A stretch of DNA of 64,000 nucleotides from Roseimicrobium sp. ORNL1. GTDB lineage: Bacteria > Verrucomicrobiota > Verrucomicrobiia > Verrucomicrobiales > Verrucomicrobiaceae. Below are positions 1-64,000 of the stretch, piece by piece. The position numbers and the translations under genes were made by a program. The notes under the pieces were generated by a model. That model did not search any database, was not told where the DNA came from, and saw only the letters and a list, made by a program, of their open reading frames with translations. The stretch lies in NCBI RefSeq assembly GCF_011044495.1, contig NZ_CP049143.1:1922001-1986000 (forward strand), given 5' to 3'. Position 1 is the first letter of the stretch; each line of letters starts with the position of its first letter.

Positions 1-817
1 CCACATTGGCAAAGGACTGCACCTTGGCGCCGCGTGCATTGAGCCACCCTTCGGACGTGCTGCCCTTGATGGTGGCCACATTGCGTCCGGGAAGGTCGCC
101 GGGGCCATTGATGTCACCCTTGAGGGTGTTGATGGTCATGGTGGTGGTGAAGGACGCCGTGAGGAGTGAAACCAGCACGATGCTCAGGAGCATCCACACA
201 ATGGCAATCAAACGGCCCGCTACACCCACCGGTCCCTTGTTGTCTGCGCCGCCGACGAGGAGCGTGCTGATGGTCCACCAGAAGGACTCCCACATGCCAT
301 GTGCATAGCTCTTGGGCCACATGTCCTCGTTCACCTTGTGCTCATACATCCACACCAGGTGGGAGATGATGAGCATGGCCAGTACCAAAAGGGCGAACAT
401 GCCAATGAGCTTCCAGTTGAAAAGATTTCCGGCGAGCTGGAAGAGCGTGTCGGTGAAGCTGCCGCCGCCACCGGCCACGAGGACCTGCAGACCGGACTCG
501 TAGAAGGGTTGGGAGAAGTCGATGGTTTCTTCACGCTTGGAGGTCACGCTGAGTGCGCCCACACCCGCATCAGCGGATTTGTTTTGCAGGGCATCGATCA
601 TCTCCTGGGCGGTTCCGACGGTCTGCACCTCGTATTCCAGTCCGGCTTCGCGTGCGATCTGGTCCCACAGTTCCATGGCGTAGCCCACGCGCCTGCCATC
701 CTGCTGAAAGGAGAACGGCTCAATGTCTCGTGAAACCACGCGGATTTTCTCGGCGTGAACGGGGAGGGTGAAAATGGCAAGAAAACTTGCCGCCAGAAGG
801 GTGGAGAGCCAGCGCAT
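1..817 (-). CDS. Prokaryotic ionotropic glutamate receptor-like channel, 3' part cut by the window edge
   Basis: The reading frame starts at an ATG at 817 and runs off the left edge without a stop (272 codons visible). A signal peptide (residues 1-22, ending PVHA) precedes the first lobe of a family-3 solute-binding domain (about 24-120). A membrane helix follows (about 139-158), then a pore-loop-like segment containing WESFWWTISTLLVGG, a second helix (GRLIAIVWMLLSIVLVSLL) and the beginning of the second binding lobe (from about 232). A binding lobe split by a P-loop and flanking helices is the layout of GluR0-type ligand-gated channels. The usual K+-type filter TVGYGD is not kept; LVGGADNKGP stands in its place. 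It is probably a ligand-gated channel in the cytoplasmic membrane; ligand and ion are unknown. It is divergent from the methyltransferase at 950. Confidence 0.85.
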   Translation of the reverse strand, partial: MRWLSTLLAASFLAIFTLPVHAEKIRVVSRDIEPFSFQQDGRRVGYAMELWDQIAREAGLEYEVQTVGTAQEMIDALQNKSADAGVGALSVTSKREETIDFSQPFYESGLQVLVAGGGGSFTDTLFQLAGNLFNWKLIGMFALLVLAMLIISHLVWMYEHKVNEDMWPKSYAHGMWESFWWTISTLLVGGADNKGPVGVAGRLIAIVWMLLSIVLVSLLTASFTTTMTINTLKGDINGPGDLPGRNVATIKGSTSEGWLNARGAKVQSFANV

Positions 818-949
818 GTGAAAGGTGCGCGGAGACTTCCACCAGAGTTGCGCGAGTCAAGGATGCGGCTATGAAATCGTTTAGGCATCGGACTTCCGTC
901 ACAACCGGCGGATTTCGCACCAGCACAGGTTTCATCTTCATCGAAGCAC

Positions 950-1957
950 ATGACACCGCTCTCTCCTGAAAACATCCTCAAGACGGGGCTGGCCTTCTGG
1001 CCTGCCAAGACCCTGCTCAGCGCCGTGGAGCTAGAAATCTTCACCCTGCTGGCGAAGGCCCCGCAGGACGCCGCAACGCTCCGGCACGCGCTGGGCCTGC
1101 ACGAGCGTGGCACCCTGGACTTCCTGGACGCACTTGTGGCGATGGGTTTCCTCCAGCGCGAGGATGGCCTGTACCGCAACACATCGGAAACGGACGTGTT
1201 TCTCGACAAGGCCAAGCCCTCGTACATCGGCGGCATCCTGGAGATGGCGAACAACCGGCTCTACCCCTTCTGGGGAAATCTCACCACGGCACTCCGCACC
1301 GGCGAGCGACAGAATGAAAAACTGCAGGGCACGGACTTGTTTTCGGAACTGTACAAGGATCCCGCGAAGCTGGCCGAATTCCTTCGCGCCATGTCCGGAG
1401 TGAGCCGCGGGGCGAACATGGCCATCGCGAAGCAGTTCCCATGGCTGGATTACAAGACCTATGTGGATGTGGGTACGGCGCAAGGCGACCTGGCGGTGCA
1501 GATCGCGCTGGCGAATCCGCACCTCCGCGGCACCGGCTTTGACCTGCCTGAGGTGGGGCCAATCTTCTCGGACTACGTCGCCGTGAACGGGCTCAAGGAA
1601 CGCGTGACCTTCGCCGCAGGCAGCTTCTTCACAGATGCACTGCCGAAGGCGGACGTGGTGCTGATGGGACACATCCTCCACGACTGGGATCTGGAGACGA
1701 AGAAGATGCTCCTGAAGAAGTCCTACGAGGCCCTGCCAGAGGGCGGTGCCGTGGTGGTCTATGAGTCCATCATCGATGACGATCGTTCACAAAACGCCTT
1801 CGGTCTGCACATGAGTTTGAACATGCTCGTCGAGACGGACGGTGGCTTCGACTTCACCGGCGCTGATTGCATCGGCTGGATGAAGGAAGCGGGCTTCCGT
1901 GACATGCGCGTGGAGCACCTGGTGGGACCGGAGTCGATGGTGATTGGGATCAAGTAG
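950..1957 (+). CDS. SAM-dependent O-methyltransferase (plant-type/acetylserotonin O-methyltransferase family)
   Basis: 335 aa, the normal length for the family. An N-terminal winged-helix dimerisation region (about 15-90) is followed by a class I SAM-binding fold. The SAM loop is DVGTAQGD (173-180), an acidic residue follows in GFDLPEV (about 197), and HILHDWD (241-247) carries the His that acts as general base in this family. It should transfer a methyl group to a hydroxyl of a small, probably aromatic, molecule. The substrate cannot be told, since there is no biosynthetic cluster around it. The chosen ATG gives a complete N-terminal domain. The gene is isolated, divergent from the receptor-like channel upstream, and followed by a palindromic repeat. 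Confidence 0.85.
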
Positions 1958-1979
1958 GGAGGTGAAGGGTCAATAGTTG

Positions 1980-2120
1980 AGGGTTGATAGTTGATAGCCT
2001 GAGAGTACCGGACAATGAGGTCGGGGGCCTAAGCATGAGCTGTGTCCTGGACGTGAGGAGTGCTCTTTGCTCCACTGCGTGAGCTTGGGCATCAGTCTCA
2101 GGCTATCAACTATCAACCCT
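1980..2120. repeat. Palindromic element with 25-bp perfect inverted ends
   Basis: The arms at 1980-2004 and 2096-2120 are exact reverse complements, built on heptamer-like GTTGATA units, and enclose 91 bp with no gene. It fills most of the 282-bp gap between two genes on the same strand. The layout suits a small non-autonomous element or a long RNA stem. Confidence 0.8.
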
Positions 2121-2239
2121 AGACCATCAACTCAGGCGAGTTCCGCGAGCCCGCTCCTGTCCGATTCGGCACAAAAAATGTCCGTGCAAAATATTGCGCG
2201 ACGGCGTTTGATCGTGCGCGCATTTCGCCGCTTCACTTC

Positions 2240-3364
2240 ATGAGCAAAAAACTCAACATCGCCGTCGTCGGCCTCGGATTCGGGGCGGAGTTCATCCCCA
2301 TCTGGCAGCGCCATCCGCATACGAACTGCTATGCCATCTGCCAGCGCAACGAGGCGAAGCTCAAGGAGTGCGGCGACTACTGGAAGGTGGACGTGCGCTA
2401 CACGGAGTACGAGGAATTGCTCAAGGACCCGAATGTGGATGCGGTGCACATCAACTCGCCGATTCCTGATCACGGCTGGATGAGCATCGCCGCGCTGAAG
2501 GCGGGCAAGCACGTGGCCTGCACGGTGCCGATGGCTACCAGCGTGGAGGAGTGCCTGGAGATCATCAAGCTCACCCAGGAGACCGGTCTTACCTACATGA
2601 TGATGGAGACGGTGGTGTATGCTCGTGAGTATCTTTTCATGAAGGACCTCGCGGACAAGGGTGAACTGGGCAAGCTGCAGTTCATCCAGGCGAGCCACCA
2701 GCAGGACATGGATGGTTGGCCAAACTACTGGCCCGGTCTACCGCCCATGCACTACGCCACGCACTGCGTGGGCCCTGTGCTCGGTCTCGCCGGTGGTGAG
2801 GCGGAGTATGTGAGCTGCTTCGGCTCGGGCACGATTCGCGAGGAACTCATCAAGCACTACAACTCGCCCTTCGCCGTGGAGACGGCGCATGTGAAGGTGC
2901 ACAAGTCAGACCTCAGTGTGCGCATCATCCGCTCGCTCTTTGATACGGCACGCCAGTACCGTGAGAGCATCGACGTGTACGGCAGCCAGAAATCCGTCGA
3001 GTGGCCGCTCATCGAGCACGAGCCCCTTGTGCTGCACACCGCGAAGAAGCCGGAGCCGGAGATCCCTGAGAAGATCAAGTGCCCCGATTTCGCGGACCGT
3101 CTGCCGGAGCCCATCCAGCGCTACACGACCAAGGGTGTGTACGACGACGACGCCAACACGCACCTGAGCTTCACCCAGGGCGCGGGACATGGCGGCAGCC
3201 ATCCGCACCTCGCCCATGAGTTCGCCATGGCGCTGGTGGAGAAGCGCGAGACCTTCCCGAATGCCAAGCAGAGCGCCAACTGGACCTGCACCGGCATCCT
3301 TGCCCATCAGAGCGCCATGGAGGGCGGCGCGATCAAGAAGCTGCCGGTGGAGACGTTGAGCTGA
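2240..3364 (+). CDS. Gfo/Idh/MocA-family oxidoreductase with an altered EKP motif
   Basis: 374 aa. The Rossmann nucleotide-binding motif is VVGLGFGAEF (9-18) and the C-terminal Gfo/Idh alpha/beta domain fills the rest. Known members are NAD(P)-dependent dehydrogenases or related enzymes acting on sugars, inositols or sugar amines. At the place where nearly all members carry C-E-K-P, whose Lys binds cofactor and substrate, this protein reads ACTVPMA (93-99), so the Lys is absent. His-rich stretches remain in the C-terminal half (GHGGSHPHLAHEF). There is no Tat or signal peptide, so it should be cytoplasmic. It may be a redox enzyme with rearranged catalysis or a non-redox homologue. It stands alone, with palindromic repeat DNA upstream. 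Confidence 0.85.
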   Translation: MSKKLNIAVVGLGFGAEFIPIWQRHPHTNCYAICQRNEAKLKECGDYWKVDVRYTEYEELLKDPNVDAVHINSPIPDHGWMSIAALKAGKHVACTVPMATSVEECLEIIKLTQETGLTYMMMETVVYAREYLFMKDLADKGELGKLQFIQASHQQDMDGWPNYWPGLPPMHYATHCVGPVLGLAGGEAEYVSCFGSGTIREELIKHYNSPFAVETAHVKVHKSDLSVRIIRSLFDTARQYRESIDVYGSQKSVEWPLIEHEPLVLHTAKKPEPEIPEKIKCPDFADRLPEPIQRYTTKGVYDDDANTHLSFTQGAGHGGSHPHLAHEFAMALVEKRETFPNAKQSANWTCTGILAHQSAMEGGAIKKLPVETLS

Positions 3365-3442
3365 GCTGAGGCTCGAACCTCAGCGCATGGCCCACCCATC
3401 GGATGGAACCGCCACGTGCGATTCCATCCGGGGGACGAGGCT

Positions 3443-4096
3443 ATGCTCTTTCGAGACCGCATCGATGCAGGAGTCCAACTGGCGCAACGGTTGTCCGGCT
3501 ACGCAGGGCGTGCGGACGTGGTGATTGTGGGCCTGCCGCGGGGCGGCGTGCCTGTCGCGGCGGAAGTGGCGAAGGCGCTGCATGCGCCGCTGGACATCAT
3601 GGTGGTGCGCAAGCTGGGCGTGCCGGGACATGAGGAACTGGCTCTGGGAGCGATTGCTCCTGACGATGCCCTCGTGGTGAATCCCGAGGTCATGGCCAGC
3701 CTACGCGAACCGGAGGTGGCGCTACATGAGGCGATGGTGCGGGAAAGGAAGGAACTGGAGCGCCGAGAGCAGGAATATCAAGGAGCGCGGCCTGCTATCG
3801 ACCTGAGAGGAAAGACGGTCATCGCGGTGGATGACGGACTCGCCACGGGAGCCACCATGCATGCCGCGGTGAAGGCGTTGCGCGGGCGTGGAGTGGCGCA
3901 GTGCATCGTAGCGGTGCCGGTCACAGCGTGGCAGGCTCGCGCCAGTTTTGAGGATGCCGGTGTGGAGGTCGTTTCAGTATTCATCCCTGCAGATTTCCAG
4001 GCGGTGGGGCAGCACTACGAGGACTTCACCCAGACGTCAGATGAAGAGGTGTTGCAGGCGCTGCGTGAGGCCAACCTGTCCGCGAGTGGGCGATGA
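3443..4096 (+). CDS. Phosphoribosyltransferase-family protein
   Basis: 217 aa from the ATG at 3443, preceded by a GGGGA/GAGG purine run. An upstream ATG at 3416 is in frame, but the family normally begins at the MLFRDRIDAG block, so 3443 is preferred. The PRPP-binding loop is seen as VIAVDDGLATGATM, with the two acidic residues followed by the T-G-A-T turn. IVGLPRGGVPVAAEVA near the N-terminus is the typical first loop of this group, often found as stand-alone proteins near stress or erythromycin-esterase-like genes. Known relatives transfer or bind phosphoribosyl groups; the acceptor base is unknown here. It converges on an unknown membrane protein. Confidence 0.85.
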   Translation: MLFRDRIDAGVQLAQRLSGYAGRADVVIVGLPRGGVPVAAEVAKALHAPLDIMVVRKLGVPGHEELALGAIAPDDALVVNPEVMASLREPEVALHEAMVRERKELERREQEYQGARPAIDLRGKTVIAVDDGLATGATMHAAVKALRGRGVAQCIVAVPVTAWQARASFEDAGVEVVSVFIPADFQAVGQHYEDFTQTSDEEVLQALREANLSASGR

Positions 4097-4121
4097 AAAT
4101 CTCAGCCACTGCGAGAGCGGT

Positions 4122-4517
4122 CTAGCCGTACCTCAACCAGAGGACGAAATAGGTGATGACGAAGATGACGAAAAGAGTGCCATTAGTGAGGAGAAGCAGG
4201 GCGCTGCCAATCTTCCGCACGTGACCGGATACCACGCCGCGATAGCCCCAGCAGGCGAGTATTCCAAAAATGCTTGGAACCACCACCGCGGAAATGTAGC
4301 CCGGTTCCCCAACGCCGCACACGTTGGGAGAAGCTACGGAATACGCAAAGATTGCCAGCCACTCGAGTGAAACTATCCACGCAGCCCAATTTGCGATGAA
4401 GGCGTTCTTGGGGTCATGTTTGGAAGGGATGAGCCAGTAGTACCATGGGCCCTTTTTCTTCTTGAGCGTGTAACGCCCGGGCCCAGGTGCTTCCTTGCCA
4501 GAGGGTGATGCAGACAT
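4122..4517 (-). CDS. Small membrane protein of unknown function
   Basis: 131 aa. The N-terminal 30 residues are soluble and basic (KKKKGPWYYW). Three hydrophobic segments follow, at about 43-62, 72-90 and 104-127, so the protein should lie in the cytoplasmic membrane. I recognise no motif or family. It sits 39 bp downstream of the secreted protein at 4557-5780 on the same strand and could share its transcript. It ends 25 bp from the convergent phosphoribosyltransferase. Confidence 0.6.
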   Translation of the reverse strand: MSASPSGKEAPGPGRYTLKKKKGPWYYWLIPSKHDPKNAFIANWAAWIVSLEWLAIFAYSVASPNVCGVGEPGYISAVVVPSIFGILACWGYRGVVSGHVRKIGSALLLLTNGTLFVIFVITYFVLWLRYG

Positions 4518-4556
4518 GGCGAGAAGATGGGATGCCTCTCTCAGTGGAGGTGATTC

Positions 4557-5780
4557 TTAGCGCCCAATCTCCAGCTTGAGCGGCTTGCCGTTCACAATTC
4601 CCTGCATGCTCACCGTCCACGGCTCCTCCTCACGTTTGAGCACGAGCGGTTTGCCTTCAAAGGAATCGACAAAACCCTTCATCTCACCACTTACGTGACC
4701 GTCCGTTGGTGGCTGCAGCACGGCGAAGAGCATGGTGTGCAGGGTCTGGGTCTCGAACTGCTTCCGCATGGCGCCTTCGAAGGAGGGCAGGGTGTTTTTC
4801 AGCACCTGGCTCGCGTTCGTAAGGCTGGCGTGCATCTCCTTGAGGTCTGCTTGATACTCCTGCCAGGGTTTGGTGCTCGCGGTTTCCGCGCGTGCCTGGA
4901 GTTCTCGACCTTGCTCCGCGGTCTTCTTCCATTCCTCCACGGAGGCGAGTGCTTGCTTTGCGGAGGCAGCTCTTGCGTTATCAGCATCCTGGCTCTGGGA
5001 ACCGAGGAATGACTGGGCTGCCTCGAGCGCGGCCTTTTCACTCTCGGGTGAGTTCTGGATGCCGAGGACCATGCGCCGCATCCAGTCCGCCATCGCATGC
5101 TCGCCGGTAAGAGCCTCCCGCACGGTGTGCAATGGAGGCAGGGCCTTCATGTCCTTCACAATGGTCTTTCCCTGCTCCACATCCATGCTGAGCATGTGCC
5201 TCGCGGTGGTGCGGATGGCCTGCTGCTCCACACTGTGCTGCATGATGGCAGTGATGAGCAACGGCTCGGCTGCGAGATGACGTGCGGCGGCATGCACATG
5301 CTTCGTCCAGGCCCACGCGGCATCCGCATTGCCCGAGGCGTAGTGCACCTCCACCTGCACCAGCGCCAGACGGCACAGTAGTTGCAGCTTGGTGAGGTGC
5401 GGCATGGGGGCGAAGGGACCTTCGTCAAAGGTGGTGCCCCACACACACGGTTGGTCACCCTGGGCGGCGCGTGCGAATCGATCCAGGCTGCGCCTCGCGA
5501 CACCCAGCAGCGTGCCCACCGAGGGGTCTGTGACTGGCAAGCGGCCATCGAGCACTTCCGTGAGCACTTTGAGTTGTGCTTGCTTCAACTCGGGCAGCAA
5601 CGCAAAGGCCTGCCAGTACAGCAGCGCGGGATTCGGATCGGTGATCTTCTCCCGCTTTCCCGGGAGAGAGGCTGGCTTGGAGCTGTCGCCTTCTGCCGCG
5701 GGCGCAGTGGGACCTTGCGCAGCCAGGGAAGGTGCGATGAGAGTCAGAGCGATGCCGGCAAGAGCCGCAAATTTCAGCAT
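4557..5780 (-). CDS. Secreted alpha-helical protein of unknown function
   Basis: 407 aa with a clear signal peptide (MLKFAALAGIALTLIAPSLAAQ, about 1-22) and then a short Ala/Pro linker. The mature part is mostly helical. It opens with NPALLYWQAFALLP, a segment I associate with unknown secreted proteins of Verrucomicrobiota and Planctomycetota. The middle is rich in Ala, Gln and Leu (GNADAAWAWTKHVHAAARHL), as in helical repeat proteins, but no clear TPR consensus is seen. No catalytic motif was found. It probably works in the periplasm or on the cell surface. It is first of a possible two-gene unit with the membrane protein at 4122. Confidence 0.65.
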   Translation of the reverse strand: MLKFAALAGIALTLIAPSLAAQGPTAPAAEGDSSKPASLPGKREKITDPNPALLYWQAFALLPELKQAQLKVLTEVLDGRLPVTDPSVGTLLGVARRSLDRFARAAQGDQPCVWGTTFDEGPFAPMPHLTKLQLLCRLALVQVEVHYASGNADAAWAWTKHVHAAARHLAAEPLLITAIMQHSVEQQAIRTTARHMLSMDVEQGKTIVKDMKALPPLHTVREALTGEHAMADWMRRMVLGIQNSPESEKAALEAAQSFLGSQSQDADNARAASAKQALASVEEWKKTAEQGRELQARAETASTKPWQEYQADLKEMHASLTNASQVLKNTLPSFEGAMRKQFETQTLHTMLFAVLQPPTDGHVSGEMKGFVDSFEGKPLVLKREEEPWTVSMQGIVNGKPLKLEIGR

Positions 5781-5896
5781 GCCATCAAGTTAGCAGACAC
5801 CCCGCCGGAAACGAAACAGGCAAAGTGGGCAATTCTCAGGACGGCGACTCTGATCGACGTCCGCCTCATTCGAAGCGGCTAATTCGTCAATGTGTG

Positions 5897-6598
5897 TCAA
5901 ACCGCCGGTGTCGGTAGCACATACAGAAGCACCGCCAGGAAATGGCAGATGCTTCCGGCCAGCACGAAGGTGTGCCAGATGGCGTGATGATACCGGAGAC
6001 GGTGCCAGCGGTAGAAGACGACGCCCGAGGTGTAGCAAACACCGCCCGCGACCAGCAGCCACATGCCACCGCTGGGCAGGGCGGCCACCAGGGGCTTGAT
6101 GGCGACCAGCACGAGCCAGCCGGTGAAGAGGTAGGCGAACACTGAGGCAAAGCGATGCACCTTCCGCGGGACGAGTTGCATCACTGCGCCCGCCACGCAC
6201 AACGTCCAGATGACGCCGAATAGAGTCCAGCCCAGAGGCCCTCTCAGCACCGTGAGGAGAAAAGGTGTGTAGGTGCCTGCGATGAGCAGGAAGATCGCGG
6301 CGTGGTCGAGCTTCTTGAAAAGAAGCTTCAACTGAGGTCCACGAATGGCGTGGTACGCCGTGGATGCCGAGTAGAGTGCCACCAGCGTGGTGCCATATAC
6401 GGCGAAGCTGACCATGTGCCACGCGGTGCCATGCAGGATGGAATCCACCATGAGCAGCACCAGAGCCACGGTGCTGAGCAGCAGGCCGATGCCGTGCGTA
6501 ATCCAGTTCGCGGCTTCTTCGCCCGGGGTGAACTGTCGCGCGGCCTTTACTGCGGGGGGGCCTAGCCGTGATGCGGGGTGGGGAAGTTCCTTTGCCAT
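5897..6598 (-). CDS. Hemolysin III / PAQR-family membrane protein
   Basis: 233 aa from the ATG at 6598; an upstream in-frame start at 6661 adds an unlikely 21-residue extension. Seven hydrophobic segments are visible. Family hallmarks are THGIG before helix 1, SASTAYH after helix 2, KLDHAAIFLLIAGTYTP at helix 3, and HAIWHTFVLAGSICHF at the last helix. Together they give the conserved Ser, Asp and His residues that form the zinc site of the CREST/PAQR hydrolase superfamily. Bacterial members were named for a Bacillus hemolysin, but their physiological role is mostly unknown; lipid amide or ester hydrolysis has been suggested. It is a single gene. Confidence 0.88.
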   Translation of the reverse strand: MAKELPHPASRLGPPAVKAARQFTPGEEAANWITHGIGLLLSTVALVLLMVDSILHGTAWHMVSFAVYGTTLVALYSASTAYHAIRGPQLKLLFKKLDHAAIFLLIAGTYTPFLLTVLRGPLGWTLFGVIWTLCVAGAVMQLVPRKVHRFASVFAYLFTGWLVLVAIKPLVAALPSGGMWLLVAGGVCYTSGVVFYRWHRLRYHHAIWHTFVLAGSICHFLAVLLYVLPTPAV

Positions 6599-6840
6599 GG
6601 CGGGACTCGCTGTAAGGGTTCCGGACGCACAGTGGGCTGCGGTACGATGCCGGTGCATCATTCGTGTCGCATCATCGCAACTTCATGCACAAAGAGCAAT
6701 CAAAAGAGCGATGCCCCGATGATTTCGTCCTTCATTTAGCACGATGATGCAAAAGGAACGAATGGGGTGAGCCATTGGATGTGCTTGATATCACGGAATG
6801 GATTGAATGAGGGCTGCAGCGAGCACGACTAACACGCATC

Positions 6841-7212
6841 ATGAAGACGATATCCCTTCTTTACGCCTCGATGTTGTTGGGCGCTGCCGTTACTCACGGT
6901 CAGAGCCAGAGCACACCCACAACACCCACACCTCCAGCGGTCACTCCGCCGAGTCCTTCTGCGCCCGCGACACCCGGAGCCTCGGATGCGGATAAGGTGC
7001 TGAACAAAGCAAAGCGGGAAAAGCAATTCTCCCGGCTCGACAAGAACAGTGACACGTTTGTGGATCGTGAGGAATTCAAGAACGCAAGGTTCGCGCAGAA
7101 GAAACCGCAACGCGCTGAGAAGCGCTTCGCCCGTGTGGACGGCAACAACGACGGTAAGCTCTCCAAGGATGAGTGGCTGGCGGCGCCGGTGCGCGGGAAG
7201 AAGAAGGTGTGA
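6841..7212 (+). CDS. Secreted EF-hand calcium-binding protein
   Basis: 123 aa. The signal peptide (about 1-20, MKTISLLYASMLLGAAVTHG) is followed by a Thr/Pro-rich stretch and then two EF-hand loops. Loop 1, DKNSDTFVDREE, has D-N-D-x-D-E at positions 1, 3, 5, 9 and 12. Loop 2, DGNNDGKLSKDE, is also canonical. A basic segment (QKKPQRAEKRFAR) joins them. Such small EF-hand proteins are common in the envelope of Verrucomicrobiota and Planctomycetota and probably bind Ca2+, but their target is unknown. The gene is alone, with a hairpin directly downstream. Confidence 0.85.
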   Translation: MKTISLLYASMLLGAAVTHGQSQSTPTTPTPPAVTPPSPSAPATPGASDADKVLNKAKREKQFSRLDKNSDTFVDREEFKNARFAQKKPQRAEKRFARVDGNNDGKLSKDEWLAAPVRGKKKV

Positions 7213-7220
7213 CGACGACT

Positions 7221-7245
7221 TACGCTTTTCGTCCTGAAAAGCGTA
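7221..7245 (+). terminator. Hairpin after the EF-hand gene
   Basis: A perfect 9-bp stem (TACGCTTTT / AAAAGCGTA) with a 7-nt loop begins 8 nt after the stop codon. There is no downstream T-run, so it may be an mRNA 3' end stabiliser rather than a true intrinsic terminator. Confidence 0.5.
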
Positions 7246-7304
7246 GCAATCTCGCCCCCTTGCGAATGAACGTCAGGGTAAGGATCCGGAAGTGGTGCCG
7301 AAGG

Positions 7305-7477
7305 CCTTGGACTGCGTGCAGCCCCGCTGCCGCTTTCCCTCAGTGCAGCCTGCTGCACGCTCTACCGCGACGCAGGCGCCTGGTCTTCTGGAGATATCTT
7401 ACTACGAGCAAGTGTCACCCTCGCCACAGCAGGCTGTGGACTCTGGAAAGCGGCAGCAGGCTGCACGCAGTCCAAGG
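7305..7477. repeat. MITE-like element with 33-bp near-perfect inverted ends
   Basis: The arms 7305-7338 and 7445-7477 are reverse complements over about 33 bp with one small mismatch (CCTTGGACTGCGTGCAGC... in the left arm). The interior also folds (GCAGCCTGCTGCACG). It occupies about half of the 377-bp space between the EF-hand gene and the convergent glycosidase. I see no gene in the rest of that space. Confidence 0.75.
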
Positions 7478-7589
7478 ACGCTGCGCGTCACAGCGTCCGG
7501 ATCGTTCGTGAATGTTTTCCTTCACTTGCTTTCACACCGTTCTCTCAACCTGACGCCTAAGACGCAAAGCGCTATATCATGTGCATTCA

Positions 7590-8900
7590 TTACTTCGCAG
7601 GCGTCAGCCAGAGGAACGTGGGATCCGTGCTAAGTGTGAGGGTCACCTTCCCTTCCTCACTTGGCACTTCGACGGCCGTGGAGGCATCCTTCGCGAACGG
7701 CATGCGCTCGGCCTTCTGCAAGGTCATCCCCTTGGTATCGACGCTGGTGGTGAAGTCATTCTTTGTGGGATGCCACACCGCCCAGATCACAGGAGAGCCT
7801 TCCTTCTCCGGCGTGAACTCGTAGATGTAGCCTTCCTCCAGCGAAGCGCGGACGGTGCGTGCATAGCGATAGTCTTCGAGCGACTTCAGCATCCAGGCGA
7901 TGGCGTGGTAGGAGGGCTTGGGCTGGAAGTTGCGGGTGATGCCGGAGGCGTGGTGCAGGCGGGCTTCATCTGAGTCGTTGAAGAAATAGGTGAAGGCCTT
8001 GTCGATGTTCATCCCGGAGAAGAGGAGGAAGGAGCGCACGAGCCAGCGGGCCTGGTCTTCATCCGTGGAGTCTTCCCACTTGGCCCAGTCACCCTTGGGG
8101 TCGGGCTTCTTCTCCGCAGCGTCCCAGCCGAACTCGGAAACCCACACGGGCTTGCCGGGCGCATGCTCATCGCGCCAGTGTACGATCTCCTGGATGCGGC
8201 TGAGGAAGGGTACCTTCGGGTCTTCCGGATAGCTGCGGCGCCACACGGGCCATTGCGTGGCGATGGCATAGCGATGGATGCGAATGACATCATACAAATC
8301 TTCGAGTCCCTGGATGGCATCGGTGCCTTTCCAGTAGCGCTCGCTCTTGCCGGTCTCGATGTTGCAGGTGGCAATCTTCATCTTGGGATTCCCTTCACGC
8401 ACACCACGCGCCATGGCTTCGAAGATGGCGCGATAGGATGGGTCGTCATACAGGCCGGGTTCATTGCCCAGTTCGACGTATTCCACATAAGGCCACTTGC
8501 CGCCGGGGCCGAAGTTTTCCGCGAAGCTTTTCGCATAGGCATGCGCATCGGTAGTCATGTTCTTCCAGTCCTTTTGCATCTCATCGATCTGGAAGCAGGC
8601 GGTGATGCGCAGGCCCTTCTCATGCCACGAGCCGTACACCTGTTCCCAGGAGACGCGGTTCTTCGCAAAGGGCCAGTCGGGAAGCTTGCTGGTGTCATCA
8701 CCAAGGTCCCACTTCACGGGATGGTAGTCACGCACCCAGCGACACACCGGGTAGTAGAGATCCGGTTTGAAATTCACCGTGTGTCCGCACAGACCCACGA
8801 AGTCACGGAAGAGTGGAGTGGGTTTGGCTTCTGACTTCGCAGGTCCCGCGCCGTGCAGCGTGGTGAGGAAGACGAGGAGAAAGGGAATGACGCGGAGCAT
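7590..8900 (-). CDS. Secreted clan GH-A glycoside hydrolase-like protein
   Basis: 436 aa from the ATG at 8900, which opens a signal peptide (MLRVIPFLLVFLTTLHGAG). A longer frame starts only from a TTG at 8981. The fold looks like a (beta/alpha)8 barrel: VELGNEPGLYDD (142-153) ends strand 4 with the Asn-Glu pair expected of the acid/base residue (E147), and VWVSEFGWD (252-260) holds the likely nucleophile E256. The general pattern resembles GH39/GH5-type retaining hydrolases. A C-terminal beta-sandwich is likely from about 350. It should cleave a beta-linked glycan outside the cytoplasm; the substrate is unknown. It lies 22 bp downstream of the small secreted protein at 8923 and may be co-transcribed with it. 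Confidence 0.75.
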   Translation of the reverse strand: MLRVIPFLLVFLTTLHGAGPAKSEAKPTPLFRDFVGLCGHTVNFKPDLYYPVCRWVRDYHPVKWDLGDDTSKLPDWPFAKNRVSWEQVYGSWHEKGLRITACFQIDEMQKDWKNMTTDAHAYAKSFAENFGPGGKWPYVEYVELGNEPGLYDDPSYRAIFEAMARGVREGNPKMKIATCNIETGKSERYWKGTDAIQGLEDLYDVIRIHRYAIATQWPVWRRSYPEDPKVPFLSRIQEIVHWRDEHAPGKPVWVSEFGWDAAEKKPDPKGDWAKWEDSTDEDQARWLVRSFLLFSGMNIDKAFTYFFNDSDEARLHHASGITRNFQPKPSYHAIAWMLKSLEDYRYARTVRASLEEGYIYEFTPEKEGSPVIWAVWHPTKNDFTTSVDTKGMTLQKAERMPFAKDASTAVEVPSEEGKVTLTLSTDPTFLWLTPAK

Positions 8901-8922
8901 GGTCGTGTGAGTGCGAGGCTGT

Positions 8923-9381
8923 TCAAGGTGGAGGTCCACTTGGGGGAATGTCCCTGATGAGGTGAGGATAGTCAGCGACAAGCTTGTGCATTAAAAGAGC
9001 GCCCGCACTTTCTGAGACATTTCTAATTTCGTAGAACGCGCGGCTCTCCGTGATAATAACGTATTTCTTGGCAAACAAGGCGAGTACCACAGTCTTGTCC
9101 TTCGATTTCAGGGTAATCTTTACCACATCGGAACTTGCAGCCCCTTCATCGAGTGTAATCGGAACGCAATCGAGTCCTTTCAGGTAGTTCGTGATCCGGT
9201 CCACCACTTCGCGGGATTCCGTATTCAATTTCAAGTGGTGCCTTTTGTCATCTGACAGCGTCGTCCAGCCTTCGACCGCAACACTGTCGTATCCGCTCGC
9301 TGATTGCAGTTCTGGCAGGATGTCTCCATAGCAGGCTGCGAGTGATTGTAGCACCATCCAGGTGATTGCTAACCATCTCAT
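8923..9381 (-). CDS. Small secreted protein of unknown function
   Basis: 152 aa if translation starts at the ATG at 9381, giving a signal peptide MRWLAITWMVLQSLAACYG, possibly lipid-modified at the Cys. The mature part is alternating strand and helix with many charged residues (TLKSKDKTVVLALFAKKYVIITESRAFYEI), and I recognise no family. The gene ends 22 bp before the glycosidase on the same strand. A longer frame from 9474 adds 31 residues unlike a signal sequence and is not preferred. Confidence 0.55.
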   Translation of the reverse strand: MRWLAITWMVLQSLAACYGDILPELQSASGYDSVAVEGWTTLSDDKRHHLKLNTESREVVDRITNYLKGLDCVPITLDEGAASSDVVKITLKSKDKTVVLALFAKKYVIITESRAFYEIRNVSESAGALLMHKLVADYPHLIRDIPPSGPPP

Positions 9382-9655
9382 AAGAATGCGTTTTCGCGGC
9401 CTCGATATGTCTTGCAGCTTGAAGTGGTATTCACACGTGGAGCCATTGTGGCTTCGAGAGACTCGTGGTGGCAAGCGTCTTGCGGAAAGGGTGCAGAATG
9501 TTGCTGTTGTTATTTAGGAGCGTAGCTCAGTGTCATTCTTGAATGTTGGCTTATCGTTTCTCTATGCACAAGTGTGTTTCGCTCGGCTAAATCGAAATTG
9601 GCTCGACATTGCAAATCGCGATTCGCTATTGTCTCGGGCGGCTATCCCTACCGCC

Positions 9656-10660
9656 ATGAAAAGCTCCATGCCTCTTCTCGCAGCGGCACTGACGTGTGTC
9701 GCTGCTACCGGTCTCGGGCAAACACCCGACGCCATCACCACCAAGTTGACGGGCTTTCACACCGTCACTGCGCGAAAGTCCTCCACCACGCTCTTGGGAA
9801 TTCATTTTGTCCGCTCCAGGCTTGCGTCTGGAAAGGTGGATGCCAAGGCAGCCAATTCGTTAACTGACAACGACGTCGACTTTGCGACGGCGCTTGCAGG
9901 CCAGACGAATCTTTGGGTGGAAATCACCAGTGGTCCGAACAAGGGAATCGCCAGCCCTGTGTCTTCAGTAAGTCAGAATGTGCTGACCACCGAGGACGAT
10001 ATCTCTGCCTTGATGGAAGTGGATGACACCTACGCCGTTCGTCCGGCGCATACTCCGGTATCGCTGTTCGGTGCTGCAAACGATGCGGGTCTCAGGCCGA
10101 GCAATAATGCAAACACACAAGGGAATGCAGACATCGTGCAGATACCCAATGGATCAGGTGGATACCGATACATCTACTATTCAACGGTGCGGGGTGGCTG
10201 GCGCGAGGTGGGAAGCCCGACGGTGGATGCGGGGAATGTCCCAGTGTATCACGTGGACGGCATCTGGATTGACCGCAATCGCACCACCAACCTGAACATC
10301 AAGTTCGCGGGGGAACTGCGGACCTCGCCCACGTACTTCTTCGCGGAGACTGGAACGAAGATTGATGTGAATGCGAGCTACAACACCGGAGCCACGCTGA
10401 CCAACAGCGGACTGAAGGACTACGTCCAGCATGGCTCAGAGACCACGGCGGATCTCATCTGGTTTCAGAACACCAATGGCACATGGAGCCAGTACTACTA
10501 CACGGATGCAGCGGCGCCGCTGACCGAGGGTTGGAAGCAGGTGGGACAGGGCGATGCTGACAAGGGCGCCACTGCATTCCCATCCGCATTTTCATTTGAG
10601 CGTCGGGGTGTCTCGGGAATTCTCAAGATGGTGCCGCCTCCCGCTTACGACGGATTGTAA
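9656..10660 (+). CDS. TIGR02597-family surface protein
   Basis: 334 aa from the ATG at 9656, which opens a signal peptide (MKSSMPLLAAALTCVAATGLGQ). The mature protein is beta-rich with repeated Gly/Asn/Thr segments, including WVEITSGPNKGIASPVSS, YYSTVRGGWREVGS and YFFAETGTKID. This pattern matches my recollection of the TIGR02597 family, which is found almost only in Verrucomicrobiota as secreted, probably surface-exposed proteins of unknown role. There is no catalytic motif. The 275-bp upstream gap, shared with the divergent 8923-9381 gene, should contain both promoters, but no clear -35/-10 pair could be assigned. Confidence 0.7.
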   Translation: MKSSMPLLAAALTCVAATGLGQTPDAITTKLTGFHTVTARKSSTTLLGIHFVRSRLASGKVDAKAANSLTDNDVDFATALAGQTNLWVEITSGPNKGIASPVSSVSQNVLTTEDDISALMEVDDTYAVRPAHTPVSLFGAANDAGLRPSNNANTQGNADIVQIPNGSGGYRYIYYSTVRGGWREVGSPTVDAGNVPVYHVDGIWIDRNRTTNLNIKFAGELRTSPTYFFAETGTKIDVNASYNTGATLTNSGLKDYVQHGSETTADLIWFQNTNGTWSQYYYTDAAAPLTEGWKQVGQGDADKGATAFPSAFSFERRGVSGILKMVPPPAYDGL

Positions 10661-10718
10661 GACACACTCAAAAAACTTCCCTTGAGTTGGGCTTTGGCAG
10701 AGCCCTCTTCCTGTGAGT

Positions 10719-11240
10719 TTAGGAAGGTGGGTTCTGCTGGAGGTCTTGTGCCAGTTGCTGAAGAAAACGCACCTGGGCAAAAGTCTCCACGGCGCCGGGA
10801 CGTAGCTGGCGCACACGTGCAATGGCCTCATCAACCGCCATGCCGCGGGTGATAAGATGTCCCGCCAGCATGGTGCCAGTACGACCGATGCCAGCGACGC
10901 AATGCACGGCCACGCCATGACCTTGCGCGTGCTGTTGCCGGGTGAATTCCATGAAGGCCTGGAACTGCTCCATGCAGGGCGCTTGTCCATCCACAATAGG
11001 AAGGCAGAGGTAGGAGAAGCCTGCGGCGTTGTATGCGGCCTCGGCGGAGCGCATGTTTAATAAACAGACCACGGCGCGGATGCCCTCACGCCACAAGGAA
11101 GGAAGTTCATCCCTGAACGCATCCAACGCGGCGCCCGGAGTCTCATGACGGTCCGGGTGTACATGAGGCATCGAAGTCCCCGCGAGTGAGCTGGGGATGA
11201 CCCACCAGAGGTCGGTTTCAGCAGGAGGTGGGGATGGCAT
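10719..11240 (-). CDS. Dual-specificity / tyrosine-type protein phosphatase
   Basis: 173 aa, the size of a bare catalytic domain. The signature HCVAGIGRTG gives the Cys nucleophile C114 and the phosphate-binding R120 (CX5R). The general-acid Asp is likely D84 in PIVDGQAP. No signal peptide or membrane segment is seen, so it should dephosphorylate Ser/Thr/Tyr residues or a small phosphorylated molecule in the cytoplasm. It ends 32 bp before the NHL-repeat gene, which lies upstream on the same strand and ends beyond it, so co-transcription is possible but not obviously functional. It converges on the TIGR02597 gene. Confidence 0.85.
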   Translation of the reverse strand: MPSPPPAETDLWWVIPSSLAGTSMPHVHPDRHETPGAALDAFRDELPSLWREGIRAVVCLLNMRSAEAAYNAAGFSYLCLPIVDGQAPCMEQFQAFMEFTRQQHAQGHGVAVHCVAGIGRTGTMLAGHLITRGMAVDEAIARVRQLRPGAVETFAQVRFLQQLAQDLQQNPPS

Positions 11241-11272
11241 ATCGCGTTCTGGCGAAAGGTGATTCCCAGCGT

Positions 11273-12337
11273 TTACTTCACCAGCTTCAGCACGCGGTTG
11301 TTGTAGCTGTCCGTGATGTAGAGCTCGCCGGTCTTCGGGTGAATGGTCACGCCGTGGGGACGGGCGAGTTCGATCTTGAGCGGGTCACCACCTTCGCCGG
11401 CAGTGCCTTTCTTTCCGGTACCGGCCACGCGCTGGATGCTGCCGTTCGCAGGCACGTAGCGACGGATGATGTGGTTCTCCGCATCGGCAATGAGCACGGA
11501 ATTGTCGCGATCCACGCAGATGTGCTTGGGGCCATTCATGGTGGCGTCAATCGCAGCGCCGCCATCGCCGGTGGCGCCTTTCTTGCCGGAGGCATTCACC
11601 ACGGTGCGGATGCGGCCATCTTTTTCCACTACACGCAGGGCATTGCCGTTGCGCTCCAGAATGTAGATGCGGCCCTCGCGATCCACGGCGACGGCGCGTG
11701 GATCCACAAGGGGCGCTTCGGTGGCGAGATCTCCATCCTGGGGGACACCCTTCTGCCCGTTGCCGGCCACGGCCTTGAGATTACTGGTGGTAAGGTCGAG
11801 TTCAAGAATCTGACGCAGATTCGCGATGTAGAGCTTCGTGCCGGTGAAGTCGAGGGTGATGCAGTAGGGGCCGGAGCCCTTGGCCTTGTCGAGTGGTGTT
11901 GCGTAGCCTTTGAGCGGGGCCACGCGACCTGCTTTCACATCGACTTCACGTACGAGCCCGTTCCACGTGTCTGCGATGAGGATGTTCCCATTCGGCAGCA
12001 CGGCGAGATTGTGCGGACCATTGAATTGCGCATCGATGGCAGGGCCGCCATCGCCGGAGAAGCCGGGCTTCAACTGACCAGCCACGTGGGAGAGCTTGCC
12101 CGTGGAGTCCACCTTCAGCAGGCGATTGCCGGAAACCATCTCCACGATCCACATGTTCCCCTCGGAGTCGAACTCGGTGCCAAAGGGTTCTTTCAGTACG
12201 GCTTCGAGGGCGGGGATGTTGACCGCGTCTTTCGAACCACCGGCGACGAGGACGAGCTTGTCAGCGAAGGTGGCACTCGTGGTGCATGCCAGAGCGATTG
12301 CGAGGATGAGTGAGTGGTGAAAGGTGAGGCGGGACAT
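11273..12337 (-). CDS. Secreted NHL-repeat beta-propeller protein (copy 1)
   Basis: 354 aa from the ATG at 12337, opening a signal peptide (MSRLTFHHSLILAIALACTTSATFA). Repeated NHL units of the type GDGGPAIDAQFNGPHNLAV, LYIANLRQILELDL and LIADAENHIIRRYV fill the mature part and should form a six-bladed propeller. The G-[DE]-G-G-x-A turn recurs at intervals of about 50-60 residues. Such propellers usually bind proteins or small ligands, and no catalytic site is visible. It has a tandem paralogue at 12534-13631; both were probably produced by duplication. The gap between them holds short tandem repeats. Confidence 0.82.
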   Translation of the reverse strand: MSRLTFHHSLILAIALACTTSATFADKLVLVAGGSKDAVNIPALEAVLKEPFGTEFDSEGNMWIVEMVSGNRLLKVDSTGKLSHVAGQLKPGFSGDGGPAIDAQFNGPHNLAVLPNGNILIADTWNGLVREVDVKAGRVAPLKGYATPLDKAKGSGPYCITLDFTGTKLYIANLRQILELDLTTSNLKAVAGNGQKGVPQDGDLATEAPLVDPRAVAVDREGRIYILERNGNALRVVEKDGRIRTVVNASGKKGATGDGGAAIDATMNGPKHICVDRDNSVLIADAENHIIRRYVPANGSIQRVAGTGKKGTAGEGGDPLKIELARPHGVTIHPKTGELYITDSYNNRVLKLVK

Positions 12338-12360
12338 GGTGGAAGGTGGTGGGATTGGGG

Positions 12361-12471
12361 AACCACTAATGGACACTAATAGGCACTAATGGTTTTGCTT
12401 TGGGGTGTGAGGCGTCGCGAGGAGTGGTGGGGTTTGGGCGGACCGCTAATGGTCGCTGATGTTCGCTAATA
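12361..12471. repeat. Short tandem repeats of CACTAATGG-like units
   Basis: Three imperfect ACTAAT-centred units at 12361-12393 and three GCTAAT/GCTGAT units at 12441-12471 lie between the two NHL genes. They could be decayed remnants of one array. The function is unknown. Confidence 0.6.
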
Positions 12472-12533
12472 GATTCGAGGGCGGATGTGGTCGGCTGACA
12501 AATGACGAGTGACCACGGATGAATGATTGCCTC

Positions 12534-13631
12534 TCACTTCTTCTTCATCACGCGCACGCGATGCGCTTCGCTGTCGCCGATGTAGACGGAGCCATCCTTG
12601 TCCACGTAGATGCCGTGAAGGCGGGCCATGGCGCAATTGAGCGGGTCGCCATCAGGGCCGTCACCTTTCTTGCCAGTGCCGGCCATGAGGAGAAGCTTGC
12701 CGGTCTTGGCTTCTACCATGCGCACGGTGTGGCTTTCGGTATCGGCGAGCCAGGCGTTGCCTTCGGCGTCGAGAGCGATGCCCTTGGGGCCGAAGAGTTT
12801 GGCTTCCTTGGCGGGGCCGCTATTGCCGGTGAAGCCCTTATCGCCGGTGCCGGCGATGTGATGAATCTTGCCTTCCTTCAGGTCGAGCTTGAGGACTTGG
12901 TTGCCCTCGCGCGTGACGAGCCAGAGATTTCCCTGCGGGTCGACGTCCATGGAGCGCGGTCCCTTGAGCGGCGTGCCGGCGATGGGTGAGCCATCGGGCG
13001 TGGGGCCGGGTTTGCCGGTGCCAGCGAAGGTGGAGATATTTCCTGTCTTCATGTCCACCTTGCGGATCACGTTGTTGCCGATGTCGCAGATGTAGAGGTC
13101 GCCTGCGAGGTCGAACTGGATGCTGTGCGGCTGCTTGAGTTGCGCCTTGTTCGCTGGGCCGCCATCACCGCTGTAGCCTGCGGTGCCGGTGCCAGCGAAG
13201 GTGGTGATGATGCCCGTCTTGCCATCCACCTTGCGGATGGCGTGGTTGGCCATGTCAGCGAGGTAGTAGTTGCCGTCTTTGTCGAAGCGGATCTCGTGCG
13301 GCAGGTTGAAGGTGGCCTGCAGCGCAGGACCGCCGTCGCCGGTGTAGCCCTTCGTTCCGGTGCCGGCCACGGTTTGAATCTTGCCATCCGGTGTGACCTT
13401 GCGAATCTTGTGGCCGGTGTATTCCGTGTACCAGATGGCGCCATCCGGGCCGCGCACCACGCCGAAGGGATTGTCCATCTTCGCCTTCGTGGCCGGACCT
13501 CCATCACCGCTGAAGCCCTGCTCACCGGTGCCTGCGAAGGTCTCGATGGTCCACTCTGCTGCGGAGATGTGGGCAGGAAGCGAGGCGGCGATGCAGCAGG
13601 CGAGAAGGGCGTGGGTGAGTCGGAGTTTCAT
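12534..13631 (-). CDS. Secreted NHL-repeat beta-propeller protein (copy 2)
   Basis: 365 aa with a signal peptide (MKLRLTHALLACCIAASLPAHISA, about 1-24). It contains at least five clear NHL units, each with a turn such as GEQGFSGDGGPATKA, TKGYTGDGGPALQA or TAGYSGDGGPANKA, followed by a strand like NYYLADMANHAIRKVD. A six-bladed propeller is expected. It is more regular than the paralogue at 11273-12337. It is probably exported; its ligand is unknown. Its start region faces the divergent secreted protein at 13828, so the roughly 200-bp gap should hold both promoters. Confidence 0.85.
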   Translation of the reverse strand: MKLRLTHALLACCIAASLPAHISAAEWTIETFAGTGEQGFSGDGGPATKAKMDNPFGVVRGPDGAIWYTEYTGHKIRKVTPDGKIQTVAGTGTKGYTGDGGPALQATFNLPHEIRFDKDGNYYLADMANHAIRKVDGKTGIITTFAGTGTAGYSGDGGPANKAQLKQPHSIQFDLAGDLYICDIGNNVIRKVDMKTGNISTFAGTGKPGPTPDGSPIAGTPLKGPRSMDVDPQGNLWLVTREGNQVLKLDLKEGKIHHIAGTGDKGFTGNSGPAKEAKLFGPKGIALDAEGNAWLADTESHTVRMVEAKTGKLLLMAGTGKKGDGPDGDPLNCAMARLHGIYVDKDGSVYIGDSEAHRVRVMKKK

Positions 13632-13827
13632 GGGAGGGAGGTGGAGGAAAGGAAACGGGGGATGGAGAGCAGGAAATTACAAGGCGGGAGAGGAAAACAG
13701 AAGAAGAAAGGCGGTGCTTTCACCCAGGGTGAAGATGCCATCTGCCCGGAGTTGAAACCGGGTTGAGTGTCACATTCTGGAGGGGGGAGACATGCAGGGG
13801 GTATCCCGGGCTCGATCCCTGAATGAT

Positions 13828-14442
13828 ATGAAAACTGCATCCCGATTTGGCCTCATGCCGCTGGTTGTTGCGGCTTTCGGAATGTTCGCCACGGCAACCC
13901 TCAGCGCGCAGGTGCCGGATGTGCCCGAGACCTTCCCCAACGGCGTGGTGTACGGACCGAAGGCGGCTTTCGCCATCGCCGCGCCCAATGGTTGGGTGCT
14001 GGACAACAAGTCCGGCGCAGCGGATGGCCTGCCGTGTGTGCTCTATCCCAAGGACTCCACGTGGCAGACTGCGCCCGTGCTGATGTATGCGAAGATTGCC
14101 AGCACGACACATGAGGACGCAAAGGAGTTCATCAAGGTCGCGATCGAGCACATGACGAAGGAGCGTCCGGGCTTCACGCATCGCCAGGTGGCGGCGGGAA
14201 AAACGAACGAAGGTCTGGCATGGGTCATCAATGAATATCCTGCGTCAGAGTCGTATCCGCGTGTAGAACGCGTGGCGTATGTGCAGATGCCGAAGGCGGT
14301 GGCGTATATCGTGATGAGCGCGGAGAACGCGGATGTGGCTGCACGCTATGCGGTGGCGCTGGAGGATGTGATGGCGTCGTTTGCGTACAAGGAGGAGTTC
14401 ATTGGATACAAGCCGCCGGCGGTGGGAGCGAAGGGGAAGTGA
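13828..14442 (+). CDS. Secreted protein of unknown function
   Basis: 204 aa from the ATG at 13828, which opens a signal peptide (MKTASRFGLMPLVVAAFGMFATATLSAQ). An upstream in-frame ATG at 13792 is less likely. The mature part (FPNGVVYGPKAAFAIAAPNGWVLDNK, KPGFTHRQVA, VAYVQMPKAVAYIVMSAEN) looks like a small alpha/beta domain of the kind that detects or binds at the cell surface. I know no name for it. No Cys pair or catalytic motif is visible. It is a single gene, followed by a REP copy and a hairpin. Confidence 0.65.
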   Translation: MKTASRFGLMPLVVAAFGMFATATLSAQVPDVPETFPNGVVYGPKAAFAIAAPNGWVLDNKSGAADGLPCVLYPKDSTWQTAPVLMYAKIASTTHEDAKEFIKVAIEHMTKERPGFTHRQVAAGKTNEGLAWVINEYPASESYPRVERVAYVQMPKAVAYIVMSAENADVAARYAVALEDVMASFAYKEEFIGYKPPAVGAKGK

Positions 14443-14458
14443 GGAAGGGTGATGAGTT

Positions 14459-14510
14459 AGGAAGTCGGGTCTCCTGACCGGACAGCGTCCGGCGGGTTTT
14501 CCTACCCGCC
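14459..14510 (+). repeat. REP copy A (RAYT-associated 52-nt repeat)
   Basis: This copy follows the family pattern: AGGAAGTCGGGTCTCCTGAC, then hairpin CCGGAC-AGC-GTCCGG, then hairpin GGCGGGT-TTTCCT-ACCCGCC. It matches the copies flanking the RAYT gene at 49529-50251 almost base for base. It lies 17 bp after the stop codon of the preceding gene. Confidence 0.9.
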
Positions 14511-14550
14511 AGTTTAGTGAACCTTGCGCCCGCTTATGGCGTCAGGGGTT

Positions 14551-14570
14551 CGGGAGCAGGAATGCTCCCG
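14551..14570. repeat. Small perfect hairpin
   Basis: CGGGAGCA-GGAA-TGCTCCCG is an 8-bp stem with a 4-nt loop between REP copy A and the terminator of the next gene. There is no T-run on either side. A related but weaker hairpin (GGAGCA...TGCTCC) is at 51523-51537. Confidence 0.5.
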
Positions 14571-14596
14571 CTCCTTGAGACGAGTGCATCGTCGTG

Positions 14597-14631
14597 GGAA
14601 AACAAAAAGCCCACCGGAAGTCCGATGGGCT
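14597..14631 (-). terminator. Intrinsic terminator of the SGNH hydrolase gene
   Basis: On the minus strand a 10-bp stem with one mismatch (AGCCCATCGG-ACTT-CCGGTGGGCT) is followed by TTTTTGTTTT. It lies 43 bp after the stop codon at 14674. Confidence 0.85.
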
Positions 14632-14673
14632 CTCTTGAATGAAATTGAGTGTCTGATTTGAAGAAGACTCGGC

Positions 14674-15975
14674 TTACTTCACTTCTTCCACCTTGAGCGT
14701 GTGCTTCACGGGCACGAGGAGTTTGCGGGCTTCGGTGTCGAGGTTCTGCTGCTTGACGGTCATCTTCTTTTTGAGCAGTTCGAGCGCGGTGCCGAATTCC
14801 GGGTCTTCCTTCACGTCGTTGGCGAAGGAGCGGAACTGGGTGATGAGGTTTTTGATCATCACGGTTTCGAGGGCTTGCTTCGTACCCACGGCTCCGGAGA
14901 ACTTGGAGAAGGCGCTGTCGAAGGGCGTGCTGCTGAACTCAGCGGCGAGGTTGATGCCGGAGGCGAGTTGTTCCTTGGTGAACTCCTTCGTTTCCTTGCC
15001 CCAGGTGACCTTGGCCTTGGGTGCGGAGAGGTTCTTCACCTGCAGAGTGTAGCGGTTCAGCTTTTCGTTGAAGTCGCAGAAGGGAAGGATGCTGCGGCTG
15101 CCGCCCTTGGCATCGCCTTCGAAACAGAAGGGCCAGCGGGTGCTTTCGAGTTCCGCGGTGCCATTTGCGCTGCTCAGGACCTTGTGGCCTTCGCTGGCGG
15201 TGGCGTTGCCCTTCATGTCGATGGTGATGGTGCCGATGTTACCATCCACGCCGAGGGACTTCAGGAAGGCGAGCGCCATGAGGAGCTGGCCGTTGGAGTT
15301 CGGGTGCACGCCATCGCGACCGCACACATCGTAATCCGCGCCGAGGGTGGCCTTGGCCTTGGTCATGGCGTTGATCATCTCGTCATGCACATTGGCGAAG
15401 CCGGTCTTGTATTCGGCGGCGAGCTTCGCGTCGATGTCGCGCAGGTGGGCGAGGTTGTCGTTGTAGATATCGGGGCCGGTGGCCTTGCTCGCGTAGTACT
15501 TGGTATCCACCGCGCCGGGGGAGCCTGCCACGATGCCGGTCACGCCGAGCTTCGCCGCGGTGGTGAGGATGGCACGCATGTTCTTCTCGTACTCGTTGCC
15601 GATGCCGGGATTGAAGGCCACGTAGCTGCCGTCATTCATGCCGTAGCACAGGGTCATGGCGGTGGGCTGGAAGGTGGAGAGGTCATTCTCCATGCGCGCC
15701 GCGAATCCGCCCGCGCGCTCCCCGCTCCAGCCGTACTGGAAGACCTTGATGTCCGGACGTCCGGCGCTGGCGAGCAGGTAGACCTCGATGAACTTGGAAT
15801 ACTGCTTCTGCTCCGTGATGGAGTCACCGACGATGGCGAGCTTGGTGTTCGGCGGGAGCTTGATGCCTACGCCTTGCGGCACGGTGCTTGTCTTCGTTTC
15901 ACTGAAGGCGGGGAGTGAGAGGGCGGCAAGGAGGCCGGCGAGGAGGATGGGGCGGAGTCGGAGGCGGGTTGTCAT
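14674..15975 (-). CDS. Secreted SGNH/GDSL-family hydrolase
   Basis: 433 aa from the ATG at 15975, which opens a signal peptide (MTTRLRLRPILLAGLLAALSLPAFS). Catalytic blocks are visible. Block I is IVGDSITE with Ser52; the oxyanion residues are probably the Gly in YGWSGER and the Asn in YGMNDGS (block III); block V is DGVHPN with Asp221 and His224. Beyond about residue 260 is a C-terminal region without a recognised family. SGNH enzymes of this kind are commonly carbohydrate O-acylesterases, so removal of acetyl groups from extracellular glycans is plausible. The IS3 element and a sialidase cluster lie upstream, but whether it belongs with them is unclear. Confidence 0.85.
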   Translation of the reverse strand: MTTRLRLRPILLAGLLAALSLPAFSETKTSTVPQGVGIKLPPNTKLAIVGDSITEQKQYSKFIEVYLLASAGRPDIKVFQYGWSGERAGGFAARMENDLSTFQPTAMTLCYGMNDGSYVAFNPGIGNEYEKNMRAILTTAAKLGVTGIVAGSPGAVDTKYYASKATGPDIYNDNLAHLRDIDAKLAAEYKTGFANVHDEMINAMTKAKATLGADYDVCGRDGVHPNSNGQLLMALAFLKSLGVDGNIGTITIDMKGNATASEGHKVLSSANGTAELESTRWPFCFEGDAKGGSRSILPFCDFNEKLNRYTLQVKNLSAPKAKVTWGKETKEFTKEQLASGINLAAEFSSTPFDSAFSKFSGAVGTKQALETVMIKNLITQFRSFANDVKEDPEFGTALELLKKKMTVKQQNLDTEARKLLVPVKHTLKVEEVK

Positions 15976-16144
15976 GGGAGGGGATGTGGGAGACATCATA
16001 CAGCGATGGGAGGCGGGGAATTTCACCGAGGTGGTAAAACGTGGGGAGATGGGTGTGGTAGGCTGCATGGGATTCAACGCAGCGCCGAGCGGAGCGAGAC
16101 GACCGCGAAGCGGCCCGAAGGGTGAGGACGGCAGGACGAATCAA

Positions 16145-16176
16145 ACACAGAGACGCAGAGGAACTTCGGAGACTGA
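16145..16176. repeat. ACACAGAGAC-type repeat, copy left of the IS
   Basis: The 32-nt unit starting ACACAGAGACGCAGAGGAAC recurs at 20541-20580, where it contains an 8-bp internal duplication. The right flank of the IS at 17500-17535 holds the inverted partner (CTCCGTGTC...CTCTGTGTTGAAT), so the IS appears to lie inside an older palindromic element. The preceding segment 16080-16140 is GC-rich and shows no gene. Confidence 0.7.
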
Positions 16177-16258
16177 GATGAGGGTGTGCAGTTCAACGAA
16201 GTGAATTCGCAGGAGAACGTCCATTGAGGTGCAACGCATTTTTGGACCAGCGAGTGTC

Positions 16259-17113
16259 TTAGTTTAGGTTTCTGGATTGGGTCTCAAACTGATTGGGGGT
16301 GAGGTAACCGATGGCGGAGTGCTTGCGCTGGTTGTTGTAGTAGCCCTCGATGTACTCAAAGAGTTCCAGTCGTGCATCGGTGAGATCTTCAAAGCGGCCT
16401 CCTTGAAGCATCTCGCGCTTGAGGGTACCCATGAAGGACTCTGTCCACGCATTGTCATAGGGGTTGGCTCGCCCCGACATGCTCTGGCGCAGGCCGGCAC
16501 GCGTGAGCACGGAACGGAAGGCCGTGCTGCCATACTGGCTGCCCCGGTCGCTGTGGAAGACAATGCCGCTGGCTTTGGGATGGGTTTGCAGGGCTTGTTC
16601 CAAGGCGTGGACGACGAGTTCTGCACGCATGTGTGACGCCAGACTCCAGCCCACAATGCGACGCGAGCCCAAATCCATGACCACGGCCAGATAGAGCCAG
16701 TTTGCCGTAGTGGGAATGAAGGTGATGTCTGCGACCCAGGCCTCGCCGGGCTTCTGCGGCACAGGCTGCTGGGCCAACAGATTGGCAGAGGGACGGTCTG
16801 CCCGGCCATCGCTGGTTTTGGGCAGGTAGTTCTTGGGTTGGATGGCCTTGAGGCCCCGTGTTTTGAGGATGCGGCGCAGCTTGGAGGGTGCACACACGAT
16901 GCCATGGTCGCGCAGTTCCTCATGGATCCTGCGGTAGCCATAGCGGTGCCGGTTGCGTTTGAAGATCTCCTCGATGAGTTCACCCAGACGAGCGTCTTGC
17001 TCATGGCTGGAGGCAGACTTCGCCACATGGTAAAAGCTGCTGCGGGGCAGCTCCAGGACGTCGCAGATCTTGCGCACACTCCCACCGGTCTGGCGCTGGA
17101 GTTGCAGGATCAT
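16259..17113 (-). CDS. IS3-family transposase OrfB (DDE integrase domain)
   Basis: 284 aa. The N-terminal HTH_21-like region (RKICDVLELPRSSFYHV, RHRYGYRRIHEELRDHG) is followed by an rve integrase core. The catalytic residues are D129 in AWVADITFI, D189 in VFHSDRGSQY and E225 in AWTESFMGT, with the D-E spacing of 35 residues expected for IS3. The C-terminus has the usual YNNQRKHSAIGYLTPNQFE. Its ATG overlaps the orfA stop codon as ATGA. That allows re-initiation, although IS3 elements normally make OrfAB by a -1 frameshift; no clear slippery A-run is seen at the junction beyond AAATGA. Confidence 0.95.
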   Translation of the reverse strand: MILQLQRQTGGSVRKICDVLELPRSSFYHVAKSASSHEQDARLGELIEEIFKRNRHRYGYRRIHEELRDHGIVCAPSKLRRILKTRGLKAIQPKNYLPKTSDGRADRPSANLLAQQPVPQKPGEAWVADITFIPTTANWLYLAVVMDLGSRRIVGWSLASHMRAELVVHALEQALQTHPKASGIVFHSDRGSQYGSTAFRSVLTRAGLRQSMSGRANPYDNAWTESFMGTLKREMLQGGRFEDLTDARLELFEYIEGYYNNQRKHSAIGYLTPNQFETQSRNLN

Positions 17114-17430
17114 TTCGCGGGTTTGGACGGTTGTGGCGTGCCCAGGATGACAGCGGCCTTTTTTAAAATGTCGTTCTCCAGACGCAGGTTGGCGATTTCA
17201 CGCCGCAGCCGGTGCAGCTCGTTGGCTTCGCCCTCCTCGCCTCCGGCTCGGAGGTCTGCGCCTACGAGCTGCACCGGCTGCCTTTGGGACCGGGTCCAAC
17301 GGTAAAGGATGCCAGTGCCAATGCCGAGTTCTTCAGCCACCTCGGACACACTCTTGCCCATGCGGACCAACTCCACGGCATGGGTTTTAAAATCACTGCT
17401 GTAACGCTTTTTTCGGGTCACGGTACTCAT
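17110..17430 (-). CDS. IS3-family OrfA (HTH_Tnp_1 protein)
   Basis: 106 aa. The helix-turn-helix region includes RYSSDFKTHAVELVRMGKS and VSEVAEELGIGTGILYRWTR (about 9-50). A leucine-rich helix, LHRLRREIANLRLENDILKK (about 72-91), is the usual multimerisation zipper. The protein binds the element ends and regulates transposition. It is first in the element and overlaps orfB by 4 nt. Confidence 0.93.
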   Translation of the reverse strand: MSTVTRKKRYSSDFKTHAVELVRMGKSVSEVAEELGIGTGILYRWTRSQRQPVQLVGADLRAGGEEGEANELHRLRREIANLRLENDILKKAAVILGTPQPSKPAK

Positions 17431-17499
17431 ACGGCTTGTCTCTTATCCCGTGGTCCAAGAAATTAGCGCACCTCACATCTACCATTTTCCTAAAATGAA

Positions 17500-17535
17500 C
17501 TCCGTGTCTTTGTGTCTCCGTGACTCTGTGTTGAA
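17500..17535. repeat. Right half of a palindromic element interrupted by the IS
   Basis: The sequence reads TCCGTGTCTTTGTGTCTCCG then TGACTCTGTGTTGAAT. It is the inverted counterpart of the ACACAGAGAC repeats at 16145, 20541 and 33880. With the left-flank copy it suggests an older palindrome split by the IS3 insertion. Confidence 0.6.
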
Positions 17536-17562
17536 TGGCCCTGACGCAACCCTGCCCAGTGT

Positions 17563-18324
17563 TCACTCCCCCCGTCGCCCGATCACGGCTTTCCTCGCCT
17601 TCTCCAAGCCCGCCTGCATGCCACTGCGAATCAACGCGAGGTCGGAATCCATGGCGAGGCAGGTGAAGCCCATCTCAAGGAGGCCCGGCAGGTCGGAGGC
17701 CTTGCGCACGAGAATGCCGGCTTCTTTTCCGGCGGCGTGGGCGACGGTGACGACGTGCTTGAGGCAATCATCGTAGCCTTCCGCGATTTCATTCGGACGG
17801 GCGCGAAGGTCGAACTGCAAATCCGCGGGTCCCACGAAGAGGACATCCACACCCTCCACGGCGGCGATGGAGGCGGCGTTCACCACGCCATCGATGGTCT
17901 CAATCTGCGCCATGAAGACGGGCGGGGGTGGAGAGGCCTCGGGCAGATTCAAGCCGTAGCCGTACACGCGGGCGGAGCGGGAGATACCGCGCTTTCCCAC
18001 GGGCGGGTAGTGCATGGCCTCTACGCAGGCCTGTGCGGCCTCGGCGTCATTCACATGCGGGACCATGATGCCACGGGCGCCCCAGTCGAGCACGCGACCG
18101 ATGAGGTCGGGATGCGGCGCACCGACGCGCACGATGGCTGACGTGATCGAGCCACGCAGGGCGCGCAGTTGCGAAGGGATGGCGGCTTCCGATTCGCAGC
18201 CGTGCTCCAGATCCATGAGCACCCAGTCATAACCTACGCCCGCAGCGAGCTCGGCAATCACAGGGGAGCCGATGGAAAGCCAGGTGCCAAGACGGGTGCG
18301 GTGGGCGGCGGAGGGGTCGCTCAT
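17563..18324 (-). CDS. HpcH/HpaI-family class II pyruvate aldolase
   Basis: 253 aa, normal family length. Visible family motifs are WVLMDLEHG (active-site His and acidic residue), IVRVGAP (Arg), PVGKRGISRSAR, MAQIETIDGV (metal-binding Glu) and VLFVGPADLQFD (metal-binding Asp). Known members (HpaI, RhmA, GarL, YfaU) use a divalent metal to split 2-keto-3-deoxy or 4-hydroxy-2-oxo acids into pyruvate or a related oxo acid plus an aldehyde. Sequence alone does not fix the substrate. It overlaps the kinase gene by 4 nt (ATGA), so the two are translationally coupled. It is the last gene of the sialidase-associated cluster, and the IS3 element sits 87 bp downstream. Confidence 0.9.
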   Translation of the reverse strand: MSDPSAAHRTRLGTWLSIGSPVIAELAAGVGYDWVLMDLEHGCESEAAIPSQLRALRGSITSAIVRVGAPHPDLIGRVLDWGARGIMVPHVNDAEAAQACVEAMHYPPVGKRGISRSARVYGYGLNLPEASPPPPVFMAQIETIDGVVNAASIAAVEGVDVLFVGPADLQFDLRARPNEIAEGYDDCLKHVVTVAHAAGKEAGILVRKASDLPGLLEMGFTCLAMDSDLALIRSGMQAGLEKARKAVIGRRGE

Positions 18325-19445
18325 AGTTGGGAGACTTCTAGGTCCTCCCGGAGTCCATGCAAGGCGCGGAACAGTCGTTCTCGCGTGAAGGTCCGCAGGT
18401 CCGCCCCGGAGCTGCCGGAGCCGATGAGGAAAAAGCCATCCGTGCGCTTGAAGTAGCCTGCGCCCACGCGGATGACGGACTTCACGAGCATGTTCCGCAG
18501 CAGGTGCAGCCAGAAGCGGCGGCGATGCTCCGGTGGCAGGGGGCGCACGGAGGCGTAGCCGAGCATCGCGGCCTCAATGACGTCTCCCTCGTGAAAGCAG
18601 GCCAGCAGGGACAGGTCATCCATGGCATCGCCGGAGACCGCATCATCCCAGTCGATGTAAGCTTCGATTTGTGTCTCGGTGCCGAGGATGTTCCAAAGGG
18701 CAAGGTCCTTGTGCACCAGGCAGCCCTGTTTCAGGTCGAGCAGCTTCTCATGTTTTTCGATTTCATTGCGAATCTCCCGCGCTTCATCCAGAGAGAGAAA
18801 CTCCTGCTCCACGAGGTAGTGCAGGTGGCGGTCCAGCCGCATGAGGAAGTAGTCCGCGTATTTGTCGTGGAACCCCACCAGGTCATCGATATCCCGCAGC
18901 GCCTGGGGATTGAAGGGGCCGAAGCCCGTGGGCTGCAGCGCCTGCCACTTCGCCACAGCGGCGCCGATGGACGCGGCTGCCTGCCTCAGGTCCAGCACAC
19001 CCTCTTTCTCCCAGTGATTGAGGTCGGGGTGGGGGATGTGATCCATGACCTGCCAGGCAAAAGGCACGTCGGTGCGGGTGGCATCCACGATGTACACCTG
19101 CGGGGCGCGGATGCCGAGGAAGCGCACCTCCTGCAGCACGCGGGACTCCACCTCGATGTAGTCGTCCCGGTCCGGTCCGTCCTCCACGCGGATGAAGAAG
19201 TTGCGGGCCTCCGTCTTCAGCAGCCAGGTGACGTGATTTCCCTGGCTGCCCGTGGGCTCCAAGGAAAGGTGTTTCCCAATGGCGTGCGGGCGCAGCACGT
19301 CCAGGAGCTGCTGCTCCAGGGCGGCGTGGTCCCGCGTTTCCTGGGTGCCGTGGAAGGCAGCCGGGCGGTCACATTTCCAGTAGTGGATGTGACTGCGCGG
19401 ATGGGAGAGCAGAGGAGAGCGTTTCACTGTGGCTTTAACGATCAT
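18321..19445 (-). CDS. APH-family phosphotransferase (small-molecule kinase)
   Basis: 374 aa. The APH-like kinase fold is shown by an N-lobe with WLLKTEARNFFIRVEDG, the catalytic loop LVHKDLALWNIL (HxD followed by N, Brenner motif) and the metal-binding YIDWDDA, with its Asp at the DFG-like place. Relatives phosphorylate antibiotics, choline, homoserine or sugars. Its start overlaps the symporter stop codon by one base (TGATG) and its stop overlaps the aldolase start, so it is coupled to both. That placement argues for a catabolic substrate that enters through the carrier and is later cleaved by the aldolase. Antibiotic resistance is the less likely alternative. Confidence 0.85.
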   Translation of the reverse strand: MIVKATVKRSPLLSHPRSHIHYWKCDRPAAFHGTQETRDHAALEQQLLDVLRPHAIGKHLSLEPTGSQGNHVTWLLKTEARNFFIRVEDGPDRDDYIEVESRVLQEVRFLGIRAPQVYIVDATRTDVPFAWQVMDHIPHPDLNHWEKEGVLDLRQAAASIGAAVAKWQALQPTGFGPFNPQALRDIDDLVGFHDKYADYFLMRLDRHLHYLVEQEFLSLDEAREIRNEIEKHEKLLDLKQGCLVHKDLALWNILGTETQIEAYIDWDDAVSGDAMDDLSLLACFHEGDVIEAAMLGYASVRPLPPEHRRRFWLHLLRNMLVKSVIRVGAGYFKRTDGFFLIGSGSSGADLRTFTRERLFRALHGLREDLEVSQL

Positions 19446-20398
19446 CAGGAGCTCCGCTTTGAAGAAGTTTCAACAACTTGTGGGTTGACGGGGTGTCTCC
19501 TCCACCAAGCGGCGGCGAGGCTGCCCACGATATTCTGCACCACGCTGCTGAAGACCGCAGGCACGGCGGCCAGCGGCTCCATGGGGAAATTCTTTTTCGC
19601 CAGCGCGGCGGCGAGCCCGCCATTCTGCATGCCCACCTCGATGGAAACGGTGCGGGCGACCAGTTCCGGGTAGCCTAGCACGCGGGCCACGACGTAGCCC
19701 AGCACGAAGCCGAGCACATGCAGCAGCACGGCGGCGACGAGGAGCTTGCCGGCATTGGCCATGACGGCAGCGGCGTTGTTGGAGACGATGCCACACGTGA
19801 TGAGCACCAGGGCGATGACGGAAACGACAGGACCGAAGCGCGAGATTTTTGCGACCTGCCGGGGGAAGAGCCAATTACTCAACACACCGATGAGCACGGG
19901 GGCCACCACGATCTGCATCGTGGAAAGGCTCAGGCCCCATGCGTCAACCGGCACGCGATGACCCACAAGCCACTGGCACCACAGCGGCGTGGCGATGAAG
20001 GCCAGCAGCGTGGATGTGAGCGTGACGGAAACCGCGAGTGCCACATCCGCCTTCGCCAGGTAGCTGATGACATTCGACGCGGTGCCGGAGGGACACGAGG
20101 CGACGAGGATGAGGCCCACGGCGAAGCCTTTTTCCAAGTCGAGCAGATGAGCGAGGCCCCAGCCCGTAAGCGGCATGATGGTGTAGTGCGCGAGGAACCC
20201 CAAGGTGAGCGAGCCGGGCATGCGGAAGAGGCGCTTGAAGTCCTCAATGGTGAGCGTGAAGCCCATGCCGAGCATCACGAGCGTGAGCGCCCAGGTAATC
20301 CAGGGTCCGGTGAACCACATGAAGTCTGAAGGCCGCCAGAGCGAGAGCAGCGCTCCGCCCACGAGCCAGACGGGGTAGAGGTTGGTGAAGCGGGTCAT
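19445..20398 (-). CDS. Bile acid:Na+ symporter (BASS)-family transporter
   Basis: 317 aa from the ATG at 20398; the frame continues upstream through repeat DNA, so longer starts are rejected. It has nine to ten hydrophobic helices. Family signatures include WALTLVMLGMGFTLTIEDFKRL, CPSGTASNVISYLAKADVALAVSVT and the crossover motif SIEVGMQNGGLAAALAKKNF. BASS carriers use Na+ to import organic anions: bile acids, pantoate, pyruvate or keto acids. In this context an acidic sugar, such as a released ulosonic or keto-deoxy acid, is a reasonable cargo, but this is inference. A 247-bp gap containing two repeats separates it from the third sialidase-like gene, so it may have its own promoter. Confidence 0.9.
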   Translation of the reverse strand: MTRFTNLYPVWLVGGALLSLWRPSDFMWFTGPWITWALTLVMLGMGFTLTIEDFKRLFRMPGSLTLGFLAHYTIMPLTGWGLAHLLDLEKGFAVGLILVASCPSGTASNVISYLAKADVALAVSVTLTSTLLAFIATPLWCQWLVGHRVPVDAWGLSLSTMQIVVAPVLIGVLSNWLFPRQVAKISRFGPVVSVIALVLITCGIVSNNAAAVMANAGKLLVAAVLLHVLGFVLGYVVARVLGYPELVARTVSIEVGMQNGGLAAALAKKNFPMEPLAAVPAVFSSVVQNIVGSLAAAWWRRHPVNPQVVETSSKRSS

Positions 20399-20463
20399 GG
20401 TGGAGGAAGTGAAAAGGGATAAGTGAAAAGAGAAAAGGGAGGCGGCTGAAGCGGCTTTGGTGG

Positions 20464-20580
20464 CCCTGGGAGCGCTGGCCTCTGGCCGGCGGTGGGACGT
20501 TGCAGGCCGGTGATGGGTGTGATCGCGTGCAGTGGCTTCAACACAGAGACGCAGAGACGCAGAGGAACTTCGGAGACTGA
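20464..20580. repeat. Two interspersed repeats between sialidase and symporter genes
   Basis: Bases 20464-20491 (CCCTGGGAGCGCTGGCCTCT... ) match the left end of the element at 63187-63278. Bases 20541-20580 match the 32-nt repeat at 16145-16176 but carry an extra 8-bp unit (CAGAGACG). No gene is seen in the remaining gap. Confidence 0.75.
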
Positions 20581-20645
20581 TGATGAGCCTGAGCGGCAGG
20601 GTATACCTTTCTCCTAACTCATAACGAATAACCTCTGCCCCATAA

Positions 20646-21815
20646 CTATTTCCCCAGCGGTGGCAGCTTCGCACTGTAATGCACCGCCCGATGCCGGTTG
20701 TCATCGTAGGCGAAATGCAGCCACTGCTTGTCCTTGCTCACGAAGCCGTCGGGATAGTTGATGCGGCCCTTCGGTCCGTCGCTGGATTCGGGGACGAGCA
20801 CGCGCTGGTAGGGCCAGGTCTTCAGGCCATCGAAGCTAATCCACAGGGCGAGGGGGCTGCGGTGTGTGGGATTCGGATTGTGCAGCATGGCCACGGTGTC
20901 GCCGCCGAGGGAGAAGAGGCTGGCCTTGGAGCCGGGATTGGGGATGTCCGTCTTCGTGGCGAACTCGGGCCACGTTTTGCCGCCGTCCTTGGACTCGGCG
21001 TAGTAGAGCACGCCGCCGAGCTTGTCGGCGCGGATGACCATAGCGATTCGGCCATCGCTCAGTTCCACGATGCTCGGTTCGGCCCAGCCGAAGTACTTGT
21101 CGTCTTCTGTGAGGCGGATGTTGCCGTGCTCGCTCCAGGTCTTGCCGCCGTCGCTGCTGATGAGCACGCCGTTGCGCGTGTTCGTGAAGGCTCGCTCCAG
21201 CGGCGGCTTCTCCTGCTCGGCTTCCGGTCCGATGTAATGCTGGAAGGGCAGCATGATGCGCCCGTCCTTCGTGATGATACTGGGGCGGATGAAGGTGCGC
21301 AGCGCAAGGCGACCGGGCAGGGGTTCGGGCTTGCTCCAGGTCTTGCAACCGTCATCGCTGTGGATGAACCACGAGTGCCAGTTTGTGTTCCAGTGCTTCG
21401 CGTGGGTGGAGAAGTAGAGCGTGGTGCGATTGCCGTTGACGAGGACCTCTGTGGGACCCTGGCCCATGGTATCGCCCTCGCGGGGGAAGCCGACGTTGAA
21501 GGCCTCCAGTGGCGTCCACGTTTTGCCCTGGTCGGTGCTGCGGGAGATGCCGGTGTAGTTCAGCGGCGAAGGCTCGGTGTCACCACCGGCAAGAATGAAG
21601 AGCACCCATGACCCATCCGGCAGCTCGCGCAGGGTGGTATCACACACCATGCTGTTGGGCTTGATGCCATCATACGGATGGCTGCTGCGGTCCTCCTTGG
21701 CGTCCTTCGCTGCCTGGGCGGTCCAGTCCACGGTTTCCGCGTGGGAAAGGGACAGTCCGGCGCTGGTGGCACCGGTCAGGGCGAGGGAGAGGAGGAGGCG
21801 TCGCGTCAGCTTCAT
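20646..21815 (-). CDS. Secreted sialidase-like (exo-alpha-sialidase, BNR) protein 3
   Basis: 389 aa from the ATG at 21815, opening a signal peptide (MKLTRRLLLSLALTGATSAGLSLSHA). Asp-box motifs SRSTDQGKTW (91-100), HSDDGCKTW (152-160), SSDGGKTWS (220-228) and ESKDGGKTW indicate a six-bladed sialidase-type propeller. A likely Arg-triad residue is seen in TFIRPSIITKDGR (about 174-186). Homologues in this phylum are annotated as exo-alpha-sialidases, but many act on other glycans or lack activity. It lies 31 bp downstream of the second sialidase-like gene and is probably co-transcribed with it. It should act outside the cytoplasm. Confidence 0.82.
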   Translation of the reverse strand: MKLTRRLLLSLALTGATSAGLSLSHAETVDWTAQAAKDAKEDRSSHPYDGIKPNSMVCDTTLRELPDGSWVLFILAGGDTEPSPLNYTGISRSTDQGKTWTPLEAFNVGFPREGDTMGQGPTEVLVNGNRTTLYFSTHAKHWNTNWHSWFIHSDDGCKTWSKPEPLPGRLALRTFIRPSIITKDGRIMLPFQHYIGPEAEQEKPPLERAFTNTRNGVLISSDGGKTWSEHGNIRLTEDDKYFGWAEPSIVELSDGRIAMVIRADKLGGVLYYAESKDGGKTWPEFATKTDIPNPGSKASLFSLGGDTVAMLHNPNPTHRSPLALWISFDGLKTWPYQRVLVPESSDGPKGRINYPDGFVSKDKQWLHFAYDDNRHRAVHYSAKLPPLGK

Positions 21816-21846
21816 GATGATGATGGATAGGGTGTGATGACTTCTC

Positions 21847-23988
21847 TCAGGAGGTGGTGGAAGGAGCGGGGGCGGGCTTGGGTGCGGGGGCGGGAGCCGG
21901 GGAAGAAGAAGGCGCCGTCGTGGGAGGCGCAGCCGGTGCAGGAGCGGGTTGTGTGGCAGGTGCTGGTGTCGGAGCTGCCGGAGCTGGCGTGGGCGCGGGT
22001 GTGCCACCGGGTGGCGTGGTCGGGGCGGGTGCAGGGGCAGGCGTTGTTCCAGGTGCCGGTGAAGGAGTACCAGCAGGAGCAGGAGCAGGAGTGGTCGCGG
22101 GCGCCGGTGCTGGCTCCGTCGCAGGTGGCGCAGGCGGAGGCGTTACGGTGGCGCGCACGGATTCGATGAGGAAGCCCTCGTCACCTTCATCCGCGGCGGA
22201 TTGAAAATGCGCGTAGCTGATGCCGTGGCGGGATTCGCGGGAGAAGCTCAGCGTGCCGGTGGCGGGCTGGCCATCGATGAGTACCTCGCACTTCGCGCCC
22301 TTGATGCACTCAGCCCATTTGAAGGTGAGGGTGTGCCACTGGCCGGGGGTGAGCTTCACGCCTTCCACATTCGTCGTGCCGTCGCCTTTGATCTGCAGGC
22401 TGCCCATGGCCAGCGTATGAGCGCTGGGGTCGGTGGGATTCAGCCAACGGTCGATGAGCGAGAGGCGTGCACCGGCGGACTTTTCCTGGAGGCGCAAGCG
22501 GACCTCAAAGCTGCCCGCGGGTGCGGCGGGGAAGTTCCACACGGCGCCTGCGTTCGCGTACATCGCATTGCCATCCGCCACGCGCTTCACCAGCAGGGCC
22601 TGCTTCTCCGCGCTGTCGGGATGCGGCACGAGGGCGCAGGACTCGAAGCGGTTCAACGCGCAATGGCCGCGAATGCCACGCTGGAAGCCCTGCACGGACC
22701 AGTCTTCGAGGGCATTCGCGAAGTTGTTGCTGCGTTCCTTTTCCTCCAGCCAAGCAGGATTGAAGAGAACCAGCGAGCGGTGCAGCCAGTGCTGGCCCAG
22801 TGCCACGAGCACACGACCCTCGGCAACCTCCACGGCTTGCGACTGATGCACGCTGCGGTCGATGCCGCCAGTCTCGGCGTAGCGTCGGTCATTGCGCGCG
22901 GGATTCAGATAGAGCTCACGGAAGCCATGCCATGTCTTTCCATCGTCACTCGAAATGGCGGCGTGGATGACATCGCGATTGTTAAACATGTCCTCGCCCT
23001 GCCCGTCATTGGCGCGACCCAGATAGGGTGCGGTGGCGGTGTTCTTCACGAACTCGGGCAGGGGCGTCGTGTTGTTCCAGAGGAAGAGGAGATTTCCATT
23101 TCTCAGCCGCTTGATGGTCGGCATGGTGAGCGTGCCGAAGAAGGCCGAGGGCTGCGGCTCGCTCCATGTGGCGCCGCCATTCTCGGAGAAGGACTCGTAG
23201 TGCGTGTCCTGCGAGGTGCGGAAAATCATCCACACGCGTCCGTCCTTCAGCTCCACAAACGTGGGCTCGTAGCCTTCATTCTGCCAGCGTACGGACTTGT
23301 CGCGGCCATTGGGCTTGTGCGGAGGTGCGGACACAAGGTTGGAGCGCTGCCACGTTGCGCCCTCGTCATCCGAGTAGATGGCACCCACCTGATTCAGGAA
23401 GTCCGGCTCGAAGCGCCGCATGGTGGTGAAGGGCACGAGGATGCGCTTCCCCTCGCGGATGAACACCGCAGGACGCGTGAGGCCAATCTCCGGACTGCGC
23501 ACCGGCGTTTCCCAGATGCGGTGCATGGTCCACTGCGCATCCATGCCGCCCTTCGAGCGGATGGCATACACGCCGTCCTCCTTCGAGAGGAGGCGCACGT
23601 ATTCATTCGTCACCGGACTGCGCGCATCCGCAGCCATGTGATTCGGAGCCACGGACTTGCTGTCCCAGGTGAGGCCGTTGTCCAGGCTCACGATGTAGTT
23701 CTTCGGCAGATGGTCCGGTTGGTGATGCAGCAGGATGCTCACCTGGTCGCCATAATCATAGTGACGGATCTCGCCATTCACCAGGCGCACCAGGCCATAC
23801 CCAGCATCCGTGGGCGGACGCCCCACCCACACCGGCGCATTCACCTCCGCGATGGTGGCGGGCACTTTCGCGGGGAACACCAGCGCGGGATTCGCAGCGG
23901 TAAGCAACACGGGAGTGCTGAGCAGGCTCATGCTCAGGCTCGCAAGCAGGAGGGCAAGGCTTCGTGATGTGGACGTGGGCAGCATCAT
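21847..23988 (-). CDS. Secreted sialidase-like protein 2 with lectin-like domain and Pro/Ala tail
   Basis: 713 aa. The signal peptide (about 1-32) is followed by a BNR propeller with Asp boxes SLDNGLTWD (101-109), YSDDEGATW (205-213), SENGGATWS (268-276) and SSDDGKTWH (346-354). EPTFVELKDGRVWMIFR (241-257) is a typical active-site strand. Residues about 430-615 look like a concanavalin-type sandwich (KGDGTTNVEGVKLTPGQWH, CEVLIDGQPATG). Residues 616-713 are almost entirely Ala, Pro, Thr and Gly repeats. The tail may span the envelope or serve as an attachment linker. The gene is in the middle of the operon, 39 bp after the large two-domain protein. Confidence 0.82.
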   Translation of the reverse strand: MMLPTSTSRSLALLLASLSMSLLSTPVLLTAANPALVFPAKVPATIAEVNAPVWVGRPPTDAGYGLVRLVNGEIRHYDYGDQVSILLHHQPDHLPKNYIVSLDNGLTWDSKSVAPNHMAADARSPVTNEYVRLLSKEDGVYAIRSKGGMDAQWTMHRIWETPVRSPEIGLTRPAVFIREGKRILVPFTTMRRFEPDFLNQVGAIYSDDEGATWQRSNLVSAPPHKPNGRDKSVRWQNEGYEPTFVELKDGRVWMIFRTSQDTHYESFSENGGATWSEPQPSAFFGTLTMPTIKRLRNGNLLFLWNNTTPLPEFVKNTATAPYLGRANDGQGEDMFNNRDVIHAAISSDDGKTWHGFRELYLNPARNDRRYAETGGIDRSVHQSQAVEVAEGRVLVALGQHWLHRSLVLFNPAWLEEKERSNNFANALEDWSVQGFQRGIRGHCALNRFESCALVPHPDSAEKQALLVKRVADGNAMYANAGAVWNFPAAPAGSFEVRLRLQEKSAGARLSLIDRWLNPTDPSAHTLAMGSLQIKGDGTTNVEGVKLTPGQWHTLTFKWAECIKGAKCEVLIDGQPATGTLSFSRESRHGISYAHFQSAADEGDEGFLIESVRATVTPPPAPPATEPAPAPATTPAPAPAGTPSPAPGTTPAPAPAPTTPPGGTPAPTPAPAAPTPAPATQPAPAPAAPPTTAPSSSPAPAPAPKPAPAPSTTS

Positions 23989-24027
23989 GGGAATTTCCGG
24001 GGTTGAGTAAGGCGAAACTTTGCCTCA

Positions 24028-26847
24028 TCAACGCCCGGAAGGCACAGCCTTTTCTCCCACCGTATCGGTGTTTCCGGTGAATCCGGGGCCACCCGCCCCG
24101 ACGTAGCCACGGCTCGCGCCGGACCCATCCTGGCTGACCCAGAAGGAGTAGAGGCTGCCCCGGGTGAGTTCGAAGTGGAACTTCACGGGCTTGCCGCGCA
24201 CGGCATCGAGGTTCGCCGCGCCTTTCCACTTCAGCTCAGCGCAAGTCTGGCTTCGTCTGACCAGTTCGCAGTTTTCCCTGGTGAAGGGCGGGATGGGCTT
24301 GCCCGTTTCATCGAGAATATCTGCCGACAATGCCCAGGCATCGGTATTCACAAAGAGGTGCCGTCCATTGAAGGCGACCTTCTTCGTTGTGAGATTTCCG
24401 AGTGCATCGCCCGCATCCATGGAAGCAAAGCCATCGCGTCGCAGTGTAGCCACACCTACCGTGGCGCCCGTGTACATGCCGCGCACGCCATTCGGGGCGA
24501 TTCCGGAGTAGGCGGTAAAGGGGAAGTAGAGCTTGTCACCAATCACCGCACACACACCCGTGGTGCCGTGGATGTAGCCGCGATCATACGTCCCGTCCTT
24601 CTGCGAAGCGCCGATGAAGGCGCGGCGGTCCGGGCGATGCCAGTGGAAGCCATCTCGCGAGAAGCCCAGCTTGATCTCGGTGATCTTGGGGAACTTGCCC
24701 TCGTCACAAATCTTGTTGTCCGGGCCGAGGTGGATGTAGAACTCGCCGAGCAGGATGCTCTCATACGCCACCGCATTGAGCGAGTAGAGCTGGGGTGCAT
24801 CACCAATCTTTGGGTCTGCTTCATCCAGGCGGTCCGCGTTCGTCCAGTACACGGACTTCTTCCAGTCGCCCTTCATGAAGTCACGGCTCTCGGCGTAATA
24901 GCGCGAGCGCCCATGCGGGCCACCCTGCTTGATGCTGTACACCCACGCGTGGCGGAAGGGATTGTAGAAGATGGAGCAGTAGTCGGCGGACTTCTCCATG
25001 GGCACCGGGTCAGACCACTTCACGCCATCGGAAGTCTGCAGCGTGTGCGGGCCGCGGTCGGTGAGGTACTTGATGCGTTCCTTGGGATTCTTCGCGTTGA
25101 TGTCGAGCCACACGGAGTTGTCACCGCCCACGGCCTTGCGACCGGGAGGAAGGAGGAGATTGCCACCGGCGAGTTTCAGGTCGGGACGAGTCCAGTTGAT
25201 AAGGTCCGGGCTGGTGGCAACTGCCAGACCACCACGCCATCCGGCGGTGTAGAACATCTTGAAAAGATTCTCCTGCGGCTCCCAGAACACACCGCCGTGA
25301 CCGAGGTAGCACACGGCCTGCTGATTCCCATCCGCACCGGTGGGCGCGAGTTCGAAAGGCGTCTCCGGCTTGAAGACAGGATTGCCTTCATACTTCTCCG
25401 CCTCGTGGTAGGTGCGCTTCAGATTGGTCTCCTCGATGAGGAAGTCATCCACGAAGAGCTGGCGACCGAAGGTGATGGGGATGACGTCCGGCTTGTTCTT
25501 GTCCTCCAGCCACGGCACGGTCATGGGTTCGAAGGACTTCGGGTCCTGCGTCTTCGGCGGCCACTCGCCGGGATTGCGCAGACCGTTGTAGGTGACTTCA
25601 CCGATGGTCGTTCCGAGCGCCTTGCTCACGAGCATCTTCGTCTGCGAGCCGGGGGACACCAGCTTGCCTGCGAGGATGTCCTCCTCCGTGAAGCGGGCCA
25701 TGAGAATTTCGCGCTCCTTCGCGCGCTCGCGGTCGTGGATGATATTGATTGTGCCATCCGGAGCCTGGAAGCCATCAGGGTAGGATACACCATTGCGCTC
25801 ATCGATGACCAGGCCACCCTTCCATGTCTTGCCCTCGTCCTCGGTGAGGTAGGCGGTCATGAGCGTGCGGCCGGTGCGCTCATTGAGCGGGCCATTCTTC
25901 ACCAGCAGGATGCGGCCGGAGGCGAGCTTCCGCAGGTGGAAGCGTGCGCTGGGATTCTGCAGCGTGGAAGGTTGCGGCTCACTCCACGTCGCGCCCTGGT
26001 CAGAGGAGAAGGTCTCCGCGATGCCGTAGTTCGTGCGCACGAGCATCCAGAGGCGACCATCATTGAGCTCCACGAACATGTGCTCATCAAACTGCGTCTG
26101 CGGCACGGCCACACCACCACGGCGGGTCCACGTGGCGCCTTGGTCCTTCGAAACAAAGAGGTGCGCCATGCGCATGTCATCCAACTCGGCGTGGGCATCA
26201 CGCAGTTCGGGTGGATTGATATTGCCGCGGCCCCATAGGGAGATGGGCAGGAGCCACTCGCCGTTTTTCAGCACGAGGGGTTTGTTCAGCGTGAGCCCGT
26301 GCCAGATGCGGCGTGGCTTGGACCAGATGGGAGTTTCGGCATCAGGGTTATCACACGTGATGGCCCACACACCGGCGCGGCCATCGTAGTAGCCCATCGA
26401 CTGGTCGTAGAAGAGCCAGAGCTTGCCCGTGGGGTCGGTCCACAGGTTCCCCACGAGAATGCGCTTGCGCAGGCCGGTGGGTGCCTCGGGTGGGTCGATG
26501 ACGAGGCGTGGCTTGGACCAGGTGGCGCCGTTGTCATCGCTGCTGCCGAGGACGAAGTAGCCCAGGTCACTGTCGCCACCTGCGACCCATGCGGCCCAGA
26601 GGCGGCCCTTCTGCGTGCGGTCCATGCCAATGACCATGGCATAGTCGCGCTGCTCATCGGAGTACTCGGGACCGGGGTTGGTGTTGATGAAGGAAGGCTC
26701 CATCGCCATGTCGCGAATGCGCTTCGGCACCGCGAGGCCGTCGTCCTCATCTGCGGCGACCAGCGTGGACGCGTGGGGCAGCAGGGAGGCCGTGAGGCAG
26801 AGGAGAGGAAGCTGGAGGTGGAAGCTGAGGCGTGCGAAGGTCTTCAT
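24028..26847 (-). CDS. Two-domain secreted protein: sialidase-like propeller fused to a GH32/GH43-like five-bladed propeller
   Basis: 939 aa with a signal peptide (about 1-32). The N-terminal half (about 45-400) is a BNR propeller with Asp boxes SSDDNGATW (102-110), SKDQGATW (233-240), SSDQGATWS (281-289) and TEDEGKTW (335-342). From about 455 a second domain begins (FGRQLFVDDFLIEE, KRTYHEAEKYEGNPVFKPET) of the type found in Planctomycetota and Verrucomicrobiota proteins resembling GH32/GH43 five-bladed propellers. It ends in a beta-sandwich-like region. Two different glycan-cleaving modules in one chain suggest stepwise attack on one polymer. It is the first gene of the minus-strand cluster, and its start is 104 bp from the divergent LacI-type regulator. 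Confidence 0.8.
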   Translation of the reverse strand: MKTFARLSFHLQLPLLCLTASLLPHASTLVAADEDDGLAVPKRIRDMAMEPSFINTNPGPEYSDEQRDYAMVIGMDRTQKGRLWAAWVAGGDSDLGYFVLGSSDDNGATWSKPRLVIDPPEAPTGLRKRILVGNLWTDPTGKLWLFYDQSMGYYDGRAGVWAITCDNPDAETPIWSKPRRIWHGLTLNKPLVLKNGEWLLPISLWGRGNINPPELRDAHAELDDMRMAHLFVSKDQGATWTRRGGVAVPQTQFDEHMFVELNDGRLWMLVRTNYGIAETFSSDQGATWSEPQPSTLQNPSARFHLRKLASGRILLVKNGPLNERTGRTLMTAYLTEDEGKTWKGGLVIDERNGVSYPDGFQAPDGTINIIHDRERAKEREILMARFTEEDILAGKLVSPGSQTKMLVSKALGTTIGEVTYNGLRNPGEWPPKTQDPKSFEPMTVPWLEDKNKPDVIPITFGRQLFVDDFLIEETNLKRTYHEAEKYEGNPVFKPETPFELAPTGADGNQQAVCYLGHGGVFWEPQENLFKMFYTAGWRGGLAVATSPDLINWTRPDLKLAGGNLLLPPGRKAVGGDNSVWLDINAKNPKERIKYLTDRGPHTLQTSDGVKWSDPVPMEKSADYCSIFYNPFRHAWVYSIKQGGPHGRSRYYAESRDFMKGDWKKSVYWTNADRLDEADPKIGDAPQLYSLNAVAYESILLGEFYIHLGPDNKICDEGKFPKITEIKLGFSRDGFHWHRPDRRAFIGASQKDGTYDRGYIHGTTGVCAVIGDKLYFPFTAYSGIAPNGVRGMYTGATVGVATLRRDGFASMDAGDALGNLTTKKVAFNGRHLFVNTDAWALSADILDETGKPIPPFTRENCELVRRSQTCAELKWKGAANLDAVRGKPVKFHFELTRGSLYSFWVSQDGSGASRGYVGAGGPGFTGNTDTVGEKAVPSGR

Positions 26848-26933
26848 GCCGGTGCGGAGCGAAATGGAAAGGAGAGCGTGGAGTGGTTTACGGCATTGTG
26901 CGTGGCGAATTTCTTGAGAAGAACGCTGATGTC

Positions 26934-26948
26934 ATGTTATGGTAACAT
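26934..26948. promoter_or_regulatory. Candidate operator of the LacI-type regulator
   Basis: ATGTTA-TGG-TAACAT is a perfect 6-bp inverted repeat with a 3-bp centre. It ends 3 bp before the regulator's ATG and lies 87 bp from the sialidase start, within the only intergenic region shared by both. Its place over the ribosome-binding region suggests autorepression. Binding by this regulator is inferred from position only. Confidence 0.6.
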
Positions 26949-26951
26949 CCC

Positions 26952-28004
26952 ATGGCCACTGCCGGACCCTCTGTGAATGCCACTGTCAGCCTGCAAGACA
27001 TCGCCACGCGAGCAGGCGTGTCCGCCATGACGGTTTCCCGCGTGTTGCGCAATTCACCCCGTGTGGCGGAGGCGACGAAGAAGAAGGTGATGCAGGCCGC
27101 CCGGGCGCTGAAGTACCAGCCGGACCCGCACCTCGCGCGCATGATGACCATGGTGCGCAGCCGCAAGGCCCCGCGTGTGAGCGCCGTGCTGGCCGTGGTG
27201 CGGGAGGGCGCACCGCAGGATGCGCTGCATGATACGGCATATCAGTATGTATCCATTGGTGATATCCGCAGCCGAGCCGAGAAGCACGGCTACCATGCGG
27301 AGGAGTTCTGGCTGGGTCGGGATGGCATCACGCCCGCACGTCTGGGCACGGTGCTGCAGGCACGCGGCATTGAGGGCATGATCGTCTCACCGCAGTCCTC
27401 GCAGATGCTGTGCGCGCAGATTGATTACTCACCCTTTGCCGCCGTGACCTTCGGCTACGGGTTGAAGCAGCCATCATTGCATCGCGCCGCGGGAAACATG
27501 ACGCTTGGCGTGCAGATGGCCACGGCACAGCTTGCCGCGCGCGGGTACAAGCGCATCGGCCTCGCCGTCACCCGTTGGGTGGATGACCGCGCGGAGCACG
27601 CGTACAGCGGCGCCATGCTGCACTTCCAGCAGGGCGTGCCGAAGAGCGCTCGCGTGCCCATCCTGCTTTTCCCGCACAATGACCTGCGCAAGTGTGCCTC
27701 CGTCTTCAAGGAGTGGATGAAGATGCACAAGCCCGATGCGCTCATCTCTTTCGACACCTATGTGCCCGACTGGCTGAAACAACTCGGCCTGCGCATCCCG
27801 GAGGACATCGGCCTCGTGGTGCATGACTGGACGCATCGCATGAAAGGACTCGCGGGCATCTACCAGCGGCGCGATGAAGTCGCCGCAGCCGGTGTGGATC
27901 TGGTGGCCACGCAACTCCTGCAACACGAGCGCGGCGTGCCGGAGGTGCCCCGGCAGATTCTGATACCGCCCGCGTGGATGGAGGGTGGAAGTGTACGAGG
28001 GTAA
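26952..28004 (+). CDS. LacI-family transcriptional regulator of the sialidase cluster
   Basis: 350 aa. The N-terminal LacI helix-turn-helix (VSLQDIATRAGVSAMTVSRVL, about 13-33) is followed by the hinge region (KVMQAARALKYQPDPHLARM) and a periplasmic-binding-protein-like sensor domain (IGDIRSRAEKHGYHAEEFW, RGIEGMIVSPQSS, YKRIGLAVTRWVDDRAEHAYSG). LacI proteins usually repress adjacent catabolic genes and release DNA when a sugar or sugar phosphate binds. It is divergent from, and adjacent to, the sialidase-symporter-kinase-aldolase cluster, so local control is likely. The ATG at 26952 directly follows a palindrome. Confidence 0.92.
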   Translation: MATAGPSVNATVSLQDIATRAGVSAMTVSRVLRNSPRVAEATKKKVMQAARALKYQPDPHLARMMTMVRSRKAPRVSAVLAVVREGAPQDALHDTAYQYVSIGDIRSRAEKHGYHAEEFWLGRDGITPARLGTVLQARGIEGMIVSPQSSQMLCAQIDYSPFAAVTFGYGLKQPSLHRAAGNMTLGVQMATAQLAARGYKRIGLAVTRWVDDRAEHAYSGAMLHFQQGVPKSARVPILLFPHNDLRKCASVFKEWMKMHKPDALISFDTYVPDWLKQLGLRIPEDIGLVVHDWTHRMKGLAGIYQRRDEVAAAGVDLVATQLLQHERGVPEVPRQILIPPAWMEGGSVRG

Positions 28005-28023
28005 ACGCAAGGCAGCAAAGAAG

Positions 28024-28396
28024 TTGAAGGAGGTTAGGCGTCCCGCCTGACAGTGGGCGTTAGGCGTCTCGCCTGACCGAAACTCCGCTAACCTACTCGC
28101 TCATCACACCGCAAGGCCGTTTCCGGTTAACCGCAAAAGGGCAGAGAGGCAAAGGACGCAGAGGAGTGAGAGGGTTTGGCGCTGGGTAGGCGATGTGTTG
28201 AGGAATGGTGCGTCTCGTTGCAGAGGAGGCAAAGACGCGCAGGACGCGTGAACACCTGCCATCTAGACCTTTGTGTCTTTTTGCGTTTTCTTGCGGCTAT
28301 CCCTTCAATCGGAGCTGAGGCGATGAACTGAGTGGAGTTGCGGTCAGGCGAGACGCCTAACGCCCACTGTCAGGCGGGACGCCTAACCTCCTTCAA
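28024..28396. repeat. Mobile-like element with 56-bp perfect inverted ends
   Basis: The arms 28024-28079 and 28341-28396 are identical as reverse complements over all 56 bases. Each arm holds two inner hairpins (TAGGCGTCCCGCCTGA and TAGGCGTCTCGCCTGA). The similarity continues weakly outward (GCAGCAAAG on both sides). The 261-bp interior has no gene, but it contains CGTCTCGTTGCAGAGGAGGC and TTTTGCGTTTTCTTGCGGCT, which recur in the degenerate copy at 29296. It fills the gap between the regulator and the next gene. Confidence 0.9.
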
Positions 28397-28434
28397 TTCC
28401 TTTGCTGCTTCGCTGCTTTGCGTTTCACCTCACC

Positions 28435-29208
28435 TCATCGCCGCCCACTCGCCCGGTCGACCATGTTTTCGTAGATCTTCCTGCGCTCCTCCATACCGAG
28501 GCCCTGATTGCGGATGCCAATCATCTGGCGGTTGATGTCCTCGCGTTGTTGCACGCTCAGGCGGGAGAGTTTCTCTACCATCTCGGGGGGCGGCTGGCGC
28601 GGGTAGCCATCGGAGGTGAATCCTTCCTTGTAGTTCACAGCGGCCTTTTTCGCCTCTTCGACCTCAGCGGTGTTCAGCGGGCGTGGGCTGCCGCCGGGGC
28701 CTCCGCCTCCACCGGATGAGCCATTGCCATTGCCATTGCCAGCACCGCTGCCGCCTGTGCCCGACGAGCGTGCGGGTCTGGGGGGCGGCTTCTGGTAGCG
28801 AATCACGGTGATCTGTCCGCCCTGCATTTGAACCTTCGCCGTCCACGTGTGCATCTGGGCCGGGTCACCGCCGATGCCAATCAACTGCCATCCCTCGCGG
28901 CTCGGCGTCTTGGAGACCACGTGGGATTCCATGGTCTGGGTATCCAGGAGCGTGGCCACCATTTCATTGTTGATGTGCGCTACGCCCGTGAGGATGAGGG
29001 AATCCGAAATGCCCAGCGAGCGGGTGAAGGGAGAGTTCGCGAGGAGCCCTTGGAAGGCGTCGCTCTTCAGCGGCTGTGGCAGGTCCTCATCAGGGACCGT
29101 GGCGGGTGATGCCGGTGCCGCCTCAGGTGGCATCTCGGCGCCACCAGCCGTCATCATCACTATGCCACACAGCAACACGCTCGCGAGAAGGATGCGACGC
29201 GACGTCAT
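28435..29208 (-). CDS. Secreted or anchored protein of unknown function with a Gly-rich linker
   Basis: 257 aa from the ATG at 29208; an in-frame GTG at 29244 would add 12 residues. A signal or anchor segment (RRILLASVLLCGIVMMTAGGA) is followed by a short globular region (about 40-150) with LTGVAHINNEMVATLLDTQTM and MQGGQITVIRYQKPPPRP. Then come a Gly/Asn/Ser-rich linker (about 160-185) and a helical C-terminus with RLSVQQREDINRQMIGIRNQ. I do not recognise the family. The repeat elements on both sides make operon membership unlikely. Confidence 0.6.
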   Translation of the reverse strand: MTSRRILLASVLLCGIVMMTAGGAEMPPEAAPASPATVPDEDLPQPLKSDAFQGLLANSPFTRSLGISDSLILTGVAHINNEMVATLLDTQTMESHVVSKTPSREGWQLIGIGGDPAQMHTWTAKVQMQGGQITVIRYQKPPPRPARSSGTGGSGAGNGNGNGSSGGGGGPGGSPRPLNTAEVEEAKKAAVNYKEGFTSDGYPRQPPPEMVEKLSRLSVQQREDINRQMIGIRNQGLGMEERRKIYENMVDRASGRR

Positions 29209-29295
29209 CGCCTTCTTCACCAGCAGCTGGGACAGTGGAGTCACGGGTTGGGATACGGCGGGGACTCGGGGCGAACTTTCATCGGAAGATGAAGG

Positions 29296-29489
29296 AGGTT
29301 AGGCCTCTGGCCTGACGTCACCGGCCGCTCAACATGCAGTGACCTGGCAACGTCTCGTTGCAGAGGAGGCGGAGACGCGCAGAATGCCTGTTGCCCAATC
29401 TCTGTGCTTTTTGCGGCTATTCCTTCAGTCGATGTATAGGCAGGAAGCCGGGTCTCCTGACCGGACAGTGGTTGGCGGGTCTCCTGACC
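29296..29489. repeat. Degenerate relative of the 28024-28396 element joined to REP copy B
   Basis: It starts GAAGGAGGTTAGGC as the perfect element does, carries CGTCTCGTTGCAGAGGAGGC and CTTTTTGCGGCTATTCCTTC, and runs into a decayed REP (29442-29489, CCGGGTCTCCTGACCGGACA). The 385-bp gap here contains no gene. Confidence 0.75.
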
Positions 29490-29593
29490 TGTCTGTCAGC
29501 AGCCCGTGACTTCACCCTAAAAGGGCTCGCAAAACCCAACAATTCCCGATTGAGTTGTGTTTGTATCTGTGTTGATCAAAGCCCCCCAACTGC

Positions 29594-30667
29594 ATGAAAA
29601 GACTTACCTCGCTCGTCCTCACGCTTGCCTTGACCTTGGCAGGCATGGCTCATGGTGCCGATGGCTTCAAGACTGGCGGCGTTATTCTCTATCAGACGAA
29701 TGACGTGCTGCTGACGCGCGCGCCGGAGGTCAAGGTGCTGGCGGCATACACGAAGGCCATCGAAGCGGCATGCCATGAGTATTTCACCAAGGAGGCAAGC
29801 CCGAAGTCCCCCTTCTACGTGGTGACGGCAGTGAAACCCGGCAAGGTGGCGAGGGTGTGGTTCATCACGCCTGACGAGAAAGAGATTGCGCGCCTCGAAC
29901 CGCTCAAGAAGAAGCTGGAAGCCCTGCCCGCGATAGCGGTGAAAGAAGGTCCCGTCGTCTTTGCCATAGCGGATGAGGCCACAATAAAATCGGACAGCCA
30001 AAAGGCCGAAAACCCGCCCATCCCGGTGGAGTGGCAGAAAGCTGCAGCCAAGAGCCCAAAGGAAAACCTGGTGATCCCGGATGACCTCCTCGCCCTGGTG
30101 TGGCCGGATACGGCAGAGGAAAAGGCTGCCGCGAAGGCCACGGTGGACGAGTTCGTGGAGCAAATCCTGGACCCGCTCGGTGGCAAAATCCCCAGGCCCA
30201 AAGCCTGGCACTACTCGGAAAGCCACAACGGACCCGCTTTCATGTGGACCATCTCCGAGCAGGACATCGCCAGTGGCGGCGGTTATGAAACCGGCGTGCG
30301 CATCCAGGCCTTCTTCGGGCTGAAGGAGAAAACCGGGAAGACGCCGAAGGAATTCCTCCAGGGATTCCTCGAGAACAAACAGAAGGGCAATGTGAAAGTC
30401 CTCTCTACATGCGAGGAGAAGGAGCAGGGCATGTTCACCCGCACCTGCCTGGAGGTGGAGGAGGGGAAGTACCGCATCCTGTACTCGCTCTTTTGGACCA
30501 CGGGGGACGACCTCGATGCCGGCGTGGTGATGATCTCCGGCGCTCCGAAGGAACAATGGGACCGCTACGCCCCCATCTTTAACCGCATGACGAATTTCCA
30601 GCTCCTCGACATGAAGAAGATCGAGGCGGACGCGGCGAAGGAGGAGGCTGCAGAAGGGAAGAAGTAG
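29594..30667 (+). CDS. Secreted protein of unknown function
   Basis: 357 aa with a signal peptide (MKRLTSLVLTLALTLAGMAHGA, about 1-22). The mature protein is rich in Lys and Glu and looks alpha/beta (FYVVTAVKPGKVARVWFITPDEKE; HYSESHNGPAFMWTISEQDIASGGG; TRTCLEVEEGKYRILYSLFWTTGDD). The C-terminal 20 residues are a charged helix. No motif or family is recognised. The gene is isolated between repeat elements, and no promoter could be assigned. Confidence 0.65.
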   Translation: MKRLTSLVLTLALTLAGMAHGADGFKTGGVILYQTNDVLLTRAPEVKVLAAYTKAIEAACHEYFTKEASPKSPFYVVTAVKPGKVARVWFITPDEKEIARLEPLKKKLEALPAIAVKEGPVVFAIADEATIKSDSQKAENPPIPVEWQKAAAKSPKENLVIPDDLLALVWPDTAEEKAAAKATVDEFVEQILDPLGGKIPRPKAWHYSESHNGPAFMWTISEQDIASGGGYETGVRIQAFFGLKEKTGKTPKEFLQGFLENKQKGNVKVLSTCEEKEQGMFTRTCLEVEEGKYRILYSLFWTTGDDLDAGVVMISGAPKEQWDRYAPIFNRMTNFQLLDMKKIEADAAKEEAAEGKK

Positions 30668-30824
30668 GGTCGATTAGAGGTGAGTGGTAAGCGGTGCGAC
30701 GGTAGTCAGTGTGGCGGTGGAGTTTGGATCGCGGTGGCGTATGCCGCGCGAATATGAATAACCGCAAAAAAACACAAAAACGCAGCGCTAGGGATGTGGG
30801 CTGTGGCATGGCGGGTGGCGGCAC

Positions 30825-30876
30825 AGGAGGTCGGGTCTCCTGACCGGACAGCGTCTGTCGGGTTTTCCTACCCGCC
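30825..30876 (+). repeat. REP copy C
   Basis: The same 52-nt family as copy A, with the first hairpin slightly altered (CCGGACAGCGTCTGTCGG) and the second, TCGGGT...ACCCGCC, nearly kept. It lies between two plus-strand genes, next to a TTTTTTGCGG-type remnant at about 30760-30785. Confidence 0.88.
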
Positions 30877-30915
30877 ACTTTTTGGCTGTGTTTTTATGAA
30901 ACTGCGCTAAGCTTG

Positions 30916-31245
30916 ATGGCAACCATGAACTGGTATGTGCCGCTCCTTGTCACGGGACTGTTCCTCGCATTTTCTGCGACGGTCTTCCTGGTGTCGCTTG
31001 CCATCAGCCATAAGATGCTGGCAGGAAATGCTGACTACCAGAAGCAGCGAAGATTTCTTTTGGTGATGTGGGCTGGCTTTACCTTTTTTACTCTGGTGGA
31101 TATGGGGATTGACCGACTATATGGAAAGCCTGTCTCGCTGGTGGATTTGATGATTGGATTCATGGGGGTCGCGTGGGGATTTGCGCTTGTCTTCTTTGGG
31201 CAGCGCATGGCAGCTCGTTTGTTGGGGTTTCAACTGCCTCGCTGA
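30916..31245 (+). CDS. Small membrane protein of unknown function
   Basis: 109 aa from the ATG at 30916; an ATG at 30925 is equally possible. Three hydrophobic segments (about 5-27, 46-63 and 74-95) suggest an integral membrane protein with short loops. A basic patch follows helix 1 (SHKMLAGNADYQKQRR). There is no recognised family. It is a single gene, followed by a large palindromic element. Confidence 0.55.
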   Translation: MATMNWYVPLLVTGLFLAFSATVFLVSLAISHKMLAGNADYQKQRRFLLVMWAGFTFFTLVDMGIDRLYGKPVSLVDLMIGFMGVAWGFALVFFGQRMAARLLGFQLPR

Positions 31246-31365
31246 GAGCAGATGCGACCCATGGCTGTGGAGACTACTGAGGTGGGTTTGGTTTGGAGGC
31301 GCGTTCTCGTTGCTCGCGGTGGAGGCGGGATGAACACATGATGTTTCGCTTGGGCGCTCTCCGCA

Positions 31366-31626
31366 GCCGCGCCCTGAAGGGGCGCAGGAGCCCAGCCCAG
31401 GGTTAGGGAGCTTCAGGCGACCGACACCCTGGGTGGTGTATCAGAATGTATTCGACCCTGAAAGGGTCGGGGAGTCGTGGAATGGCGAATGCAATATGGC
31501 AGACCTTCGCGGCACTCTCCTCGACCCCTTCAGGGTCGGATGATTTTTTTGGATGCCGACCCAGGGTGTCGGTCGCCAAGGCTCCCTAACCCTGGCTGAG
31601 CTCCTGCTGCCCTTCAGGCAGCGGCT
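31366..31626. repeat. 261-bp palindromic element with about 65-bp imperfect inverted arms
   Basis: The arms 31366-31434 and 31559-31626 share CCCTGAAGG...GCAGGAGC, CCAGGGTTAGGGAGC and a perfect 19-bp block (GGCGACCGACACCCTGGGT at 31416-31434 against 31559-31577). A smaller inner hairpin pair (GACCCTGAAAGGGTC and GACCCCTTCAGGGTC) lies between them. No gene is in this 394-bp gap. Confidence 0.85.
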
Positions 31627-31639
31627 GCCAGGACCAATG

Positions 31640-32131
31640 TCATTTCTTTTGAGGTGGAGCTTTTTTGTCAGCAGCTATGTCGATTCTCTTCACATCCTTC
31701 ACCTCACGGAGGAGGTTCTTTTGCCACTCACCTTTCTCCCAACCCGATTTGTCCTTCCACGCACGTGCATCCTGCTCACTCGATAACGGATGTTGCAGGA
31801 CATCGAGCAGCACCATCAAGGTGTTTTCTCTAAAGACTTTTTCGTCGCCAACTTGAAGTGTCGGATGTGGCTTCGACTTGGGTTTCCGTTCCTTGTCATC
31901 AGCCTCATACCAGATGACCATATCCGTGACTTGCACAAAGCCTTCAAACTTCGCGATGAACCAGGCGTTATTTTCATGCAGCAGGCAGGTGTCACCTGTT
32001 GCGTGCACGTAGTCTGGCGTTTCGGCTATTGTTGACTCCAGGCAGGAAAGGAGGAATGCCGTCAGTAATGCGAGAGTTCTCCCTGCGTATAAGGAGTGCG
32101 TGAGTGCTGCATTCCATGAGTGCTTTTTCAT
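31640..32131 (-). CDS. Secreted protein of unknown function
   Basis: 163 aa from the ATG at 32131, opening a long signal peptide (SLYAGRTLALLTAFLLSCLESTIAE, cut near 37). The mature part is small and charged (AWFIAKFEGFVQVTDMVIWYEADDKERKPKSKPH) and ends in a Lys/Pro-rich tail. The family is unknown. A longer frame from 32188 adds 19 residues and would spoil the signal peptide. The gene is isolated. Confidence 0.55.
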   Translation of the reverse strand: MKKHSWNAALTHSLYAGRTLALLTAFLLSCLESTIAETPDYVHATGDTCLLHENNAWFIAKFEGFVQVTDMVIWYEADDKERKPKSKPHPTLQVGDEKVFRENTLMVLLDVLQHPLSSEQDARAWKDKSGWEKGEWQKNLLREVKDVKRIDIAADKKAPPQKK

Positions 32132-32208
32132 GGAGCTGATTATCGAGAAACTGCGAAAAACGGCAATCGCAATGGTGTTGTGGCGCACAGGATAAAGCCG
32201 CTTGTTCG

Positions 32209-32260
32209 GGCGGGTAGGAAAACCCGCCGGACGCTGTCCGGTCAGGAGACCCTACTTCCT
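32209..32260 (-). repeat. REP copy D (inverted)
   Basis: A 52-nt copy of the RAYT-linked repeat on the minus strand, differing by one base in the first block (AAGTAGGGTC for AAGTCGGGTC). Both hairpins are intact. It lies between the convergent 3' end of the DUF1501 gene and the start of the previous gene. Confidence 0.9.
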
Positions 32261-32296
32261 ATCTGTGCTGCGTCCAATGTGATGGCACGACTTCGC

Positions 32297-33751
32297 CTAC
32301 GCGATCAACTCCTTAATCACCTGCCCGCCAAACTGCGACAGCTGCTTGAAGCGTCCCGCGTGATAAAACGTCAACCGGTTGTCATCCAGCCCGAGCAAGC
32401 GCAATAGGGTCACGTGCAAGTCACGCACGTGGTGCACGCATTCCACGGCTTCGGCGCCGGTTTCATCGGTGGCGCCGATGGTGTGGCCAGCTTTGACACC
32501 GCCGCCGGCGAACCAGATGGTCATGGCTTTGGGATTGTGGTCGCGGCCGTAAGCGGTGCCGCCGCGCACGCCGTTGTCGGGTGAGCGTCCGAATTCACCG
32601 CACCACACCACGAGGGTGTCCTCCAGCATGCCGCGCTGCTTCAGGTCGGCGATGAGGGCGGCGATGGGTTTATCCACGGCGCCGATGAGGTTCGCATGGG
32701 CGCGCTCGATGTAGTCGTGACTGTCCCACGTGCCGGCGTAGAGTTGCACGAAGCGCACGCCCTGCTCCACGAGCTTCCGCGCGAGCAGGCACTTGCGGCC
32801 AAAGGCATCCGTGCGGTCGTTGCCGATGCCGTAGTGCTCCAGGGTCTTCGGGTCTTCCTTGGACAAATCGAGAATGCCCGGCACCTGCATCTGCATGCGG
32901 AAGGCGAGCTCGTAGTTCTCCATGCGGGCGGAGAGTTCGCCGTGCCACGGATGCTCGGCGAGGTGCTCCTGATTGAGCTTCGCGAGCAGGTCGAGATTCG
33001 CGCGCTGCAGCTCGGGTGTGATGCCCTTGGGCGGTTGCAGGTCGAGAATGGGCGAGCCCTTCGCGCGCAGCGGGGTGCCCTGGAAGCTGGCAGGCAGGTA
33101 GCCGTTGCTCCAGTTTGAGGAGCCGCCCTGCGGGTAGCTCACCTCGGGCAGCACCACGAAGCCGGGCAGGTCCTGATTCACACTGCCCAGGCCATAGGTG
33201 GTCCACGAGCCGATGGCCGGGTCGCCGCCGAAGCGGTTGCCGGTATTCATCTGATACATGGCGGTGGGGTGATTCACCGAGTCCACCTGGCAGCCGCGGT
33301 AGAAGCAGAGGTCATCCGCCACGTGCTGCAGATTTTCCCACAGCGTGCACATGTCCGCGCCGCTCTGGCCGGCCTTGCGGAACTGGAAGGGGCTCTGCAC
33401 GAAGTAGCGTTTCCCACCGGACATGGCGGACTGCTGCTTGTCCGTGCGGGTGAATTCCTTCAGGTGCTGCTTCGCCAGCACGGGCTTCGGGTCAAAGGTA
33501 TCGATGTGCGAGGGGCCGCCCTCCATCATGAGGAAGATGCAGCGCTTCGCCTTCGCCTCCACGTGGCCTTCCTTCGGAGCGAGTGGTCCAAGTTTCTTCT
33601 GCTGCTCTTCCGCTGCCAGCAGGGTGGAAAGGGCGACACTGCCCACGCTCGCGCCGAGCCCATAGACAAACTCACGGCGCGTGGGGGCCCACAGGGCGCG
33701 TCCTCCCGAACAAGGGAAGCGATGGCTGGTGCTGGAAAGGGCAGGGTGCAT
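32297..33751 (-). CDS. DUF1501 protein with Tat-type signal
   Basis: 484 aa from the ATG at 33751. A twin-arginine signal (TRREFVYGLGASVGSVALSTLLAAEE, about 24-49) precedes the DUF1501 domain. Seen are FLMMEGGPSHIDTFDPKP near the start of the mature part, LYAGTWDSHDYI in the middle and VVWCGEFGRSPDNGVRGGTAYGRDHNP (metal-site-like acidic and His residues, sulfatase/phosphatase-like fold). DUF1501 genes in Planctomycetota and Verrucomicrobiota are normally paired with a DUF1549/DUF1553 cytochrome-like partner. No partner is present here, so the gene is solitary. It is probably periplasmic, and its reaction is unknown. Confidence 0.88.
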   Translation of the reverse strand: MHPALSSTSHRFPCSGGRALWAPTRREFVYGLGASVGSVALSTLLAAEEQQKKLGPLAPKEGHVEAKAKRCIFLMMEGGPSHIDTFDPKPVLAKQHLKEFTRTDKQQSAMSGGKRYFVQSPFQFRKAGQSGADMCTLWENLQHVADDLCFYRGCQVDSVNHPTAMYQMNTGNRFGGDPAIGSWTTYGLGSVNQDLPGFVVLPEVSYPQGGSSNWSNGYLPASFQGTPLRAKGSPILDLQPPKGITPELQRANLDLLAKLNQEHLAEHPWHGELSARMENYELAFRMQMQVPGILDLSKEDPKTLEHYGIGNDRTDAFGRKCLLARKLVEQGVRFVQLYAGTWDSHDYIERAHANLIGAVDKPIAALIADLKQRGMLEDTLVVWCGEFGRSPDNGVRGGTAYGRDHNPKAMTIWFAGGGVKAGHTIGATDETGAEAVECVHHVRDLHVTLLRLLGLDDNRLTFYHAGRFKQLSQFGGQVIKELIA

Positions 33752-33848
33752 CGGCAGGAGAGGGGGGCTCGTGAGCGGAGCGGCGTGGGCGCTGCTTCTT
33801 CTGCGTGTAACGATGCGGATCACCCGTTTTGGACAGGAAATTGCAATG

Positions 33849-33860
33849 TCGACATGTCGA
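33849..33860. promoter_or_regulatory. Perfect 12-bp palindrome upstream of the DUF1501 gene
   Basis: TCGACATGTCGA lies about 100 bp upstream of the DUF1501 start and outside the adjoining repeat. It could be an operator; there is no direct support beyond symmetry. Confidence 0.35.
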
Positions 33861-33872
33861 AAACCAAGTGCT

Positions 33873-33963
33873 GGATTTCAACACAGAGACACGGAGGATT
33901 TTTAAAAAGAGCGTTCTCTTAAGCTCTGTGTCTTTGTGTCTCTGTGACTCCGTGTTGAAATCC
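33873..33963. repeat. 91-bp palindromic repeat of the ACACAGAGAC family
   Basis: The ends GGATTTCAACAC and GTGTTGAAATCC are perfect inverses, followed inward by AGAGACACGGAG against CTCTGTGACTC. This is the complete form of the repeat seen as halves beside the IS3 element. Confidence 0.75.
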
Positions 33964-33987
33964 CTGATTCCCCACTCGCGAGCAAAT

Positions 33988-35859
33988 CTACAACTGCGGC
34001 GGCGGTGGTGCCGGAGCCTCCGCCACGGCAGGGGGCAGTCGGTTGGGCTCGGTGAGCTGGAGGAAGCGGAGTTCCTCCTGGAGCATCATCTGCCCCTGCG
34101 GAATCTGCCTCGCGATGGCCTTGGCCTGGGCGTCGCGGCCTGCGGAGGTCAGGATGCCACAGAGTACTGCCGCCTGACCAGGGGTGAGGTGACCGAGGTT
34201 GCTTTGATTCATCGCATGCGCCGCCGCATCATAGTTCAGCATCCGGAAGTGCCCGAGTGCGGCGAGCAGCTTCAGCCGCGAATCGTCCGGGGTGTCGTTG
34301 AGCAGCTTTTGCGCGCTGGCGATGGTGGTCTCCAGGTTCATCCCGGCCAGAAGGTTGGCGTAGAGGGAGCTCTCACGGATTTCCTTGTTCTCCGGCCAGC
34401 GTTCTGCACCATCGTGGCAGGCTTCCATGAAGCCCTTGGAATTGCCATTGCGGTAGGTGAGTTTCAGCAAGCCGTCGAAGGCCCTGCGCTGCATGGGTTC
34501 CGAGCGCACCCGGAGACTGGAGGCAATGCGGTAGGCCTGCTCGGCCACCAGCGGGTGGTTGCGCTGCTCCGCATAGGAAGCGATGTGCACGACCAGTTCT
34601 ATCCGGCCGTACTGCTCCGCGGAATGCAGCGCCTTCACCAGGAGGTCGTTCACTTCATCCCAGCTCTTGCCCCGGATGTAGGCCAGGTGTGCGGTGTACA
34701 GGGCGCGCTCGTACGTTTGCAGGCGGGTGCGGGGGTCGTTGATGAGCCGCTCCATCTCATCATGCTTGTTTTGCAGCATGAGCACGTTCAGGTAGTGGCG
34801 CAGGAGAGGGGGGTACTCGCGCACCTTGTCCTCGTTGAAGAGAATGAAGAAGCGGTCGTACTCACCCTCCGTGGAGAGCCAGCGGGCAATGGGTTCCAGG
34901 TCCTCGCGCTTTGCCTTGAGGCGATCTGCCACGGCGCGGTCCATGATTTCCTTCCGTCTTGCCGGGTCGAGGGCCACGGTCCGCTTCATTGCGGCGATGC
35001 GGTGGGGCTCGCCCGCGAGGGGGTGGCGCTCCAGCAGGGCAATGATGAGCCGCTGTTCTCCCGGGTCAGTGAGATTCTGCTCATCGAGAAATTCCAGCGC
35101 CTCCAGCCCCGGCTTCTCCTTGGACTCCGCCACCTGCCACACGGCCGCCATGCCCTCGCTCTTCTGGATGGGGTTGCCCAGCTCGATGCGGCGCAGGGCG
35201 TATGTCAGCTTGATGTCCAGATCATCGGGCGCGCGCTCCACGTACACCCGGAGGATTTCCAGGAGCTGTTCCTTGCGATTCAGGTTACGCATGACCTGGT
35301 CCGCGATTTCCACCACGCGGCGGTTCGGCTTGGAATTGCGCAGGCTCTCCTCGATCTTCACGCTGGCGGTCTTGTTGTCAGACAGGTTCTGCAGGGCTTC
35401 GATTTCGAGCTGGAGGTCCGCATCCGTGAATTGCCCGAGCTTCTTCAGCTTGTCGAGGAGGTAGGTGGAGTACTTCTGCTTTGTCTGGACATAGTAGCCG
35501 GCCAGCGTGCGGATGGCGTTGGGGTTCTCCGGGTCCAGATGGTAGGCCTTCGTGGCGGAGGTCCACGCCTTCATGAACTGCCTGTCCTTCTCGTACTGCT
35601 TGGCGTCCTCCACCAGTTGGTTGGAGCGGAAGTGCTGCCACATGTTGTACCAGGTCTTCCCGTAGAGCAGCACGATCGTCGAGATGCCGAGGAAGGCGAC
35701 GACGATCAAAATCTTCGCAATCAGGCGGGTGGATTCCGACTGCCTGTCCATGTCCGCCAAGCTGGGCGGGAACAGCCAGCGCCAGGCCCGCACGAAGGGG
35801 CGGAACAGGATAAAGGGCTCGGCCGCGTCAGAAGTAGCGTGAGTCTGGGATTTCAGCAT
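33988..35859 (-). CDS. Membrane-anchored TPR-like repeat protein of unknown function
   Basis: 623 aa from the ATG at 35859; an in-frame GTG at 35892 is the alternative. A soluble N-terminus of about 50 residues is followed by one membrane helix (AKILIVVAFLGISTIVLLYG). A long helical region follows, with TPR-like pairs (DRQFMKAWTSATKAYHLDPENPNAIRTLAGYY; PDDLDIKLTYALRRIELGNP; DDSRLKLLAALGHFRMLNYDAAAHAMNQ). The C-terminus is Pro/Ala-rich (EAPAPPPPQL). Such proteins usually scaffold complexes at the membrane. No enzymatic domain is seen. The gene is divergent from sufU, with a gap of about 130 bp. Confidence 0.7.
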   Translation of the reverse strand: MLKSQTHATSDAAEPFILFRPFVRAWRWLFPPSLADMDRQSESTRLIAKILIVVAFLGISTIVLLYGKTWYNMWQHFRSNQLVEDAKQYEKDRQFMKAWTSATKAYHLDPENPNAIRTLAGYYVQTKQKYSTYLLDKLKKLGQFTDADLQLEIEALQNLSDNKTASVKIEESLRNSKPNRRVVEIADQVMRNLNRKEQLLEILRVYVERAPDDLDIKLTYALRRIELGNPIQKSEGMAAVWQVAESKEKPGLEALEFLDEQNLTDPGEQRLIIALLERHPLAGEPHRIAAMKRTVALDPARRKEIMDRAVADRLKAKREDLEPIARWLSTEGEYDRFFILFNEDKVREYPPLLRHYLNVLMLQNKHDEMERLINDPRTRLQTYERALYTAHLAYIRGKSWDEVNDLLVKALHSAEQYGRIELVVHIASYAEQRNHPLVAEQAYRIASSLRVRSEPMQRRAFDGLLKLTYRNGNSKGFMEACHDGAERWPENKEIRESSLYANLLAGMNLETTIASAQKLLNDTPDDSRLKLLAALGHFRMLNYDAAAHAMNQSNLGHLTPGQAAVLCGILTSAGRDAQAKAIARQIPQGQMMLQEELRFLQLTEPNRLPPAVAEAPAPPPPQL

Positions 35860-35976
35860 GAAAGAGGAGCGGGAAGCATAGTTTTTGGTCACCTAAATGG
35901 CAAGGATGTTGAAAACACATCCGCGTCAGGAAGGAAAAGAGTTGAGGCCCAGGGTTGACGCACCCGGCCGGACCGT

Positions 35977-35982
35977 GGAGGA
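35977..35982 (+). promoter_or_regulatory. Shine-Dalgarno site that decides the sufU start
   Basis: GGAGGA lies 8 nt before the ATG at 35991 and supports that start over the in-frame ATG-type start at 35955. Confidence 0.7.
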
Positions 35983-35990
35983 CGGGAGGC

Positions 35991-36434
35991 ATGCTCACCC
36001 CGGAAGTCTGTGAAGCCGTCCTCAGAGACCACTACCGCAATCCGCGGCATCGTGGTGTCTGTGAGGGCGCGTTGCAGCGGGAAAAGGTGGAAAATCCGGC
36101 GTGCGGAGACGTGGTGACCCTGACTCTCTGCCTTTCTTCCGAGCCGGAGCCGGCCATCACCTGTGCGCGGTTTGAGGGGGCGGGGTGTGCCGCGAGCCAG
36201 GCCGGGGCCTCGCTGGTGCTGAGCATGGTACAGGGCCTGAAGACAGAGGAGGCCTCCCGGCTGCTGGACCGTTTCTGTGAAGTGATGACCTCAGGCAGCG
36301 CCGACCCGGAAGCGCACCATGAGGAGTTCGGCGACGCGGGCGCGCTGCTCAGCCTGGCACGCTTCCCCGCCCGCGTGGTGTGTGCCACCCTGGCCGCGCA
36401 ACTCCTCCGGGCCGTACTGGCGGAGCAGGGGTGA
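35991..36434 (+). CDS. sufU: SufU-type iron-sulfur cluster scaffold / sulfur-transfer protein
   Basis: 147 aa from the ATG at 35991. The U-type fold shows all expected ligands: C38 and D40 in ENPACGD, C66 in GAGCAAS and C131 in ARVVCATLA. The opening EAVLRDHYRNPRHRG is characteristic. SufU accepts sulfur from the cysteine desulfurase SufS with the help of a bound zinc, or acts as an assembly scaffold for Fe-S clusters in the cytoplasm. No other suf gene is visible within the window, so the rest of the operon must be elsewhere. Downstream there is a 524-bp gap. Confidence 0.88.
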   Translation: MLTPEVCEAVLRDHYRNPRHRGVCEGALQREKVENPACGDVVTLTLCLSSEPEPAITCARFEGAGCAASQAGASLVLSMVQGLKTEEASRLLDRFCEVMTSGSADPEAHHEEFGDAGALLSLARFPARVVCATLAAQLLRAVLAEQG

Positions 36435-36958
36435 GTGGTGGCGGGGCGCTCGACGGTGCAGGTGCTTGCCTGCTTGCGGTTGGGCGTGACGATTGTGGGA
36501 AAGAGGGGCTGACGTTCTTCCACCCACTCATGGAGCACACGGTTTTGGAAAAACCCATGAACCTGCTGGCGACATCTCTCCCGCACTTTTTAAGAACACG
36601 TCCAATCCCGCCGGTGACGGGAGTACACGGAAACTCCGAAGGCCTCGCTGGCCTGTGGAGGGCACCATGCCGGGCTGTGCCTGACTATGTTCGTAAGTAA
36701 TATTCAATTCCCTCACCGCACCATGTTTTGTCTCGACTTCCTTCCTTCCAAAACGATGGGGGAGTTCTCACGTGATTCCCGGTAGATCCCCTTTTGCACA
36801 AATCCCTGACAGCTCACTTTTTTCTTGAACTCTTTGGCAGCATTGCGCACAGATTTTGTCTCCGCCCGTGTCCACTCGCACAGTGAATGTGGGTGTAACA
36901 ATCCAGTCACCCCGGCGTTACTTTTCCCTGCACAAAGCCCAAGGCACATCCTCACATC
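36435..36958. other. 524-bp gap without a convincing gene
   Basis: The longest open frames here (about 80-106 codons) have no start signals, no family resemblance and no balanced composition. The region should contain the promoter of the ABC operon. The last 150 bp are less GC-rich, but no clear -35/-10 pair or riboswitch could be identified. Confidence 0.5.
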
Positions 36959-37909
36959 ATGATACAGGTAAAGGACCTAAGAAAAGAATTTGGAACCAAG
37001 GTCGCAGTCGATGGAGTGACCTTCAATGTGGAAAAAGGTGAAGTGCTGGGCTTCCTCGGCCCCAATGGCGCCGGGAAATCCACTTCCATGCGCATGGTCA
37101 CCGGTTACTACCTTCCCACCGCCGGCACCATTCACGTGGGTGGCGTGGACATGCTGGAGGAACCGGAGAAAGCCAAGCGCAGCATCGGCTACCTGCCCGA
37201 GAATGCGCCTCTGTACTCAGACATGAGCGTCTCCGCATTCCTCAGCTTCTGCGCGGAAATGCGTGGCCTCTACGGGGCCGCCCGCTCGAAGGCCGTGGAC
37301 AAGGCGCTGGAGACCTGCTTCCTCGGCCCGGTGCGAAACCAGAGCGTGGACACCCTGTCCAAGGGCTTCCGCCACCGCACCTGCCTTGCCCAGAGTATTA
37401 TTCATGATCCGGAAGTGCTCATCCTGGACGAGCCGACCGACGGTCTCGACCCCAATCAGAAGCACGAAGTGCGCAACCTCATCAAGCGCATGGGTGAGAC
37501 GAAGGCCATCATCTTCTCCACCCACATCCTGGAGGAAGTGGAGGCCGCCTGCTCCCGCGCCATCATCATCGACCGCGGCAAGATTGTGGCGGACGGCACT
37601 CCGGACCAGCTCAAGCGGCGCGCCCCCGGCGCCGATGCCGTGCGCGTGGTCATCCATGGTGCCCCCGGCACGGCCATCCGCGAAGAGCTCGGGAAAATCA
37701 CCGGCGTGGAGAAAGTGGAAAGCACCTTTGCGGAGGATGCCCGCTTCGCTGGCCGTGTGCTGCCCTCCCGCAAGGGCAGCCATGACGGACTCGCCCGCGA
37801 AATTGCCGCCCTCGCCCAGGCAAAGGCGTGGAAGATTGAGGAACTGCACCGCGAAGAGGGACGTCTGGATGAGATGTTCCGCGCCCTCACCCGCTCAGAT
37901 ACCGCATGA
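36959..37909 (+). CDS. ABC transporter ATP-binding protein (GldA/NosF-like)
   Basis: 316 aa. Walker A is GPNGAGKST (34-42), Walker B is VLILDEPTDGLD, and the H-loop is FSTHILEEVE. The signature helix reads DTLSKGFRHR rather than LSGGQ, as in GldA-type exporters, where LSKGYRQR is usual. The C-terminal 90 residues form a regulatory extension. It hydrolyses ATP to drive the permease encoded next. The operon continues with the permease (38014), the GldG-like protein (38817) and DUF4340 (41052). In Bacteroidota, GldAFG is required for gliding; in this phylum the module has no proven job. Confidence 0.92.
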   Translation: MIQVKDLRKEFGTKVAVDGVTFNVEKGEVLGFLGPNGAGKSTSMRMVTGYYLPTAGTIHVGGVDMLEEPEKAKRSIGYLPENAPLYSDMSVSAFLSFCAEMRGLYGAARSKAVDKALETCFLGPVRNQSVDTLSKGFRHRTCLAQSIIHDPEVLILDEPTDGLDPNQKHEVRNLIKRMGETKAIIFSTHILEEVEAACSRAIIIDRGKIVADGTPDQLKRRAPGADAVRVVIHGAPGTAIREELGKITGVEKVESTFAEDARFAGRVLPSRKGSHDGLAREIAALAQAKAWKIEELHREEGRLDEMFRALTRSDTA

Positions 37910-38013
37910 GGAAATGCCGTCCTGGTCCCCGGCGCGTCGGGCACTGAAAAAGTTCTCCACGCGTCCGGCGGTGTTGTTCCCTTTTGATTGATTTACCACC
38001 ACACGTTCTCCCC

Positions 38014-38763
38014 ATGAGTCCCTGGAAAAATATTTTTGCCGTCTACAAGCGCGAGCTGCTCGGCTATTTCAATTCGCCCCTGGCATACATCATCCTCGTC
38101 ATCTTCCTGCTCTCCGTGCAGGGCTTCACCTTCATCTTCGGTGGTTTTCTCGCCCAGGATAATGCGTCGCTGACGGGCTTCTTCGTCTGGCATCCGTGGA
38201 TCTACCTCATGCTGGTGCCCGCCGTGGGCATGCGTCTCTGGTCAGAGGAGCATCGCCTCGGCACCATGGAGCTGCTCATGACCATGCCCATCTCCTCGTG
38301 GCACGCCATTCTGGGCAAGTACTTCGCGGCGGCCACCGTGTGGCTCGTGGCGCTGCTGCTCACCTTCCCGATTGTGTGGACGGTGTTCTACCTCGGCCAG
38401 CCTGACCCTGGCCCCATCATCAGCGGTTACATCGCGAGCTACCTGTATGCCCTGGCCTGCCTGGCCATCACCAGCGCCGTCAGTGCCTTCACCCGCAGCC
38501 AGGTGATTTGCTTCATCATTTCCGTGACCATCTGTCTGCTCATGTTCCTGGTGGGACACCAGCCGGTGGTGGACTCCATCCTGAAGGTCGCTCCGGACTG
38601 GCTCTCGGGCCCCATCAATACCATCTCCGAGCTCGCCTTCATGAGGCACTATGACTACATGACCAAGGGGCTCATCGTCTTCCGCGACGTGCTCTACTTC
38701 GCCAGCGTGATCGCCGTCTGCCTCATGATCACGCACCACGCCCTGCAGAGCAAGCGTGCCTGA
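38014..38763 (+). CDS. ABC transporter permease (GldF-like, ABC-2 type)
   Basis: 249 aa from the ATG at 38014. Six hydrophobic helices are visible. The N-terminal FAVYKRELLGYFNSPLAYIILVIF is typical of ABC-2 permeases of the GldF/NosY group, and MRLWSEEHRLGTMELLMTMPISSWHAILGKY is the conserved coupling loop region. It forms the channel for the ATPase at 36959. About 100 bp separate it from the ATPase, and 53 bp separate it from the GldG-like gene, so all four genes probably make one transcript. Confidence 0.9.
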   Translation: MSPWKNIFAVYKRELLGYFNSPLAYIILVIFLLSVQGFTFIFGGFLAQDNASLTGFFVWHPWIYLMLVPAVGMRLWSEEHRLGTMELLMTMPISSWHAILGKYFAAATVWLVALLLTFPIVWTVFYLGQPDPGPIISGYIASYLYALACLAITSAVSAFTRSQVICFIISVTICLLMFLVGHQPVVDSILKVAPDWLSGPINTISELAFMRHYDYMTKGLIVFRDVLYFASVIAVCLMITHHALQSKRA

Positions 38764-38816
38764 ACCCCTCCGCTGACCCTTCTTTCCACTTCTTCACCCA
38801 GACCTTCCTGTTGCGT

Positions 38817-41000
<2,184 letters not shown>

Positions 41001-41051
41001 AGCAGGAGCCACTTCTGAAAGTCATTCTTTTTTGCACGCTGTTCCCATCAC

Positions 41052-42587
41052 ATGAAAAAAACTGCAATCCTTCTCGTCGTCCTTGTCGCGCTTGTGGGGT
41101 TCGCCTTCTTCTACAAGAAGGCGACCGACGAACGCACCAGCGGCTACAGCTTGAGCAAGGCGGATGCGCGTGAGTATCTCCTGCCCGGTATCCCCTCGGA
41201 CAAAATCCGCAAGATCGTCATCCAGGACCCCAAGGGCAAGGTCACGCTCGCTGTCTCTGGCAATCAGTGGGTCGTGGAAGAGCGCAGTGGTCACCCTGCG
41301 GCCTTCCAGAAGATCGAGCACGCCGTGCAGGCGCTGGAAGATGTGAAAATCAAGGACCGCAAGGAAGTCGGCAAGACCGCCCTAGCGAAGCTGAAGGTAC
41401 TGTCCCCGACGGATGCACAGGCGGGTGAGGGTGCCGGCCTTGAGGTGCAGCTGCAGGATGAAAAAGGCGCGGTGCTCGGCAGCGTGGTGGTGGGCTCCTC
41501 TCCCAAAACTTCCGGCGGCGCCTCCAGCGGCAACATGTTCGGCGGACCCACCCCGCAGCGTTTCGTCCGCACGCCCAATGACAAGGACACCGTGTGGGTG
41601 GTGGAAGACAGCTTCGATGAATTCCAGGTGGATGCGAAGGGCTGGATCGACACGGCATGGCCCATCATCACGGGTGTGAAGTCTGTGGAGGTCACCTTCC
41701 CGAATGCCGCAGACTCGTGGAAGGCAGAGCGCAAGGAAATGAATGTGCCCTTCACCTTTGTGAATGCGCCCGCCGGTGAAGAACTCGACACTGCCAAGGC
41801 CTCCGGCTTGGACGGTCGCGTGCTCGAAGGTCCGCCTTCCGACGTGCTGCCCAAGGACAAGGTCACCCCGGATACCATGAAGGGTGCCACCAAGGCGAAG
41901 CTCGTGACCTTCGACGGATTCACCTATGATGTGGAACTGCTCGAACAGAAGAAGGGAAGCGAGGAAGGCTCCGCACCCGGGTATCTGGTGACCTTCAAGG
42001 TCTCTGCGGACCTCCCCAAGGAACGCAAGCCCGGCGCCGATGAGAAGGAGGAGGACAAGAAGCGCCTGGACGAAGAGTTCAAGAAACATAACGAGGGACT
42101 CGCCGCGCAGCTGGCAGCCGAGCAGAAGCAACAAGGCTGGGTCTATGAAGTCTCGCCGTACGGCGTGAGTGCCCTGGTGAAGAAGCGTAGCGAGCTGATC
42201 CGCGATGCATCCTCCGCACCCGCCGAGCCTGCGCCCGGCGCCGACATGCCCGGAGCTTTGCCGGCGCCCACCGTGGCCCCCAGGCCGCCCAGGCCCCTCT
42301 CCATCCCTCCTGCTTCCATCGCCAGGCCGCAACCTGCGCCGGCACCTGCAGAAGCTCCCGCTCCCGCACCGAGTGCGGAGAAGCCTGCTGAAACGAAGCC
42401 CGCACCTTCCGAGGCGAAGCCTGCTGAAACCAAACCCGCGGAAGCAAAGCCCGACGCGCCTGCTGCACCAGCGCCTGTTCCCGCCAAGCCTGACGCTGCT
42501 CCTGCTGAAAAGCCCGCAGAAGCACCATCTCCTGCTCCCGCACCGAGCACCGACAAACCTGCTGAGTCCAAGCCCGCCTCGTCCTAG
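41052..42587 (+). CDS. DUF4340-domain protein with Pro/Ala-rich tail
   Basis: 511 aa. An N-terminal membrane anchor (MKKTAILLVVLVALVGFAFFY) is followed by the DUF4340 region (about 30-380) with SLSKADAREYLLPGIPSDKIRKIVIQDPKG near the start and VEERSGHPAAFQKIEHAVQAL. The last 125 residues are Ala/Pro/Lys-rich with repeated KPAETKPA-type units, resembling the insert of the GldG-like protein. DUF4340 proteins regularly follow GldG-like proteins and probably act as an extracytoplasmic part of the same complex. The gene is last in the operon, with a strong hairpin behind it. Confidence 0.88.
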   Translation: MKKTAILLVVLVALVGFAFFYKKATDERTSGYSLSKADAREYLLPGIPSDKIRKIVIQDPKGKVTLAVSGNQWVVEERSGHPAAFQKIEHAVQALEDVKIKDRKEVGKTALAKLKVLSPTDAQAGEGAGLEVQLQDEKGAVLGSVVVGSSPKTSGGASSGNMFGGPTPQRFVRTPNDKDTVWVVEDSFDEFQVDAKGWIDTAWPIITGVKSVEVTFPNAADSWKAERKEMNVPFTFVNAPAGEELDTAKASGLDGRVLEGPPSDVLPKDKVTPDTMKGATKAKLVTFDGFTYDVELLEQKKGSEEGSAPGYLVTFKVSADLPKERKPGADEKEEDKKRLDEEFKKHNEGLAAQLAAEQKQQGWVYEVSPYGVSALVKKRSELIRDASSAPAEPAPGADMPGALPAPTVAPRPPRPLSIPPASIARPQPAPAPAEAPAPAPSAEKPAETKPAPSEAKPAETKPAEAKPDAPAAPAPVPAKPDAAPAEKPAEAPSPAPAPSTDKPAESKPASS

Positions 42588-42626
42588 TCGAGGCGAACCA
42601 AGCAGACCAAACGAAACGTCTCAGAG

Positions 42627-42660
42627 AGGACATGCGGACATGGCGCCGCATGTCCTTTTC
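42627..42660 (+). terminator. Terminator of the ABC/GldG operon
   Basis: A perfect 11-bp stem (AGGACATGCGG / CCGCATGTCCT) with an 8-nt loop is followed by TTTCTTTTG, 39 bp after the last stop codon of the operon. Confidence 0.88.
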
Positions 42661-42693
42661 TTTTGTGTCCGCTTTGCGCGAAGCGCTGCCTTG

Positions 42694-42857
42694 ATTTGGA
42701 GTGCTGGAGCTTGCTCCAGCTTTCCGCAGGCAGCTTGCTGCCGTGAAGCCAGAGAGAACTTCCCATCCTCCAGCATGTAGCACGCCGAGTGTAACTTCAC
42801 GCAGAGCAAGCTCTGCTCCCAAAAGCTGTCCCGCATGCGGGATCCAGCACTCCAAAT
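42694..42857. repeat. 164-bp palindromic element with 15-bp perfect ends
   Basis: ATTTGGAGTGCTGGA at 42694-42708 is the exact inverse of 42843-42857. Inner hairpins include CTGGAGC-TT-GCTCCAG, GGCAGC-TT-GCTGCC and CCCGCATGCGGG. The rest of the 402-bp gap (42858-42989) shows no gene. Confidence 0.8.
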
Positions 42858-42989
42858 TCGCCGCATACCCATAGCCCGTGATCATGGCCGGATTTCCCGA
42901 TGACTGCGTGGCAGTGCAAAGCGTCCCATGCACATGACCATCCCCATCTTCCCTCTTGAACACCCCCCACCCGCACCGTAGCCATACCC

Positions 42990-43544
42990 ATGTCCATCAC
43001 CACCCGGCGCGGCGACACTGGCGAAACTGACCTGCTCTTTGGCTGCCGGGTGCAGAAGGACTATCCACGCATCGATGCCATCGGCTGTGTGGATGAATTG
43101 AATGCCGCCCTCGGCGTCGTACGCCTCACTGCCACCGGAGAAGCCGCTCTCCGCGAAGTGCCGCTCATGCAGAAGACGCTCATCGCCTTGATGGGTGAAC
43201 TCGCCACGCCCCCCGGGCAGGAGACTCGCTACGCGGAGACACATCCGCAGCGTGTCGATGCCGCCACCGTACAGCATCTGGATGAACTGGTGCGCGAATT
43301 GGAGAAGGCCGGCGCGCTCCAATTCAAAGGCTGGGCTCTTCCTGGTGAAGCTGGTTCACTCAGCGGCGCCCATTGCGATGTCGCCCGCACCGTGTGCCGC
43401 CGAGCTGAGCGCGCCGTGGTGAGTCTCAACAGCACCCCTGAGGCCGTGCCGAATGAAGAGATTGTCCGCTACCTCAACCGTCTCTCAGACGTACTCTGGC
43501 TGATGGCGCGCATCGAGGAGAAGGCAGCGCCGTCCGGTGAATGA
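42990..43544 (+). CDS. PduO-type cob(I)alamin adenosyltransferase
   Basis: 184 aa, typical for the single-domain family. The ATP-binding N-terminus TTRRGDTGETDLLFGCRVQKDYPR, the DELNAALG motif, the Arg/Cys-rich helix CRRAERAVVSLN and RYLNRLSDVLWLMAR all match PduO/MMAB enzymes. They transfer the adenosyl group of ATP to cob(I)alamin, giving coenzyme B12 for radical mutases. No B12-dependent enzyme or riboswitch is seen nearby, so it may serve a mutase elsewhere. The gene ends 23 bp before the dehydrogenase gene at 43568. Confidence 0.9.
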   Translation: MSITTRRGDTGETDLLFGCRVQKDYPRIDAIGCVDELNAALGVVRLTATGEAALREVPLMQKTLIALMGELATPPGQETRYAETHPQRVDAATVQHLDELVRELEKAGALQFKGWALPGEAGSLSGAHCDVARTVCRRAERAVVSLNSTPEAVPNEEIVRYLNRLSDVLWLMARIEEKAAPSGE

Positions 43545-43567
43545 TTGGTGATAGAAAGTGATATACC

Positions 43568-44578
43568 ATGAAAGCATGGCAAATTCAGAGACCCGAGGGT
43601 CCGCAGGGACTGGAATTGGTGGAGCTGGAAGCTCCCAAGCCTGGACCGCATGAAGTGCTCGTACGCATCCGTGCGGTTTCGTTGAACTATCGAGACTTCG
43701 GCACCACGAAGCGTGAACGTCCGGGAAATCTACCGCTGCCCTTCACCATCTGCTCAGACGGGGCAGGGGAAGTGCTGGAGGTTGGCGCTGGTGTCACGAG
43801 GTGGAAATCAGGAGACCGCGTCATACCCTTGTTCTTCCAGCACTGGCCCGCAGGCGGCATGACCCATGCCGTGATGAAGTCCGCCCTCGGCGGCGCACTT
43901 CAGGGGGTGCTCGCGGAGCAGGTGCTCATTCGTGAAGATGGACTCGTGCGCCTGCCGGATTCACTGACCTTCGCACAAGCGGCCACGTTGCCCTGCGCCG
44001 GACTTACTGCGTGGAATGCACTCGTCGGTCACGGCCATCTGCAATCTGGTGACACCGTGCTCACCCTCGGTACCGGTGGTGTGTCCCTGTTCGCCTTGCA
44101 GTTCGCGAAGATGCATGGAGCACGCGTCATCATCACCAGCAGCAGCGACGAGAAACTCGCACGTGCGAAGGAACTCGGCGCGGATGAAGGCATCAACTAC
44201 AAGACCAAGCCCGACTGGGAACGTGAAGCCTTTGCGCTCACCTGCAAGCGCGGCGTGGACCACGTCATCGAACTCGGTGGTGCGGGTACCTTGCAGAAGT
44301 CGCTCGATGCTGTGCGCTATGGCGGTCGCGTGAGCGTCATTGGCGTGCTCACCGGGTTCGAGGGCACCGTGAATCCCTGGCCCATCATCGCCCGCAGCCT
44401 CACCGTGCAGGGCATCTACGTGGGCAACCGCGAGCACATGGAAGCCATGCTGCGCGCCATCGAGTTGCACAAGCTGCAACCTGTGATCGACCGCGTCTTC
44501 AGTTTCGCTGAAGCCCGTGCCGCTTTCGAACACATGGCGGCTGGAGCCCACTTCGGCAAGATTGTGATCGAGGCGTAG
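43568..44578 (+). CDS. MDR-superfamily NAD(P)-dependent alcohol dehydrogenase / quinone oxidoreductase
   Basis: 336 aa. The N-terminal GroES-like domain (PHEVLVRIRAVSLNYRDFGT; FTICSDGAGEVLEVGAGVTRWKSGDRVIP) is followed by a Rossmann domain (LTLGTGGVSLFALQFAKMHGARVI). The catalytic zinc ligands (Cys about 38 and the GHE motif) are absent. NYRD stands where zinc enzymes have C-x-T/S-D, so it belongs with the zinc-free quinone-reductase-like branch. It should reduce a quinone, enone or aldehyde with NAD(P)H in the cytoplasm. It follows the adenosyltransferase closely and converges on the SMI1/KNR4 gene with only 10 bp between stops. Confidence 0.88.
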   Translation: MKAWQIQRPEGPQGLELVELEAPKPGPHEVLVRIRAVSLNYRDFGTTKRERPGNLPLPFTICSDGAGEVLEVGAGVTRWKSGDRVIPLFFQHWPAGGMTHAVMKSALGGALQGVLAEQVLIREDGLVRLPDSLTFAQAATLPCAGLTAWNALVGHGHLQSGDTVLTLGTGGVSLFALQFAKMHGARVIITSSSDEKLARAKELGADEGINYKTKPDWEREAFALTCKRGVDHVIELGGAGTLQKSLDAVRYGGRVSVIGVLTGFEGTVNPWPIIARSLTVQGIYVGNREHMEAMLRAIELHKLQPVIDRVFSFAEARAAFEHMAAGAHFGKIVIEA

Positions 44579-44588
44579 GGTGGGATGT

Positions 44589-45029
44589 TCACTCGTCCCA
44601 ATTCACCTTCTCCAGGCTTCCATAAAAGCTCTCCAGCGACTCTGCGATAGGGAACATGTCTCCTGACTCGTGGTCCCAGTAAAAAATTCCCGTCCCTCGA
44701 TTGGAGTTTTGCGCCTCAGTGTCGCACAGTACGTAGTCACCATTTCCAATGGCGGCGATGGGGAGAAATTGGTCAGGCAGGTCCCTGTAGTACCGGAGCA
44801 TCTCCAAAGAACTCGGCATCAACATGCCGGCAACTGAACTGGTGAGAAATAGCAGCGTGGCGTTGTGGACGGAAGCCTGCTCACCAGATTCGTATTCTGC
44901 ATTGAATTCTTTGTACCGCGGACCTGGAACGTAATCATAGCCTGCGATCTCATCCGACTGCGACGCCTTCTCAAGGTAGACTGAAGGCAACGTGAGCCCA
45001 AATTGTTGTTTGAATTCCTCCGCGGTCAT
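44589..45029 (-). CDS. SMI1/KNR4-family protein
   Basis: 146 aa. The domain pattern is clear: FKQQFGLTLPSVYLEKAS at the start, QFLPIAAIGNGDYVLCDTE in the middle, and GIFYWDHESGDMFPIAESLESFYG near the end. SMI1/KNR4 proteins in bacteria are often immunity proteins of polymorphic toxin systems, but many are lone and of unknown role. No toxin is visible next to it. It lies 50 bp downstream of the AbiEi-like gene on the same strand, so the two may be co-transcribed. Cytoplasmic. Confidence 0.82.
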   Translation of the reverse strand: MTAEEFKQQFGLTLPSVYLEKASQSDEIAGYDYVPGPRYKEFNAEYESGEQASVHNATLLFLTSSVAGMLMPSSLEMLRYYRDLPDQFLPIAAIGNGDYVLCDTEAQNSNRGTGIFYWDHESGDMFPIAESLESFYGSLEKVNWDE

Positions 45030-45079
45030 TTCTTCGGGTTGTTGACTTTAATCGTGACGTTGTGCGGCATACGTCTCCG

Positions 45080-46363
45080 TTACACCTTCCCATTCCCCCG
45101 GCAAAATCCCTCCCACGCCCTCAACCTGCGCGCCTGTTCCTCGCCTTGCGGAGAACTCTTCACCAGGTCCAGATACATCTGTGCATCACTCACCAGTGGC
45201 AGGTCGAGATCCAGATACTGCTGCAGGATGCTGACATAACGGTAGGACGGCTGGGTCTCAAGGAACACACCTTCATCATCCGGGCCGTGCAACCACAGTC
45301 CGCCGACAATCGGTGAAGCTTGCTCTGAATCATCTTCGATGTTGTCGATGCGAAGATCCATCTGCTCCAGCGCCGCCGCATCCGGCATGGCGGAGAGATA
45401 AACAGACACCACATCCTCTTCGGATTCCGGTGGCGCTCCCTCGGGATGGCGCAGACCTGCGGCAAACTGCCGGGTGAAGGCAATCTGGACATTCTGCGAT
45501 TTCGCCCAGGCGCGCAGTGTGTGAGCTACTTCAAGCGGGCTGCGCTCCTCCGTGGCGAAGTGCAGTGACTTCGTTCGCGCTTCGAAGTTGTCAGTCGCCG
45601 CCCAGGCATCCAGCAAACCGGCCATCTGGACTACCTGCAGCTCCCGCTGATTGGCGCGCGAGGCGACCCCCTGGGTGATGAGATGCTGCGCGATGCGCGA
45701 GACCAGTCCGGCGCTTGCCTTGCAGCGTGCCACCACGTCGCCATGACTCCACGGATGTGAGACATCCGTCAGCAGCGTGCGCAGAATGCGGGCGCTCTTT
45801 CCGACGAAGATGTTCCGTGGCTCCACCTCGTGCTTGTACGCGCGGCCGGGCAGTGCCGCCCGGTCCACCAGCAGTCCCGGTGCGCGCAGCAGGGTGCGTC
45901 CATTCAGATCCATCGCACAGAGGCGACGCTGACGGCAGGTCTCCTGCATGCGGGCCGTGAGTTCCGTGGTCAACAGCAGGGGAGGTGGTGAGCCCGCAGG
46001 CACGCGGATTTTCCCAAGTCGTGCCTGGCTGGGGCGCAATTCATAGACCGGCGTGAAGGATTGCGTTTGTCCCTCCACATCCAGTTCCAGCACCGGGATG
46101 GGGGCTTCTTTTGCAGGCTCGGAGAATCGCCAACCCAGGTCCGGATCCGCATGCAGCAGGAGAGTGAAGTGCATCACCAGTTCCGAGTGCTCCCGCACCG
46201 GCGTGACGATCTTCCTGGACTTTGTTTTGGCAGAAGTTGTCGCAGGGGATGCTGCGTTTTCCGCCTCGTCATGCCACGACTCAAAATAAGTTCGGTCCTC
46301 CATGGAAGTGCTCCGTGATTCTGAAGGCGCGGCAGGCAGGGAAAGGAGCGAGGCGAGCTTCAT
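45080..46363 (-). CDS. Winged-helix protein resembling type IV antitoxin AbiEi, with N-terminal extension
   Basis: 427 aa. Residues about 1-180 are not recognised. The second half matches the layout I know from stand-alone AbiEi-family regulators: a winged helix with RILRTLLTDVSHPWSHGDVVARCKASAGLVSRIAQHLITQGV, then ELQVVQMAGLLDAWAATDNF, and a C-terminal nucleotidyltransferase-like region ending DLDLPLVSDAQMYLDLVKSS and GEEQARRLR. AbiEi normally represses and counteracts the AbiEii toxin. No AbiEii-type nucleotidyltransferase toxin is next to it. It may be a solitary regulator or pair with the SMI1/KNR4 protein encoded just downstream. The assignment is moderate. Confidence 0.5.
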   Translation of the reverse strand: MKLASLLSLPAAPSESRSTSMEDRTYFESWHDEAENAASPATTSAKTKSRKIVTPVREHSELVMHFTLLLHADPDLGWRFSEPAKEAPIPVLELDVEGQTQSFTPVYELRPSQARLGKIRVPAGSPPPLLLTTELTARMQETCRQRRLCAMDLNGRTLLRAPGLLVDRAALPGRAYKHEVEPRNIFVGKSARILRTLLTDVSHPWSHGDVVARCKASAGLVSRIAQHLITQGVASRANQRELQVVQMAGLLDAWAATDNFEARTKSLHFATEERSPLEVAHTLRAWAKSQNVQIAFTRQFAAGLRHPEGAPPESEEDVVSVYLSAMPDAAALEQMDLRIDNIEDDSEQASPIVGGLWLHGPDDEGVFLETQPSYRYVSILQQYLDLDLPLVSDAQMYLDLVKSSPQGEEQARRLRAWEGFCRGNGKV

Positions 46364-46593
46364 GGGGCAGGCACCCTAGCGGAATTCGTGCCCGCTGGCG
46401 AGGAGTTTTGCAATGGGCTTGCGTGCTTGATATTCAAGGTGCGAGCCATCCATTGAGACAAGCTTTACCTATCCTTCGGAAGGTGGCGCCAGCTCGCCAT
46501 GCCTGCTTTTTTAGTCTTGGCTGCATGGAGAAACTTCCTTATGATGCGATCGCCGGGAGCGATGTGAATTGCTGCACCTTGTGCGGATTTTTT

Positions 46594-47676
46594 ATGGCAA
46601 CACCACAACGTGGAATCTTAAGCGTGAAACCTTCCACCTCCGCCGTCTGCTCCAGACCCACGGGCTGCAAAATTGTACTCAGCTGTCTTCTGGGTGTCCA
46701 ATTGATGCTCCCCAGTGTGAGATTGCCCGCCGATGAGCCTCAGGAGAAACGAGAGACAGGAACTTCCAATATTCCCGCTTTTCGTCTCTTGATTCCAGCT
46801 CCGCCATTTGAGGCCCGCATTGAGGCGGCTATCGCTGCTGCTGTGGCTCCTGCAGCCGTCGAACGACCTTTGGAACTCCAGGCCGACACCAGCACTTTTC
46901 GATTTGATGCAGAAAGCCGCTCGTGGAAGCCCACGGGAGAAAGAACTTCGACCACTCTCGAAATCAACAATCTGCTCGCGAAGGACTTCCGTCTTCGGTA
47001 TCACCCGCTTGTGAGCATGTGGTTTCCCTCCGCGGAGACAGACATGGAGAAGATGAGATTGCTGACACAGGAGGAGATTCATTCCAGGTTTGGTGAAGTG
47101 GTTGTGAGACATCGCATTTCGAGTACCCTGGAAAATGAGCCTGTGCATAAGACGAACCGGGTGGAGATTCTTCCTGCAGCGGAGGTTCATTCATTCACGA
47201 TGCACGGCCTCTCCTTCCTGAGTTTCACTCTGTGGGGAATGGAGCGCGTTTCCGGAAGGAGTCTGGCCGCTGAAATCGTGGGACCGTTGTGGACCAAGCG
47301 CCAGGTGGAGGAGACTGAGGACTCACTGTCGCTCACGCTGATGGACGACTATAACACCTACTATCTGGTGCTTGATAAACGAAAGGGGTTGGCGATGCGC
47401 CTTCTTGAGCACAAGACCCAGCTCTGTGGCAGCGGCGAGCCGATGACCACGAGACATGAAATCATGGACCATGAAGCGGTTTCGGACGGAGTGTATCTTC
47501 CGAAATTCGCAGCCTTCACCGAGTTTCGAAAGGATGAGCCCGTCCGCAGGATTGAATATCGGATGAACACACTGCGCCGCCTTGAAAAGCCAGTCGCGTT
47601 GGATTTGAACTTCGAGGAGGGTACGCCCGTGATTGATAGAAGGCCCGGACAGGTCACAAAGAAGCCTGGCAGGTGA
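46594..47676 (+). CDS. Secreted protein of unknown function
   Basis: 360 aa from the ATG at 46594, which gives a plausible export signal (CKIVLSCLLGVQLMLPSVRLPA, about 30-51). The frame is open much further upstream, to 46222, but that part overlaps the divergent AbiEi-like gene and is not protein-like. The mature part is beta-rich with ESRSWKPTGERTSTTLEINN, SFTLWGMERVSGRSLAAEIVGPLW and VYLPKFAAFTEFRKDEPVRRIEYRM. The C-terminal half resembles outer-membrane-lipoprotein-type sorting factors in general pattern only. No family is assigned. The start is uncertain. Confidence 0.55.
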   Translation: MATPQRGILSVKPSTSAVCSRPTGCKIVLSCLLGVQLMLPSVRLPADEPQEKRETGTSNIPAFRLLIPAPPFEARIEAAIAAAVAPAAVERPLELQADTSTFRFDAESRSWKPTGERTSTTLEINNLLAKDFRLRYHPLVSMWFPSAETDMEKMRLLTQEEIHSRFGEVVVRHRISSTLENEPVHKTNRVEILPAAEVHSFTMHGLSFLSFTLWGMERVSGRSLAAEIVGPLWTKRQVEETEDSLSLTLMDDYNTYYLVLDKRKGLAMRLLEHKTQLCGSGEPMTTRHEIMDHEAVSDGVYLPKFAAFTEFRKDEPVRRIEYRMNTLRRLEKPVALDLNFEEGTPVIDRRPGQVTKKPGR

Positions 47677-47767
47677 CGCGATGGAACTTCTGCGCGAGAA
47701 TGACGAGGCGTGACCCGTTCATGACCTCGTTCCCGGCTTTCTTCCTATCCAGCGTTCCTCCTCCTCC

Positions 47768-48547
47768 ATGTCCAGACATCACTGCCCGACTCGAGTTTTC
47801 GCGTTCCTGATTCTCGGGGTGTTGACTGCGCTCATAGCGACGCGGGTAAACGGGCAGACACCGAACACATCTGTTTCTCCGGCCGCCGCCGCAGCGAGTT
47901 CCACGCCTCCACATCCTGGTCTCACAGAGTACATGGGGCGCAATGTGGCGCAGACCATGCACTACACCGGCGCAGCATGGCTCATCCGCACGAAGCGCGA
48001 TCGAGAGGAGGCGGCCACGCTCATGCGCTCGAAGCTGGAACTCAGGCCCGGCATGACCGTATGCGACCTCGGCTGTGGCAATGGCTACCACACCTTTCCC
48101 ATGGCCAAGGAAGTGGCGCCCTCGGGCAAGGTCTACGGCGTGGAGATTCAGGAGCCCTATCTGAAGATGCTGGAGGAGGCGGCAAAGAAGCAGGAGGTGA
48201 CGAACTTCGTCCCCGTGCTCGGCCTCCTGCACGACCCGCAGTTGCCGGACAATACCTTCGACCTCATCCTGCTGGTGGATGTGTACCACGAGTTTTCCCA
48301 TCCCGTGGAAATGCTCGCCGCCATGCGCAAGGCGCTGAAGCCCGATGGCAAGCTGGTGCTGGTGGAGTTCCGCGCGGAGGATGACTCCGTGCCCATCAAG
48401 CCCGAGCACAAGATGTCCAAGGCCCAGATCAACAAGGAGCTCAATGCGAACGGCTACATCTGTGTGAAGGAAGTGGATGAACTGCCCTGGCAGCACATGA
48501 TGTGGTTTGGCAAGACGGCGGATGGCGCGTCGAGCCCGACGAAGTAG
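47768..48547 (+). CDS. Exported SAM-dependent methyltransferase
   Basis: 259 aa. An N-terminal signal or anchor (RVFAFLILGVLTALIATRVNGQ, about 9-30) is followed by an Ala/Ser/Pro linker and then a class I methyltransferase domain. Motif I is VCDLGCGNGYHTFPMA (about 97-112), followed by VYGVEIQEPYLKML with the acidic residue that binds the SAM ribose, and LILLVDVYHEFSHP. Secreted or periplasmic-facing methyltransferases are recurrent in Planctomycetota and Verrucomicrobiota, but their substrate and SAM source outside the cytoplasm are unexplained. It is single, with a terminator hairpin after it. Confidence 0.85.
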   Translation: MSRHHCPTRVFAFLILGVLTALIATRVNGQTPNTSVSPAAAAASSTPPHPGLTEYMGRNVAQTMHYTGAAWLIRTKRDREEAATLMRSKLELRPGMTVCDLGCGNGYHTFPMAKEVAPSGKVYGVEIQEPYLKMLEEAAKKQEVTNFVPVLGLLHDPQLPDNTFDLILLVDVYHEFSHPVEMLAAMRKALKPDGKLVLVEFRAEDDSVPIKPEHKMSKAQINKELNANGYICVKEVDELPWQHMMWFGKTADGASSPTK

Positions 48548-48618
48548 GCGATGAGGCACAGTCGAAGCAGTTCCGCGGACTACCCCCTTCAAGGCAAACG
48601 TCCTTCCACAAAAAAGGA

Positions 48619-48660
48619 CGGTAGGGACGCGCAGGAGCGCATCCCTACCGCCCCAATTTT
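48619..48660 (+). terminator. Terminator after the exported methyltransferase gene
   Basis: A 14-bp stem with one mismatch (CGGTAGGGACGCGC / GCGCATCCCTACCG) and a 4-nt loop is followed, after CCCCAA, by TTTTTG. It lies 71 bp after the stop codon. Confidence 0.7.
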
Positions 48661-48711
48661 TGTTCTCCTCCCTTGAAAGTTGGGCGCGCTACTCTCAGTT
48701 CCCCTTCTCCC

Positions 48712-49347
48712 ATGAAATTCGTCCTGCTCCTCAGCCTCATCTTTGCTGCCGCTGTTTCCGCGGCTGACCCGGTCACTCTCACCCTCGCCGATTTCACCGA
48801 TGGCGAAGGCAAACCCGTGCCTGCCGGCTGGGTGCAGGAGTCAGATGGCACCATCACGCGCGTGGCCAAGGCCGGAAACATCATCTCCAAGCAGGAGTAT
48901 GACAGCTTCGAGGTCGAGTGGGACTGGAAGCTCGACGCCGGTGGCAACAGTGGCATCAAGTACTGGGTGAACAAGTTCGACAAGAAGGGCTGGCTTGGCG
49001 TGGAGTACCAGATGATCGATGACGAAAAGCACGCGGACGCCAAGAAGGGCGACAACCACAGCACCGCCAGCATCTATGACATCATCGGTCCCGTCGCGGA
49101 CAAGGGCGTGAAGTCCGCCGGTGAGTGGAACCACAGCAAGATCATCGTGAAGGACGGCAAGATTGAGCATTGGCTCAACGGCAAGCTCGCTGCCAAGGCA
49201 GACACCAAGTCGGAAGAATGGAAGGCCGGCATCGCGAAGAGCAAGTTCAAGGACGTCGCGGGCTTCGCTCCCGGCAAGGGCAAGCTCATGCTCACCGACC
49301 ACGGCGACCCCGTCTGGTGGAAGAACATCCGCGTGAAGGCGCTGTAA
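48712..49347 (+). CDS. Secreted DUF1080 (3-keto-disaccharide hydrolase-like) protein
   Basis: 211 aa from the ATG at 48712, opening a signal peptide (MKFVLLLSLIFAAAVSAA). The single DUF1080 domain is a concanavalin-like sandwich with GNIISKQEYDSFEVEWDWKLDAGGNSGIKYWV, LGVEYQMIDDEKHADA and WNHSKIIVKDGKIEHWLNG. Some members hydrolyse 3-keto-O-glycosides and take part in oxidative sugar catabolism; others are untested. Here there is no Gfo/Idh or 3-dehydrogenase partner next to it. A strong terminator follows. It should act outside the cytoplasm. Confidence 0.88.
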   Translation: MKFVLLLSLIFAAAVSAADPVTLTLADFTDGEGKPVPAGWVQESDGTITRVAKAGNIISKQEYDSFEVEWDWKLDAGGNSGIKYWVNKFDKKGWLGVEYQMIDDEKHADAKKGDNHSTASIYDIIGPVADKGVKSAGEWNHSKIIVKDGKIEHWLNGKLAAKADTKSEEWKAGIAKSKFKDVAGFAPGKGKLMLTDHGDPVWWKNIRVKAL

Positions 49348-49391
49348 GCGGTGTTGCGCTGAGATAAAGGCTCAGTCCTCCTGAAAATTTG

Positions 49392-49430
49392 AAAAAGCTG
49401 CCCGGCAGGAATGCCGGGCAGCTTTTTTTG
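49392..49430 (+). terminator. Strong intrinsic terminator after the DUF1080 gene
   Basis: A perfect 16-bp stem (AAAAAGCTGCCCGGCA / TGCCGGGCAGCTTTTT) with a GGAA loop ends in a 7-T run. It may work in both directions. Confidence 0.93.
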
Positions 49431-49466
49431 TGGATGGCGCGGCAGGCTTGGGACGCGAAACAAGGT

Positions 49467-49518
49467 AGGAAGTCGGGTCTCCTGACCGGACGGCGTCCGG
49501 CGGGTTTTCCTACCCGCC
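49467..49518 (+). repeat. REP copy E, at the 3' side of the RAYT gene
   Basis: A 52-nt repeat with both hairpins, differing from copy A by one base in the first loop. It ends 10 bp from the stop of the RAYT gene and is inverted relative to copy F on the other side. Confidence 0.93.
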
Positions 49519-49528
49519 TTCTTCATTC

Positions 49529-50251
49529 TTACCTTCCATCATCATCCTCCGCAAAACCCCAGCCAATCCGTTGCCACTCTGGGTCCACCCAACGATACCA
49601 TTTTTCTTTGGGTATCCCTGCTTTTCCAGGGTTCCTTCCGATATACCGTACAACCTTGGCGAGATGCGCGGCATCCCTGACAATAGTGTCGTGGCTTTCA
49701 CCAGCCCACAGATTGCCCTGCCTGCCGATAAGCTTGTTCACCTCCTTTGCTGAAAAGCCTTTCCAGGATTTGAGGATTTCATCTGGATCGTGGCCAGAAA
49801 AGGGCCTCACCACCAAGTGAACGTGATTGGGCATCACACAGTGCGCGCCGAGAGCATAGCGTTTCTGGTGGAAATGAAGGAGCGTGTTTGCAACCACGCG
49901 AGCGCACTTCTCTTCGCGGAACCAGCATTCGCCGGAGCCAGCGTCGAGCCACGCTTCTATCTTCTTCATGGTTTCCCGTTGCAGGTCTGAGATGGCTTGA
50001 GCGTCCAGCTCATTATCCGCATGCTCGCGGAGCCACCTCTCCCGAAAAGCCTCTAGTTCACGAAGCTTCTCCGCTGGAAGCGAATCCGCGAGACGAAAAG
50101 TGACGAAGTAGGTGGCTCCGTCTTGTATCCAGTGGGGAAGGTGCCTGCGATATTTGCGAACGGCTCCTTGAGGATTGAATGGCACAAATCGGGGGGACCG
50201 TTGACGAAAGACATTGGGTGATGTCTTTGGTATTGGGGGATTGCCAAGCAA
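49529..50251 (-). CDS. REP-associated tyrosine transposase (RAYT, Y1_Tnp / IS200-like)
   Basis: About 240 aa. HUH motif PNHVHLVV gives H143 and H145, and the catalytic Tyr is Y203 in VVRYIGRNPGK. The entry block HLPHWIQDGATYFVTFRLADSLP is characteristic of RAYTs. They are single-copy relatives of IS200/IS605 transposases that cut and move REP sequences. There is no ATG start: the frame opens at a TTG (50251), and a GTG at codon 23 is an alternative, so the N-terminus is uncertain. It is bracketed by REP copies E and F in inverted orientation, the expected REP-RAYT-REP arrangement. Confidence 0.9.
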   Translation of the reverse strand: MLGNPPIPKTSPNVFRQRSPRFVPFNPQGAVRKYRRHLPHWIQDGATYFVTFRLADSLPAEKLRELEAFRERWLREHADNELDAQAISDLQRETMKKIEAWLDAGSGECWFREEKCARVVANTLLHFHQKRYALGAHCVMPNHVHLVVRPFSGHDPDEILKSWKGFSAKEVNKLIGRQGNLWAGESHDTIVRDAAHLAKVVRYIGRNPGKAGIPKEKWYRWVDPEWQRIGWGFAEDDDGR

Positions 50252-50257
50252 AAAAAT

Positions 50258-50309
50258 GACGGGTAGGAAAACCCGCCGGACGCTGTCCGGTCAGGAGACC
50301 CGACTTCCT
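50258..50309 (-). repeat. REP copy F, at the 5' side of the RAYT gene
   Basis: An inverted 52-nt copy starting 7 bp upstream of the RAYT frame, with one mismatch in the second stem. Together with copy E it forms the bracket around the transposase gene. Confidence 0.92.
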
Positions 50310-50423
50310 ATCAGCTTGGCACCTTCTTTGCCGCTTTGCCCCTTTTGCGGTTATCCAGAGCGACCGTGCGGCGTGAGCCCGCGAAAGATTCTCCATGTGT
50401 GGGTTTGTGCGTGCTTCGTCTCT

Positions 50424-50458
50424 GGAATGAAAAAAGGCCCCCTGTCCGGAGGCCTTTT
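50424..50458 (-). terminator. Terminator of the hydroxyisobutyrate-dehydrogenase-like gene
   Basis: On the minus strand the stem AAAAGGCCTCC / GGGGGCCTTTT (one mismatch) is followed by a run of six T, about 42 bp after the stop codon. Confidence 0.82.
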
Positions 50459-50499
50459 AGGATTGAATCGATGAAGGGGCGTGGCCCTTGGACAGCCAC

Positions 50500-51387
50500 T
50501 TACGCGTTCCGTCCCTTGAACGTCAGTTCCGCAATGCCGCTCTTGTCCAGGCCGCCGAGGCCGAGTTGCACCATCTTCTGGTACTGGGCTTCGGTGGCGG
50601 TGTTGAGGGGCAGGTTGAGGCCCTGCTCTTTCGCCAGCAGTCCGGCGATGCCGCTGTCCTTGGCGGCGTGCTCGGCGCTGAACCAGCAATCGTGCGAGCG
50701 GTCCGCCATGTCGGCGCCGTCGGTTTCCAGCACGCGGCTGTTGGCGCCGGTCTGGGAGAAGACTTCGCGAATCATGCCAAGGTCATGACCCAGCGCGGCG
50801 GCGAGGCCCAGGCCTTCAGCGAGGCCGGCGGTGTTGATGTTCATCACCATGTTCACCAGCGCCTTCACTTCGGCGGCCTTGCCAGCGCCACCGGCGATGA
50901 AGCGGCGGTTCACGCTGAGGTCTTCAATGATGCGCTGCACCTGCTGGTACACGGCTTCATCACCGGCGAGCATGAGGTAAAGCTTGCCTTCACGTGCCTG
51001 GCTGATGCTGGAGGCCATGCTGGCTTCCAAGGAATTCGCGCCGGCGGTGCGTGCGGCGGCGTACACTTCGCGGTGGATTCCCGGGGTGACGGTGGCGCAG
51101 TTGATGAAGGTCTTGCCCTTGGCGTTCACCAGCAGGTTGTCGCTACCTTCCAGGAAGATGGTGCGCATCGATGCGTCATTCGTCACCACGGTGAAGATGA
51201 CATCCGCCGCTGCGGTCACGTCCGCGAGGGTGGTGGCGTGCTTGCAGCCAATTTCCTTGGCCAGGGAGGCGGCGCCTTCCGTGTACACATCGTAGACGGC
51301 AGTCACGTTGTAGCCGCAGTCCATGAGGCGGCGTGCCATGTTGGCGCCCATGCGGCCAACTCCGACGAATGCGATGGTTTGGGACAT
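50500..51387 (-). CDS. 3-hydroxyisobutyrate dehydrogenase-like NAD(P)-dependent oxidoreductase
   Basis: 295 aa. The Rossmann motif is IAFVGVGRMGANMARRL (4-20). The substrate-binding segment is SLEASMASSISQAREGKLYLMLAGD, which differs slightly from the usual DAPVSGG. The catalytic Lys is seen in AGKAAEVKALVNMVMNINTAGLAEGLGLA at the family place (GxxxKxxN). Members oxidise 3-hydroxyisobutyrate, tartronate semialdehyde or glyoxylate-type beta-hydroxy acids in the cytoplasm. The altered substrate loop prevents a firm substrate call. The gene is single, with its own terminator, and is upstream of the RAYT locus. Confidence 0.88.
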   Translation of the reverse strand: MSQTIAFVGVGRMGANMARRLMDCGYNVTAVYDVYTEGAASLAKEIGCKHATTLADVTAAADVIFTVVTNDASMRTIFLEGSDNLLVNAKGKTFINCATVTPGIHREVYAAARTAGANSLEASMASSISQAREGKLYLMLAGDEAVYQQVQRIIEDLSVNRRFIAGGAGKAAEVKALVNMVMNINTAGLAEGLGLAAALGHDLGMIREVFSQTGANSRVLETDGADMADRSHDCWFSAEHAAKDSGIAGLLAKEQGLNLPLNTATEAQYQKMVQLGLGGLDKSGIAELTFKGRNA

Positions 51388-51583
51388 GATGAGGGAGGGT
51401 GGTACGTGTTCGAGGTTGATGATGAAGAGGGCTGCTTACGCAGAGGTCTGTTCGATCTTGCTCCCGCTCTTAGCCCATCATGCACTGGGTGGAAAAGAGG
51501 AGAGTGAAAAAGGGCAAGGGCCGGAGCAGGATGCTCCAGTCCGGCGGGCAGGCTATTGTCTGTCTGTCTGGCGCTCTAGCGGA

Positions 51584-52411
51584 CTACGAAGCCGAGGGCT
51601 TGTATTCCGGGTAGAAGGGATTGTGCGCCTTCTCCTGGCCCACGGTCGTCATGGGGCCATGACCGGGGCAGATGACGGTGTTGTCCGGATTGGAGAGGAT
51701 GTAGCGGCGATTGGTGGCCAGGGCCTCCGCCCAGGAGACCATGCCCCCGCCCATGCTGGAGGCGAAGAGCGCATCACCCACGATGGCCACGCGCTCATCC
51801 AGTCCATGGATGACATACGTGATGCCGCCGCGCGAGTGGCCGGAGGTCTGCTTGGTTTCAATGCGCAGACCACCGAGGGAGAACTCGTGTCCCGCGTCGA
51901 AGAGTTCGGCGCCATCCCAAGGTTCCTTGTCGCATGCGAAGAGGGGCTGGTTGGCCGTGCGGAGCGTGGCGAGATCCGCCACGTGATCCGGATGCGTGTG
52001 CGTGAGGTAGATGGCCTCAAGCTTCAGGCCCTTGCTCGCGATGAAATCCACCATGCCCTTCGCCGAGGCACCAGTATCAAAGGCGGCGGCGAGCTTGGTA
52101 TTCGGATCCCACACCACGTAGGCGTTCACCGTGTAGTCTTCATACGGTGTGTTGAACTGTTCCACTCCGACCAGACGCACTGGATCCGGGTACCAGTCCT
52201 TCTTTGCCATGGCGAGCAGAGCGCCGGCATGCAGGTTCAGGGCGCGGGAGATCTTGTCGAACACGATCTCATCCATGGAGCCTTCCTTGAGCTTGGTAAT
52301 GACCGATTCCGGCATGCCAATGCGGGCGGCCAGGGCGTCATCCGGAAGGTTCAATCCCCTTTGGGCTTTGCCAATGACATCATTATAGTTGTCTTCGAGA
52401 GGGATGGGCAT
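51584..52411 (-). CDS. Fusion of an HTH-like domain with a metallo-beta-lactamase-fold hydrolase
   Basis: 275 aa. Residues about 8-68 resemble an XRE/Cro-type helix-turn-helix (AQRGLNLPDDALAARIGMPESVITKLKEGS then FDKISRALNL). The MBL fold follows, with metal ligands THTHPDH (137-143), SGHSRGG, GDALF and PGHGP. The hydrolase half resembles glyoxalase-II-like enzymes. A DNA-binding-like domain joined to an MBL hydrolase is uncommon. It could localise the enzyme, sense a ligand, or be a structural leftover used for dimerisation. No signal peptide is seen. It lies about 200 bp upstream of the dehydrogenase gene at 50500 on the same strand. Confidence 0.82.
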   Translation of the reverse strand: MPIPLEDNYNDVIGKAQRGLNLPDDALAARIGMPESVITKLKEGSMDEIVFDKISRALNLHAGALLAMAKKDWYPDPVRLVGVEQFNTPYEDYTVNAYVVWDPNTKLAAAFDTGASAKGMVDFIASKGLKLEAIYLTHTHPDHVADLATLRTANQPLFACDKEPWDGAELFDAGHEFSLGGLRIETKQTSGHSRGGITYVIHGLDERVAIVGDALFASSMGGGMVSWAEALATNRRYILSNPDNTVICPGHGPMTTVGQEKAHNPFYPEYKPSAS

Positions 52412-52534
52412 GACTGAGGAAGGAGAAGTGAGGGCGCATGCTTACCAGCGGGCGGGCAGCGCCGCAATGGGAACTTTGCGTTCCATACAAACCGGAGGCT
52501 CGCGGCGGTCCGCTTCTCCTCCCCATCAGCTTGC

Positions 52535-53701
52535 CTACTGGGGATTCAGCCAGCCGGTCACGTAGTACCGGTCCGTCGCGAAGTCCTGGATGTCGTCCAA
52601 AATCTGCTCGCGGCCAAGGCTTGGCGTGGCTCGCGTGGCCGCGTCCCACGGCTGGAGGGTCACTTGGAGCCATTGTTGAGCCACCCAGTAGATGCTCGGG
52701 AGGGGGCTGCGATTTTCCATGATGGGCACGACTGCCAGAAGGGTCTCTCCCTTCTCCGTAGTGAACTGGTGAAGTGCCATGGCATTCGGATACGGCGCAT
52801 TCTTACAAAGGTCCTTCGACACCTGGGTTATCTTGGTCACTTGAGCGAGCACGGTGCGAATCCTCTCATCTGGCGGAGCGGAGGGGTCAAGAGGCGAGGG
52901 GAGTGGCAGGGGGGCCGCGCTTCCGGCGATGACGTTCTGAGAGGCCAGGAACCAGTAAATTTCCCGCACACGCGGAATCATTTCTGCCGGTATGCGCGAA
53001 ACCTCAAAGGCCATCACGGAATCGCCGGAATTTTTCCACTGGCTGCTGATGCCTGGAAGGGTGGTGCCCTTCTTGAGCTCTGCGGCAGTGAGCACGGCGT
53101 AGCAGTCTCCGACGAGCAACATATTGCGTCCGGCCGAGTTCTTCTGCCAGTCCTCCAGGGATGCGCAGAGCGTCTGTGCCATCACGGATACCACTTCATT
53201 GGAAAAGTGGGCGTTATCTGGCGCCATGACCGGCCATTCCGGGTGCAGCGCTGCTGCTTTGTAGATATCCGGCATGAGGTTCACGGTGCGAATGCCCGCT
53301 TTCCTCAGCGTATGCTCTGCGGTGGTCATGGCCAGCGCGGTTGGCGTGGGCTCGGTGGGCAGTTTCCCATCCGCTCCCACCAGATCCTGTTTAATGGGCC
53401 GCAGAAGGACACGAAGTTTGATGTGGCGTGAGGCCAGGTGGTCTTTGAATGCCTGCACGCATGGCAGCAGATCCTCACGGCAGGCAACTTTGCTATCACG
53501 CAGTGCGTCGACGAATTGCTTCGTCTTGTGCTCAGCCCACCTTTGCCGTGCCGCAAATTGGACTTCCTGCTGCCAGCGAACAGTGTGCGGCGCCAGCACC
53601 AGATGTGCGCCAATCAAGACGATCACCCCAAGCGCCATCTTGAGCCTTGATGTTTTCGGAGGCTTGTCGGCTGCCATGACCAGAGGAAGCGAGCGGGGCA
53701 T
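52535..53701 (-). CDS. AlgJ/AlgX-like SGNH-fold protein with Cys nucleophile position, paralogue 1
   Basis: 388 aa. One N-terminal membrane helix (about 23-38) is followed by an extracytoplasmic domain. The layout follows AlgJ/AlgX O-acetyltransferases: HIKLRVLLRPIKQDL (like the GI.L...P.K strand), AGIRTVNLMPDIYKA, then the Asp/His pair PDNAHFS (D162, H165), then LLVGDCYAVLTA, in which C200 takes the place of the catalytic Ser. It ends in a conserved EQILDDIQDFATDRYYVTGW. AlgJ/AlgX move acetyl groups onto polysaccharide. No MBOAT partner (AlgI) is near. Its ATG overlaps the stop of paralogue 2 by one base (TAATG), so they are coupled. Confidence 0.6.
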   Translation of the reverse strand: MPRSLPLVMAADKPPKTSRLKMALGVIVLIGAHLVLAPHTVRWQQEVQFAARQRWAEHKTKQFVDALRDSKVACREDLLPCVQAFKDHLASRHIKLRVLLRPIKQDLVGADGKLPTEPTPTALAMTTAEHTLRKAGIRTVNLMPDIYKAAALHPEWPVMAPDNAHFSNEVVSVMAQTLCASLEDWQKNSAGRNMLLVGDCYAVLTAAELKKGTTLPGISSQWKNSGDSVMAFEVSRIPAEMIPRVREIYWFLASQNVIAGSAAPLPLPSPLDPSAPPDERIRTVLAQVTKITQVSKDLCKNAPYPNAMALHQFTTEKGETLLAVVPIMENRSPLPSIYWVAQQWLQVTLQPWDAATRATPSLGREQILDDIQDFATDRYYVTGWLNPQ

Positions 53702-54960
53702 TACTGGCCGGGGATGCCGGCTGCTCGGGCAGCTTGCACTTGGGGTGGGTCACCCCAGCCCGTCACATAATAGCGGTACAGGGTGTAGTGTTCCACGTCA
53801 TCGAAGATTTCCTCCCGGCTCAGGTTGGGCATGGCGCGTGTGGCGGTGTCCCACTGTTGCATGCTGAGCAGGAGTTTCTGCCCCACTGTCCAGCGCTGGG
53901 CGGGAAGCGCCTGTCTGTTTTGCATCACGGGGACCACCGCCAGAAATTTTTCCCCATCGGTGGTCACACATTCATGAGCGGCCAGGGCATTGGCATAGGG
54001 TGCATCCTGGCCAAGTGAAGCGGGAACTTGGGACAGGCGGGTGATCTCCGCGAGCACCACCCTTACATTCCCTGGGGTGATTTCGGCAGCCTCTTGCGCG
54101 GCGGGAAATGGAAACGGCGCGGCGCTCTGTGTCTTCACGCAGGCCGAGGAGATAAACCAGTAGATCTCGCGCACGCCAGACACATGCTCTGGGGGCAGGC
54201 AGGAGAATTCATACGCCATCTGTGAGTCGGCGTTGTTCTTCCACTTGCTGCGCACTTTTGGCATCACCATCCGCTGCTTCAGCCGGGTGGCGGTGAGGAA
54301 GGCGTAGCAATCTCCCACCAGCAGCATGGTGCTCCCACTGCTCGCTTTCTGGGTGTCATCCAGCGAGCCGCAGAAGGTCCGGGTCATGACCATCACCATG
54401 TCATCGGAAAGATGGTTCAGGTCCGGGTGAATCACTGGCCGCTTGGGATTCAGGCATGCTTCGCGGTACAGGTCCGGAAGCAGGTTCACCGTGGGGATGC
54501 CAGCTTCGGTGAGCGAGGCCTCCGCCGCCTGCAGGGCCAGAGCGCCCTCGGTGGGGTGCTTGTACAGGGTCTTGGTATTGAGATCGAGAAGGTCCTCGAC
54601 GCTGGGGCGCAGCAGGATGTGAAGCTTGATGTTTCTTGTCTCGAGGAAGTCCCGGAAGGCCGTGGCGCACGGCACGAGATCCCACCGATGGGCCTCACGA
54701 ATGCTCCGCAGTTCGGAGATGTACACGTCCTCCTGGTGCAGGCCCCGCCACCGGTTCACCCGCACCTGGAGGTTCTCCTTCAGGTGAACCGTGGCCGGTG
54801 CGGCAAAAAAGTGGGCGACCAACACCGCAGGTACTGCCGTAGCCACGAGGATCCGTCGCGTGGTGGAATGCCTTTTTACTGGAACAGATGCGTTGCCCGG
54901 CACGGCGACGCTGGGAGCGGCCGCACCATCCCGTAGGACTATCCGTTTGAGCGAGGACAA
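53701..54960 (-). CDS. AlgJ/AlgX-like SGNH-fold protein with Cys nucleophile position, paralogue 2
   Basis: 419 aa if it starts at the TTG at 54960. No in-frame ATG is near the N-terminus, so the exact start is unsure. A membrane helix (about 37-54) is followed by the same set of blocks as its neighbours: NIKLHILLRPSVEDLL, IPTVNLLPDLYREA, HPDLNHLS (D180, H183), MLLVGDCYAFLTA (C218) and EEIFDDVEHYTLYRYYVTGW. The His-to-Cys spacing is 35 residues, exactly as in paralogues 1 and 3. A TGTAAA-TTTACG motif lies 54 bp upstream of the frame start. It is upstream of paralogue 1 and translationally coupled to it. Confidence 0.6.
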   Translation of the reverse strand: MSSLKRIVLRDGAAAPSVAVPGNASVPVKRHSTTRRILVATAVPAVLVAHFFAAPATVHLKENLQVRVNRWRGLHQEDVYISELRSIREAHRWDLVPCATAFRDFLETRNIKLHILLRPSVEDLLDLNTKTLYKHPTEGALALQAAEASLTEAGIPTVNLLPDLYREACLNPKRPVIHPDLNHLSDDMVMVMTRTFCGSLDDTQKASSGSTMLLVGDCYAFLTATRLKQRMVMPKVRSKWKNNADSQMAYEFSCLPPEHVSGVREIYWFISSACVKTQSAAPFPFPAAQEAAEITPGNVRVVLAEITRLSQVPASLGQDAPYANALAAHECVTTDGEKFLAVVPVMQNRQALPAQRWTVGQKLLLSMQQWDTATRAMPNLSREEIFDDVEHYTLYRYYVTGWGDPPQVQAARAAGIPGQ

Positions 54961-55013
54961 AAGTGACGACGTCGTCTTCAGGTTGGCGGAGGGGGCGGAT
55001 GGGAAACGCAGTG

Positions 55014-55028
55014 TGTAAAAAATTTACG
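55014..55028. promoter_or_regulatory. TGTAAA-AAA-TTTACG motif upstream of paralogue 2
   Basis: An imperfect inverted repeat 54 bp before the paralogue 2 start. Nearly the same motif, TGTAAA-AA-TTTACA, is at 57006-57019 upstream of the cyclophilin gene, so a shared regulator or promoter element is possible. Confidence 0.45.
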
Positions 55029-55104
55029 GGGGGCCGCACTTGCCTGCAAATTGGAAAGTTGGCGTTCGCATTAAATTTCGCAGTCCTTTGGGTGTGGATG
55101 CCGA

Positions 55105-56256
55105 CTAGGGCCTTCCTTCCGGCGCGTGAGTCCAGTCGGTGATGTAGTAGCGGTCTGAAGAGAAGTCTCCCAAGTCATCAAAGACCTGCTCCCGGTCCAG
55201 GCGGGGTTCAGCAGACACGGCATTCTCCCACGGTCGCACGGTGAGGATAAATGTCGCGTTGCGCTGCCAGAGCCGGATGCCTTCATCCACAGTCTGGCTC
55301 CTCATGACGTCGATTACGCCGAGCAGCGGCTCTCCCTCGCTCGTGACGAACTTGTGGAGGATGAGCGCATTGGGGTAGGGTGAGCTCTTTCCCAGGTTCT
55401 TGGGGATTGCGGTGAGCTTTGACAGGGTGGCTTTTACGGTGCGTTCACTGTTCTGCGAAGCGGGTCCACCAAGTGTCGTAGGCGGAGGCAGAGGGGTCTT
55501 TGCATCCGCTGTCATGTGGGAGGAGGAGAGGATCCAATAGACTTCGCGCACGTTTTCCAGCGCATCTACCGGCGCCTTGGCCAGCTGATGGGCCATGAGG
55601 TTGTCCGCGCCATTCCGGAAAAAGGAGCGTGCATGGGACAGCACACCTCCGCTGCGTAGTTCTGCGGCAATGCTATATGCATAGCAGTCGCCCGCCAGCA
55701 TGAGATGCCGCCCCTCACGGCTGCGTTGATGATCCGTCATGGACTGCTCCAAGGTGCGCGCCATCGCAGCGACCATGCTGGGTGTGTAGTGAAATCCGTC
55801 CTGGGTGATGACTTCCATGCCTTTTTGAAGGCACACCTGGCAGTGCAGTGCCGGGAGGAGATTGACGGCAATGATGCCCTGCTTTTTCAGCGCGCTTTCG
55901 GTGGCTAGCATCGCCGCTGCCTGCGCGGCAGCTTTATCACGCGGCGCGTTGCGCTCGGCATTCAGCAGGCAATCGAATTCAGGGCGAAGTACGACGCGCA
56001 GCTTGATATCTCGTTCTGCGAGCACGTCCCGGAGGGCCAGGATGCAGGTCACCAGTTCCTGGCGGTGTGGCTGCCGGGTCTGGCGCAGGGCATCGAGATA
56101 GTCCTCGGTCTGGCGCGCCGCTGCCCTCTTGTGCAGCGTGTCAGGAAGCGTCCTGATGAGATCGGCGGTAAATGGAGCCAGCAGCACATGCGCTGCCAGC
56201 AGAACCATGGTGGCCAGCACCCGAATTTTCCATGACGGACGTGCGGTACCTCTCAT
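55105..56256 (-). CDS. AlgJ/AlgX-like SGNH-fold protein with Cys nucleophile position, paralogue 3
   Basis: 383 aa. A membrane helix (about 12-28) precedes the shared blocks: DIKLRVVLRPEFDCLL, GIIAVNLLPALHCQ, TQDGFHYTPS (D153, H156), MLAGDCYAYSIA (C191) and EQVFDDLGDFSSDRYYITDW. The His-to-Cys spacing is again 35 residues. It is encoded 67 bp downstream of the cyclophilin gene and 144 bp upstream of paralogue 2, all on the minus strand. As with the other two, a polysaccharide or envelope acyl-transfer function is possible, but Cys for Ser changes the chemistry, and a non-catalytic role cannot be ruled out. Confidence 0.6.
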   Translation of the reverse strand: MRGTARPSWKIRVLATMVLLAAHVLLAPFTADLIRTLPDTLHKRAAARQTEDYLDALRQTRQPHRQELVTCILALRDVLAERDIKLRVVLRPEFDCLLNAERNAPRDKAAAQAAAMLATESALKKQGIIAVNLLPALHCQVCLQKGMEVITQDGFHYTPSMVAAMARTLEQSMTDHQRSREGRHLMLAGDCYAYSIAAELRSGGVLSHARSFFRNGADNLMAHQLAKAPVDALENVREVYWILSSSHMTADAKTPLPPPTTLGGPASQNSERTVKATLSKLTAIPKNLGKSSPYPNALILHKFVTSEGEPLLGVIDVMRSQTVDEGIRLWQRNATFILTVRPWENAVSAEPRLDREQVFDDLGDFSSDRYYITDWTHAPEGRP

Positions 56257-56323
56257 TGTTCCAAAGAATGGGGCTGACGCATCACACGCCAGCCCCGGAA
56301 GGAAGAAGATGCTCCCTTGGGAA

Positions 56324-56935
56324 TTACTCCTTCACCACAGTGACTTTCTTGATGGTGATGGGTTCCACGGGCACGTCGCCGTAAGGACCTTTGGTTGAAG
56401 TGGGCACGCCCACGATGGCGTCGACAATGTCGAGGCCGTTGGTCACTTTTCCAAACACCGCGTAGCCGTATCCGTCGAAGCTGGGATAGTCCAGATTGGC
56501 ATTGTCCTTCACGTTGATGAAGAACTGGGAGGTGGCGCTGTTCGGGTCGCCGGTACGGGCCATGGCGATGGCGCCACGCACGTTTTTGAGGCCGTTCTTG
56601 CTTTCGATGGCGATCGGCTTGTCCGTGGGCTTCTGGTTCATGTCAGCCGTGAAGCCGCCACCCTGGATCATGAATTTGGGAATCACCCGGTGGAAGATGG
56701 TGCCGTCGTAGTGGCCCTTGTTCACGTAGCTGAGGAAGTTCTGCACCGTGATGGGAGCCTTGGCGCTATCGAGTTCGAGGTCGATGTTGCCCTTGGAGGT
56801 TTCGATGGTGACTTTCACTTTGGCTGGAGCTTGATCTGGGGTTGCGGTTTCAGGTTTGGCTTCCTGGGCATGGGCTCCCAGGGCGGTGGCCATGATGCCG
56901 GCCGCCAGCAGTTTGAGGAAGACGTTCGTTTTCAT
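56324..56935 (-). CDS. Periplasmic cyclophilin-type peptidyl-prolyl cis-trans isomerase
   Basis: 203 aa from the ATG at 56935, which opens a signal peptide ([24 protein letters not shown]); the in-frame GTG at 56953 is less likely. Cyclophilin blocks are [20 protein letters not shown] (catalytic Arg and Gln region), [17 protein letters not shown] and [17 protein letters not shown]. It should speed prolyl isomerisation of exported proteins. It leads a possible transcript with paralogue 3 downstream, and a TGTAAA-TTTACA motif lies about 70 bp upstream of its start. Confidence 0.92.
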
Positions 56936-57005
56936 GGACAGGAACTGAGGCACTTGTTGCTAGTGCGTGCAATGGCAAAAGTGCCCGCGTCGCCGGAGCA
57001 ATACG

Positions 57006-57019
57006 TGTAAAAATTTACA
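57006..57019. promoter_or_regulatory. TGTAAA-AA-TTTACA motif upstream of the cyclophilin gene
   Basis: A perfect 6-bp inverted repeat with a 2-bp centre, 71 bp before the cyclophilin ATG and inside a gap of about 160 bp. It matches the motif at 55014-55028. Confidence 0.5.
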
Positions 57020-57094
57020 GCACGCGTCCCGAGCAGAGCAAACGGATCGCCCTGGTTTGCATTCAGATGCGCATTTATATTTTGCGCCAGGACG

Positions 57095-57769
57095 TTATTT
57101 GCCGGTCCAGCGGTAGTGTCCGGTGAGCGGAAAGTCGAAAAGACGGTCCTCCATCTTCGGTCCGCTACCGATATTATGCACGATCCAAGGACGCGGACCG
57201 CCGTCCGGAGCGGGTACGACGATGGCGATGTGCGGCAGGTGGGGCGGCACCGTGCAGGTGATGAGGTCGCCGGGGAGGTAGTCCTCCGGCTTGTCCGTCA
57301 CCGGCAGGCTGGCGCCTTTCCGCTTGAAGAAGGTCTGCAAATTCGGCACGCGCCGGTGGTCGATGTTCGGGTCCGGGCGGCTCAGGCCCCAGTTCCTGGG
57401 GTAGGCGCTGAAGTTCCGCTTCATGTCCTCATGCACCAGCTTTTGCAGGTCCAGGCTCAGGATGCGGTAGGAGCGGATGACCTCATCCGTGCACACACCC
57501 GTGTCCGCGGGCACGTCGCCATTGGGGTAGTCCAGGCGCACATAGGCGGGTTCGTAGCGCACGGTCTGTTTCGTGCGGTCCAGCGCTGCGTGGGCCAGCT
57601 TCGTGGCAAACGCTTCGTCCTTGGACAGCCGTGCCCGGGCCGCCTCCACCTGCTCTGGCGTAGTGCCCTGCAGAGAGGGGCGTGAGAGCACCAGCGCGAG
57701 GCCGGCCACGCAGAGAACCTGCAGGACGGTGCAGGCTCGTTTCAGGAATGAATCCATTGGCGGGGTCAT
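57095..57769 (-). CDS. Secreted DUF1287 protein
   Basis: 224 aa from the ATG at 57769; an ATG four codons later (57757) is equally possible. A signal peptide (MDSFLKRACTVLQVLCVAGLALVLS) is followed by the complete DUF1287 domain: RYEPAYVRLDYPNGDVPADTGVCTDEVIRSYR with the conserved Cys, LVHEDMKRNF, RPDPNIDHRRVPNLQTFF, LPGDLITCTVPPHLPHIAIV and WIVHNIGSGP. The Cys/His/Asp set suggests an NlpC/P60-like (amidase or peptidase) fold, possibly cell-wall acting, although activity is unproven. It is divergent from the sulfatase with only 24 bp between the start codons, so each promoter must lie inside the other gene. Confidence 0.85.
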   Translation of the reverse strand: MTPPMDSFLKRACTVLQVLCVAGLALVLSRPSLQGTTPEQVEAARARLSKDEAFATKLAHAALDRTKQTVRYEPAYVRLDYPNGDVPADTGVCTDEVIRSYRILSLDLQKLVHEDMKRNFSAYPRNWGLSRPDPNIDHRRVPNLQTFFKRKGASLPVTDKPEDYLPGDLITCTVPPHLPHIAIVVPAPDGGPRPWIVHNIGSGPKMEDRLFDFPLTGHYRWTGK

Positions 57770-57793
57770 GCTTCTGGCTACAATGCTGGCTGG

Positions 57794-59944
57794 ATGTTTG
57801 GAAGACATTTTTACGCGCCTCTGGTTTGGTTCACGATCGTCGTGGCCGGTATGACCATGGGCAGCACGGATCTGCTCAGCGCGACGAAAAAAAAATCCGG
57901 GACTGGCAAGGCGGCGCCGAACACCACACCCGCGCACACCGTCATCCCCGTGGCTCCGGCTCCCACGCCGCCGCCGAAGGCGCGGCCCCTTCGCACGAAA
58001 GGACCGAACGTGCTCTTCATTATTGCGGACGACCTCAATGACTGGGTCGGCTGGATGGGGGGCCATCCCCAGTCCCGCACGCCGAACATGGACCGCCTGG
58101 CGCACGCCGGCATGCGCTTCACGAATGCGCACTGTGCCTTCTCCCTGTGCAATCCCTCCCGCACCTCCATCCTCACCGGCATGTGGCCTTGGCAGAGCGG
58201 GGTGTATGGAAACGAGCAGGACTGGCGCAAGTCCGTCCAGGTGCAGGGCAAGCCCACGCTGCCTGAGTATTTCCGCGACGCTGGTTTCCTCACGGCCGCC
58301 GGAGGAAAGATATTCCACGCGAATCATGGCGGTCCTGAAGGACGGCTCGCCGGCTGGCACGGCGGTCGCCGCGGCTTAGAACAGGATGCCGCGTGGGACA
58401 TGCGCTTCCCCAGCGTCGGTGTGCAAATCCCTGACCTGCCTGTGCACATCGGGCAGAATTTTAACGGACTCAACATCTGGCACTGGGACTGGGGTGGCAT
58501 TGATGTGAAAGACGCCGACACCGATGATGGCAAGGTGACTGGCTGGGCCGATAAATTCCTCCAGCAGGACCATGACAATGCCTTCTTCCTCGCGGTGGGA
58601 CTCTATCGCCCGCACTCACCCTGGTACGCGCCGCGCCAGTACTTCACCGACCGTCCGCTCATGGATGTCTCGCTGCCCCAGGTGAAGCCGGATGATCTCA
58701 ATGACGTGCCTGAGGTGGCAAAGGGGTATCTGAAAGGCCCGGAGAACAACCACAAGCGCATCGTTGAAAAGAACCTGTGGTCTTCTGCTGTGCGCGCCTA
58801 TCTGGCGAACATTTCCTTCTGCGATGCCATGGTGGGCCGCGTGCTCGATGCGCTGGAGCGCAGTCCGCACAAGAACAACACCATCGTCGTCTTTACCAGC
58901 GACCACGGCTGGTACCTTGGGGAAAAGGAACGCTGGCACAAGGGTGGCCTGTGGGAGCGCGGAACGCACGTGCCGCTGGTGGTGGTGGCCCCGGGAGTGA
59001 CCCAGCCGGAGTCCGTGACCAACGAGCCGGTGAGCCTGGTGGATCTCTATCCCACCCTCTGTGATCTGGTGGGCGTCCCCAAGCCCGCGCATCTCGGTGG
59101 TGAGTCTTTCCTGCCGCTGCTCAAGGATCCCACGGCCAAGCGCGCACGTCCGGCATTTACCTTTGCCGGTACGGAGGAAAAGCAATCTTACGCCGCTCGC
59201 ACGGACCGCTGGCGCTACATCCGCTATGCCAATGGCGCGGAGGAACTGTACGACCACCAGAACGATCCGAACGAGTGGACGAATCTGCTCTTTGGCAAGA
59301 CACCTTCCCCGGATGCCATGACCGCTGCGGAGACGCTTCGCAAGACTCTGCCCACCACCTGGGCCAGCGCCTACCGCAAACAGAATGATGTGCGCATCGA
59401 CGCCGGTGCTGATGGCAGCGTGACTTACTGGTACCAGCCGGGCGATAGTTTCTCCGGGGATGATTCTCCAGACATCAAGGAGCGCGCCATGGAGATTGAG
59501 ATGGTCTTCGAGTATGATCCCGCCGTGGATCGCGACAGCACCCTTCTCAGTCAGGGCGGACCGCAGCTTGGCTATGCCATCCACTGCCTGGATGGGAAGC
59601 TCGCTTTCACCGTGAACTATGATGGCCTGCGCACCACGCTGAAGTCGCAGGAACCGCTGCCTGCGGGCCGGGTCATCTACCGCGGGCTCTTCGCCCTGGA
59701 CGGCACACTCGCCTTCAGTGCCACCGGGCTGAAGGAAGAAGTGCGTGGCTATGCGCCCATGGAGGGCGGCTTCCCCCGCAAGCCCAACCAGGGTCTTCAG
59801 GTCTCCCAGAGCTTCGGCGTGCTCGATCGCGAGAGCTTCCCAAACAGCACGCCCTTCGACGGCGCCATCCAGCATCTCCGTTTCACCCTGCTGCCTGGCA
59901 GCGCCGTGGAAACCCGCGCCGCCAAGGCCGTGCCGGTGGAATAG
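57794..59944 (+). CDS. Iduronate-2-sulfatase-like sulfatase with C-terminal beta-sandwich
   Basis: 716 aa. An N-terminal membrane-anchor or signal segment (about 6-24) and a Pro/Ala/Lys linker precede the sulfatase domain. The formylglycine signature is CNPSRTSILTG (C119-R123), and metal ligands are seen in FIIADDLND and FTSDHGWYLGEKERWHKG. Residues about 560-716 form a concanavalin-like sandwich (YDPAVDRDSTLLSQGGPQLGYAIHCLDGKLAF). The order and the GGKIFHANHGG block fit the iduronate-2-sulfatase branch (S1_7). It should remove sulfate from polysaccharides outside the cytoplasm after Cys-to-formylglycine conversion; no maturase is in the window. Confidence 0.9.
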   Translation: MFGRHFYAPLVWFTIVVAGMTMGSTDLLSATKKKSGTGKAAPNTTPAHTVIPVAPAPTPPPKARPLRTKGPNVLFIIADDLNDWVGWMGGHPQSRTPNMDRLAHAGMRFTNAHCAFSLCNPSRTSILTGMWPWQSGVYGNEQDWRKSVQVQGKPTLPEYFRDAGFLTAAGGKIFHANHGGPEGRLAGWHGGRRGLEQDAAWDMRFPSVGVQIPDLPVHIGQNFNGLNIWHWDWGGIDVKDADTDDGKVTGWADKFLQQDHDNAFFLAVGLYRPHSPWYAPRQYFTDRPLMDVSLPQVKPDDLNDVPEVAKGYLKGPENNHKRIVEKNLWSSAVRAYLANISFCDAMVGRVLDALERSPHKNNTIVVFTSDHGWYLGEKERWHKGGLWERGTHVPLVVVAPGVTQPESVTNEPVSLVDLYPTLCDLVGVPKPAHLGGESFLPLLKDPTAKRARPAFTFAGTEEKQSYAARTDRWRYIRYANGAEELYDHQNDPNEWTNLLFGKTPSPDAMTAAETLRKTLPTTWASAYRKQNDVRIDAGADGSVTYWYQPGDSFSGDDSPDIKERAMEIEMVFEYDPAVDRDSTLLSQGGPQLGYAIHCLDGKLAFTVNYDGLRTTLKSQEPLPAGRVIYRGLFALDGTLAFSATGLKEEVRGYAPMEGGFPRKPNQGLQVSQSFGVLDRESFPNSTPFDGAIQHLRFTLLPGSAVETRAAKAVPVE

Positions 59945-60001
59945 CGCGGGCGTGTGTCCTTTCCTGAATAACTGAACCCTTCAAACTGAAAACTCCCAGC
60001 C

Positions 60002-60367
60002 ATGCGCTGCCGCATCGTCAAAGACTACCGCTTCGAAGCCGCCCAGACCCTGCCGTCCCTGCCGGGTAATCACAAGTGCAAGAACATGCACGGCCACAGC
60101 TTCAAGGTTGAGATCGCCGTGGAGGGTGAGGTGAATCCTGAAATCGGCTGGGTGTATGATCACGCCGAGATCAGCCGCGCCATGAATCCGCTGATGGATC
60201 TACTCGATCACAGCTATCTCAACGAAATCGAAGGTCTCGAAAATCCGACCATCGAAAACATGGCCGCCTGGCTGTGGAGAAAACTCGCGCCTCAGCTCCC
60301 GGGTCTGTGCGAGATCGTCATCCACGAGACGCCCACCGCCCGTTGCGTGTTCCGCGGCGAGTTCTAG
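60002..60367 (+). CDS. queD: 6-carboxy-5,6,7,8-tetrahydropterin synthase QueD-like protein
   Basis: 121 aa. PTPS-fold motifs: FEAAQTLPSLPGNHKCKNMHGHSF (11-34) holds the catalytic Cys (C26) and two zinc His (H30, H32). The YDHAEIS and LDHSYLN blocks follow, and ENPTIENMA and IHETPTARCVF carry the substrate Glu residues. QueD makes 6-carboxytetrahydropterin from dihydroneopterin triphosphate in queuosine and 7-deazaguanine synthesis. The residue normally giving the third zinc His (FxAAH) is Gln15 here; whether His24 or another residue replaces it is unknown. No queC, queE or queF is visible nearby. Confidence 0.88.
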   Translation: MRCRIVKDYRFEAAQTLPSLPGNHKCKNMHGHSFKVEIAVEGEVNPEIGWVYDHAEISRAMNPLMDLLDHSYLNEIEGLENPTIENMAAWLWRKLAPQLPGLCEIVIHETPTARCVFRGEF

Positions 60368-60428
60368 CTCAAAGGAGCGCGGCCTTTCCTGGCCGCATGA
60401 TGCCATCCTTGATGTGGATGGCTGACGG

Positions 60429-60523
60429 ATAGTGGCCGACTTTCTCCGAAAGTCGCTGCATGTTGATGTTACCCACAAGGTCGCTTTCACCCGCTGCGAC
60501 TTTCGGAGAAAGTCGGCCACTAT
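60429..60523. repeat. 95-bp palindromic element with 28-bp perfect arms
   Basis: The arms 60429-60456 and 60496-60523 are exact inverses (ATAGTGGCCGACTTTCTCCG... ), and each arm contains its own small palindrome ACTTTC-TCC-GAAAGT. The rest of the 324-bp gap (60368-60691) shows a GCGGCC-GGCCGC hairpin at 60379-60396 and no gene. Confidence 0.88.
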
Positions 60524-60691
60524 GTCCGCCATGCGTCGTGGCATGTGACATTTTCCGTGCAACGCCGGGATCATTCTGCGCGCGTCACTTTTCGTTTCAA
60601 AAGATTCCGTGGCGCTGTTCCGTTTTGCAGACTACACCTCCGCCTTTCTGCCCCCTGCCACACGTCGTTGCCCACCAACCCCGCCGCTGTC

Positions 60692-61855
60692 ATGCCTGCG
60701 AATCTGAACACGATCACGCTCACTCGCGTTGCCGCCCTCTCGTTGTCATTGATGTCCCTGCTCGGGACGTCAGTCCTGCACGCCAATGCCGCCAAATCCC
60801 TTGATGCCATCGTGGCCGTGGGATCGGAAGGGCAGGGGAATGAAACCGCCAGCGCCGCCTGGAAAGACCTGGTCGCCGGTGGACCAGAGAATCTGCTTCC
60901 CATCCTCCATGCCTCCGGCAAAGGCAATGTCGTCGCGGACAACTGGCTGCGCCTCGCCGCCACCGTGATCGCCGATGACGCTACCACAGCGAAGAAGACG
61001 CTGCCGATCGCCGAACTCGAAACCTATCTCAAGGACACCAAGCATACGCCGCAATCGCGCCTGCTCGCCTTCGATGTCATTCGCCAGGCAGACACGGCGA
61101 AAGCCGATGTCATTGAGCCCACGCTGCTCAACGACCCCTCCCAGGAACTCCGCCGCGGCGCCGTGCAGGGCCTCATCAATGCCGGAAAGAAATCCGCGGA
61201 CGCGAAGGAAGACGCCGCTGCAAAAGAGACTTTCTCAAAGGCGCTCGCCGCTGCGCGCGATGAAGACCAGGTGAAGGCAATCGCCGACGCACTCACGAAG
61301 CTGGGTGTGGAAGTGAACCTGCCGAAGCACTTCGGCTTCCTCATGAACTGGAAGGTCATTGGTCCCTTCGACAACACCAAGCGTGAAGGCTTCGATGCCG
61401 TCTATGCTCCGGAGAAGGAAATCAAACTGGACGCCACCTACGAAGGCAAGGCAGATGACAAAGGCCAGCCCACGCAGGTGAGGTGGCAGCCCTTTGAGAG
61501 CAAGCATGAGTACGGCAAGCTCGACTTCAACAAGCCGCTCGGCATGCTTAAGAGCAGCACCGCCTATGCACTCGCCACCTTCGATGCTGACGAAGCTCGT
61601 GACGTCGAACTTCGCCTCGGTTGCAAGAACGCGTGGAAGGTCTGGGTGAACGGCGAGCTTCTCTTCGGCCGCGACGAATACCATCGCGGACAGAAGATGG
61701 ACCAGTACAAGCTCAAAGCGCACCTCAAGAAGGGCGCGAACACCATCCTCGTGAAGTGCTGCCAGAATGAGCAGACTGAACAGTGGACCGTGGAGTGGGA
61801 ATTCCAGCTCCGCGTGTGTGATGCGGCGGGCACGGCGGTGGCGAGTATGAAGTAA
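60692..61855 (+). CDS. Secreted protein with helical repeats and a galactose-binding-like C-terminal domain
   Basis: 387 aa from the ATG at 60692, which gives a signal peptide (LTRVAALSLSLMSLLGTSVLHANAA). Residues about 35-210 are short Ala-rich helical pairs resembling HEAT repeats (DNWLRLAATVIADDATTAKK, LNDPSQELRRGAVQGLINAGKK). The C-terminal half (FGFLMNWKVIGPFDNTKREGFDAVYAPE; CKNAWKVWVNGELLFGRDEYHRGQKMDQYKL) is a jelly-roll domain common to large secreted proteins of Planctomycetota and Verrucomicrobiota, thought to bind carbohydrate. No catalytic site is seen. It ends 55 bp before the propeller gene and may be co-transcribed with it. Confidence 0.75.
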   Translation: MPANLNTITLTRVAALSLSLMSLLGTSVLHANAAKSLDAIVAVGSEGQGNETASAAWKDLVAGGPENLLPILHASGKGNVVADNWLRLAATVIADDATTAKKTLPIAELETYLKDTKHTPQSRLLAFDVIRQADTAKADVIEPTLLNDPSQELRRGAVQGLINAGKKSADAKEDAAAKETFSKALAAARDEDQVKAIADALTKLGVEVNLPKHFGFLMNWKVIGPFDNTKREGFDAVYAPEKEIKLDATYEGKADDKGQPTQVRWQPFESKHEYGKLDFNKPLGMLKSSTAYALATFDADEARDVELRLGCKNAWKVWVNGELLFGRDEYHRGQKMDQYKLKAHLKKGANTILVKCCQNEQTEQWTVEWEFQLRVCDAAGTAVASMK

Positions 61856-61973
61856 TCAGTAATCAGTATTCAGAAGGTGAGTCATTGATCCTACTACCAT
61901 TACTTTCGCCATGTCCCTCTCACGCACCATCGTCCGCAGTTCACTGATTACTGTTTACTGCTTACTGAATACT
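61851..61973. repeat. CAGTAAT-type inverted repeat spanning the start of the propeller gene
   Basis: Arrays of CAGTAAT/CAGTATT heptamers run in one direction at 61851-61873 and in the opposite direction at 61943-61973. The right array is inside the coding region of the next gene, and the left one covers the stop codon of the preceding gene. Confidence 0.75.
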
Positions 61974-63140
61974 CCCGCTTTCTCTGCCGACTGGCCTCAA
62001 TTCCGCGGTCCCGGCAGTGCAGCCTATGCAGCCGATGCCGTCGCACCCGCGAAGCCCAAGATCGACTGGAGCGCGTCGCTACCCGGTCGTGGCCTCGCGA
62101 GTCCGATCATTGTAGGGGACAAGGTCTTCGTCACTTGCTCCAGCGGACCCGGACAGGAGCTTCTGCATGTGATCTGCTTCAAGGCTTCTGATGGCTCCAA
62201 GGTATGGGAACGCCAGCTCAAGGCGACTGGTCGCACCATGACGCACGCCAAGACGGCGGTGGCAGCGTGCACGCCGTGCAGCGATGGGAAGCGCCTCTTC
62301 GCGTTGTGGTCCTCCAATGACCTCGCGGCATTTGACCTCGATGGCAATTTGCTCTGGCTGCGTGGTCTCACCATCGACTACCCCAATGCCAGCAACAGCC
62401 TTGGCATGGCTTCCTCTCCCATTGTGGTGGGTGAAACCGTGGTGACCATGATTGAGAACGACAGCGAGAGCTACACGCTTGGCATTGACGCCAACACGGG
62501 TCGCAATCTCTGGAAGATGGAGCGTCCCAAGTCCGCGAACTGGACCAGCCCGCTCGTGTGGCAGGCCGACAAGAACAGTGCGCCCGTGACCTTGCTGCAA
62601 TCTTCCAAAGGCATTGTGGCCGTGGACGCCGCCACGGGCAGCCGCCTCTGGGAATATGAAGACGGCGCCTCCACCATGTCCTCCAGCGTGGTGGCGGATG
62701 GCGTGCTCTACGCCGCGTCCAAGGGCATCACCGCGCTGAAGCCCAAGACCAACGGCGAAGCTCCCGAGCAGCTCTGGCGTTCAGAACAGCTCAATCCCAG
62801 CACCATCAGCCCTGTGGTGGTGGGAGATCACGTCTTCATCATCAACGGCGCTGGCGTGCTCAATGAAGCCAATCGCCTCACCGGCGAGCGCGGCTGGAAG
62901 CTTCGCCTTACCGGTCCCTTCAGCGGCTCACCCGTGGCTGCCGGAAAGAACATCGTCGCCGTGAGTGAGAAAGGCGTGTTTCAAGTGGTGGACACCACCG
63001 CCAAGGAAGGTGCTGTGATTGCCACCCTGCAACTTCCCCTGAATGCCGAAACCAAGGAACTCGTGCTCAGCACTCCGGCGCTCAGTGGCAAGCATGTGTT
63101 TGTGCGCACGGACAGCACACTGTGGAGAATCGGTGAATAG
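61911..63140 (+). CDS. Secreted PQQ-like beta-propeller protein
   Basis: 409 aa. The signal peptide MSLSRTIVRSSLITVYCLLN...AFSA is followed by DWPQFRGPGS, the standard opening of exported PQQ-like (YVTN/quinoprotein-type) propellers of this phylum. Blades such as KASDGSKVWERQLKATGR, FDLDGNLLWLRGLTID, TGRNLWKMERPKSANWTS and TGSRLWEYEDG give the W-motif repeats. No PQQ-binding Cys pair or catalytic Asp was seen, so it is more likely a binding or assembly protein than a dehydrogenase. Ten residues of its signal peptide (LITVYCLLNT) come from repeat DNA. Confidence 0.85.
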   Translation: MSLSRTIVRSSLITVYCLLNTPAFSADWPQFRGPGSAAYAADAVAPAKPKIDWSASLPGRGLASPIIVGDKVFVTCSSGPGQELLHVICFKASDGSKVWERQLKATGRTMTHAKTAVAACTPCSDGKRLFALWSSNDLAAFDLDGNLLWLRGLTIDYPNASNSLGMASSPIVVGETVVTMIENDSESYTLGIDANTGRNLWKMERPKSANWTSPLVWQADKNSAPVTLLQSSKGIVAVDAATGSRLWEYEDGASTMSSSVVADGVLYAASKGITALKPKTNGEAPEQLWRSEQLNPSTISPVVVGDHVFIINGAGVLNEANRLTGERGWKLRLTGPFSGSPVAAGKNIVAVSEKGVFQVVDTTAKEGAVIATLQLPLNAETKELVLSTPALSGKHVFVRTDSTLWRIGE

Positions 63141-63186
63141 CTGGCGTGAGGATTGGTAACCACTCAAGTTCTTCAACGCAGTGCAG

Positions 63187-63278
63187 CCCTGGGAGCGCTG
63201 GCCTCTGGCCGGCGTATTCATCGACGTCGCGAGACGTAGCTATGCAAATACGCCGACGGGACGTCAGCGCTCCCAGGG
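63187..63278. repeat. 92-bp palindromic element with 14-bp perfect ends
   Basis: CCCTGGGAGCGCTG at 63187-63200 is the inverse of 63265-63278, and GGCGTATT/AATACGCC pairs inside. The left end matches the repeat at 20464-20491. It lies between two convergent genes. Confidence 0.8.
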
Positions 63279-63325
63279 CCGCGTCTGGCATGCGCAATCA
63301 CTAGCCAGTTCAACTGTCGCACCGC

Positions 63326-64000
63326 TCACTGGCGCACCGTCGCACCGACTCTTCTCCACAGCATTCCCACAAATAGCGGAAACTCATCCCGTGCCCGGTT
63401 CTCCGCGCGCGCCCGCGGTCCTGGCTGGCTTTGCTTGTCTGAGTGCCACTCCTCAAACCCCGCGAGCATGAAGCCCGCGCTGAGGGCGCAATACATGAGA
63501 TCCGAGAGGCTCTTGTGAAAGGAGGTGGTGCTCTCGCTCTGCGCCTGCCCCGGGTGCATCACAATGGGGATGCTCGTGGGCGAGCTGTACGCATCCACGC
63601 GGCGGTACTGGATCTTGTTCTCCTCATCAAAGCCCCATGCGGTCTGGCGCGGGATGCGGAAGCAGGGGTGATTTAGCACCCACAGCATGCGGCCGCCGTC
63701 ACGGAGCACCTTCGCGGCTGACACGCACACCCTGTCCAGATGCTCCATGTTTTGCAGTGCGAGAATGCTGGAGACTGCATCGAAAGGTCCAAGGTTTTTC
63801 AAGTCCGCCGCATCACGCGTGACATAGTGGATGGGGGTGGGCGAAGGATACTCCTGCGCGCGACGCACCAACGATGAGGAAGCGTCCAACCCGGTTACCT
63901 TCGCTCCGTGTTCTGACAGAGCGCGGGTAAAGACACCCTGCCCGCAGCCGAGGTCCAGAATGGACTCATCCCGCTTCGGACGCAGCATGTCCAACGCGCA
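63326..64000 (-). CDS. Class I SAM-dependent methyltransferase, 5' end cut by the window edge
   Basis: At least 222 aa are visible; the frame is open to the right edge, and internal starts (TTG at 63994, ATG at 63988) are probably not the true ones. Motif I is ILDLGCGQGVFTRAL, motif II is VTGLDASSSLV, and later blocks are IHYVTRDAADL and MLWVLNHPCFRIPRQTAWGFDEEN. The last block is a signature of a small-molecule methyltransferase group (UbiE/Coq5-like fold) often annotated only as Methyltransf_11. The substrate is unknown. It is convergent with the propeller gene. Confidence 0.85.
   Translation of the reverse strand, partial: CALDMLRPKRDESILDLGCGQGVFTRALSEHGAKVTGLDASSSLVRRAQEYPSPTPIHYVTRDAADLKNLGPFDAVSSILALQNMEHLDRVCVSAAKVLRDGGRMLWVLNHPCFRIPRQTAWGFDEENKIQYRRVDAYSSPTSIPIVMHPGQAQSESTTSFHKSLSDLMYCALSAGFMLAGFEEWHSDKQSQPGPRARAENRARDEFPLFVGMLWRRVGATVRQ

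Follow-up and report, generated by a model that had tools for sequence, protein, structure and literature searches.

Surface glycans are acylated by MBOAT-SGNH enzymes, for which, to our knowledge, Ser nucleophiles have been described. In the alginate O-acetyltransferases AlgX and AlgJ (PF16822; 4knc, 7ula, 4o8v) the alpha/beta SGNH-like core is circularly permuted, with the Asp and His placed ahead of the nucleophile, and this permuted block order, H-S-G-N, has been described (PMC4148444, PMC9487903). Ser is the nucleophile of the AlgX-family enzymes described to date (PMC9487903), and in AlgJ both the lysine of a P-x-K motif and the Trp that follows the His are needed for alginate acetylation (PMC4148444). 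The DHHW family, represented by Bacillus PatB1 (5v8d), has the same kind of permuted core, with a Ser nucleophile in KDS and a TDHHW block V (PMC9487903). A Cys does occupy the nucleophile position in GSCFA (PF08885), an uncharacterised family of the SGNH clan with the unpermuted order; none of the papers searched names a cysteine as the nucleophile of AlgX or of another SGNH enzyme, and the one that came up concerns a Ser enzyme.

Here we analysed a window of 64,000 nucleotides from Roseimicrobium sp. ORNL1 (contig NZ_CP049143.1; feature coordinates are those of the window) that carries three tandem AlgX/AlgJ-like genes with Cys at the nucleophile position. These proteins probably represent a known acyl-transfer enzyme in a thiol-based form.

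Results

The three genes all lie on the minus strand, and their products share 35-46% identity. Protein 1 (52535..53701, 388 aa) has an N-terminal membrane helix and an SGNH-like domain at about residues 71-270, which carries D162, H165 (codon 53207..53209) and C200 (codon 53102..53104). Protein 2 (53701..54960, 419 aa) has a TTG start and the pair H183/C218 (Cys codon 54307..54309), and protein 3 (55105..56256, 383 aa) has D153, H156 and C191 (Cys codon 55684..55686). An N-terminal membrane helix would anchor each protein, and the catalytic domain would be periplasmic. The His/Cys pairs given by the initial annotation are correct: in each, the two residues are 35 apart and an Asp stands three residues ahead of the His. 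The exact spacing of 35 is confined to the trio, and varies from 32 to 38 in six divergent homologues.

These homologues belong to five further genomes from the same order and were retrieved with the window sequences alone (best match per genome between E 1.6e-11 and 9e-21); they show about 20% identity, and the Asp, His and Cys are invariant. A scan with a tighter alignment for further relatives returned only three loci, all already known; plasmid records contained no relative of protein 1, and no NCBIfam model matched the clade significantly. The tree places all nine Cys-type proteins on a single branch with support 100 and separates them from 61 AlgX-like proteins of the Ser type in the phylum, and no Ser/Cys intermediate was seen among the approximately 105 matching frames. 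On these comparisons the Cys type makes up a small and separate branch, confined to a few relatives among the Verrucomicrobiota.

The alignment of the nine sequences has 289 ungapped columns, of which 12 are invariant, and the motif Asp, His, Gly and Cys are among them, which at about 20% identity is conservation beyond chance. All nine have the Cys at the nucleophile position and, in the permuted order, a D-x-x-H ahead of the G-x-C; the Cys block reads G-[DEN]-C-[FY]-A in eight and G-D-C-T-A in the G022 homologue. The His block is D-x-x-H-[LFY] instead of DTHW, the Trp not being conserved, and at the P-x-K site the Pro is retained, with Lys in just one of the nine. Since neither the lysine nor the Trp is conserved, the Cys-type proteins cannot simply work like AlgJ. 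Decay of the trio was considered and rejected: the three frames are open, their composition is coding-like (GC3 0.70-0.75 versus GC2 0.45) and the motif residues are invariant. The initial proposal of a Cys at the Ser position is supported, in a conserved clade.

The conserved Cys could instead be structural or regulatory, in pseudo-enzymes acting as AlgX-like glycan-binding or scaffold proteins. Loss of the nucleophile is known nearby within the superfamily (L104, L120), and the use of Ser by the AlgX-family enzymes described to date would also fit. However, Asp, His, Gly and Cys are retained together despite very large divergence elsewhere in the protein, no other Cys column is common to more than three of the nine sequences, which leaves the Cys without a conserved partner for disulfide formation, and in the predicted model of protein 1 C200 lies at a strand-to-helix turn (strand 194-198, helix 200-211), where a nucleophile belongs. 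We consider this reading unlikely.

The assignment to permuted SGNH proteins of the AlgJ/AlgX kind, made initially from the letters of the window, is borne out by three comparisons. The first is a profile search against PDB sequences, which found AlgX (4knc, E 4e-7) and AlgJ (4o8v, E 0.01). The second is a structure search with the AF2 model of protein 1 (pLDDT 79.6, pTM 0.60), in which AlgJ matched with Z 15.5 over 190 residues, AlgX with Z 12.6, P. putida AlgX with Z 12.0 and DHHW PatB1 with Z 10.9; the model of the G150 homologue is weak (pLDDT 68, pTM 0.47). The third is a profile-profile alignment with 55 Ser-type AlgX-like proteins (probability 99.7%, E 4.7e-26, 307 columns), which pairs GDC with GDS and DxxH with DTHW; this alignment and that of the profile to AlgX place the Asp, His and Cys onto the AlgX triad positions. 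Against Pfam ALGX the window proteins stay below the gathering cut-off of 26.5 (scores of 21.4 and 13.2, and no match); protein 3 is the sole member of the trio with E below 0.001 (2.2e-4, under the curated cut-off), and seven of the nine clade members match at E up to 1 (best 1e-7).

Within this common fold the differences are several. Ser, D-x-H, P-x-K and Trp in AlgX/AlgJ stand against Cys, D-x-x-H and no conserved P-x-K or Trp, and the His-to-nucleophile distance of 96 residues in AlgJ (H192 to S288, PMC4148444) against 32-38 in the Cys type. The Verrucomicrobiota Ser-type proteins (e.g. L014, L018, L026) share the SGNH-like domain but have GDS, D[TS]HW and a D-to-Ser spacing of 76-106, with P-x-K in 59 of the 61 controls. 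Nearby in the superfamily, L104 and L120 have lost the nucleophile, with GGD/GGG for GDS, and keep D-x-H-W.

The C-terminal domain of protein 1 (52538..52876, minus strand; residues 276-388) is OB-fold-like, its model matching PriB, SSB and RecO at Z about 8 (VIA-align), and may be a glycan binder; AlgX has a CBM in its place and AlgJ has no such domain. It terminates in DD...RYYVTGW, a C-terminal motif that had been singled out as shared by the trio. The motif is real but not special to the Cys type: the domain that it ends is also present in many of the 61 Ser-type proteins, where the motif is degenerate.

GSCFA resembles the Cys type in having the Cys within G-x-C-[FY]-A (GSCFA in 10 of 10 family proteins) and, in several members, a D..H, but its Cys lies near the N-terminus and its His near the C-terminus. 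A rotated GSCFA profile matched the Cys-type profile at E 3e-6, a value flattered by the joint of the rotation having been chosen by hand, and the Ser-type profiles at E 0.04-0.09; the match is short. Direct membership of GSCFA was rejected: the order differs, Pfam GSCFA matched none of the trio up to E 10 and none of the nine proteins up to E 1, and once GxCFA was masked the rotated match fell to E 0.001, against E 3e-28 for the match with Ser-type AlgX-like proteins in shortened form. The genome G000 contains no GSCFA gene. The idea of an undescribed thiol-based family is upheld in part: a Cys on the Ser position does mark a conserved clade, but GSCFA, with its Cys at that position, is a precedent for thiol-type SGNH proteins in general.

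The stretch 52485..56339 is missing from the congener G001 and from G012 and G018, where the flanking genes are adjacent, with an empty-site spacer of 373 bp in the first and about 100 bp in the other two. The conserved neighbours of the empty site, both on the minus strand, encode a metallo-beta-lactamase-fold protein with an N-terminal HTH-like stretch (51584..52411) and a secreted cyclophilin-type peptidyl-prolyl isomerase (56324..56953).

No MBOAT gene was noticed near the trio at the outset, and none stands beside any Cys-type locus across the six genomes, linkage having been scored within contigs, some of them short (12.9 kb in G104). All six genomes nevertheless encode MBOATs, four in the window genome, where they lie more than 0.5 Mb from the trio; in the others they are on contigs other than those of the Cys-type genes. 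Some Ser-type genes of the window genome are near MBOATs (2488374 near 2490521; 5720668 near 5719331). Since MBOATs are encoded elsewhere in all these genomes, an acyl donor acting in trans is possible. The proteins might then perform an ordinary MBOAT-SGNH O-acetyltransferase step, with acetyl-tyrosine supplied by an MBOAT in trans and Cys as a near-neutral replacement of Ser; other acyl enzymes can stay active when Ser and Cys are swapped, as in thioesterase examples cited in PMC3524773. Yet here the Cys comes with further active-site differences and a shorter spacing, and one branch carries it as a fixed trait, without intermediates among the matching frames, so we regard this as very unlikely.

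The G022 homologue sits amid genes for Wzy_C, GT4, methyltransferase, Wzt/Wzt_C and ABC-2 permease proteins, an O-antigen or ABC-exported glycan cluster. No glycan biosynthesis cluster surrounds the other Cys-type genes, whose neighbours include Gfo/Idh/MocA, sulfatase, D-Ala-D-Ala carboxypeptidase, squalene-hopene-cyclase-like and glucuronyl-esterase-like genes; the G063 homologue adjoins a gene for a glucuronyl/acetylxylan-esterase-like alpha/beta hydrolase. This last neighbour, the absence of MBOATs beside the genes and the non-conserved P-x-K and Trp would suit Cys-His-Asp thiol esterases or deacylases that strip acyl groups off envelope glycans. The nearest relatives in sequence and fold are transferases, however, and biosynthesis and export genes surround the G022 homologue, which makes a purely hydrolytic role rather unlikely.

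Discussion

The best reading of the Cys-type proteins is that they are acyltransferases or esterases of envelope glycans. We favour, with moderate confidence, a thiol-nucleophile variant of the AlgX/AlgJ-type envelope-glycan enzymes, with a permuted SGNH fold and acylation by Cys-His-Asp. Cys would replace Ser as nucleophile in an altered frame, with D-x-x-H for D-x-H-W and no conserved P-x-K, the His-to-nucleophile distance being shortened by about 50 residues. The Cys-His-Asp would form a covalent thioester with the acyl group, which would then be handed on either to water or to an envelope or secreted glycan, at one of its hydroxyls or amines. As donor, an MBOAT could act in trans, or the acyl group could come from elsewhere, for example a lipid. 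Catalysis by the Cys, the acyl chemistry, the glycan substrate and the donor are inferences.

Lipid acyl groups serve as donor for the apolipoprotein N-acyltransferase Lnt. A bolder version, which we hold only tentatively, is an MBOAT-independent thiol acyltransferase family of the envelope that keeps the permuted SGNH fold and the Cys-His-Asp thioester, perhaps uses a donor other than acetyl-tyrosine (e.g. lipid acyl), and bridges AlgX and GSCFA structurally by circular permutation.

With nucleophile, acid-base spacing and gene context all changed together, such a clade serves as a natural experiment on what determines transferase versus hydrolase activity in SGNH proteins. The Cys-type clade would also offer a first way into GSCFA, the Cys-bearing family that is still uncharacterised.

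Results

The three tandem genes lie on the minus strand at 52535-53701 (protein 1), 53701-54960 (protein 2) and 55105-56256 (protein 3), and frame, length and GC3 mark each as real. Identity among their products is 35-46%, varying with the method used. Each protein has a hydrophobic helix at its N-terminus, a domain in which the Cys of GDC comes 35 residues after D-x-x-H, and at the C-terminus a domain terminating in DD...RYY[VI]T[GD]W. The His/Cys pairs of the initial annotation (H165/C200, H183/C218 and H156/C191) were right, and its observation is real and coherent.

The AlgJ/AlgX-like fold proposed there is well supported. Pfam gave ALGX matches below threshold in two of the three proteins (E 2.2e-4 and 0.07). 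With a profile of nine sequences (the trio and six homologues, hereafter the Cys type), the best PDB sequences were AlgX (4knc, E 4e-7; 7ula, 0.002) and AlgJ (4o8v, 0.01), and the D-x-x-H fell on the Asp/His block of AlgX. When protein 1 was modelled with AF2 from six sequences (pLDDT 79.6, pTM 0.60), the model had AlgJ, AlgX and DHHW proteins as its top structural matches over residues ~70-270, with Z values of 15.5 (190 residues, 3.5 A), 12.6, 12.0, 10.9 and 10.9. In this predicted structure the Cys sits in the turn between strand 194-198 and helix 200-211, which is the expected nucleophile site. Residues 276-388 of the model resemble OB folds (PriB, SSB, RecO; Z ~8), a likeness given as description only because this shape is widespread. 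We regard the AlgX/AlgJ-like fold and the triad placement as very likely.

Searches with the window sequences alone found the six homologues elsewhere in the order, in five genomes (G022, G037 with two, G063, G104 and G150), at E 3e-15 to 8e-8 by single protein and 9e-21 to 2.4e-7 by three-sequence profile. Of the 289 ungapped columns in the alignment of all nine (~20% identity between groups), only 12 do not vary; these include Asp, His, Gly and Cys as well as the Ala at Cys+2, and no second Cys is conserved. In 387 genomes of the order the nine stood alone at E <1e-110, values that are not independent since the profile in the order, class and phylum searches contained them, and the next match was at 5e-15. 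No further member appeared among the additional matches with fetched DNA, a non-exhaustive sample from order, class and phylum.

The same searches returned numerous AlgX-like proteins from this phylum, and many of these share the trio's C-terminal domain. Compared with a profile of 55 GDS-bearing (Ser-type) proteins, the Cys-type profile aligned over both the SGNH and C-terminal domains (probability 99.7%, E 4.7e-26), GDC falling on GDS. Ser-type proteins carry D[TS]HW, with Asp and Ser spaced 76-106 residues apart, and 59 of 61 have P-x-K, whereas the Cys type has ~50 fewer residues from His to nucleophile. The P-x-K lysine of AlgJ and the Trp of its DTHW are required for alginate acetylation in vivo (PMC4148444), but neither is conserved in the Cys type. 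Given these absences and the longer Ser-type spacing, the Cys nucleophile is coupled to a different active-site frame. Some defining features of ALGX were looked for and not found, and we do not place the clade in that family. About 105 matching frames contained no genuine hybrid of the two active sites; the sole pattern match, L090, is an ordinary Ser type. In a 70-sequence tree the nine form a single branch (SH-aLRT 100); as this tree is quick and unrooted, with two long Cys branches, it leaves the order of the Cys and Ser states undecided.

Two other variants were seen among the AlgX-like proteins. Six (L067, L074, L076, L078, L084 and L088, from G742, G950, G926, G876, G722 and G766) have their blocks in canonical unpermuted order, with GDSF near the N-terminus and P-E-K or P-D-K plus DDTHW at the C-terminus, and look like naturally occurring circular permutants of the AlgX domain. 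Two from the family of the window genome (L104 in G204, L120 in G093) keep D-x-H-W with GGD/GGG replacing GDS; judged by sequence, they are likely pseudo-enzymes without nucleophile.

The two genes flanking the trio encode a metallo-beta-lactamase-fold protein and a cyclophilin. They adjoin without it in the congener G001 (373-bp spacer) and in G012 and G018 (~100 bp), which makes the trio an accessory module. Four short collinear matches to trio DNA in the G001 spacer (L135:1201-1573; score 19, against at most 18 in 500 shuffles) hint that it is possibly the eroded remnant of a deleted copy. The reported lack of a neighbouring MBOAT, the usual acyl-donor partner, was borne out: the window genome has four, all away from the trio. 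Among its several ALGX genes of the Ser type, two lie close to an MBOAT. In the five other genomes no MBOAT was found linked to a Cys-type gene, the MBOATs lying on other contigs. The G022 homologue lies inside a glycan cluster that also encodes O-antigen ligase, GT4s, methyltransferase, Wzt and ABC-2 permease; the remaining homologues have mixed neighbours. This G022 gene (L125:7486-9330) also has, in frame at its N-terminal end, a stretch resembling methyltransferases (weak Methyltransf_11 match, E 0.008), a possible fusion.

Elsewhere in the window, by eye only, 49529-50251 resembles a Y1/REP-associated transposase and 16262-17430 an IS3-type transposase pair. The GTG-started frame of a DUF1287 gene (57095-58360, E 4e-65) overlaps a divergent sulfatase gene, and translation probably begins well inside that frame.

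Discussion

A precedent for the cysteine is GSCFA (PF08885), an SGNH-clan family for which a 2022 review lists no known function or structure (PMC9487903). It has Cys at the same nucleophile place, but its block order is unpermuted: in ten collected proteins GSCFA is near the N-terminus, with D..H near the C-terminus in several. A rotated GSCFA profile aligns with the Cys-type profile at E 3e-6, against 0.04-0.09 for Ser-type profiles, even shortened ones; the match weakens to 8e-5 after in silico Cys-to-Ser replacement and to 0.001 with GxCFA masked. Since some defining features of GSCFA were sought and not found, we do not assign the clade to it. We read the Cys type as an AlgX-like chain with what looks, from these alignments, like a GSCFA-like active-site style, through convergence or very old kinship. 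The proposal of an undescribed thiol-type family thus stands in part: our literature search found no description of the clade, which as far as it shows is undescribed so far, but GSCFA is a partial precedent.

The mechanism we propose builds on a permuted AlgX/AlgJ-like SGNH domain, with Asp, His and Cys invariant at the triad positions, in a single branch. The catalytic domain would lie on the periplasmic side and use Cys-His-Asp catalysis through a thioester; the acceptor would be a glycan, bound partly by the OB-like domain, and the acyl donor would be supplied in trans or from another source. That the Cys is catalytic seems to us probable. The Cys-type clade is a variation on a known enzyme type, and we lean slightly towards a role in acyl transfer on envelope glycans.
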